From: an uncultured Tepidamorphus sp.
Lineage (GTDB): Bacteria > Pseudomonadota > Alphaproteobacteria > Rhizobiales > Tepidamorphaceae
NCBI GenBank assembly: GCA_905479765.1
Contig: CAJQNW010000136.1
Coordinates: 1-32,835 of the forward strand
Direction of reading: 5' to 3'
DNA: 32,835 bases
Of the stretch, positions 1-32,835 are shown one piece after another; within the stretch, counting starts at the first letter, position 1; every line of letters begins with the position of its first letter. The notes beneath the pieces were generated by a model that saw only the letters and a list, made by a program, of their open reading frames with translations, was not told where the DNA came from and did no database searches. A program made the position numbers and the translations under genes.

Positions 1-1
1 T

Positions 2-880
2 ATGCAGCCGGTCTACGGGATCGGCCGCGAAATGCAGCTGACCGAGCACATCGTCGAGCACCTGCCGGGCTACCGCGGCATGGGGCCGGTACGCGTCGGC
101 AACCAGGCCTATGAGCACTTTCAGCATGACGTTTACGGAAACGTCATTCTCGGCGCCAGCCAGGCCTTCTTCGACGAGCGCCTGTTCCGGCCGGCGACGC
201 TGGATGACTTCCACATGCTCGAGAAGGTAGGCGAACGCGCATTCGCTTTCTATTCCGAGCCGGACGCCGGCATGTGGGAGCTGCGCACCCGCGCCCGCGT
301 TCACACCTCCTCGTCGCTGATGTGCTGGGCCGCCTGCGACCGGCTCGCCAAGATCGCCCGCCACTTCGGCGAGGACGAGCGCGCAGGGGTCTGGTCGGAG
401 CGCGCCGCCACAATCCACGCGGAGATCCTGAAGCGCGCGTGGAACCCGGAGCTCAATTCGTTCGTTGAAAGCTTCGAGGGGTCGGACATCGATGCGAGCC
501 TCCTGTTGATGGCCGAGGTCGGCTTCGTCGCGCCGGACGATCAGCGCTTCGTGGCCACCGTCGACCGGATCGGCCGCGAACTCAGACGCGGCAATCATCT
601 GCACCGTTATGCCGCGCCCGACGACTTTGGCCGTCCGCACACCGCGTTTAATATCTGTACCTTCTGGTACATCGACGCCCTTGCCCGGATCGGGCGCACC
701 GAGGAGGCACGCGAGATCTTCGAGAGCATGCTCGCCACCCGCAATCATCTGGGACTCCTGTCGGAAGATACCGACACCGCGTCCGGAGAGCTGTGGGGCA
801 ACTATCCGCAGACCTATTCGATGGTCGGCATCATCAACGGCGCCATGCGTCTCAGCAAACGGTGGGACAGCGTCGTATGA
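2..880 (+). CDS. Glycoside hydrolase family 15 protein (glucoamylase/trehalase-like), 5' truncated
   Basis: This is the C-terminal 292 residues of a GH15 (alpha/alpha)6-barrel enzyme; the reading frame is open to the left edge, so the first Met is probably internal and the N-terminal half is outside the window. The motif GMWELR (Glu about 93 of the fragment) matches the catalytic-acid region of GH15 enzymes. GLLSED (Glu about 255), followed by GNYPQTYS, matches the catalytic-base region. Family members hydrolyse alpha-glucosidic bonds with inversion; several bacterial ones act as trehalases or glucoamylases. Its stop overlaps the otsA start in an ATGA quartet, so the two are translationally coupled. 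By context it belongs to trehalose or alpha-glucan metabolism (inference). In related genomes otsB often lies upstream; that cannot be checked here. The family is certain, the substrate is not. Confidence 0.88.
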   Translation: MQPVYGIGREMQLTEHIVEHLPGYRGMGPVRVGNQAYEHFQHDVYGNVILGASQAFFDERLFRPATLDDFHMLEKVGERAFAFYSEPDAGMWELRTRARVHTSSSLMCWAACDRLAKIARHFGEDERAGVWSERAATIHAEILKRAWNPELNSFVESFEGSDIDASLLLMAEVGFVAPDDQRFVATVDRIGRELRRGNHLHRYAAPDDFGRPHTAFNICTFWYIDALARIGRTEEAREIFESMLATRNHLGLLSEDTDTASGELWGNYPQTYSMVGIINGAMRLSKRWDSVV

Positions 881-2262
881 GCCGCCTGGTCGTTGTGTCC
901 AACCGCGTCGGCCCGGTCCGCGAATCCGCCAAGGCCGGTGGCCTCGCGGTGGCGATCGTCGATGCGTTGCGCAACGAAGGCGGCATCTGGTTCGGCTGGT
1001 CGGGCGAGATCAGCCCAGAAGGCACACACGCCAACCTGCAGACCGAGGAGGCCGGGCGCATCTCGATGGTCACCCTGGACATGGACCAGGCCGACTACGA
1101 CGCCTTCTACGCCGGGTTCTCCAACAGGACGCTGTGGCCGATCTTCCATTACCGGCTCGATCTGGCCGAATACGACCGCGAAACGGAACGCGGCTACTGG
1201 AACGTCAACGAACGCTTTGCCGCGCGGCTTTTTCCGCTGCTCAAGGACGACGACGTCGTCTGGGTGCACGACTATCACTTCCTGGCGATGGGTTCGAAGC
1301 TCCGGTCGATGGGCGCAAGGCAGCCGATCGGCTTTTTCTTGCATATCCCCTTCCCGGTGCCCGAAATCATCGCCGCGCTGCCCAACCACGGCGCGCTCAT
1401 CCACGCGATGCTCGCCTACGACGTCATCGGCTTCCAGACCAAGCGCGACGCGCGCGCCTTCATCCGCTACTTCGTCGAGGAGTTCGACGGCGTCGCGACC
1501 GAAGATGGCCTGCTGACGGTGCAGGGGCGCACGGTCAAGGTCGGCGCCTTTCCCATCGGTATCGATGCCGAGGCATTCCGCAGCTTCTCCGTTTCACCGG
1601 ATGCCCATCGGCAGGGCAAGCGGCTCAAGGCGTCCGGTGAAGATCGTTGCCATGTCATCGGGGTCGACCGGATCGACTACACCAAGGGCCTCGCCGAACG
1701 GTTCCACGCGTTCTCGCGGCTGCTCGAGAACTATCCGGAGAACCGCAACCACGTCAGCCTGCTGCAGGTGGCGCCGGCCTCGCGTGGCGATGTCGACGCC
1801 TATGTCGATATCCGCGAGGAGCTCGAACGCATTACCGGCAACGTCAACGGACGGTTTTCCGACCTCGACTGGACGCCGATCCGTCTGATCACCCGGCCGC
1901 TGAAGCGGCGCAGCCTCGCCGGCCTCTACCGGGCCAGCAAGGTCGGGCTGGTGACGCCGCTGCGCGATGGCATGAACCTGGTCGCCAAGGAATATGTCGC
2001 CGCCCAGGCCGAGGACGATCCGGGCGTGCTGGTGCTGTCGCGGTTCGCGGGCGCGGCCGAAGCGCTCGACGCGGCCGTGATCGTCAACCCCTATGATATC
2101 GACGAGGCCGCCGAAGGCATCCAGCGGGCCGTCGGCATGCCGCTGGACGAACGCCAGGACCGCTGGCATCGCCTGTTCGACAAGGTTCAGAGCGAAGACA
2201 TCCGCGCGTGGTACACGAGCTTCCTGAAAGCCCTGCGTGAGACGGCCCGCCGCAGCCACTAA
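877..2262 (+). CDS. otsA: Trehalose-6-phosphate synthase OtsA
   Basis: This 461-residue GT20 enzyme transfers glucose from a nucleotide sugar (usually UDP-glucose) to glucose-6-phosphate, making trehalose-6-phosphate for osmoprotection and stress tolerance. The visible motifs are SNRVGP (Arg10), KAGGLA, WPIFHYR, VHDYH (Asp132), HIPFP (His156), [10 protein letters not shown] (Arg265, Lys270), PLRDGMN (Asp364) and KEYVAAQ (Glu372), which together give the full GT-B donor and acceptor sites. Length is normal for OtsA alone, so no OtsB phosphatase domain is fused. The start was chosen at [10 protein letters not shown] because homologues begin there and it overlaps the upstream stop as ATGA. A longer upstream in-frame extension is only the GH15 gene read in another frame. 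The cytosolic product would need OtsB, not seen in this window, to give trehalose. Confidence 0.96.
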
Positions 2263-2263
2263 C

Positions 2264-2289
2264 CCTCCCGTGAGCCTTCGGCCGGGAGG
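2264..2289 (+). terminator. Candidate hairpin terminator after otsA
   Basis: Two 7-bp complementary arms (CCTCCCG and CGGGAGG) flank a 12-nt loop that can itself pair as GCC-TTC-GGC. It lies directly behind the otsA stop. No run of T follows, so intrinsic termination is uncertain. Confidence 0.4.
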
Positions 2290-2399
2290 AATTCTGAATA
2301 TGAGTTTTGTCCAAGCCCCCATTGACCATACGTCACGGGTGCGGCTTGTTGCGGTAATTATGTCCAACGATGCGGGCACGGTCCGCAAGGGAGGTGGCG

Positions 2400-3836
2400 A
2401 TGGTTGAGCGGCATGACAATCTGATCGGCGGCGAATGGGTTAAGGGCAGCGAGTACGCGCCGAACGTGAACCCCTCCGACCTGAGCGACGTGGCCGGCGA
2501 ATACGCCCGCGCCAGCGCCGCCGACGCTGCGACCGCGATCGCCGCGGCGAAGGAAGCCTTTCACGGCTGGTCGCGCGCCACGCCGCAAGTTCGCTTCGAG
2601 ATCCTCGATGCCGCCGGCACCCGCATCCTGGCCGAAAAGGAACGGCTCGGCACGCTGCTGTCGCGCGAGGAAGGCAAGACCCTGCCCGAGGGCATCGGCG
2701 AAGCGGCGCGCGCCGGCCAGATCTTCAAGTTCTTCGCAGGCGAGGCGCTGCGCCTCGGCGGCGAGACCATTCCCTCGGTGCGTCCAGGAGTCGGCGTCGA
2801 GATCACCCGCGAGGGTGTCGGCGTCGTCGGCCTGATCACGCCGTGGAACTTCCCGATCGCCATCCCCGCCTGGAAGATCGCCCCCGCGCTCGCCTGCGGC
2901 AACACGGTGGTCTTCAAGCCAGCCGACCTGGTGCCCGGCTGCGCCCACGCCATCGCCGAAATTCTCGACGACGCGGGCGTTCCCGCCGGCGTCTTCAATC
3001 TGGTCATGGGCCGTGGCTCGGTGGTCGGCGAGGCGATGGTCGGCTCGCCCGACGTCAACGCCATCAGCTTCACCGGCTCGGTTCCCACGGGCAGGCGCAT
3101 CGCGCTGGCCTGCGCGGAATCGGGCAAGAAGCTCCAGATGGAAATGGGCGGCAAGAATCCGATGGTCGTGCTCGACGACGCCGATCTCGACACCGCCGTC
3201 GCAAGTGCCGTCAACGGCGCCTTCTTCTCCACCGGCCAGCGCTGCACGGCGTCCTCCAGACTGATCGTGACGGAGAAGATCCACGACCGCTTCGTCGACG
3301 CGGTGACGAATAAGGTGAAGGCCCTGAAGGTCGACGACGCGCTGAAGCCCGGCACCGAGATCGGCCCCGTGGTCGATCAGTCGCAGCTCGACCAGGACCT
3401 GCGCTATATCGCGCTGGCAAAGGAAGAAGGCTGCGAGGTGATCGGCGGCGAGCGGCTGAACCGCGAGACCGAGGGCTACTACCTGTCGCCGGCGCTGTTG
3501 GTGGGCGCCGACAATTCCATGCGCACCAGCCGCGAGGAAATCTTCGGGCCGGTCGCCAGCGTCATAAAGGTTGCCGACTACGACGAGGCGCTGTCGGTCG
3601 CCAACGACACGGAGTTCGGCTTGTCGGCGGGCATCTGCACGACGTCGCTGAAGGCGGCCACCGACTTCAAGCGCAATGCCGAGGCCGGCATGGTGATGGT
3701 CAACCTGCCGACGGCGGGCGTCGACTACCACGTGCCCTTCGGCGGCCGAAAGGGTTCCTCGCAGGGCCCGCGCGAGCAGGGCGCCTATGCGCGTGAGTTC
3801 TACACCACCGTCAAGACCGCCTATACGCAGGCTTAG
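2400..3836 (+). CDS. NAD(P)-dependent aldehyde dehydrogenase, possibly alpha-ketoglutaric semialdehyde dehydrogenase
   Basis: This 478-residue cytosolic ALDH-superfamily enzyme oxidises an aldehyde to its acid. The catalytic set is visible: TPWNFP (Asn150), FKPAD (Lys173), MEMGGKNP (Glu248), GQRCTA (nucleophile Cys282) and EEIFGPV (Glu380). The C-terminal stretch GVDYHVPFGGRKGSSQGPRE resembles the alpha-ketoglutaric semialdehyde dehydrogenases and YcbD-like enzymes of sugar-acid and hydroxyproline breakdown. The substrate is therefore a guess, as no pathway neighbours are present. Start is placed at the ATG at 2400, preceded by a strong AAGGGAGG ribosome-binding site; an upstream ATG at 2370 lacks one. 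It ends only 15 bp from the stop of the convergent gene. It is a different subfamily from the gabD-like gene at 14967. Confidence 0.92.
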   Translation: MVERHDNLIGGEWVKGSEYAPNVNPSDLSDVAGEYARASAADAATAIAAAKEAFHGWSRATPQVRFEILDAAGTRILAEKERLGTLLSREEGKTLPEGIGEAARAGQIFKFFAGEALRLGGETIPSVRPGVGVEITREGVGVVGLITPWNFPIAIPAWKIAPALACGNTVVFKPADLVPGCAHAIAEILDDAGVPAGVFNLVMGRGSVVGEAMVGSPDVNAISFTGSVPTGRRIALACAESGKKLQMEMGGKNPMVVLDDADLDTAVASAVNGAFFSTGQRCTASSRLIVTEKIHDRFVDAVTNKVKALKVDDALKPGTEIGPVVDQSQLDQDLRYIALAKEEGCEVIGGERLNRETEGYYLSPALLVGADNSMRTSREEIFGPVASVIKVADYDEALSVANDTEFGLSAGICTTSLKAATDFKRNAEAGMVMVNLPTAGVDYHVPFGGRKGSSQGPREQGAYAREFYTTVKTAYTQA

Positions 3837-3851
3837 GGTCGAGGAGGCTCG

Positions 3852-5045
3852 TTACTTCCCGAGCGCCAGGCAGACGGCTTTGACCTGGGCGCGGCGCAGG
3901 GCGGGGATCAGATTTTCGCCGGCCTGTGTGTTGATCGAGAAGGTGACGGATTTCCGGCCGTTGCGGGACGCCGCGATAAACTGCGTGTAGCCGAGGATCG
4001 AACCGGTGTGGCCAAAGACCGTGCCGCACTTGGTCTTGTAGCGGAACAGCGCCAGGCCGGCGGCGTTCTTTCCCGGTCCGGGCGGGCTCGACGCATCGCC
4101 GTTGCGGAAGGTGAACTGGGCGTCGCGGGCCGCATTGCCGAACAGCGCGCCGCCGACATAGCCGCGAACGAAGCTGCTTAGGTCGGCGGGCGTCGAAACG
4201 ATCCCGCCCGACGCCCAGGCGTAGCCGCCGAAGGCGATCTCCGTACTGACGTCGTCCAGCGAACCGTCTTCCCCGATTCCGTAGCCGTGGATGAACGGCC
4301 TCGGCATGCGCGCCTTGTTCTTCAACTGCGTGCGACTTAGCCACAGCGGCTTGTAGACCTTTTTCCGCAGCATCGTCGTGTAGGGCTTGCCCGACGCCGC
4401 CTCGACCATCAGCCCGACGATGATGTTGTCGGAGTTCGAGTAGGCGTAGGCCGACCCCGGCGTGAAGTTCAGCGGCTCGTCCTCGACGAACGACAGCAGC
4501 ACGCGCGGCGGCGGCGCCGTGTGCGGGGAGGCGGCGATCGCCGCGCCGAAATCCGGGCTGCTTGTGAAGTCCGGCACGCCACTGGTGTGATTGAGCAGGT
4601 CGCGGAGTGTGACCGAATGCCACTGTGCGGGCAGATCGGGCAGCACGTCGCCGATCGTGTCGTCGAGCGCCAACGCCCCGTCGCTGACCAGTGCCAGCGC
4701 GGCGGCTCCGGAAAACGTCTTCGACACGCTGGCGATGCGCATCGCGTCGCCCGGTCGTGGCGACCGGGCTCGTCCGCAGTGCCGCTTGTCCGGATTTTTG
4801 CAGGCGATGACATCGCCGGCAGTAAAGACCTGGCGCTTGGCCCCGCGCTGGACGATGACGATTGCGCCGGGCGGTCCGTCCGGCCGGTTCACGAGGCGGT
4901 TCAGAGCGCGCGTAAGGCCCGCGGCGCGCGAGGCTTGCGGTGTCTTTGCAGTCGGCTCCGCCCCGACCGAACTCGATGCCGCGAGACACGCAACGATGGC
5001 GGAGAAAGATAAGACCCGCGAAAAAATCCGAAACCGACTGTTCAT
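3852..5045 (-). CDS. Secreted serine hydrolase of the beta-lactamase / D-Ala-D-Ala carboxypeptidase (class C) fold
   Basis: This 397-residue protein has a cleavable signal peptide (hydrophobic stretch 10-24, probable AXA site near 27-29), so it acts in the periplasm or outside. The active-site motifs of the serine beta-lactamase-like superfamily are present: SVSK (Ser106, Lys109), YSN (Tyr202, Asn204) and HTG (346-348, replacing KTG). HTSGVPDF around 153-160 is another typical block. Family members include DD-peptidases, esterases and class C beta-lactamases; the HTG form is common in DD-peptidase or esterase relatives, so calling it a resistance gene would not be justified. Upstream on its strand there is a perfect TTGACA (5107 to 5102) but only a weak -10. 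It is convergent with the aldehyde dehydrogenase and divergent from the sulfotransferase. Confidence 0.9.
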   Translation of the reverse strand: MNSRFRIFSRVLSFSAIVACLAASSSVGAEPTAKTPQASRAAGLTRALNRLVNRPDGPPGAIVIVQRGAKRQVFTAGDVIACKNPDKRHCGRARSPRPGDAMRIASVSKTFSGAAALALVSDGALALDDTIGDVLPDLPAQWHSVTLRDLLNHTSGVPDFTSSPDFGAAIAASPHTAPPPRVLLSFVEDEPLNFTPGSAYAYSNSDNIIVGLMVEAASGKPYTTMLRKKVYKPLWLSRTQLKNKARMPRPFIHGYGIGEDGSLDDVSTEIAFGGYAWASGGIVSTPADLSSFVRGYVGGALFGNAARDAQFTFRNGDASSPPGPGKNAAGLALFRYKTKCGTVFGHTGSILGYTQFIAASRNGRKSVTFSINTQAGENLIPALRRAQVKAVCLALGK

Positions 5046-5223
5046 GCCATCACCGTCGTTGCCTTTAGCGCCGTTACGCTAGTGGCGGAGCCTTGCCGGT
5101 CTGTCAACGAGATGAACGAATGCCGCGGGTGCCGGGGGCAGCACAAGTCGGTTTACCGGGCTATTGCCTTTGGCCGGGCACTATTACTATGGTCCCCCAA
5201 ACCCGGCCTTTAAGGTTATCTCC

Positions 5224-5970
5224 GTGCTGTATTCGGCAACACACAACGCAATTTTTCTGCATATTCACAAGGCGGCCGGAGGGAGTGTTTCAAAGGCGCT
5301 GAGAGAACATGGTTTCGACAAGGAGTTTTTCGGGAAGGCCATTCGAAATCATATCACCGCTCATGAGTTGATCGATCTTTATCCACCGGCGGCCGACTGT
5401 TTTATTTTTACAGTGGTACGAAATCCTTTTTCGCGACTGGTATCGACTTACTATTGGGTGCGTGAGTTCGGCCGGAAAACTCTGGAGTCCAGCGCCTACC
5501 GCTTTCACCGGCAGGCAAGCCGGGAGACCATGAACGGTTTCAAGGACTTCGCCAGCTATGTCGATTTCCTGCATGACTCGTATCTGGAGATCCGTCCGCT
5601 GCACCGGCGCCTGGCGCTGTCCTGCACGCCGCATCCGGTCGCGCAGCGCGGCGTTCCGGTGGCCTCCTATCCGCCACAGACCAGCTACACCACCGACATC
5701 CGGGGAACGTCTCTCATTTCAGCGTGGGGCCGGGTTGAAACGCTGGATGAGGACATGGCCCACCTGTACGCCCATCTGGGCCTGCCTGAGGCCCCGGTTA
5801 TGCAGCGGCGGCGTCAATCCTCATCATCGAAGATCGACTACAAGGATCTCTATACAAACAGGACCATCGACAAGGTCGCCCGCCTGTTCGAGGACGACCT
5901 GGAGCGTTTCGGGTATGACTTCGACCGATCCGTTACGCCGTCCAGCCTGTCCGTCTTGAGTGCTCGATGA
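5224..5970 (+). CDS. Sulfotransferase family 2-like protein
   Basis: This 248-residue protein carries both PAPS-binding signatures: the 5'-phosphosulfate loop near the N-terminus (FLHIHKAAGGS, residues 11-21) and the 3'-phosphate motif VVRNPFSRLVSTYYW (about 64-78). It resembles bacterial carbohydrate sulfotransferase-like proteins that sulfate surface polysaccharides, lipids or small molecules; the acceptor is unknown. The start is uncertain. GTG at 5224 has an AAGG about 8 nt upstream and places the PAPS loop at the usual distance from the N-terminus; an in-frame TTG at 5164 would add 20 residues. The first 300 bp are visibly poorer in GC than the rest and than the neighbours, suggesting foreign origin. 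The stop overlaps the next start (ATGA), so the two are translationally coupled. Confidence 0.8.
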   Translation: MLYSATHNAIFLHIHKAAGGSVSKALREHGFDKEFFGKAIRNHITAHELIDLYPPAADCFIFTVVRNPFSRLVSTYYWVREFGRKTLESSAYRFHRQASRETMNGFKDFASYVDFLHDSYLEIRPLHRRLALSCTPHPVAQRGVPVASYPPQTSYTTDIRGTSLISAWGRVETLDEDMAHLYAHLGLPEAPVMQRRRQSSSSKIDYKDLYTNRTIDKVARLFEDDLERFGYDFDRSVTPSSLSVLSAR

Positions 5971-6800
5971 GCATGCAATTCGCGCCGGTCTGCAGCCTGG
6001 GCAACGCGAGCCGCGTCGCGGGATATTTTCCGTGTCTCGACGAGGATCCCGAGACGTTGGCGCAAGCCGGCATTGCAGCGGTCTCGGCGGGGGCGCGCGC
6101 GGTGATCGTTGACTATCCCGCGATGGGAGACGATCCGCCGCACCGGTTGTTCGCCGCCATGGCGGGCGTCGTCGATGGCATTCGCAGCGCGTGTCCCGAC
6201 GCCGTGGTTGGCATACGGATTCCGCCGTTGGCGTGGGAATTCGACAGCCTCGGAGGCAGCCGTCGTTTCCCGCTGTACACCGCCATGCCGGTGGCCGACT
6301 GCCTTCGCGGCTTCATCGATATGGCGCCGGATTTCGTCTGTATCGAACCGCTGACGGTCGATGCCAAAGTCCGCACCTGGGTCCTTCCGCTGCCCGAACT
6401 CGTACGCGGAATGGAACCCCTGGTCATGGCGGATGTGCCGATCGTGCTGTCCCTGACCCATGCCGGTCAATTACGCACGGCCGCGCACGCGATGGCGTTC
6501 TTCGAGGGCGAAGCGCGGGTCATTGCCGACGTTCCCGCGGATCTGGCCTCCGCGGTCGGCGCCAGACGGCCATGGACCGGCGTCTGGCACAGGGGCCATC
6601 CGCTGGCGTCGAATTGGCCCGTTGCCGGAGACCGTCCGCTGGTGGTGCGCGCGGGTCTGGGCGACGACCCGTTCAAGGACAGGCTCCGCCTGTTCGCTTC
6701 CAATGCTGAGGCAATGGAGGCTGTGGTGACGTCTGCGCCCGCAGGGTTGAGCCTGGTTCCGTCCGTCGAAGCGCGCGCGGTGGTGCTTGGAAGCCGCTAG
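5967..6800 (+). CDS. DUF849 / BKACE-like (beta-keto acid cleavage enzyme family) protein without metal-site histidines
   Basis: This is a 277-residue TIM-barrel-like protein. The N-terminal pattern, with AAVSAGARAVIVD at 37-49 and later a VDGIRSACPD segment, follows the beta-keto acid cleavage enzyme family. The C-terminus, with VVRAGLGDDP, then SNAEAMEAV, then a closing SVEARAVVLG, parallels the VRxGLEDN ... SNaxxV ... EARxxLG end of that family. BKACE enzymes condense a beta-keto acid with acetyl-CoA using Zn2+ held by an HxH motif. Here the corresponding strand reads VDY (48-50), so both His are missing, and GLEDN has become GLGDD. It is therefore either a diverged enzyme or a non-catalytic relative. 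It is translationally coupled to the sulfotransferase. The family call is by eye and moderately sure; the function is unknown. Confidence 0.6.
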   Translation: MSMQFAPVCSLGNASRVAGYFPCLDEDPETLAQAGIAAVSAGARAVIVDYPAMGDDPPHRLFAAMAGVVDGIRSACPDAVVGIRIPPLAWEFDSLGGSRRFPLYTAMPVADCLRGFIDMAPDFVCIEPLTVDAKVRTWVLPLPELVRGMEPLVMADVPIVLSLTHAGQLRTAAHAMAFFEGEARVIADVPADLASAVGARRPWTGVWHRGHPLASNWPVAGDRPLVVRAGLGDDPFKDRLRLFASNAEAMEAVVTSAPAGLSLVPSVEARAVVLGSR

Positions 6801-6936
6801 CGCCCGCGTTTCGCTTGCCAATCTCACCCAGGCCAACTATGCCGCGACAGGCGATTGTACGCGCCGCATCCTCGAAGAACTGTTCGAGGATTTTCAGGCG
6901 CAAGGCGGCGAAATGGCGAGGCGAGGGGCGTATCCG

Positions 6937-7062
6937 ATGGACAAGCGCAAACGCAACTGGATCCTGATCGCCATCGCGGTGGCGTTCATGCTCGTCTACG
7001 GCGCCTCGATCCGCGACAGCGGCCTGAGCCTTTGGGGCTACCCGGGACAGGAATCCGACTAG
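6937..7062 (+). CDS. Small single-pass membrane protein, unknown function
   Basis: This predicted 41-residue peptide has a positively charged start (MDKRKRNW), one hydrophobic helix (WILIAIAVAFMLVYGA, about 8-23) and a short polar C-terminal tail ending GYPGQESD. GAGG-type purine stretches lie before the ATG at 6937; another in-frame ATG at 6913 has an AAGGCGG just upstream and would add eight residues. The charge pattern suggests the N-terminus is in the cytosol. It follows the BKACE-like gene after 136 bp and may belong to the same transcript. I do not recognise it. A much longer upstream extension of the frame looks like non-coding sequence. Confidence 0.5.
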   Translation: MDKRKRNWILIAIAVAFMLVYGASIRDSGLSLWGYPGQESD

Positions 7063-7109
7063 CGCGGGTGTCCCGCGGGCCGGAAATCAAGCGAATCTGT
7101 CGGAAAAAA

Positions 7110-7185
7110 TGGTGGGCGATACTGGATTCGAACCAGTGACCCCAGCGATGTGAACACTGTGCTCTACCAACTGAGCTAATCGCCC
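7110..7185 (-). tRNA. tRNA-Val (anticodon CAC)
   Basis: Read on the minus strand, this 76-nt cloverleaf has a 7-bp acceptor stem (GGGCGAT/ATCGCCC), a D arm GCTC...GAGC with AGTTGGTA loop, an anticodon stem CAGTG/CGCTG with loop TTCACAT (anticodon CAC, valine), and a T arm ACTGG-TTCGAAT-CCAGT. The CCA end is encoded. A run of six T (minus strand, 7109-7104) follows directly and may help end transcription. Confidence 0.97.
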
Positions 7186-7222
7186 GACGCGCCGCGATAT
7201 AGGGGCCGGACCACGGCCAAGT

Positions 7223-7242
7223 CAAGCAGACCGCTCTGCTTG
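7223..7242 (-). terminator. Candidate hairpin terminator after gph
   Basis: An 8-bp perfect stem (CAAGCAGA/TCTGCTTG) with a CCGC loop lies just beyond the gph stop and before the tRNA. There is no T run, so it may instead serve in transcript processing or stability. Confidence 0.4.
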
Positions 7243-7246
7243 CCGT

Positions 7247-7927
7247 TCAATCCGGCGACAAACCCAGCAGCGGCACGGCCAGATCGTACAGCGCGTCATA
7301 GTGCGAAATGACGTGATCGGGCCCCAGTTCCGTAACGGGGATCTCGGTGTAGCCGAAATCCACGGCGATCACCGGCACGCCCGCCGCCTTCGCCGTGTCG
7401 ATGTCGGTGCGGCTGTCGCCGACCATGATCGCGCGGTCCTCGTCGCCGCCCGCCCGTTCGATCGTGCCGAGCAGATGTCCCGGATGCGGCTTGCGCACGT
7501 CCAGCGTGTCGGCGCCGACGATCGCGGCGAATCGGTCGGCCATCCCGAGCGCCTCCAGCAACTGCACCGACAGGCCTTCCAGCTTGTTGGTGCAGACAGC
7601 CAGCAGCACGTCGTCGTCGGCCAGCTGGTCGAGCAGGGCGATGACGCCCTCGAAGGGGCGGGAGTGTTCGGAAATGTTGTAGGCGTAGTAGTGCAGGAAA
7701 TGCTCGTGCATCCGCCGGATTTCCTCGGGCTCCAGCATCACGTCCTGGAATTCCAGCGCCCGCTCGATCATCACCTTCGATCCGTGGCCGATGGCGCCGT
7801 AGGTCTTTTCCGGAGGCATCGCCTCAAAGCCTGCCTCCGTCAGAACGACGTTCAACGTGGCGAGCAGGTCGGGCGCGGTGTCGACGAGCGTGCCATCGAG
7901 ATCGAAGACGGCGATGGGTGCCGGCAT
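7247..7927 (-). CDS. gph: HAD-family phosphatase, probable phosphoglycolate phosphatase
   Basis: This 226-residue cytosolic HAD hydrolase should dephosphorylate 2-phosphoglycolate, a product of DNA repair and of oxygenase side reactions. All four HAD motifs are visible: DLDGTLVDT (nucleophile and acid Asp at the N-terminus), CTNK, KPHPGHLL and GDSRTDID. The alpha-helical cap after motif I fits the Gph/PGP subgroup. The start was set at the ATG at 7927, which has GGAG about 7 nt upstream; a TTG 21 bp further out was rejected for lack of a site. The specific substrate is inferred from the family; other small phosphoesters remain possible. It is divergent from the gene at 8081 across a 153-bp gap that holds both promoters. 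Confidence 0.88.
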   Translation of the reverse strand: MPAPIAVFDLDGTLVDTAPDLLATLNVVLTEAGFEAMPPEKTYGAIGHGSKVMIERALEFQDVMLEPEEIRRMHEHFLHYYAYNISEHSRPFEGVIALLDQLADDDVLLAVCTNKLEGLSVQLLEALGMADRFAAIVGADTLDVRKPHPGHLLGTIERAGGDEDRAIMVGDSRTDIDTAKAAGVPVIAVDFGYTEIPVTELGPDHVISHYDALYDLAVPLLGLSPD

Positions 7928-8080
7928 GAAGTACTCCGTTTGTTGCAAAAAAGCGGCGGGTCGGACCGAAAGAGATATTTCAGGGCCCTATAGCACATCA
8001 TGTCCGTTAGCATATGGAGCCTGCGGGGGAGTGTGTGCTAACCCTGCGCATGTGGGGGCGGCAACGGGGAGATCGAGTCG

Positions 8081-9610
8081 ATGAAGGGCATCGTGCTCGG
8101 ATACAATGCCGAGGCCGACGCCATTGTCCTGCGCGGAGACAATGGCCGGCGTTACCGCTTCCAGCCTGCCGACTGGCGCGAGCGAATCTCGCCGCGCAAG
8201 GGCGACCCGGTCGATTTCGAACCGGACGGCGACCATGCGCGCGACGTCTACCTGACCGAATCGGGCCGGCAACTGGAAACCGCGACACCGCCGCCGCCGC
8301 TGGCCATCGTCAGCGACTGGCCGCCCGCGCGGTTCTTCCTGGCAAGGCCGGTTTTTTCGTTCGCCCTGCTGGTGCTGCTCGCCTGTTTGACGGGCGCCTA
8401 TGCCATCGGCGACGTGCGGATTTCGCTTTTCCAGGTGCCCGAACTGATCAGTCGGATGTCGGAGGCACTCGATTCGCTGATTGCCATCTCGGGCGCCGAT
8501 CCCACCCCGCGCCTTGGCGCCGGTGTCGTTCGCGTCCTGTTGATCCTGCTACTCGGCCTCTATGCGGTCCCCATCCTCGCCGCCATGACCGCCTGGCGCG
8601 AGTTCGTCGGCCGGCCCGACCGGGGGCTGGCGCGCATTGCCGGCATCATGGCGCTTGTCCTGCCGCTCGGCCTGCCGCTGCTGATCGCCCTGGTGGTCCA
8701 GTTCTGGGTCCTGCCCGGCATCCCTGATGCCGGGGTCCGGCTGGGACGCTCCGGCGTGACGACCCCGCAGCAGGTGTTCGAGGTATTGCGGCTCTATGCG
8801 ACCGGCACGGTGTTGCTGATGGCCGCCGGCGCGGGCCTGTGGGCGGCCGCTGCCGGGCGGCTCTCCGTGTCGCTCGACATGCGCACGATCGACGAGCCGC
8901 CGCTGGATGTCGTGCGGCCGAAGCAAACCCCGCGCTTCGACGTCTTCGCGCCGCTGCGCAAACGCAAGGGCGCCAGGCCGGTCGCCGCGAAAGCTCAGGC
9001 CGCCCAGCCGGAGCCCGCCGCGAAACCGGCGACCTTCAGGCAGGCGGTCAAAGCGGCAGTCGCGACCCCGGCCGCGGCACACCGATCCAGGCCAGAGGCG
9101 GACGCGCCCGGCGAACCGCCGCCGCTGCCACGCAAGAGCGTTCCTGCTGGCAACTCGGGAGACGATTCCGAGCCGGTTCCCTTCTTGAAACTGGGCGTCA
9201 GACCGGTTCCGGTCGCCGATCAGCCGCGCGCGCCGCAGGTCAGTGCGGACACGAAAGGAGAAGAGGTGCCCGTTTCCAGCCTGCCGGTTTCTGAGCCGAC
9301 CGTGCCGGAGGCAGCCCCGTCCAAACCGCCGATATCCGAACGCCCCCGGTCGGAGCCTGACGGCACGGTGGATGAGGTAAGTTCGGAAGACCTGGCCGAC
9401 GACATCATGTCGGCGCTCAAGTCGGACGTTCCGGATTCCAAGCCGCCGCTACCGCAGACGAAGGTGCCGCCGGCCGATGTCGAATTGCCGCCACGTGGCG
9501 GATCGGTCTGGCCGGAGCCCGCCGGCGCGCAGCCGCGCCATCGCACCGCTCGAGATCCGGCGCCGGATGAAGATACGCAGCCGGATGCGGTCGCCGATCA
9601 GAAGCGATAG
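8081..9610 (+). CDS. Cold-shock-like (OB) domain fused to a four-helix membrane protein with Pro-rich tail
   Basis: This 509-residue protein has three parts. Residues 1-57, from [20 protein letters not shown] to the segment ending ARDVYL, resemble the cold-shock-like OB domain that precedes small membrane modules in many alphaproteobacterial proteins. Residues about 85-265 hold four hydrophobic helices (near 86-111, 147-172, 183-212, 240-265). The last 240 residues are low-complexity, rich in Pro, Ala, Ser and acidic residues, with a basic patch near 285-300, and are probably disordered and cytosolic. GGGGAG lies upstream of the start. Its stop overlaps the end of the convergent chemoreceptor gene by 13 bp. 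The role is unknown; a membrane-tethered nucleic-acid-binding or scaffold function is only a guess. Confidence 0.75.
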
Positions 9611-11394
9611 GCCATTCGCATGCCGCCCCAGTGCCGTCCGAAGACCGAGATCGGCGCGTCGACCTCCTTCATCATGACGACCTGGCCATTGCCCATGTCG
9701 CGGGCGTAGGACTGGACGAGGAAGGGGCGGGTATTGCGCGCCGCGCTCAGGCCGGCACGGTCGTCGAAGATGCGCCGGTTGCGGCAGTTGCCGGTGTTCC
9801 ACATCGGATCGCCGGCGCGCTGTGGCTTCGAATAGATCTGGTTGTGGACCGGCAGATAGCCGTTCCGGTCGACGGCCGCACAGAACACCATCTGCGGATC
9901 GGATTGCAGCGCCGGTTCCAGGATATCCGGCAGGATTCGGTCGAAGGTATTGAGATAGCGGGTCTCGAACTGCTGCGGGTCCGCGCCGGAAATCGGCCGG
10001 TAGTCCAGATCGAAGACGTCGTCCGCCGTCAGGTCGCCGGAGCTGATGGCGGATTCGATGGCCGCGGACGCGGCGTCCGCCGCTTCGATCGCGCGGTCGA
10101 TGAGAACCGCGTGCCGCTGCCTGATCTCCGCGACCTGTTCGCGCAGCCGCGTTTCGGTTTCGCTGACGTCGGGATGCAGCGCGAAGTTCAGGCCGAACTG
10201 GCTGGCGCCGATCAGTTTGGCCGGCACGTGTCCGACCCCGGTGACGTCGAGGTCGAAGTCGCTGCCCGGTTTCGGCAGCCAGCCCTCGATCGGTTTCAAG
10301 GTCGCCGCCACCTCCGACAGATCGATTGTCGTCGTTTCGCGCGTCCTGGCACCGTCCTGGACCGCCACCCGAATTTCGGCCGGCAGCCGGTCGAGCGCGC
10401 CGTTGTCGCCGGCATCCGTCTGGCGAAGCAGCATGACGACCCTGTGGTCCAGCGCGTCGATGAAGCCGCCGAGACGGCCGCATTCATCAAATGCGCTGGC
10501 GCCGACTTCGGCGACCTCGGCGGTCGCTCCGTCGATCGTCGCGACCCGCCCGGCGACCTGCGAGACGAATTCCGCCGTGCTGCCGGCGGTTTCGTCCAGC
10601 GTTTGCGACGTCGAGACCTGTGTATCGACCGCTGAGGCGACGGCATCGAAAACAGGGCCGAATTCGGAAATGATCTCGGCGATCCGCCCGACCGCTTCGA
10701 TGCTCGCTTCCGCCGTCTTTTGCAGGACCGCGATCTTGCCGGCGATCTCCTGCGTTGCGTCCCGGGTGGCGACCGAGAGCGATTTCACCTCGCCGGCGAC
10801 AACCGCGAAGCCGCGGCCGGCCTCTCCGGCGCGCTCGGCCTCGATCGTCGCATTGAGCGCGAGAAGGTTTGTCTGCTTGGCGATCGAGGCGATCAATTGC
10901 ACCACCTCCTCGATTTCGCCCGAAGAGCGCTTGAGTTCGGCGACCCGGCTGGTCGCGTCTTCCGACAGGCCGGTCGCGCGAGCGGTCATCGCGGTAGTCT
11001 CCTCGACACGGCCGCGTATGTCGCCGCTCGACGAGGCCAGCTCCCTGATAGCCGTTGTCAGCGACTGGCTGTGGTCTCGCGCCGTTTCCGCCATGTCGGT
11101 CAGCGACGAAGTCTGCTGCCGGACGCTGTTGGCAAGATCCACCTTGCGTGAGATCTGGCCGCTCAGTGAGGCTGCGTGATCGACGACATCGCGGAGTCTG
11201 GCCATGATTTCGGCTTCAAGAAGTGACGACGTCTGGCTGATGTCCATGCCGGTCGTCACGCGGCTGCCGGCGCCGGACCCGGGTTCGTCGCCCGCCGTCG
11301 CCCGTTCCATATCCTCATCGGGTTCGGACAGGACCGGTTCAGCTCGTTCAGCCTCGGCCCGCGATCCGATTGCCCGTAAGGCATTTCCAAACAT
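9598..11394 (-). CDS. Soluble methyl-accepting chemotaxis protein with PilZ-like and C-terminal sensor-like regions
   Basis: This 598-residue protein has no membrane segment. The chemoreceptor signalling hairpin lies at about 160-215, with the conserved tip [20 protein letters not shown] and [14 protein letters not shown], which bind CheA and CheW in the family. Flanking helices (about 60-160 and 215-325) form the coiled coil. Residues about 336-407 look like a PilZ domain (TIDLS...GSDFDLDV...GLNFAL), but the c-di-GMP-binding Arg motif is not clear. The remaining 180 residues end in a conserved-looking block with [18 protein letters not shown] and [11 protein letters not shown], reminiscent of a Cache-type sensor placed behind rather than before the signalling hairpin. 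It probably reports a cytosolic signal to a chemotaxis array or related complex. It faces the DUF2336 genes across an AT-rich gap. Confidence 0.88.
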
Positions 11395-11760
11395 TGGCCA
11401 CTTCCCCCAACGTCGATCTCCGGTTACGGAAAGCGCTTATAGGTCGCATTGATTTTCATCTCATTAAGTATAACGGTATCGATTCGAGGTGGGTGCCGGC
11501 GTTATTTCGAGAGACGTTGTATTTATTAAATAAAATTCGACACGGCGTGATTTGTTACCCGGCGAAATGGAGTTATTGCGAGAATCCAGGGGAATACAGT
11601 GACTCGTCAAATAGTGCGATCCGCGCACCGCTTCCGAGTAAATAAATTTTTATGCAACTCGAAAGCCGAATTTTCACGCCGCGCATTTATGCATATTGGC
11701 ACAAGAAGGATAGGCAGCGATGCGCTCCTTCACTTGGGATTTACTTAAGTGGGGCGAAGA
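11395..11760. other. AT-rich intergenic region between the divergent chemoreceptor and DUF2336 genes
   Basis: This is a 366-bp gap without a convincing gene. Its base composition is strikingly AT-rich for this genome, with TTTATTAAATAAA (palindromic) near 11523-11535. On the minus strand a TATAAG (11441-11436) could be the -10 of the chemoreceptor. On the plus strand a loose TTGTTA...TATTGC pair with 16-bp spacing lies at 11552-11579. A short open frame from 11370 has no site or protein-like composition. It probably holds both promoters and perhaps a binding region for an AT-seeking regulator. Confidence 0.55.
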
Positions 11761-12843
11761 ATGGACATGATCGAGGACCTGGTCGCGCTCTCGCACGATC
11801 CCTCCCCTGACAAACGCCGGCAGTTGCTGCGCGGCGTGGCGGACATGTTCCTCGACGACATCGAAACCTACACCGACCGCTCGCTGGTCCTGTTTACCGA
11901 CGTGCTGACCGATCTGCTGAAGCAGGTCGACGAAACCACCCGCGCCGAAATTGCCGAGCGGCTGTCGGACGCGCCGAACGCCGGCGAGGCGCTGCATCTG
12001 TTTCTGGCATACGACGATCCCGACGTCGCCGGGCCGGTTCTGCGCAACTCCAGGGTTCTGAGCGACGAAGCGCTGGTCGACATCGCCGAGACCAAAGGGC
12101 AGGCGCACCGGTTGGCGATCGCGATGCGTGATCATCTGACCGAGACCGTGACGGATACGCTCATTTCCAAGGGCGAATCGCCGGTTCTGAAGGCAGTGAC
12201 GAACAACTACGGCGCGGCGATTTCGGACAACTCCTTCATGAAGCTGGCCGACCATGCCAGGTCAGACGACGGTCTGCTGGACGCGATGTCGTACCGCGCC
12301 GACATGCCGCGACAGGTGGCCGACAACGTCCTCAGTCTGATGCCGGAAGACGCGCGGATCCGGCTTGGCGCCCTTCTGGCGGCCGATCGCGACGCGGTTA
12401 GGCCGCTGATGGAAAAGGCCGCTGATCTGACGAAGCGCAAGAAGATGGGTCGTGCGCTCGAGCGCCTGGAGACCAAGGGCCTGATCCGGCAGATCCGCGA
12501 TCACGAGATGAACTTCGACGAGGTTCTGCTCTGGCTCGCCGACCGCGACCGCATCCTCGACCTGGCGCTGGTCCTGAGTGAGTTCTCGAAGGTCGACGAG
12601 GCCCTGGCGACAGGCGCGATCCTGAAGGTGAACGCGGCGCCCGTGGTGATACTGCTGCGATCGCTGGACGTCGGCGAGGAAGCGGTGAAATCCCTGGCCA
12701 ATCTTCGCTGCCGGCGCCTGAACCTCCCGCGGACGATGGCCGATCACATGCTGGATCGCTGGGCCGAGCTCGACGAAGCCACGGCGCAGCGCGCACTGCG
12801 GTTCACGCTGGCGCGCAAGTCGGCGCAGCTTGACGCCGCGTAA
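11761..12843 (+). CDS. DUF2336 domain-containing protein (first of two paralogues)
   Basis: This 360-residue, mostly alpha-helical soluble protein has no signal peptide or membrane segment. It matches the DUF2336 family, a group of unknown function largely confined to alphaproteobacteria. Blocks shared with the neighbour at 13094 include SPDKRRQLLRGVADMF, SYRADMP, KGLIRQIRDHE and RRLNLPRTM. The regular helical pattern suggests HEAT-like repeats, which usually bind partner proteins. The start at ATG 11761 has GGGG about 6 nt upstream; a second ATG at 11767 is possible. It stands divergent from the soluble chemoreceptor and upstream of a receiver-like protein, hinting at a signalling role (inference from context only). 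Confidence 0.82.
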   Translation: MDMIEDLVALSHDPSPDKRRQLLRGVADMFLDDIETYTDRSLVLFTDVLTDLLKQVDETTRAEIAERLSDAPNAGEALHLFLAYDDPDVAGPVLRNSRVLSDEALVDIAETKGQAHRLAIAMRDHLTETVTDTLISKGESPVLKAVTNNYGAAISDNSFMKLADHARSDDGLLDAMSYRADMPRQVADNVLSLMPEDARIRLGALLAADRDAVRPLMEKAADLTKRKKMGRALERLETKGLIRQIRDHEMNFDEVLLWLADRDRILDLALVLSEFSKVDEALATGAILKVNAAPVVILLRSLDVGEEAVKSLANLRCRRLNLPRTMADHMLDRWAELDEATAQRALRFTLARKSAQLDAA

Positions 12844-13093
12844 TTATTTTTGCCCGCGGTGATTGCGGCGACATTCTGGATCGCGCAATGCGGCTATGAA
12901 CCCGGTAGCCGGTTGATCGCGTTGTGTTTCGTCGCGACGCGTCGGCCTGACGTCGGGGCAGCGTTGCCTCGGAATTATCCCGTTTCTTGGCCTTTCCGGC
13001 AGTGGTGGCGAGTACGAACAGTTTGCCAATTTACTGAACTTTAAGTGGAAATGCGCTCTAGTTGCCGCCAATCAGAATGGTGGAGCGCCCGGC

Positions 13094-14155
13094 ATGATGG
13101 CCTCGCTTTTAGTGCTTGCGAAAGAGACCTCCGGCGACAAGCGCCGCGAGCTTCTCCGGTCGATGGCGGATCTGTTCATCGATCGCGAGCAGGACTACTC
13201 GGATCGTGAACTGGTGCTGTTCGGCGAGGTCATCGGCGACCTGCTCGACCAGGTCGATCTGGATGGCCGGGTCGAGTTGTCCCGCAAGATCGCCGATTGC
13301 GATCGCCAGACCGGCGACCTGCACCTGCGGCTCGCCGAGGACCGGATCGAGGTCGCCGAGCCGGTGCTGCGCGACTGCTCCCTGTTCGACGAGGACACCC
13401 TGGCGGAGATCGCCGGCCGCCAGTCGCAGGACCACCTTTACGCGATTTCCCGCCGCGGAAGTCTCGGTACCAAGGTGACCGATGTGCTGGTCGACCGCGG
13501 CGAAAAGCGCGTCGTTCGGGCGGTGACCAACAATCTTGGTGCAGAGATATCGGACGAGTCGTTCAACAAGATCCTCGACAAGGCCGCCGACGATCCCGAA
13601 TTGCAGTCGGCCGTGTCCTACCGCGCCGACATGCCCCTGGAGATCGCCGAGCGCGCGTTGAAGGTGCTGCCTCCGGAAAAACGCGACCGGCTGGTCGCCC
13701 TGATGGCCGAGGAACCCGATACCGTCACCGCGCTGGTCGGCAAGGCCGACGCCTCGACCAGGCAACTCAGGCTTGCCCAGTCGCGCCGGCGCCTGCAGAC
13801 GAAGGGGCTGATCGTCCAGATCAGGGAGAACGAGATCGACCTGGATTCCGTGCTGGTCCTGCTGGCCCGCGAGGACCGGTATCAGAACATGGCGCTGATC
13901 CTCGCCGAGTTCGCGCGCATGAAGGAAAGCGTCGTGCTGAACGCATTGTTCAAGGTCGACGATGGGGCGATCGTCCTCCTGCTCAAGGCGCTCGGCGTGA
14001 CCGAACCCGCGGTCAAGGCCATTGCGCAGTCACGCGGGCGCAGACTCAATCTGCCGGCCTCCATGACGGACCGGCTGGTCGCGGCCTGGCGCGAAGCGGA
14101 TGCGCTGACGGCCGACAAGGTGATGACACTGAGCCGGTTGCGCGCCAGGGGGTGA
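13094..14155 (+). CDS. DUF2336 domain-containing protein (second paralogue)
   Basis: This 353-residue paralogue of the preceding gene is of the same length and helical pattern. It shares SGDKRRELLRSMADLF, a TNNLGAEISDESF block, SYRADMP, KGLIVQIRENE and RRLNLPASM. The two are clearly an old tandem duplication: the core blocks match, while the first 100 residues and the surface positions have drifted. A GGTGGAG lies before the ATG; a second ATG follows directly. A 250-bp gap separates it from the first copy, so it may have its own promoter as well as read-through. No enzyme motif is visible; a protein-protein interaction role is likely but unproven. Confidence 0.82.
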   Translation: MMASLLVLAKETSGDKRRELLRSMADLFIDREQDYSDRELVLFGEVIGDLLDQVDLDGRVELSRKIADCDRQTGDLHLRLAEDRIEVAEPVLRDCSLFDEDTLAEIAGRQSQDHLYAISRRGSLGTKVTDVLVDRGEKRVVRAVTNNLGAEISDESFNKILDKAADDPELQSAVSYRADMPLEIAERALKVLPPEKRDRLVALMAEEPDTVTALVGKADASTRQLRLAQSRRRLQTKGLIVQIRENEIDLDSVLVLLAREDRYQNMALILAEFARMKESVVLNALFKVDDGAIVLLLKALGVTEPAVKAIAQSRGRRLNLPASMTDRLVAAWREADALTADKVMTLSRLRARG

Positions 14156-14172
14156 TCCCGGGGCGGGTGTGC

Positions 14173-14237
14173 TGGACGGGCGGAATGGACGGGCGTACTG
14201 GACGGGCAAACTAGGTGGGAAAACTGGACTGAACGTC
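14173..14237 (+). repeat. 13-bp tandem repeat, five units, upstream of the receiver-like gene
   Basis: The unit TGGACGGGCGGAA is followed without gap by TGGACGGGCGTAC and TGGACGGGCAAAC, then by two decayed units (TAGGTGGGAAAAC and TGGACTGAACGTC). The period of 13 is not a multiple of three, so it is not a coding repeat. It lies between the second DUF2336 gene and the receiver-like gene, within the likely leader or promoter of the latter. Confidence 0.85.
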
Positions 14238-14276
14238 GATCCGAAGGTCTCCGGTTCGGCGAGTTTGGGGGATTTT

Positions 14277-14825
14277 ATGCGGACAGGAACGACTAGCCGC
14301 GAATTCGGCGAACTGTCAGCCATGCTCGTCGGAGCGGACGAATACAGCGTCTCGATATTCAAGAACGTCGCCGCCCCGGCTGGAATCCAGAACGTAGTGA
14401 TTATCGACGGCGCCAAGGCGGCACTGGCGAAGATGCGCCATGTCGGCGCGCCCGATATCCTGTTTGCGTATTTCTCCGAGACGGGCAACGAATCCTTGCA
14501 GTTCTGCCGGTTCGTCCGCAACCGGGAATCGTTTCCCCATCCCTTCGTGCCGATTGTCGCGGTGATGGAAAAGGCGACGACTGCGGGCGTGACAGCGGTT
14601 CGCGACGCCGGTGTGGACGAGTTTCTCGTTCTTCCGTTTTCTCAGAAATCGCTTTCGGAAAGGGTTCGGTCGATTTGCCGCGATCGCCGGGGTTTCGTGG
14701 ACGTGCCCGGATATTTCGGCCCCGATCGCCGCCGCGGCGCGATGGCCAAATGGCTAGGCGCCGATCGGCGATCCGAGCCCAGCCGGCTGATCGATCCGGT
14801 CAGCGAAGAAATCTACCTCGGCTAG
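14277..14825 (+). CDS. Receiver-like (pseudo-receiver) protein lacking the phospho-acceptor Asp
   Basis: This 182-residue protein follows the CheY-like receiver fold over residues about 14-135: LVGADEY in place of the acidic pair, APDILFAYFSE where the phospho-Asp should be, then VPIVAVM and DEFLVLPFSQKSL. The phospho-Asp position is Ala64/Tyr65, and the invariant Lys of the KPF motif is Leu119. Ordinary phosphorelay is therefore unlikely, and it may act as a constitutive or ligand-modulated partner. A C-terminal tail with GYFGPDRRRG (145-154), a motif I associate with alphaproteobacterial single-domain receivers, supports the family. The start at ATG 14277 has GGGGA 6 nt upstream; a longer frame beginning at 14169 would translate the tandem repeat and was rejected. 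It follows the DUF2336 pair in the same direction. Confidence 0.75.
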   Translation: MRTGTTSREFGELSAMLVGADEYSVSIFKNVAAPAGIQNVVIIDGAKAALAKMRHVGAPDILFAYFSETGNESLQFCRFVRNRESFPHPFVPIVAVMEKATTAGVTAVRDAGVDEFLVLPFSQKSLSERVRSICRDRRGFVDVPGYFGPDRRRGAMAKWLGADRRSEPSRLIDPVSEEIYLG

Positions 14826-14966
14826 ACGGTTCCGCACCCGATAGCGTGCCGCGGTTCCATGCGCATGGGACAGCCGGTCCACTCTGTATTGATCATGACG
14901 AGGTCGCCCCGGGCGTGCTACCAAGCGGCATCAGCTTACACCTTAAAAACACTCCGGGAGGCCTAC

Positions 14967-16415
14967 ATGCAGCTTAAGGATTCCTCGCTTCTCAAAAGCC
15001 ATTGCTACGTCAACGGTGAATGGATCGGCACTGGCGAGACGCCCGTCACCAATCCGGCCACCGGCGAGGAGATCACCAGGGTTCCGTACTTCGGCGCCGA
15101 CGAAACCCGCGCCGCGATCGCGCATGCGAAGGCCGCCTTCAAGCCCTGGGCGGCCAGGACGGCCAAGGACCGCGCCAGGATCCTGCGCCGCTGGTACGAC
15201 CTGATGATCGAAAACAAGGACGACCTGGCGCTGATCATGACCAGCGAGCAGGGCAAGCCACTGGCCGAAGCCGCCGGCGAGGTCGAGTACGCCGCAGGCT
15301 TCATCGAGTTCTTCGCCGAGGAAGCCAAGCGCATCTACGGCGACACGATCCCCAGCCACCGCGCCGACGCCCGCATCGTCGTGGCCAAGCAGCCCGTCGG
15401 CGTCATCGCCGCGATCACCCCGTGGAACTTCCCCGCTGCCATGATCACCCGCAAGCTGGGCCCGGCGTTGGCCGCCGGCTGCACGGCCGTCTGCAAGCCT
15501 GCCGGCGAGACCCCGCTGACGGCGCTGGCGCTGGCCGAGCTTGGCGAGCGCGCCGGCATTCCCGCCGGCGTCCTCAACATGGTGACCGGTAAGTCGTCGG
15601 CCATCGGCGGCGAGATGACCTCGAATCCGATGGTCAAGGTCGTGACCTTCACGGGCTCCACGGAGATCGGCAAGCTGCTCATGCAGCAGTGCGCCTCGAC
15701 CGTGAAGCGCGTCGGCATGGAGCTTGGCGGCAACGCGCCGTTCATCGTCTTCGACGACGCCCATCTCGACAAGGCGGTGGAAGGGGCGATCGCCTCGAAG
15801 TACCGCAACGCCGGCCAGACCTGCGTCTGCGCCAACCGCCTCTATATCCAGTCGGGTGTCTACGATGCCTTCGCCGCGAAACTCGCCGAGGCGGTTTCCA
15901 AGATGAAGGTCGGTCCCGGCACCGAAGCCGGAGTCACGCAGGGGCCGCTGATCAACCAGGCGGCGATCGAAAAGGTCGAGGAGCACATCAAGGACGCCGT
16001 CGACAAGGGCGCCGAGATCGCGCTTGGCGGCAAGCGGCACGCGCTTGGCGGCACCTTCTTCGAGCCCACGATCCTCAAGAACGTCACGTCTGACATGATC
16101 GTCACCCGTGAGGAGACGTTCGGCCCCGTCGCGCCGCTCTACAGGTTCGAGACGGAAGAAGACGTGATCCGCATGGCCAATGACACGGAGTTCGGCCTGG
16201 CCGCCTATTTCTACAGCCGCGATATCGGCCGTGTCTGGCGGGTCGCCGAAGAGCTCGAATACGGCATCGTCGGCATCAACGAGGGCCTTATTTCGACAGA
16301 GGTTGCCCCGTTCGGCGGCGTCAAGGAATCCGGCATCGGCCGCGAGGGCTCGCATTACGGCGTCGATGAGTTCATCGACATCAAGTACATGCTGATGGGC
16401 GGCGTCGACTGCTGA
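14967..16415 (+). CDS. gabD: Succinate-semialdehyde dehydrogenase (NAD(P)+)
   Basis: This 482-residue ALDH of the GabD group oxidises succinate semialdehyde to succinate, the last step of GABA breakdown into the TCA cycle. Catalytic residues are Asn154 (TPWNFPAAM), Lys177 (CKPAGETP), Glu252 (MELGGNAPF) and Cys286. The GQTCVCANR signature, with a second Cys at 288, is typical of SSADH; the pair forms a redox switch in some homologues. The C-terminal NEGLISTEVAPFGGVKESG also matches. The ATG at 14967 has a strong GGGAGG; an upstream ATG at 14859 would add 36 residues with no homology. No gabT or permease is adjacent, so it appears to be a single-gene unit. It ends before a perfect hairpin shared with the convergent gene. 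Confidence 0.94.
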   Translation: MQLKDSSLLKSHCYVNGEWIGTGETPVTNPATGEEITRVPYFGADETRAAIAHAKAAFKPWAARTAKDRARILRRWYDLMIENKDDLALIMTSEQGKPLAEAAGEVEYAAGFIEFFAEEAKRIYGDTIPSHRADARIVVAKQPVGVIAAITPWNFPAAMITRKLGPALAAGCTAVCKPAGETPLTALALAELGERAGIPAGVLNMVTGKSSAIGGEMTSNPMVKVVTFTGSTEIGKLLMQQCASTVKRVGMELGGNAPFIVFDDAHLDKAVEGAIASKYRNAGQTCVCANRLYIQSGVYDAFAAKLAEAVSKMKVGPGTEAGVTQGPLINQAAIEKVEEHIKDAVDKGAEIALGGKRHALGGTFFEPTILKNVTSDMIVTREETFGPVAPLYRFETEEDVIRMANDTEFGLAAYFYSRDIGRVWRVAEELEYGIVGINEGLISTEVAPFGGVKESGIGREGSHYGVDEFIDIKYMLMGGVDC

Positions 16416-16446
16416 TGAAGACCGTGCCTTGAAGGCAAGGAAAAGG

Positions 16447-16474
16447 CGGGCGCCGGGAACGATCCCGGCGCCCG
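16447..16474. terminator. Bidirectional terminator hairpin between gabD and the glycerophosphodiesterase
   Basis: Perfect 12-bp arms CGGGCGCCGGGA and TCCCGGCGCCCG enclose an ACGA loop. It lies in the 68-bp gap between two convergent stop codons. Four A precede the stem, which read as T after it on the minus strand. Confidence 0.85.
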
Positions 16475-16483
16475 TATTCGTCT

Positions 16484-17824
16484 CTACTGCTTGCCCATGC
16501 AGTTGGCGTAGTAGGACACCGTGGCGGGCCAGTCGGAGAACATGCCGATGATCCGGGCGTCGCGGGCCAGCACGTCGACGACGGTCATCATGTCGCCGTC
16601 GTTTTCCAGGCCTGCGACGACAGTGGAGTAGTACCCCGCGCTGCCGGCCAGAACCTCCTCGACGATGCGGCCAGAACGCTCGTGCGACCAGGTGATGATC
16701 TTCATCCGGGCCCTGTTGGCGTTCCTGGCATAGTCGGAGGCGACGATATCGTCGTTGCTGTCGAGCGTCAGCAGGTAGGGGATCGACGGCGCGACGATGT
16801 TGACGCCCTGCTTGCGCAGCGCCTTGAAGTCGGTGACCGACGGCGGATAGACGCCGGTGGTGGCGGTACCGTTGCCGTCGAGATAGACCGCCTGCTTGCC
16901 GTAGGCGGGGAACTGGTCGACCCAGTAGAGGACGTCGTTGATGTCGAAGGACTGCGGATAGACGTTGCGAGGCGAAACGCGGGCGTCGATGAAGTCCTGG
17001 ATCATCCGTGCGGCGTAGGTTTCCTGGGTAAAGCCGGAGTCTCCGAAGCCGACCCCGCCGTCGACGCTCTTCAGTTCAGGCGTCATGCCGACGCCGAGCT
17101 TCTTGAACAGCGCGATGCTTTCCTTGTGCGACATCAGCGTGCCGCCGGTCGAATACAGGTCGGTGCGCCAGTTCGCCGTGCCCGCCATGTATTCCTCGAC
17201 CGTCGTCGCGTTGGAGTTGCTGCCGTCCATCTTGCCTTTCAGCGACTTGAACTCCGCCAGCGTCAGGCCGCTGGTGCAGCACTTCGCCCCGGCCGATTTC
17301 GTCCGGTTGCCGTTGGCGTCGAATTCGGCCGGCTGGAAGCCGGTCTCGCAGGTCGAGGCCAGCGGGGTGTCCAGGATGTTGGTCGTGGTGTGCAGGTCGC
17401 ACTGCGAATGACGGCAGACCAGTTCGCCGTCCTTGGTGAAGGTCACGTCGCACTCGACGATGCCGGCGCCCATGCGCGCGGCGGCACGATAGCCTTCCTC
17501 GGTGTGCTCGGGGAACTGCAGCGGCGCGCCGCGATGGGCGATCGAGAATTTGCGGTTGGTGAACTTGCGATTCTCGCACTGTTCCAGCTTCGCCTTCAGC
17601 GGGCCGTTTGTCATCTTGTCGACGAGGTAGAAGGGACGCGGACCGAGCTGAACGTTGGTCTTCGCGTTGTTCCATGGGCTTCCGGAGTGTCCCGAGGAAT
17701 GGGATGAATGTCCGTGGCCATTATAGCCCTTGCCGTGCTTGCCGCCGGCATCGGCGGTCGAGGCCAGCGCCAGGGCGCCGAATAGCGCGCCGGCGAAGGC
17801 GATGGATCTGAAGATGGCATTCAT
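16484..17824 (-). CDS. Secreted glycerophosphodiester phosphodiesterase with His-rich N-terminal linker
   Basis: This 446-residue exported enzyme of the GP-PDE TIM-barrel family hydrolyses deacylated phospholipids (glycerophosphodiesters) to glycerol-3-phosphate plus an alcohol. The signature is intact: AHRGAP (His97, Arg98), PEHTEEGY (Glu106), ECDVTFTKDGELVCRHS (Glu124, Asp126, His139), with the Ca2+/metal ligands and both catalytic His. A signal peptide spans 1-26 (cleavage near ADA-G). Behind it lies an unusual linker, residues 29-46, with seven His among Gly and Ser. A CCT-type insertion with two Cys pairs around 140-185 suggests disulfides. The start at 17824 has AAGGAG 8 nt upstream; the frame remains open for a further 580 bp upstream but without protein character. 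It probably scavenges phosphorus or carbon in the periplasm. Confidence 0.92.
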   Translation of the reverse strand: MNAIFRSIAFAGALFGALALASTADAGGKHGKGYNGHGHSSHSSGHSGSPWNNAKTNVQLGPRPFYLVDKMTNGPLKAKLEQCENRKFTNRKFSIAHRGAPLQFPEHTEEGYRAAARMGAGIVECDVTFTKDGELVCRHSQCDLHTTTNILDTPLASTCETGFQPAEFDANGNRTKSAGAKCCTSGLTLAEFKSLKGKMDGSNSNATTVEEYMAGTANWRTDLYSTGGTLMSHKESIALFKKLGVGMTPELKSVDGGVGFGDSGFTQETYAARMIQDFIDARVSPRNVYPQSFDINDVLYWVDQFPAYGKQAVYLDGNGTATTGVYPPSVTDFKALRKQGVNIVAPSIPYLLTLDSNDDIVASDYARNANRARMKIITWSHERSGRIVEEVLAGSAGYYSTVVAGLENDGDMMTVVDVLARDARIIGMFSDWPATVSYYANCMGKQ

Positions 17825-18208
17825 GGAATTGGCTCCTTGCGTGGTTCGCATGTGCTGTGCGTGGCAATGGACCCGGGAAGGGAAGTGTCGCCCCCGACTC
17901 GGCCCGGATCGGTCGACCCCGATCAGGCTTCGACCTAACGAGCTTCCATGTGAGTGCGATGATGCTTTCGTGGCTGTAGGGTCAAGGTCTCGTGACGGAC
18001 GGGAGACCGAAGTCGCGCAAGCAACTTTCGCGGGAGGCTGCGGGCTGCGGGAAAGAGCGGGCGCGGACGTTTTACCGATCCGCCGCGGCCTTTGGTCCTG
18101 CGGCGGTGGATTTCCCGGCAAAAATGCTCCAGATGAAGGGGTGCCGCGTCGGACTCTGGTTCGTGTCCCGACCGGCCAGGCTGAACAGCAGGGGTAAACA
18201 GGCAAGTC
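17825..18208. other. Intergenic region between the divergent glycerophosphodiesterase gene and rpiA
   Basis: This 384-bp gap has no convincing gene; open frames through it are shadows without ribosome-binding sites. A minus-strand TTGACC at 17985-17980 is a possible -35 for the glycerophosphodiesterase, but the -10 at proper spacing is poor. I see no clear Pho box, riboswitch or small RNA. Confidence 0.4.
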
Positions 18209-18904
18209 ATGTCGGCAGATGATCAGAAACGGCTGGCCGCCGAGCGCGCCCTGACCTTCGTGACGTCGGGCATGCGGCTTGGCCTCGGCACCGGGTCGAC
18301 GGCTGCGCATTTCGTCATCGGGCTGGGCGAGCGGGTGCGCGCCGGTCATCTCGACGTCGTCGGCGTGCCGACGTCGGAGGCGACCCACAAGCTGGCCATC
18401 GAGCACGGCGTGCCGCTGACCACACTCGATGAGACGCCGGAACTCGACCTCACCGTCGACGGCGCCGATGAGCTCGATACGTCACTGCAGCTTATCAAGG
18501 GCGGCGGCGGCGCCCTGTTGCGTGAGAAGATCGTCGCTGCGGCGTCCGGACGCATGGTCGTGATCGCCGACGATACCAAGCTGGTGGACCGGCTCGGCAA
18601 GTTCCCGCTGCCCGTCGAGGTGGTGGCGTTCGGGCAGCGCGCCACGGCGCTGGCGATCGAGCGGGCGGCGAAGGCCCTCGGCCTCGATCCGGTCATCCAT
18701 ATGCGCATGGGGTCTGCCAACGCGCCATACCGCACCGACAGCGGCAACCTGATCTATGACTGCGACTTTACGGCAATCCCCGATCCAGCCGCTCTCGCCG
18801 ACGCCTTGTCGGCAATCCCCGGCGTCGTCGAACACGGCCTGTTCATTGGTCTGTGCTCGGCCGCTGTGTTAGCCGGGCCTGCGGGTGTGCGGGTGATCGA
18901 TTAA
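18209..18904 (+). CDS. rpiA: Ribose-5-phosphate isomerase A
   Basis: This 231-residue cytosolic enzyme interconverts ribose-5-phosphate and ribulose-5-phosphate in the non-oxidative pentose phosphate pathway. The motifs GLGTGST (25-31), DGADE (Asp84, Asp87, Glu88) and [11 protein letters not shown] (Lys97, catalytic Glu106, Lys107) are complete. Length is standard. The start gives the usual N-terminus ([15 protein letters not shown]); the purine-rich AGGCAAG upstream is a modest ribosome-binding site. The gap to gor is only 28 bp, so the two are probably one operon. Adjacency of rpiA and gor recurs in alphaproteobacteria and fits the supply of NADPH from pentose phosphate metabolism to glutathione reduction. 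Confidence 0.96.
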
Positions 18905-18932
18905 TCCTGAAAACGGCTCAGGTGGGCACTTC

Positions 18933-20318
18933 ATGACGACCTACGACTACGATCTCTTTGTCATCGGCGCTGGCTCCGGCGGCGTTCGTGCGGCCCGCAT
19001 CGCGGCGGGTTACGGGGCCAAAGTGGCGGTCGCCGAGGAATACCGCGTCGGCGGCACCTGCGTGATCCGCGGCTGCGTGCCCAAGAAGCTGTTCGTCTAC
19101 GCCAGCCGCTTCGCCGAGGAGTTCGAGGATGCAGCCGCCTTCGGCTGGACCGTGCCGGAGACCGGCTTCGACTGGCCGACCCTGATCGCCAACAAGGACC
19201 GCGAGATCGCCCGCCTGGAGGGCATCTACCGGAGCAATCTGGAGAGGGCCGGCGTCGAGATCATAAACACTCGCGCCGCCGTGCGTGGTCCCAACGCCGT
19301 GCATCTGGTGGGCGAGGCCCGCGACGTCACCGCGCGCTACATCCTGATCGCCACCGGCGGCCACCCCAACTACGACCGCAAACTGCCGGGCATCGAGCAT
19401 GTGATTTCCTCGAACGAGGCCTTCCACCTGGAAACGCTGCCCGAGCGCATCGTCGTTGCCGGCGGCGGCTATATCGGCGTCGAGTTCGCCGGCATCTTCA
19501 ACGGCCTGGGCGTCGACACGTCGCTGATTTATCGCGGCGAGGAGATCCTGCGCGGCTTCGACGACGACCTGCGCACCAGTCTTCATGCCGAAATGGTCAA
19601 GCGCGGCATCGACGTCATCTGCGGCGATACCTTCACGGAGATCGAGAAGACCGAGACCGGGCTGATCGGCCATACGAAACAGGGCCGCAAGCTTGACGCC
19701 GGCCAGATCATGTTCGCCATCGGCCGCACGCCGAACGTCGAGGGCCTAGGCCTGGCTGAAGCGGGCGTCGAACAGGGCTGGAACGGCCAGGTCGTGGTCG
19801 ACGACTACGGGAAATCCTCGGTCGACAGTATCTACGCCGTCGGCGATGTCACCGACCGCGTCCAGCTCACGCCCGTCGCCATCCGCGAGGGCCATGCCTT
19901 CGCCGAGACGATTTTCAACGCCAACCCGACCCCTGTCGACCATGAGGCGATCGCGACGGCGGTTTTCTCGACTCCGGAACTCGGCACCGTCGGCTTGACC
20001 GAGGCCGAGGCGCGCGAGCGTTGCAGGGCCGTCGACATCTACAAGGCGAGCTTCCGGCCAATGAAGCTCACCCTGACCGAGCGCGACGAAAAGATGCTGA
20101 TCAAGCTCGTCGTCGACGGCGAATCCGGCGTGGTTCTGGGGTGCCATCTGATGGGCCCGGATTCCGGCGAGCTGATCCAGGTACTCGGAATCCTGGTCAA
20201 GATGGGCGCCACCAAGGCCCAGTTCGACGCGACAGTGGCCGTCCACCCCAGCGCTGCGGAAGAACTCGTCACCATGCGCGAGCCAACGACCCGCTGGGCC
20301 GCGGAGGCGGCTGAGTAG
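18933..20318 (+). CDS. gor: Glutathione-disulfide reductase
   Basis: This 461-residue FAD flavoprotein reduces glutathione disulfide with NADPH. It has the N-terminal FAD fingerprint VIGAGSGGVRAARIAA (10-25), the redox-active disulfide in GGTCVIRGCVPKK (Cys43, Cys48), the NADPH-binding GGGYIGVEFAGIF, the second FAD motif SIYAVGDVTDR, and the dimer-interface catalytic dyad in HPSAAEE (His438, Glu443). It differs from lipoamide dehydrogenase and mercuric reductase by the GRTPNVEGLGLAEAGV and C-terminal sequence. An AGGTGGG site precedes the ATG. It is the second gene of the rpiA-gor unit, and no separate promoter is evident in the 28-bp gap. Confidence 0.95.
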   Translation: MTTYDYDLFVIGAGSGGVRAARIAAGYGAKVAVAEEYRVGGTCVIRGCVPKKLFVYASRFAEEFEDAAAFGWTVPETGFDWPTLIANKDREIARLEGIYRSNLERAGVEIINTRAAVRGPNAVHLVGEARDVTARYILIATGGHPNYDRKLPGIEHVISSNEAFHLETLPERIVVAGGGYIGVEFAGIFNGLGVDTSLIYRGEEILRGFDDDLRTSLHAEMVKRGIDVICGDTFTEIEKTETGLIGHTKQGRKLDAGQIMFAIGRTPNVEGLGLAEAGVEQGWNGQVVVDDYGKSSVDSIYAVGDVTDRVQLTPVAIREGHAFAETIFNANPTPVDHEAIATAVFSTPELGTVGLTEAEARERCRAVDIYKASFRPMKLTLTERDEKMLIKLVVDGESGVVLGCHLMGPDSGELIQVLGILVKMGATKAQFDATVAVHPSAAEELVTMREPTTRWAAEAAE

Positions 20319-20329
20319 GTTTCCTTTTT

Positions 20330-20357
20330 CCGCTCATTCCCGCGAAAGCGGGGAATC
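20330..20357 (+). repeat. Intergenic palindromic repeat, family A
   Basis: This near-perfect hairpin has arms ATTCCCGC and GCGGGGAAT around a GAAA loop, preceded by CCGCTC. The same unit occurs inverted at 24946-24975, where the arms are perfect. It lies just after gor and may also act as its terminator. Confidence 0.75.
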
Positions 20358-20380
20358 GCTCTGTCGTCTGGCGCGGCTGC

Positions 20381-20476
20381 ATGGGTCCCGGATCAAGTCC
20401 GGGACACGAGGCTGGTTATGGCGCTCGGCAGTGCCACAAAACAAACCGCGTGCCCCCGGACTTGATCCAGGGCCCA
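20381..20476. repeat. Inverted pair of intergenic palindromic repeats, family B
   Basis: The first copy (20381-20405) has perfect 8-bp arms GTCCCGGA/TCCGGGAC with a TCAAG loop. The second copy (20453-20476) is the same unit in the opposite orientation with two changes. A third relative lies at 32461-32487. The pair could form one long hairpin between the convergent gor and MFS genes. Confidence 0.75.
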
Positions 20477-20501
20477 TCGGGCCGCCCGGCAAAGTGAAGC
20501 G

Positions 20502-21803
20502 TTAGATATCCCCCCGCCGCTTCAGCGCCAGCGCGCAAACCGTGGCAATCGCCCCGCCGACGCCGAGCATGACGAACGCCGGCCCCCACAGCGTCGGCGT
20601 GCCGCCGGGCGCGTTGGTGGCATCGATCACCGCCCCGAAGGCGATTGGCGCGATGGCGCCGGCGCCGAAGCCGAGCAACGAGCGCCAGGCCAGCACCGCG
20701 CCGAGATAGCCGGGCCGGACGGCTTCGGAGACCGCCGTCGACAGGACGGGCGAATCGCCGAGGCAGAAGAACGCGTACGCCAACGCCACCGGGATCAGCA
20801 GGGCAGGCGGCGCGCTGACCAGCCAGCCGATCAGAAACGACAGGACAGTCGCGGCGGACGCCAGCCCGACGAGTACGGGTTTTCGCCCGGCCCGGTCCGA
20901 CAGCCGGCCCATCGTGAAGGCGGCCACCGCGCCGAAAAGATGCAGGAAGCCGGAAAGATAGGCGCCCGAGACCGTTGCGCTCAGCGCCGCGGTGCCGGCC
21001 AGGGTGAAGCTTGCGGCCAGAAACGCCGGGATCCACGCCCACATCCCCAGCAGTTCCCAGGAGTGCGCGGTATAGCCGGCGACCAGCAGCCCGGCCTCGC
21101 GGTTGTGCAGAAGCTGGTCGCGGACCCGCAACTCGACATGGCGGTCGTGCACGCGGTTCTCGATGGGTCTCAGGAAGGCAATCAGCAGCACCGCGCCGAT
21201 GATCGGCAGGATGCCGGAGAGGATGAAGCCCATCTGCCAACCGCCGATGGCGATGCCCAGGCCCACCGCGCCCAGCGATGTGGCGTAGCCCACCGAGGTG
21301 GAGCCGATCAGCCAGCCCATCGCGTTGCCGCGCGCGCCCGGCGGCGCTTCATCGGCAAACAGCACGATCAGCGGTGTATAGACGCCGCCCTGGGCCAGGC
21401 CGACAAGCCCGTAGAGCAGGAAGGCGCTCCACCAGTCGCGCGCCACCAGCCCGAACAGCAGGCTGGTCGCCGCAGCCAATATTGCCGAGACGATGGCCAT
21501 CCGCTTGGCGCCGTAGTGGTCGGTCGCCCAGGCGAAGATGAACAGCGAGACGGCATAGCAGATCGTGAAGCTGGTGATGATCGCGCCAGCTGCCGTGCCG
21601 CTCAATCCCCATTCGATGGTCAGCAGCGGAATGGAGGCCGCGACCGTCATGAAAGTCGCGAACAGGAAGACGCGCGCCACGCAGAGACCGACGATGCGCG
21701 ACGGGGTCAGGGCAGGGGCGCGGTCCAGAGTGGCGGTGGTCATCTCGGCAGCAGAATCGTTTCGCGGGTCGCGGACATAGTCGTCTGCCTTATAGCCGAT
21801 CAT
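20502..21803 (-). CDS. Major facilitator superfamily (MFS) transporter
   Basis: This is a predicted 433-residue inner-membrane protein with about twelve hydrophobic helices. The loop 2-3 segment FAWATDHYGAKRMAIVS follows the MFS motif A pattern, and its repeat GRLSDRAGRKPVLVG in the C-terminal half confirms the 6+6 fold. ALADEAPPGARGNAMGW-like residues follow helix 4-5, as in many anion or drug:H+ antiporters. The substrate cannot be told. The start is uncertain: the ATG at 21803 gives a 20-residue hydrophilic extension, the ATG at 21743 begins nearer the first helix, and neither has a strong ribosome-binding site. The 168-bp gap to the divergent DUF1254 gene should hold the promoters. Confidence 0.88.
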   Translation of the reverse strand: MIGYKADDYVRDPRNDSAAEMTTATLDRAPALTPSRIVGLCVARVFLFATFMTVAASIPLLTIEWGLSGTAAGAIITSFTICYAVSLFIFAWATDHYGAKRMAIVSAILAAATSLLFGLVARDWWSAFLLYGLVGLAQGGVYTPLIVLFADEAPPGARGNAMGWLIGSTSVGYATSLGAVGLGIAIGGWQMGFILSGILPIIGAVLLIAFLRPIENRVHDRHVELRVRDQLLHNREAGLLVAGYTAHSWELLGMWAWIPAFLAASFTLAGTAALSATVSGAYLSGFLHLFGAVAAFTMGRLSDRAGRKPVLVGLASAATVLSFLIGWLVSAPPALLIPVALAYAFFCLGDSPVLSTAVSEAVRPGYLGAVLAWRSLLGFGAGAIAPIAFGAVIDATNAPGGTPTLWGPAFVMLGVGGAIATVCALALKRRGDI

Positions 21804-21971
21804 GCCGGACAGAGTGTGAGTGTGAGGTGGCTAAAATTTCCGTTGATGCGGCAGCCTTGTGGCGTCTAGGTTCCCTCGTTAGGACATTAAGCTGGCGGCC
21901 GGCGTGCCGAATCAGGTCGTAACGATAATGCCTGTTCCAAGACCATCTTTCCAAGCAAGAGGAGTAACACG

Positions 21972-23579
21972 GTGAAGTACTGTATGAGGACGGCGAGAGC
22001 GGTCGCATTGGCGTTTTTTGCCTCCGGAGCTATTGGCGCCGCTTCGGCTCAGACGCCGGAGTCGCTTATTACCCCCGATAGTGTCGAAACAAGGATCGGG
22101 ACACTCGATTTCAAGGACGGAACGCCTCTCGGAAACACCGCCTCCGCTGTCTACGACAATCTCGATTTCACCTATGCTTTCCGCGCCTTCACAGACACGT
22201 TCAAGGGTGTCAGTGTCGAGGCAGCGCGCCAGGGATTCGAAGCGGCCGGCATAAAGGACAACGAAATCCTCATCTTCTCGAAGCTGATGGATTCGAACTC
22301 GCTCTTCCTGACCGCGAACGCCGATACCGTGTACTACCTGAGCTTCATTGACCTTTCGGACGGTCCGATGGTGCTCGAAACGCCGCCCGGAGCACTCGGC
22401 ACCATCGACGACATGTGGTTTCGTTGGGTGACCGATTTCGGCCGGCCTGGCCCGGATCGCGGCGAGGGCGGTAAATATCTGCTCGTCGGACCCGGATACG
22501 ATGGCTATCTGCCCGAGAACGAATTTAACGTCGCCCATTCCGGCACCAACCGGGTTCTGGTTCTTGGTCGATCGTTCCTGGAGAACGATGATCCCGCCCC
22601 GGTGGTCGAGCAGATCAAGGCGACGACCAAGATCTATCCCTATGCGCCGGGCGGTGTCGGCATGTCGATTGCCCGGTTCCTCGAGGGCGGCGTCAAACTG
22701 GGCCGGAATGCCGAGCCCAAGGCACCCGTCTTTCACGAAGGCAGCGGCCTGGTCATCAATACGATCCCGCCGGGCGATTTCAGTTATTACGAGATGCTGA
22801 ATGACCTGGTTCAGGCCGAACCCGCGACCGTGCTCGATCCCGAACTAATGGGTCCTATCGCCGCCATCGGAATCAAGAAAGGGCAAGATTTCGCGCCCGA
22901 CGACCGGATGAAGAAAATTTTGACCGAAGCGGTGGCGGTCGCCAATGCGACCGGCCGTACGCTCGGCTTCGATCCGCGCGATCCGGACTGGTTCTACTAC
23001 GAGAATTCGCAATGGTGGAACCCGCTCTTCGTCGGCGGTTACAATTTCGAGACCCCGCTACCCGAGATCACCGAGGACGGCGCCAAGCCCTATCCGCCGA
23101 CAGGCTACAAGCAGAACGATGCCCGGACCTCGTTCTTCTACATGGCGACCGGGATAACGCCGGCGATGGCGATGCGTCTCACCAACGTGGGGTCGCAATA
23201 CCTGTTCGCCGCCAAGGACGCGAACGGGGACTTCTTTGACGGTGCCCGGACGTACAAGGTGACTCTGCCAAAGGGCATCCCGGCAGCGGCATTCTGGTCG
23301 TTCACGCTTTACGATAATCAGACACGGTCCATGCTGCAGACGCCGCAGAAATATCCGCGCGCCGGCAGCCAGAGCTTTCCCTCGCCCTCCGCAGAGGCCG
23401 CCGCCGACGGCTCGACGACGGTCTGGTTTTCCCCCGAGCAGCCTGAAGGCGTGGGCCGCGGCAACTGGATCCAGACCGACCCGCAAAAGGGCTGGGTGGT
23501 TATTCTGCGCCTCTACAGCCCGTTGCCATCGTTCTTCGACAAGAGTTGGCAGCCGACCGAGATCGAAGTGGTTCAGTAA
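21972..23579 (+). CDS. Secreted DUF1254/DUF1214 domain protein
   Basis: This 535-residue exported protein has a signal peptide at residues 1-27 (cleavage after SAQ or ASA). The N-terminal half, with DNLDFTYAFRAFTDTFKGVS and the later NADTVYYLSFIDL block, matches DUF1254. The C-terminal third, with FFYMATGITPAMAM, SFTLYDNQTRSM and WIQTDPQKGWVVILRLYSP, matches DUF1214. Such proteins occur widely in environmental bacteria; their biochemical role is not settled, and I assign none. The gene starts at GTG 21972, supported by AGAGGAG about 8 nt upstream; an in-frame ATG lies at 21984. GC content in the first 300 bp is lower than in the neighbours. A strong hairpin follows the stop. Confidence 0.86.
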   Translation: MKYCMRTARAVALAFFASGAIGAASAQTPESLITPDSVETRIGTLDFKDGTPLGNTASAVYDNLDFTYAFRAFTDTFKGVSVEAARQGFEAAGIKDNEILIFSKLMDSNSLFLTANADTVYYLSFIDLSDGPMVLETPPGALGTIDDMWFRWVTDFGRPGPDRGEGGKYLLVGPGYDGYLPENEFNVAHSGTNRVLVLGRSFLENDDPAPVVEQIKATTKIYPYAPGGVGMSIARFLEGGVKLGRNAEPKAPVFHEGSGLVINTIPPGDFSYYEMLNDLVQAEPATVLDPELMGPIAAIGIKKGQDFAPDDRMKKILTEAVAVANATGRTLGFDPRDPDWFYYENSQWWNPLFVGGYNFETPLPEITEDGAKPYPPTGYKQNDARTSFFYMATGITPAMAMRLTNVGSQYLFAAKDANGDFFDGARTYKVTLPKGIPAAAFWSFTLYDNQTRSMLQTPQKYPRAGSQSFPSPSAEAAADGSTTVWFSPEQPEGVGRGNWIQTDPQKGWVVILRLYSPLPSFFDKSWQPTEIEVVQ

Positions 23580-23594
23580 GGCTTTCGGCCTATC

Positions 23595-23621
23595 GCCGGC
23601 CGGCGAGTTCCGCCGGCCGGC
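23595..23621. terminator. Bidirectional terminator hairpin between the DUF1254 and YbdK-type genes
   Basis: Perfect 11-bp arms GCCGGCCGGCG and CGCCGGCCGGC enclose an AGTTC loop. It fills the 51-bp gap between convergent stop codons. Confidence 0.8.
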
Positions 23622-23630
23622 CCATTATCC

Positions 23631-24797
23631 CTACGCTTCCACAGGGTGTTTCCGGACTTCCGGAATTCCTTCCACCGTCTCCGCGATCAGGTGGTCGACC
23701 ACGCGCTGCTGGGCTGCGTGAGGCTCCATGCCATCGGCGATCGCCGCTTTCCAGATCGCAAGCTGCCGGTCTGCCGACGTACCGTCCGCCGCGATGGCGC
23801 GGGCGTGCTCCACCGCCGCGACGCAACCGAAGTGATCGGCGTCCTCGCGGATCAGGTCCAGGATTTCCTCCAGCAGTTCGCCATAGGGCACCGTCGAGCC
23901 GCGGCCGAAGTCGATCATCCGCCCTGAGGCACCGTGACGCTGGGCGAGCCACCGGTTTTCCTCGATCAGGAAGCGCGAATAGTGGCGCCAGCGCTGGTTC
24001 TCGCGCCGTAGCCGCCACAGCATGCGGGCGACGCAGCGGTAGAGCGCTGCTATCGCGATGGCGTCGTCAAGGCGCGTGCAGACGTCGGCGATGCGCATTT
24101 CAAGCGTCGGGAACCGCGCGGACGGGCGCAGGTCCCACCACACCTTGGTGGCGTCCTCGATCACCCCGGCCTGCACCAGCACGTCGATGGTGCGGCGGTA
24201 TTCGTCCTCGCTGGAGAAGGACTCCGGCAGGCCGGTACGCGGCATCTCCTTGAACACCGACAGCCGGTAGGACTTCAGCCCCGTATCGAGCCCCTGCCAG
24301 AACGGCGAGGAGGTGCTCAGCGCCAGCAGGTGCGGCAGGAAATAGGGCAGCTGGTTGAACAGGTCGATCCTGAGCGCCTCGTCCTCGATCGCCACATGCA
24401 CGTGCATGCCGCAGATCAGCATCCGCCGGACAACCATCTGGATGTCGCGCGCCAGGGCGTTGTAGCGGTCCTTGTCGGTGTGCTGCTGGTCGACCCAGTT
24501 GGCGAAGGGGTGCGTGGAGGCCGCGATCGGGGCAAGGTCGTAGTCCGCCGAGACCTCGGCGATCATGCCGCGCAGATGCGCCAGTTCGCTCCGGGCGTCC
24601 TCGATGCGCGAGCAAACCGGTGTGCCGACCTCGATCTGGCAGCGCAGGAACTCCGGTGTCACCCGCTTCGGCAGCGTCGCCTCGCACCGCGCCATCAGCT
24701 CTTCGGGCGGATCGGCGGCGAGATCGCGGGTCTGCCTGTCGACGAGGAGGTATTCCTCCTCGATCCCGATGGTGAAACTGGGTTCGTCGGCGCTCAT
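23631..24797 (-). CDS. YbdK-type carboxylate-amine ligase (glutamate-cysteine ligase 2 family)
   Basis: This 388-residue cytosolic ATP-grasp-like enzyme belongs to the GCS2/YbdK family. The marks are FTIGIEEEYLLVD at the N-terminus (ATP/Mg glutamates), CQIEVGTPVC, GMHVHV, SSPFWQGLDTGLKSYR and WWDLRPSARFPTLEMRIAD. E. coli YbdK has weak glutamate-cysteine ligase activity in vitro, but the physiological substrates of the family are unclear, so a role in glutathione synthesis should not be assumed even though gor lies 3.3 kb away. Three in-frame ATGs (24827, 24812, 24797) compete; 24797 gives a start close to the first motif, but none has a clear ribosome-binding site. It is convergent with the DUF1254 gene. 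Confidence 0.88.
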   Translation of the reverse strand: MSADEPSFTIGIEEEYLLVDRQTRDLAADPPEELMARCEATLPKRVTPEFLRCQIEVGTPVCSRIEDARSELAHLRGMIAEVSADYDLAPIAASTHPFANWVDQQHTDKDRYNALARDIQMVVRRMLICGMHVHVAIEDEALRIDLFNQLPYFLPHLLALSTSSPFWQGLDTGLKSYRLSVFKEMPRTGLPESFSSEDEYRRTIDVLVQAGVIEDATKVWWDLRPSARFPTLEMRIADVCTRLDDAIAIAALYRCVARMLWRLRRENQRWRHYSRFLIEENRWLAQRHGASGRMIDFGRGSTVPYGELLEEILDLIREDADHFGCVAAVEHARAIAADGTSADRQLAIWKAAIADGMEPHAAQQRVVDHLIAETVEGIPEVRKHPVEA

Positions 24798-24888
24798 CGG
24801 GCGATTGTGCATGGTGGCGCGAGCCAACGCCAGCCGAAAGCCGGAGTACCAATCGCACGGCTGGGCGGCGTGCGCACCTCATCCGCTC

Positions 24889-24975
24889 GTTCCCGCCAAG
24901 GCGGGAACCGGGTTGCGATATTGCGAGGTCTAACCAGAAGCCCCCGATTCCCGCTTTCGCGGGAATGAGCGGCGT
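24889..24975. repeat. Two intergenic palindromic repeats, family A
   Basis: The first hairpin (24889-24908) has perfect arms GTTCCCGC/GCGGGAAC with a CAAG loop. The second (24947-24966) has perfect arms ATTCCCGC/GCGGGAAT with a TTTC loop and flanks matching, in inverse orientation, the repeat at 20330. They lie in the 201-bp gap between the YbdK-type gene and the next minus-strand gene, where read-through would have to pass them. Confidence 0.8.
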
Positions 24976-24998
24976 TTATGAAATCTTGCGGCCTGTCT

Positions 24999-26303
24999 TC
25001 AGGTAGCAGCCTCGTCCGGCGGGGTTTCCGTCACATCGCCACTGCCGGCGTCTTCCACATATTCCACCTCGCCCTCGAGATGCTCGACCAGCGGATTGAG
25101 CTCCGATACGCCCGGCGAAGTGCGTGGCATGGGCACGAACGGCTCGCGCTCCTCGACGGGCACTGCGGCGCGTTGCGACAGCCGGTAAATCGTCAGGACC
25201 GCCATCGCGACATGGGTGATCGCGGTCAGCGCGAACAGGGCGCCAGGCACCGTGACCTCGACCAGTGATGCGGCAAGCGTCGGGCCGACGACGGCGCCGA
25301 TCGTGTAGATCAGCAGCAGTCCCGTCGACACCTGCACCATATCGGAGGCCTGCGCGTGGTCGGCCGTGTGTGCCGAACTCAGCGAATAAATCGGCATGGC
25401 GCCTGCGCCGAACAGGAAGCTGAGGCCATAGATCAGAAGCGCGCTGCCGGTGGGCGCCAGCGCCAGGCCGATCCCGGCTGCCGCGGCGACCACGCAGCAG
25501 CCCACGATCACCAGCCGCCGGTCGAGGCGGTCGGACAGGCGCCCGGCAGGCCACAGCACCAGCACCGCGCCGAGGATCGAGGCGGTGATGAAATCGCCCG
25601 CACCACCCGCACCCAGCCCCTGCAGGTTGGCGTAGACCGGGCCGATGGTCCAGAACGCGCCGTTGGCCAGCCCCACCGTGAACGCGCCGGCGACGCCCAC
25701 CGGCGACAGCTTGACCAGCCAGCGCAGCCTGAGCTGCGGCGAATCCGGAACCGGCGGCGACTGCGAGCGGGTGATGGCCACCGGGATCGCGGCCAGCGAG
25801 ATCAGCAGCGCGCTCATCGAAAATAGCTGGAAGCCGGCCGGCGGGAACATCCTGAGGAACTGCTGGCCCGCCGCCATGCCGCCGAAGTTGATGACGTTGT
25901 AGAAGGCCAGCACGCTGCCGCGGTTGGTATTGTCGGACTTGTCGTTCAGCCAACTCTCGATGATCGCGTAGAGCACCGCGAAACAGATACCCGACAGGCA
26001 GCGCAGCACGTTCCAGAACACCGGATCGACGATCAGCGCATGCATGATCGCCGCCCCGGTGGCCAGCGCAGTGCAGGCGCCGAACGCGCGGATATGGCCG
26101 GTGCGCCGGATCAGCCAGGGAGCCGCAAAGCAGCCGATCATCATGCCGACGAAGTAGGACGAGCCGATCAGGCCGATGGAGAGGTCGCTGAATCCGTAGT
26201 CGTTGCCCGCCAGCGGCACGAGCGTCGCCTGCAAGCCGGATCCGGCAAGCAGGATGAAGACCGATAGCAGTAATGCGGCAATAGCAGCGAGGGCGGATCT
26301 CAT
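24999..26303 (-). CDS. Major facilitator superfamily (MFS) transporter, YcaD-like
   Basis: This is a 434-residue inner-membrane protein with about twelve helices. GCFAAPWLIRRTGHIRAFG and GRLSDRLDRRLVIVG are the two motif-A copies. CLSGICFAVLYAIIESWLND in helix 4-5 is characteristic of the YcaD subgroup of MFS carriers, whose substrates are unknown. A hydrophilic, acidic tail of about 60 residues, with a SPGVSELNPLVEH block, faces the cytosol. The start at ATG 26303 has GGGAGCAGG upstream; a further ATG at 26363 adds 20 residues of polar sequence. The hydrophobic segment right after the start could be mistaken for a signal peptide but is the first helix. It reads in the same direction as mgtE, 120 bp behind it, so co-transcription is possible. 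Confidence 0.88.
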   Translation of the reverse strand: MRSALAAIAALLLSVFILLAGSGLQATLVPLAGNDYGFSDLSIGLIGSSYFVGMMIGCFAAPWLIRRTGHIRAFGACTALATGAAIMHALIVDPVFWNVLRCLSGICFAVLYAIIESWLNDKSDNTNRGSVLAFYNVINFGGMAAGQQFLRMFPPAGFQLFSMSALLISLAAIPVAITRSQSPPVPDSPQLRLRWLVKLSPVGVAGAFTVGLANGAFWTIGPVYANLQGLGAGGAGDFITASILGAVLVLWPAGRLSDRLDRRLVIVGCCVVAAAAGIGLALAPTGSALLIYGLSFLFGAGAMPIYSLSSAHTADHAQASDMVQVSTGLLLIYTIGAVVGPTLAASLVEVTVPGALFALTAITHVAMAVLTIYRLSQRAAVPVEEREPFVPMPRTSPGVSELNPLVEHLEGEVEYVEDAGSGDVTETPPDEAAT

Positions 26304-26423
26304 GGGTGCCTGCTCCCGTTTCCGCGATGGGTAGCAAGATTCGCCGCCCGATGCGTTAGGCAATCGTCTCAGGCAATGGCCCGCCGCACAAGGCGCGGGA
26401 GGCAGGCCATGAGGCGGTTTGCA

Positions 26424-27611
26424 TCATATCCCCAGGATCGCCGTGGTGATCATGAAGTACATCAGCAGGCCGGTCACATCGACCACGGTCGTCAGCGCCG
26501 GTCCGGCCATCACGGCGGGATCCTGGCGCAACATCAGGGCTGCAAGCGGGAGGCCCGCACCGATCAGCGCCGAGACCAGGACCTGCACCGCGATCGCGAT
26601 ACCGATTGCCAGCGCGATCATGTGCAGCGTCAGATGCGCGGGAACGTCGGCCCCGTTGGACAGAAACGTCACCTTGAGCAGCGCGAAGGCGAACAGCATT
26701 GCCGCCAGCATCAGCCCGATGCGGGCTTCGCGCCAGAAAACGGCGGCGCTGCGGCCAAGCGAAACCTCCCCGGTCGCGATCGCGCGGATCAGCAGGCCGG
26801 ACGTCTGGGTCCCGACATTGCCGCCGGTATCGGCCACCATCGGCATGTAGAGCGCCAGGATGACCAGCGCGTCGAGCGCGTCCTCGTAGACATGCACGAT
26901 ATAGCCCGCCATCAGTCCGACGATCGCCAGGCTCAGGATCCACGGCGCGCGCCGCAGGAAGTCGCTCCACAGCGACACGTCGAAATAGCGCGCGTCGCCG
27001 GAGCCGGCTATGGCGGCGAAGCGCTGCATGTCCTCGGCGGCTTCCTCCTCCAGGCGCGCGAAGGCGTCGTTGAACGAGAGGATCCCGGTCAGCCGCCCAT
27101 CGTCGTCGACGACGGGCAGGAAGGCACGGCCGCTGCGCGACAGAAGCCGGGACGCGTCTTCCGCCGGCATGGCGACCGGGACCGCGGTGACGTCGTGTTC
27201 CATGACCTCGCCGACGGTCGCCTCCTTTGGCGCGCGCAACAGGTCGCGAAGGCTGACACTGCCGCGCAGGCGCCGGTCCGCGTCCACCACGAATGCGATG
27301 TAGATCGTCTCCGCGTGCTCTTCGGCGGCCAGTTGTCGGACGGCGTCGCTGCAGCGTGTGTCGGCGGCAAGGTCGGCATAGTGGGAATTCATCAAGCCGC
27401 CGGCGACCGTCTCGGGATAATCCGAAAGCGTGAGGATCTCGTCGCGGTGGGCGTTGGCGATCCGCGCGCGGATCGTTCCGCGTCTGCGCGACGGCAGGGC
27501 GCGCATCAGCCGCGCGCCCTCGTCGGGCTGCAATGTGTCGATCAACCCGACGATGTCGTCGTCGCTGAGATCGCCGACCCCCTGTTTCGTCGGTATGCCC
27601 GTCGGATTCAT
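26424..27611 (-). CDS. mgtE: Magnesium transporter MgtE
   Basis: This 395-residue Mg2+ channel is recognised by the pore signature MVADTGGNVGTQTSGL and the closing GPALTTVVDVTGLLMYF. The order is a short MgtE N domain (about 1-75), two CBS domains (about 80-195, including VMEHDVTAVPVAM and LPVVDDDGRLTGIL), a linker helix, and five membrane helices. Known MgtE proteins sense cytosolic Mg2+ through the N and CBS domains, closing when Mg2+ is plentiful. At 395 residues it is shorter than the usual 450, because the N domain is reduced. Upstream, a 7-bp inverted repeat (27639-27657) could be an operator or leader hairpin; no Mg2+ riboswitch is apparent. The ribosome-binding site is weak. Confidence 0.93.
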   Translation of the reverse strand: MNPTGIPTKQGVGDLSDDDIVGLIDTLQPDEGARLMRALPSRRRGTIRARIANAHRDEILTLSDYPETVAGGLMNSHYADLAADTRCSDAVRQLAAEEHAETIYIAFVVDADRRLRGSVSLRDLLRAPKEATVGEVMEHDVTAVPVAMPAEDASRLLSRSGRAFLPVVDDDGRLTGILSFNDAFARLEEEAAEDMQRFAAIAGSGDARYFDVSLWSDFLRRAPWILSLAIVGLMAGYIVHVYEDALDALVILALYMPMVADTGGNVGTQTSGLLIRAIATGEVSLGRSAAVFWREARIGLMLAAMLFAFALLKVTFLSNGADVPAHLTLHMIALAIGIAIAVQVLVSALIGAGLPLAALMLRQDPAVMAGPALTTVVDVTGLLMYFMITTAILGI

Positions 27612-27638
27612 CGGCTTGCCGCTCCGCCCGATTGCGCG

Positions 27639-27657
27639 AACTGTTCCGAAAACAGTT
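27639..27657. promoter_or_regulatory. Inverted repeat upstream of mgtE
   Basis: AACTGTT and AACAGTT are perfect 7-bp arms around CCGAA, 28 bp before the mgtE start. It could be a repressor site or a leader hairpin. Confidence 0.4.
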
Positions 27658-27726
27658 TAGCGCCTGAGGGTTAGCAAGACTTTATGACGCATGGGCAGTC
27701 GACGGGATCGCTTGCGGATCTTTCTG

Positions 27727-28446
27727 TCAGACAATCGCCTCAAGCAGCCGCCCGACGAGGAACGCGAGCAGCGCCGCTGCCATGCCGATGACCAGCGTCT
27801 CGGTGCCCGACCGCCACCACGAATAGGTCGACCACAGGCTCTTCACCGAGCCGATGCCGAAGAACACCAGCGCCGTCAGTGCCGTGGCAATCACTGCCGC
27901 GTCCGGCAGGCCGAGCACGAAGGACAATAGCGGCACCGCACCGCAGATGACGAAGGCGGCGAACGTCGACAGCGCGGCCTTTACCGGCGACCGCTTCACC
28001 AGCGCCAGGCCGTGCTCCTCGGTGAGCATGGTGTCGACCCACGGCTCCTGACGGGAAGTGATCAGCGCGACCAATGCCTCCAGGTTCGAGCCCTTGAAGC
28101 CCTTGTTGCGGTAAATCTGGCGGATTTCCTGGCGTTCGCCCTCGGGGAAAAGCTGGATGTGCCGCTCCTCCATCTGCTTCAGGCGGTCGTAGTCCTCGAT
28201 TTCGGTCCGGGTGCCGGAGAAGTTGGCGGCGGCCATCGAGAAGCCGTCGGCGAGCAGGTTGGCGATGCCGAGGATGAGGACCACCCGTGTCGACAGGTCC
28301 GCACCAACAGCGCCAGCGACGATCGCGAACGTCGTCACTGCGCCATCGATCCCCCCGTACACCCAGTCGCGCAGGTAGTTCACTTTCGGTCCGTCGGCCA
28401 GCCGAGCTTCGATAGCGTCGGCCGAATGGTCGTGTTCGGTCTTCAT
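27727..28446 (-). CDS. VIT1/CCC1-family transporter
   Basis: This 239-residue membrane protein is of the CCC1/VIT1 family, which moves Fe2+ or Mn2+ out of the cytosol. The N-terminal helix has [19 protein letters not shown], followed by [20 protein letters not shown]; both are family signatures containing the conserved Asp, Gly and Met of the metal path. A hydrophilic middle region (about 85-140) with paired acidic residues ([17 protein letters not shown]) corresponds to the cytosolic metal-binding domain of the family. Three more helices follow. The start at MKTEHDHS is chosen because upstream sequence is non-coding; its ribosome-binding site is poor. Metal specificity is not determined. It is divergent from the DAHP synthase gene. 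Confidence 0.9.
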
Positions 28447-28490
28447 CACGTGGTGGTGCGGTTCCGGGTCGGGGGAGCGGATGCACTGGC

Positions 28491-28515
28491 CACCCAAGTG
28501 CTCTGGGTGTATAAC
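28491..28515 (+). promoter_or_regulatory. Candidate promoter with overlapping palindrome before the DAHP synthase gene
   Basis: TGTATAAC gives a good -10 hexamer (TATAAC at 28510-28515), with only a weak -35 (CTGGCC-like) 18 bp upstream. A perfect 6-bp inverted repeat, CACCCA...TGGGTG (28491-28509), fills the spacer, as repressor sites often do. A 7-bp GC hairpin (28523-28552) follows in the leader. Confidence 0.4.
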
Positions 28516-28593
28516 CCGCGCGCGCCGGCTGCGAAACCGAATTACGCCGGCGAATACCCACAAAGCCAGACAGAAACCAGGTTGGTACGCGTT

Positions 28594-29991
28594 ATGTCGA
28601 AAGCATGGAGTCCCGACAGCTGGCGGTCGAAGCCGATCGTCCAGGTCCCCGACTATCCCGATCCGCAAGCACTCGCGGACGCAGAAGCCACGCTTTCGCG
28701 ATTTCCCCCCCTCGTTTTTGCAGGCGAGGCGCGCAAGCTGAAGGAGCAGCTTGGCCGCGTCGCAGGCGGTGAAGGATTCCTCCTCCAGGGCGGCGATTGC
28801 GCCGAGAGCTTCGCCGAACATAACGGCGACAACATCCGCGATTTCTTCCGCGTCTTCCTGCAGATGTCGGTGGTGCTGACCTATGCGGCCGCGATGCCGG
28901 TGGTGAAGGTCGGGCGCATCGCCGGCCAGTTCGCCAAACCGCGCTCCTCGGACATCGAGAAGCAGGGCGACGTCGAGCTGCCGAGCTACCGCGGCGACAT
29001 CATCAACGGGCCGGATTTCACGCCTCAGTCGCGCATTCCCGATCCCGAACGCATGCTGCAGGCCTACCGGCAGGCGGCCGCGACCCAGAACCTGCTGCGC
29101 GCTTTCTCGCAGGGCGGCTACGCCAATCTGGAGCACGTCCACAACTGGACGCTGGGCTTCGTGTCGGATTCCCCGCAAGGCCATCACTACAAGGAGGTCG
29201 CAGACCGCATCTCCGAGTCGCTCGACTTCATGCGCGCCTGCGGCGTCACGGCGGATGCGACACCGCAGTTCCGCTCCACCGATTTCTTCACCAGCCACGA
29301 GGCGCTGCTGCTCGGCTACGAGCAGGCGATGACGCGCGTCGATTCAACCAGCGGCGACTGGTACGACACGTCGGGCCATATGGTCTGGATCGGCGACCGT
29401 ACCCGTCAGTCCGATCACGCCCATATCGAGTTCTGCCGGGGTATCAGGAACCCGATCGGCCTGAAGTGCGGCCCGAGCCTCGACGCCGACGATTTGATCC
29501 GGTTAATCGACACCCTCAATCCCGACGACGAGGCGGGCCGGCTGACGCTGATCTGCCGCTTCGGTGCCGACAAGGTGTTCGACCACCTGCCCAGGCTGAT
29601 CCGCAAGGTGCAGGCCGAGGGCCGCACGGTGGTGTGGTCCTGCGATCCGATGCACGGCAACACGGTCTCGGCCGGCGGCTACAAGACGCGTCCCTTCGAG
29701 CGGATCCTCCAGGAAGTGCGCAACTTCTTCGCCGTCCATCAGGCTGAAGGCACGCACGCCGGCGGCATCCATATCGAGATGACCGGCCAGAACGTCACCG
29801 AATGCACCGGCGGCGCCCGCGCCATCTCGGAAGCCGACCTGTCGGCGCGCTACCACACCCACTGCGATCCCAGGCTCAACGCCGACCAGTCGCTGGAGCT
29901 GGCCTTCCTGGTCGCCGAAGGGCTGAAGCAGGAGCGTGGCGCGCGAAGCCGTCCGGCCGTGACCCGCGCCGGGGCAGCGGTGGGCTTCTGA
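28594..29991 (+). CDS. aroG: Class II 3-deoxy-7-phosphoheptulonate (DAHP) synthase
   Basis: This 465-residue enzyme condenses phosphoenolpyruvate with erythrose-4-phosphate, the first step of the shikimate pathway to aromatic amino acids. Class II (plant-like, AroA-II) features are clear: [11 protein letters not shown] (metal-binding Cys), [51 protein letters not shown] and [18 protein letters not shown]. The symbol aroG is the one usually applied in this group. The start at ATG 28594 begins [14 protein letters not shown] as in homologues; the ribosome-binding site (CAGG) is weak. A longer open frame upstream is antisense to the VIT-type gene. The GFA-family gene starts 5 bp after the stop, so they are likely co-translated. 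Confidence 0.95.
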
Positions 29992-29996
29992 ACCGG

Positions 29997-30401
29997 ATGG
30001 CGAGCATTCACACCGGGCGTTGCGCCTGCGGAGCCGTTTCCTACGAGGTCCGCGGGCCGTTGCGCCCGGTGTCTTTCTGCCATTGCGAAAGCTGCCGCCG
30101 GCAATCGAGCAACTTCGTCTCCGCCACGGCGGCGCCGGCGGACAACCTGACGATTACCGGTGCGGAGAACCTGAGCGACTGGCAGGCGACGCCGGACGCC
30201 GTGCGCCAGTTCTGCAAGACCTGCGGCTCGCTGATGTTCTGGCGGTGGAATGGCGCGAGCAAGATTTCGATCATGGCCGGATCGATGGATCGGCCGACCG
30301 GCCTGGACGCCGCCAAGCATATCTATGTCGCCGAAAAAGGTGATTATTACGACATCGCCGACGGCCTGCCGCAGTTCGATATCCGGCCGCCCAAGGCCTG
30401 A
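29997..30401 (+). CDS. GFA-family (glutathione-dependent formaldehyde-activating enzyme-like) zinc protein
   Basis: This 134-residue cytosolic protein has the Cys pattern of the GFA/CENP-V fold: CACG (Cys9, Cys11), CHCESC (Cys28, Cys30, Cys33) and FCKTCGS (Cys74, Cys77). These bind two Zn ions in Gfa. Gfa was proposed to speed the formation of S-hydroxymethylglutathione, but many family members lack this role, and the function here is open. No formaldehyde dehydrogenase gene is nearby. It starts 5 bp after the DAHP synthase stop and has almost no ribosome-binding site of its own, implying translational coupling. Confidence 0.88.
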   Translation: MASIHTGRCACGAVSYEVRGPLRPVSFCHCESCRRQSSNFVSATAAPADNLTITGAENLSDWQATPDAVRQFCKTCGSLMFWRWNGASKISIMAGSMDRPTGLDAAKHIYVAEKGDYYDIADGLPQFDIRPPKA

Positions 30402-30413
30402 TCTCCGGCCGTC

Positions 30414-30436
30414 ATTGTTGCCCATGAAGCAACAAT
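30414..30436. promoter_or_regulatory. Perfect 8-bp inverted repeat (operator or weak terminator)
   Basis: ATTGTTGC and GCAACAAT enclose a 7-nt spacer (CCATGAA). It is AT-rich relative to its surroundings and lies in the 114-bp gap before the dioxygenase gene. It resembles the dyad of a dimeric helix-turn-helix regulator; as a terminator of the GFA gene it would lack a T run. Confidence 0.45.
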
Positions 30437-30465
30437 CTATGCATTTAGTCGGGTCTTTATTTCAC

Positions 30466-30508
30466 CTCCGAGAACAGCAAATCGTAGACAACGTTGTTTT
30501 TCTCGGAG
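30466..30508 (+). promoter_or_regulatory. Leader hairpin that can sequester the dioxygenase ribosome-binding site
   Basis: CTCCGAGAA (30466-30474) is exactly complementary to TTCTCGGAG (30500-30508), which contains the GGAG site in front of the ATG at 30516. The 25-nt loop holds a perfect palindrome, ACAACGTTGT (30488-30497). If transcription starts upstream of 30466, the fold would mask the site. Confidence 0.5.
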
Positions 30509-30515
30509 ACCGACC

Positions 30516-31310
30516 ATGGCCAGGATGCCATCGCTTTTCGTATCCCACGGCGCGCCGAACCTGATCCTCTACGACAGCCCGGCGACCCGGTTCCTCTCCG
30601 AGTATGGCGCCCGCATCGAGAAACCGAGCGCCATCCTGTCCGTATCGGCACATTTCGAGACGGATCGGCCCGCCGTCGTGACCGATCCCTCGCCGGAGAC
30701 AGTCTATGATTTCGGCGGGTTCGAGCCTGAACTCTATACGCTGAAGTATCCCGCGCCTGGCGACCCGGCGCTGGCCGAACGTGTCGCGGGCCTACTGGCC
30801 GACGCGGGGAACGGGCCGGCAATCGTGCCCCGGCGCGGCTACGATCACGGCACCTGGGTTCCGCTGATGCTGCTCTATCCGGACGCCGACGTGCCCGTCG
30901 CGCAGCTCTCCGTCCAGCCCGGCCTGAGTGCCGCCCATCACTATCGTCTGGGCCAGGCGCTGGCGGGTCTGCGGGACGAGGGTGTGCTGATCGTCGGGTC
31001 GGGGTCCTTCACCCACAACCTCCAGGAGGCTTTCCAGCGACTGCGTCGGGGCGCGGTCGAGGCGGACCGGCCCGACTGGGTGGAATCCTTCGTCGAATGG
31101 ATGGTCGGGCATATCGAGGCCGGCGACGTCGACGATCTGCTCGCCTACCGGGAAAAGGCCCCCTTCGCGGTGGAAAATCATCCCACCGACGAGCACCTGA
31201 TGCCGCTCTACGTGGCGCTGGGCGCGGCGGGAGACGATGCCCGGGGCGCGCGCGTCCACGACAGCCACCAGTATGGCGTCCTCCAGCTCGACGCCTTCGC
31301 GTTTCAATAG
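30516..31310 (+). CDS. DODA-type extradiol (class III) ring-cleavage dioxygenase
   Basis: This 264-residue cytosolic metalloenzyme of the LigB superfamily is close to E. coli YgiD (4,5-DOPA dioxygenase). Metal ligands fall in SHGAP (His11), SAHFE (His46) and NHPTDEHLMPL (His222/His227); DHGTWVPL (His111) and GSGSFTHNL (His167) complete the active-site set. Such enzymes cleave catechol-type rings with Fe2+ or Zn2+; the substrate here is unknown. The ATG at 30516 has GGAGA 8 nt upstream. That site can pair with the leader at 30466-30474, suggesting control at translation. It reads in the same direction as the DAHP synthase and GFA genes, but the 114-bp gap with two dyads suggests its own promoter. 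Confidence 0.91.
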   Translation: MARMPSLFVSHGAPNLILYDSPATRFLSEYGARIEKPSAILSVSAHFETDRPAVVTDPSPETVYDFGGFEPELYTLKYPAPGDPALAERVAGLLADAGNGPAIVPRRGYDHGTWVPLMLLYPDADVPVAQLSVQPGLSAAHHYRLGQALAGLRDEGVLIVGSGSFTHNLQEAFQRLRRGAVEADRPDWVESFVEWMVGHIEAGDVDDLLAYREKAPFAVENHPTDEHLMPLYVALGAAGDDARGARVHDSHQYGVLQLDAFAFQ

Positions 31311-31475
31311 AAGGGTAGGCTGTTGCGGCTGGCGCGATTGGCGCACCGGTGTGATCGGCTGGGTGCCTTGCCGCGTGGCGAAGCCGGAGACATGGGCCGC
31401 TAGCAACATGTTAAATTATCTGCGCTACTCCAGACGCCCCTACCAAGCGGTACTCATCCAAACACGGAGTCTCAC

Positions 31476-31739
31476 ATGAAATCGCTGCTTCGTCTTTCCC
31501 TCGGCACGGCCCTCGCCGTCTTCGCCTTTACCGCCAACCAGGCGTCCGCCGCAGACTGCGACTACATGGTCGGCGAGGTCAACGAACTGCTGAAGACCAC
31601 CGAGCTCAGCCAGGAGCAGAAGGACCAGGTCATGCAACTGCGCGACCAGGGCCAGGCCGAAGCCGGCAACGGCCCTGCCTCAGGCGATTGCGAGGACACG
31701 TTGCAGCAGGCGCTCGACATCCTCAACGCTGAGGACTGA
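31476..31739 (+). CDS. Small secreted protein, unknown function
   Basis: This 87-residue protein has a clear signal peptide (positive start MKSLLR, hydrophobic core 7-20, cleavage near ASA-AD at 25-26). The mature part is about 61 residues, acidic, Gln-rich and predicted helical, with two Cys (28 and 72) that could form a disulfide. GGAG lies 7 nt before the ATG. I do not recognise the family. A GC-rich hairpin follows the stop. The 165-bp gap upstream shows no clear promoter, though a TTAAATTAT stretch near 31411 could supply a -10. Confidence 0.7.
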   Translation: MKSLLRLSLGTALAVFAFTANQASAADCDYMVGEVNELLKTTELSQEQKDQVMQLRDQGQAEAGNGPASGDCEDTLQQALDILNAED

Positions 31740-31750
31740 CACTATACTTT

Positions 31751-31777
31751 CCGGCCGGGGACAGGCGCCCCGGCCGG
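31751..31777. terminator. Bidirectional terminator hairpin
   Basis: Perfect 10-bp arms CCGGCCGGGG and CCCCGGCCGG enclose a 7-nt loop. It lies between the convergent small secreted protein and Omp10-like genes, preceded by CTTT. Confidence 0.8.
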
Positions 31778-31810
31778 CCAACTGCGCCACCGGCAAATGC
31801 GGGCCTGGCG

Positions 31811-32176
31811 TCAGCTGCTGCGCGTCAGCGCGAACTGCTGGCCCTCGGCGCCCGTGCAGGCGAGGTTCTGCGGCGTCACCAGATTGCAGTTGACCACGCT
31901 CGTGGTCTGGCGGATCGCCGAGCGCATGGTGATCTGGACAGTCCGTCCGTCGACCATCCGGTAGCTTCCGTCCGACACCGTTTCGCCGGTTGCCAGCACT
32001 CTGGTCTGGAAGCCGCCGCCCCGGAAGGTCGTCGCGGTGACGCCGTCGGTGCTCATCCAATTGCCGTCGATGCTGGCGCCGGAGTTCAGCGTCCCGGCTC
32101 CGCCGTTGCAGCCGGCGACACCTGCAGCGAGCGCGATAATCGCGGCGGCGGTCAGGTAAGTGCGTGTGTTCCGCAT
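31811..32176 (-). CDS. omp10: Omp10-like outer-membrane lipoprotein
   Basis: This 121-residue lipoprotein has a type II signal with lipobox AGVAGC (Cys23 becoming the lipidated N-terminus). The mature part parallels Brucella Omp10 over nearly its whole length: a GNWMSTDG block, a FRGGGFQTR strand, QITMRSAIRQTTSVVNCNLV, and a final LACTGAEGQQFALTR. Omp10 is a surface lipoprotein known from Brucella and its Hyphomicrobiales relatives; its biochemical role is unclear. Two Cys (in VNCNLV and LACTG) may pair. The start is placed at MRNTRTYL, with GAGGAG 8 nt upstream; a longer frame to 32266 is rejected because it buries the signal peptide. It is convergent with the small secreted protein gene. 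Confidence 0.85.
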   Translation of the reverse strand: MRNTRTYLTAAAIIALAAGVAGCNGGAGTLNSGASIDGNWMSTDGVTATTFRGGGFQTRVLATGETVSDGSYRMVDGRTVQITMRSAIRQTTSVVNCNLVTPQNLACTGAEGQQFALTRSS

Positions 32177-32460
32177 AGTGTAATCTCCTCGTCTCTGCCC
32201 TTCGTTACAGCAAGTCACGGGATTCGCCGAGTGTGGCGAGAGTTCGGTTTCCGCCGCCGGTGCCATCCCGGCTGCCGTTCACTCTGCAGCCCCGAAAGGG
32301 CGGTGTGTCGTATGGCGGGCAGAGCGCGTTAGCAACAGATTTCCCGCTTCACGAAGCCGGAAAGCCGGCACCTACTAAAAAACACCGCAAGAGGTAAATG
32401 GTTTGATGCCTCGTGGACTTTTTTCGTGTCCGCGCGCGCGGTGACCGGACCACGGAGGCC

Positions 32461-32487
32461 CGTCCGGGACGCGATCCGGGATCCCAG
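32461..32487 (-). repeat. Intergenic palindromic repeat, family B (diverged copy)
   Basis: Read on the minus strand it carries TCCCGGATC, then GTCC and GGAC, matching the repeat at 20381 apart from the loop (GC for AA) and one base in the arm. Confidence 0.55.
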
Positions 32488-32607
32488 CCTTAACCCTTGC
32501 GATCTGTCTTTGGACCTCGTGCCGACGTCCGGCCGGGCCGGGACCGTCCGCTGGTGGCCGATTTCATCGGTTTGCGGCGTGAGAATTCTTTTTCGGCGGG
32601 AAATGGC

Positions 32608-32648
32608 TTGAGTTACAAAAGATTCCAAAATATGACTTTTTAAGTCAT
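32608..32648 (+). promoter_or_regulatory. Candidate promoter with an overlapping palindromic operator
   Basis: TTGAGT (32608-32613) and TATGAC (32631-32636) are separated by 17 bp. A perfect 7-bp dyad, ATGACTT-TTT-AAGTCAT (32632-32648), covers the -10 and the likely start of transcription. TTAA-N6-TTAA at 32640-32653 is close to a CtrA-type site (normally N7). Confidence 0.4.
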
Positions 32649-32675
32649 GTTAAGAATCTAGCTGAGGAGCGGATC

Positions 32676-32835
32676 ATGAAGATTGTTTTGGTTGCACTGA
32701 TGAGCCTCGCCATTTCGGCAATGCCTGCCGCTGCGGCATGTAAGAAGAAGGATCTGCAGGGGACGTGGGAGCTCTATGGGCAAGTCGTCTACTCGACGGT
32801 GAATGCCTGGCTCGCCTGCACGATGGACGTCAATA
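32676..32835 (+). CDS. Start of a small secreted protein, 3' truncated by the window
   Basis: The 53 visible residues begin with a signal peptide (MKIVLVALMSLAISAMPAAA, cleavage near AAA-C at 21-22). The mature part starts CKKKDLQGTWELYGQ and continues to the window edge. A GTWELYG-type start is seen in small lipocalin- or META-like secreted proteins, but this is too little to assign a family. The Cys directly behind AAA is not preceded by a proper lipobox, so it is more likely a soluble periplasmic protein. GAGGAG lies 7 nt upstream of the ATG, a strong site. Confidence 0.75.
   Translation, partial: MKIVLVALMSLAISAMPAAAACKKKDLQGTWELYGQVVYSTVNAWLACTMDVN

Follow-up and report, generated by a model that had tools for sequence, protein, structure and literature searches.

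A DUF2336–receiver locus in Tepidamorphaceae as a candidate phosphate-independent interaction module

Two tandem DUF2336 genes are followed by a receiver gene whose product has no phospho-Asp, and in every family genome with such a dead receiver the Hpt-like protein of a separate, order-wide core locus has lost its His as well. We put the probability at about 0.5 that DUF2336 #1, DUF2336 #2 and the receiver form one functional unit, in which a phosphorelay has turned into a constitutive interaction module, with the neighboring chemoreceptor outside it. A more specific course has somewhat less than even odds: in one lineage a complete Hpt–receiver phosphorelay was demoted to a phosphate-free adaptor pair, the two sites disappearing jointly although neither protein was lost, the DUF2336 partner of the receiver changed from the SpbR-like type to a duplicated second type, and the Arg-rich tail of the receiver, as its surviving functional part, is bound by the solenoid.

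The DUF2336 pair and the dead receiver

The window (the whole stretch of 32,835 nucleotides that was analysed) carries four signalling-like genes at 9598–14825, and these are real genes (Table 1). As the first-pass annotation had stated, they stand without cheA, cheW or a histidine kinase; no such domain was found among the 27 called window genes, all of which were scanned in Pfam (E cut-offs for the window scans 0.1, 1e-5, 1e-3 and 1e-3). Genes were called with a simple codon-usage caller, by which small genes may be missed or wrongly called. Its errors include one false antisense gene in genome G204 and a receiver–DUF2336 pair (locus L067, genome G148) that was found by search and left uncalled.

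Table 1. Features of the signalling-like locus in the window
Feature	Position	Strand	Basis or remark
Soluble chemoreceptor (MCP), 598 aa	9598..11394	-	divergent to DUF2336 #1; unit membership improbable
MCP signalling domain, aa 145-291	10522..10962	-	Pfam E 4.3e-26
PilZ-like domain of MCP, aa 342-406	10177..10371	-	bounds from model; alignment; Foldseek to PilZ structures E 9e-5
Conserved C-terminal MCP domain, aa 457-598, weakly Cache-like	9601..10026	-	dCACHE E 3.4e-3
DUF2336 #1, 360 aa, paralogue of #2 at 43% identity	11761..12843	+	Pfam match
DUF2336 #2, 353 aa, predicted HEAT/ARM-like alpha-solenoid	13094..14155	+	Pfam; model pLDDT 93.1
Phosphorylation-dead receiver, 182 aa	14277..14825	+	D to Y, acidic pair GA, T to M, K to L
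Receiver C-terminal tail, Arg-rich conserved part	14682..14822	+	identity comparison

The two DUF2336 genes had been described as a divergent pair of paralogues. They are paralogues, but they lie in tandem with the receiver-like gene downstream, and only the MCP gene is divergent. All three genomes of the genus (the window genome G000, G204 and G205) share the order DUF2336 #1–DUF2336 #2–receiver–aldehyde dehydrogenase. A CtrA-like site (TTAA-N7-TTAA, one mismatch) is found at 13030 upstream of DUF2336 #2, but it is no evidence, because two such sites occur in the window against 0.72 expected.

Both window DUF2336 proteins match PF10098 with 144.7 and 146.6 bits against a gathering score of 34.6 (E 4.5e-42 and 1.2e-42), covering model positions 1–262 and 1–256 of 262. 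A function had been said to be unassigned for this family; there is one named relative, NCBIfam NF052659 'SpbR', which the pair matches with E 5.6e-29 and 3.2e-29, the 101.4 and 102.2 bits being far under the cut-off of 400. The model of DUF2336 #2 has 22 helices and aligns best to PR65/ARM proteins (PR65 Z 10.9, rmsd 5.2, 223 aligned residues; the guide value for repeats is about 13), and a Z of this size for a helical repeat may reflect common arrangement only. The model has no Foldseek match at E ≤ 0.001, and a profile search at E < 0.01 returns no solved relative except two engineered or designed proteins. The fold predicted for DUF2336 #2 is a HEAT/ARM-like α-solenoid, a fold that would fit the scaffold role proposed earlier. 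No fusion of DUF2336 to a receiver or other domain was seen, as the four long DUF2336 frames show no further Pfam domain above cut-off.

For the receiver, ATG 14277 is the most likely start and not GTG 14169 as annotated at first, because most aligned relatives start near 14277. It can be aligned along its full length with canonical receivers, and its match to PF00072 is low (E 0.023, 15.3 bits, cut-off 30.2); its two genus relatives reach 26.2 and 26.4 bits. The reported absence of the phospho-Asp is correct and extends to the acidic pair, the Thr and the Lys, so that none of the residues of a phosphorylatable response regulator is left in the window protein. The C-terminal tail reads YFGPDRRRGAMAxxLGxDRRS. 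Among the five dead receivers of the family, mean identity is 75% in the tail versus 36% in the body, while seven canonical receivers show 64% in both parts.

The order-wide core locus and its state in the family

Across the order, a core locus consists of NAD kinase, receiver and Hpt genes facing an SpbR-like DUF2336 gene and a gene for an SLT-domain protein, and its receiver carries the tail YFGPDRRR. Receiver, Hpt and DUF2336 are all present in 75 of the 80 named loci that match best, mostly from Bradyrhizobium and Xanthobacteraceae-like genomes. Of the 64 stronger receiver matches in the order, 13 have a DUF2336 gene no more than 3 kb away, where 0.4 would be expected. The link between DUF2336 and receiver, which had been proposed from position in one stretch, is thus upheld. 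A search with the degenerate receiver alone gave no related locus in named genomes, and the scan of viral contigs with the core DUF2336 gave no match. The residues of the 26 other aligned receivers are largely intact: D, T/S and K are kept in all, and the acidic pair in 25. With 23.9 bits against Pfam Hpt, one of the core Hpt proteins falls just short of the cut-off of 24.6, and one locus outside the family (L060) has an Hpt without the His although its receiver is intact. The core-locus DUF2336 proteins of L064 and L054 match the SpbR model nearly full length (1.7e-72 and 5.4e-71), with 244.5 and 239.6 bits, again under the cut-off of 400. In this presumed ancestral form, phosphate would most likely pass from Hpt to the receiver (or be drained from it), and the receiver would be read by the DUF2336 solenoid.

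The window DUF2336 pair forms a clade separate from the core-locus SpbR-like type, and the clade of DUF2336 #1 comprises G000, G204, G205 and G154. DUF2336 occurs in 78 of 142 sampled genomes of the class. Outside the family, the window type is not linked to receivers: any receiver lies within three genes in 6 of 46 cases, and Response_reg is found on 2 of 86 immediate neighbors (87 in all, one reaching the end of its locus being left out). These neighbors fall into 133 families, and among the 25 shown the most frequent are ArsR-type HTH (8) and methyltransferases (7). Set against the refuting condition of the first-pass annotation, gene order is conserved beyond close relatives for the receiver with the SpbR-like DUF2336 type, but not for the MCP with DUF2336, nor for the window type outside the family.

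Eight genomes of the family were compared. In G201 and G202, the deeper-branching ones, both core receivers keep the D, the K and the second acidic residue, and the Hpt His is kept. These two lie outside the other six in the core DUF2336 tree (84/94), which fits a single event. Five genomes (G000, G204, G205, G206 and G154) have a dead receiver away from the core locus. It adjoins a window-type DUF2336 in the first four, with a 4-bp overlap of the two called genes in G206, and has no adjacent DUF2336 in G154. The phospho-Asp is replaced in all five (Y, K, R, H or N), and the Lys and the second acidic residue are absent in all five; the first acidic residue is retained in four. The Thr is lost in four, while G206 has Ser at this position. 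At the core locus of these same five genomes, the Hpt-like protein has Glu in place of His. In the window genome it has E, A and R at the H, K and G of the HxxKG motif and scores 17.0 bits in Pfam Hpt (cut-off 24.6). The old place of the receiver is empty in four of them: in G000, G204 and G154 the Hpt-like gene comes immediately after NAD kinase, and the core contig of G206 has no receiver, the NAD kinase also being off that contig. In G205 only 289 bp separate the Hpt-like gene from the contig end on that side, which puts the old place outside the sequence. G203 has lost both receiver and Hpt from the core locus and has no receiver beside DUF2336.

According to the course we prefer, the receiver would have left the core locus in part of the family and come to lie beside the second DUF2336 type, and receiver and Hpt would both have lost their phosphorylation sites afterwards. 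The interaction that survives would be phosphate-independent, the Arg-rich tail binding one or both DUF2336 solenoids. The solenoids may hold the receiver, perhaps at the cell pole or a comparable site, and the amount of receiver may replace phosphorylation as the control. DUF2497, which we take to be PopZ, is found in seven of the eight family genomes, the exception being the window's own draft.

Origin and fate of the receiver, and known systems

Trees neither demonstrate nor reject orthology of dead and core receivers. The AU test, run on three data sets, gives p 0.289, 0.681 and 0.245 for placing the dead receivers with the core receivers. The family has two further receivers on long branches, in G201 (D to G) and G203 (D to E), which fit about equally well as sisters of the dead clade (p 0.36 and 0.318). 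Neither adjoins DUF2336, so the Asp can be lost independently of DUF2336. The dead receiver could be a separately derived paralogue, for example kin of these degenerate proteins or of class-wide standalone origin, recruited to the DUF2336 pair while the core receiver and Hpt decayed on their own; receiver–Hpt pairs also occur class-wide (16 of 29 class loci). We regard this origin as unlikely, since distribution is exclusive in seven of the eight family genomes (two with a core receiver, five with a dead one) and the Hpt-like gene is kept and conserved, not lost, in the five.

It is quite improbable that the unit is simply decaying, with the receiver and Hpt-like genes kept by chance as functionless, drifting remnants. 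The low identity of the receiver bodies and the absence of both genes from the core locus of G203 would agree with this, as would the dN/dS (NG86) between G204 and G205, 0.443 for the receiver and 0.549 for the Hpt-like gene. Between G000 and G204, however, the values are 0.275 and 0.268, and all of these are rough because both genes have a dS near 1 or above. Both reading frames are open in all five genomes, and the conserved tail and the operon-like order also argue against drift.

SpbR of Caulobacter works via PopZ, at the pole of the cell. Atypical or pseudo-receivers are a known class. The window receiver resembles them in aligning with receivers and having no phospho-Asp. The difference is that loss here coincides with loss in the presumed phosphodonor, that four of the five adjoin another DUF2336, and that the tail rather than the body is conserved. 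The order-wide locus is like the Hpt–response regulator phosphorelay pairs, with a canonical receiver adjoining an Hpt-like protein, whereas in the five family genomes both partners are without the phosphorylated residue. Window and core DUF2336 proteins share the DUF2336 superfamily with SpbR, and the two core-locus proteins match its model nearly full length, but all are under the curated 400 bits and the window pair stands apart as its own clade. A paper on SpbR, Wang & Bowman 2019, is among the references of PMC12700997. Literature searches, judged by titles and abstracts, found no paper on this locus and none on DUF2336, COG5330 or PF10098. DUF2336 is widespread in the class and little studied, and the conserved receiver–Hpt–DUF2336 locus offers a concrete set of partners for SpbR-like proteins, including those of named Bradyrhizobium and Rhodoplanes genomes. 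In the window lineage, nature would have knocked out the phosphate step, separating the role of phosphorylation from that of tail and scaffold.

The chemoreceptor

The chemoreceptor was described as membrane-free with extra domains, and this is the case: no stretch is hydrophobic enough for a membrane helix (maximum KD19 1.31), and PilZ-like and weakly Cache-like regions are present. It probably stands outside the DUF2336–receiver unit, because a full-length copy exists in only two of the eight family genomes and it is absent from the DUF2336–receiver locus of both other genus members, G204 and G205. A single pathway of chemoreceptor, DUF2336 pair and a pseudo-receiver competing with CheY, as first proposed, is very improbable: the MCP gene is divergent to DUF2336 #1 in G000 and G154, and both copies have altered PilZ motifs, as the receiver has altered sites, but an MCP lies within three genes of DUF2336 in only four of the retrieved loci (the window, L050, L079 and L130), and competition with CheY is rejected because an Hpt partner is frequent among relatives of the receiver and the called window genes include no che gene.

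PilZ c-di-GMP receptors carry the motifs RxxxR and (D/N)xSxxG. Despite its fold similarity, the PilZ-like domain of the window MCP does not show them; NGALDR stands for RRRxDR just upstream of the domain and DLSEVA for DLSxGG. Soluble MCPs with a PilZ domain are a known kind, and the window protein resembles them in its MCP signal domain and PilZ-like fold, while the window and G154 copies differ in these motif residues.

Receiver residues and tail

An alignment of 28 receivers bears out the first-pass annotation's claim that the receiver-like protein lacks its phospho-Asp. This residue is present in 26 of the 28, and the exceptions are the window's protein and that of G154, a genome of the same family; in the window's receiver the acidic pair, the Thr and the Lys are also altered. 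Five family genomes carry such a dead receiver: the window's own (G000), the other two of its genus (G204 and G205), G206 and G154. None of the five keeps the Asp (replaced by Y, K, R, H and N), the Lys or the second member of the acidic pair; four retain the first member of that pair, and the G206 protein has Ser at the Thr place. Except for three short proteins and one with a different end, the aligned receivers finish in a YFGPDRRR tail or a near match. Mean identity among the five dead receivers is 75% in the tail and 36% in the body; for seven canonical receivers it is 64% in both. Two further same-family receivers, L334 (G201:C13:31777-32172) and L338 (G203:C37:60298-60579), have G and E at the phospho-Asp position, and neither adjoins a DUF2336 gene.

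Features of the window interval
Feature	Position	Strand	Remark
Membrane protein gene	8081-9610		adjoins MCP
Chemoreceptor (MCP)	9598-11394	minus	
PilZ-like domain of MCP	10177-10371		
DUF2336 #1	11761-12843	plus	divergent to MCP
DUF2336 #2	13094-14155	plus	tandem with DUF2336 #1
Receiver-like gene	14277-14825	plus	followed by aldehyde dehydrogenase gene

The core locus in the order and in the family

DUF2336 is detected in 45 of the 61 genomes of the order sample and receiver matches, many of them generic, in 58. Thirteen of the 64 stronger receiver matches (in 35 genomes) have a DUF2336 gene no more than 3 kb away, versus 0.4 expected; 12 of these 13 neighbours are convergent, and 12 of the 34 order genomes with both show this proximity. 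The neighbourhood is a core locus in which NAD kinase, receiver and Hpt genes face DUF2336 and SLT-domain genes. Among the best 80 matches to the canonical receiver, 75 named loci hold receiver, Hpt and DUF2336 together and 59 additionally NAD kinase and SLT; most come from Bradyrhizobium and other Xanthobacteraceae-like genomes and are therefore not independent. The Hpt motif His is present in 21 of 25 profile matches, the others being L060, two family remnants and one weak match. At the core locus of G184 the Hpt (L060:7865-8371) carries Ile in place of the motif His, and its receiver is canonical. Outside the order, among the matches listed, the DUF2336 link occurs in two genomes of one family (G004 and G140), and G121 has DUF2336 and receiver about 4 kb apart. 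Receiver-Hpt adjacency reaches further than the DUF2336 link (16 of 29 class loci).

The family comparison covers eight genomes (G000, G154 and G201-G206). The core-locus receiver keeps D and K, and the Hpt its His, in G201 and G202. In the five dead-receiver genomes the receiver lies away from the core locus, adjoining DUF2336 in all but G154, where it stands alone, and in each of them Glu replaces the His of the Hpt-like protein. At the core locus of G000, G204 and G154 the Hpt-like gene comes immediately after NAD kinase. A different gene is upstream of the Hpt-like gene in G206, with no receiver on that 5.2-kb contig; the G205 contig stops 289 bp before the Hpt-like gene, leaving the former receiver place outside coverage. 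A second close receiver relative was not found in these five genomes (G000 and G205 are 85-86% complete), and the G203 core locus contains neither receiver nor Hpt. The order DUF2336 #1, DUF2336 #2, receiver, aldehyde dehydrogenase is common to G000, G204 and G205; in G206 the receiver gene and its DUF2336 overlap by 4 bp. The core DUF2336 tree sets G201 and G202 apart from the other six (84/94), so a single loss of phosphorylation is enough.

Trees constraining dead and core receivers together are not rejected (AU p 0.289, 0.681 and 0.245), nor are those that group the dead receivers with another degenerate receiver, from G201 or from G203 (0.36 and 0.318). We treat dead and core receivers as putative orthologues on their exclusive distribution and the joint His/Asp loss. 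NG86 dN/dS between G000 and G204 is 0.150 for DUF2336 #1, 0.288 for #2 and 0.133 for aldehyde dehydrogenase. For the receiver and Hpt-like genes it is 0.275 and 0.268, and between G204 and G205 0.443 and 0.549, figures that are rough since dS is about 1 or more. By these ratios the receiver, Hpt-like and DUF2336 genes are not obviously pseudogenes.

DUF2336 types, fold and a proposed scaffold model

The core-locus DUF2336 proteins and the window pair belong to separate clades of a 119-protein tree. Within three genes of the core clade (n=34) we count receiver 14, Hpt 18, NAD kinase 17, SLT 23 and MCP 0; for the window-type clade outside the family (n=46), receiver 6, Hpt 0 and MCP 1. The MCP counts used a narrow profile, and a search with the signal domain of the window's MCP agrees. 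NCBIfam SpbR matches, all below cut-off, are 1.7e-72 and 5.4e-71 for two core-locus proteins and 5.6e-29 and 3.2e-29 for the window pair.

Some window-type genes adjoin ArsR-methyltransferase, MTHFR and B12-dependent methionine synthase genes (L108:6958-8892; L128:1794-5543; domains checked for three such neighbours). Among immediate neighbours (n=86), ArsR-type HTH is found on 8 and methyltransferase on 7, a possible link with methionine or one-carbon metabolism. A third DUF2336 clade has seemingly its own recurring neighbourhood (L053, L055, L182, L184 and L188), with neighbour genes of about 720-760, 190, 183 and 240-280 aa; it also occurs on contig C343 of the window's genome.

DUF2336 #2 is predicted to be a nearly all-helical solenoid (pLDDT 93.1). 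Foldseek gave no match to this model at E <= 0.001; a second structural comparison returned PR65 and armadillo proteins (best Z 10.9), a likeness that may reflect a common arrangement and no more. By profile, the N-terminal 80 residues match engineered and designed proteins, consistent with the solenoid prediction. DUF2336 had been proposed as a scaffold; the predicted fold is compatible with this and we adopt the model for the DUF2336-receiver unit, the contact itself being a proposal. In relatives, Hpt and receiver would pass phosphate between them and the DUF2336 solenoid would read the receiver. In the window's lineage the phospho-switch would have been lost and a constitutive receiver-DUF2336 contact would persist, most likely via the Arg-rich tail. 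SpbR is associated with cell-pole function, and kinship with it hints at a possible similar role for this unit.

The chemoreceptor

The DUF2336 genes, first described as a divergent pair, are tandem, and it is the MCP that diverges from them. Hydropathy of the MCP shows no membrane helix, in agreement with its description as membrane-free. Its grouping with DUF2336 is not supported: G204 and G205 have no MCP at this position, and a full-length copy occurs in two of the eight family genomes. MCP matches longer than 500 residues occur in ten other order genomes, with a DUF2336 match alongside in G154 only. Motif residues of the PilZ-like domain are altered in the window and G154 copies, differently in each, and kept in seven of the eight other aligned copies with this domain; the change parallels the site loss in the receivers of the same two genomes. 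The adjoining membrane protein gene, with hydrophobic stretches and no Pfam match, is also kept in G154, G204 and G205.
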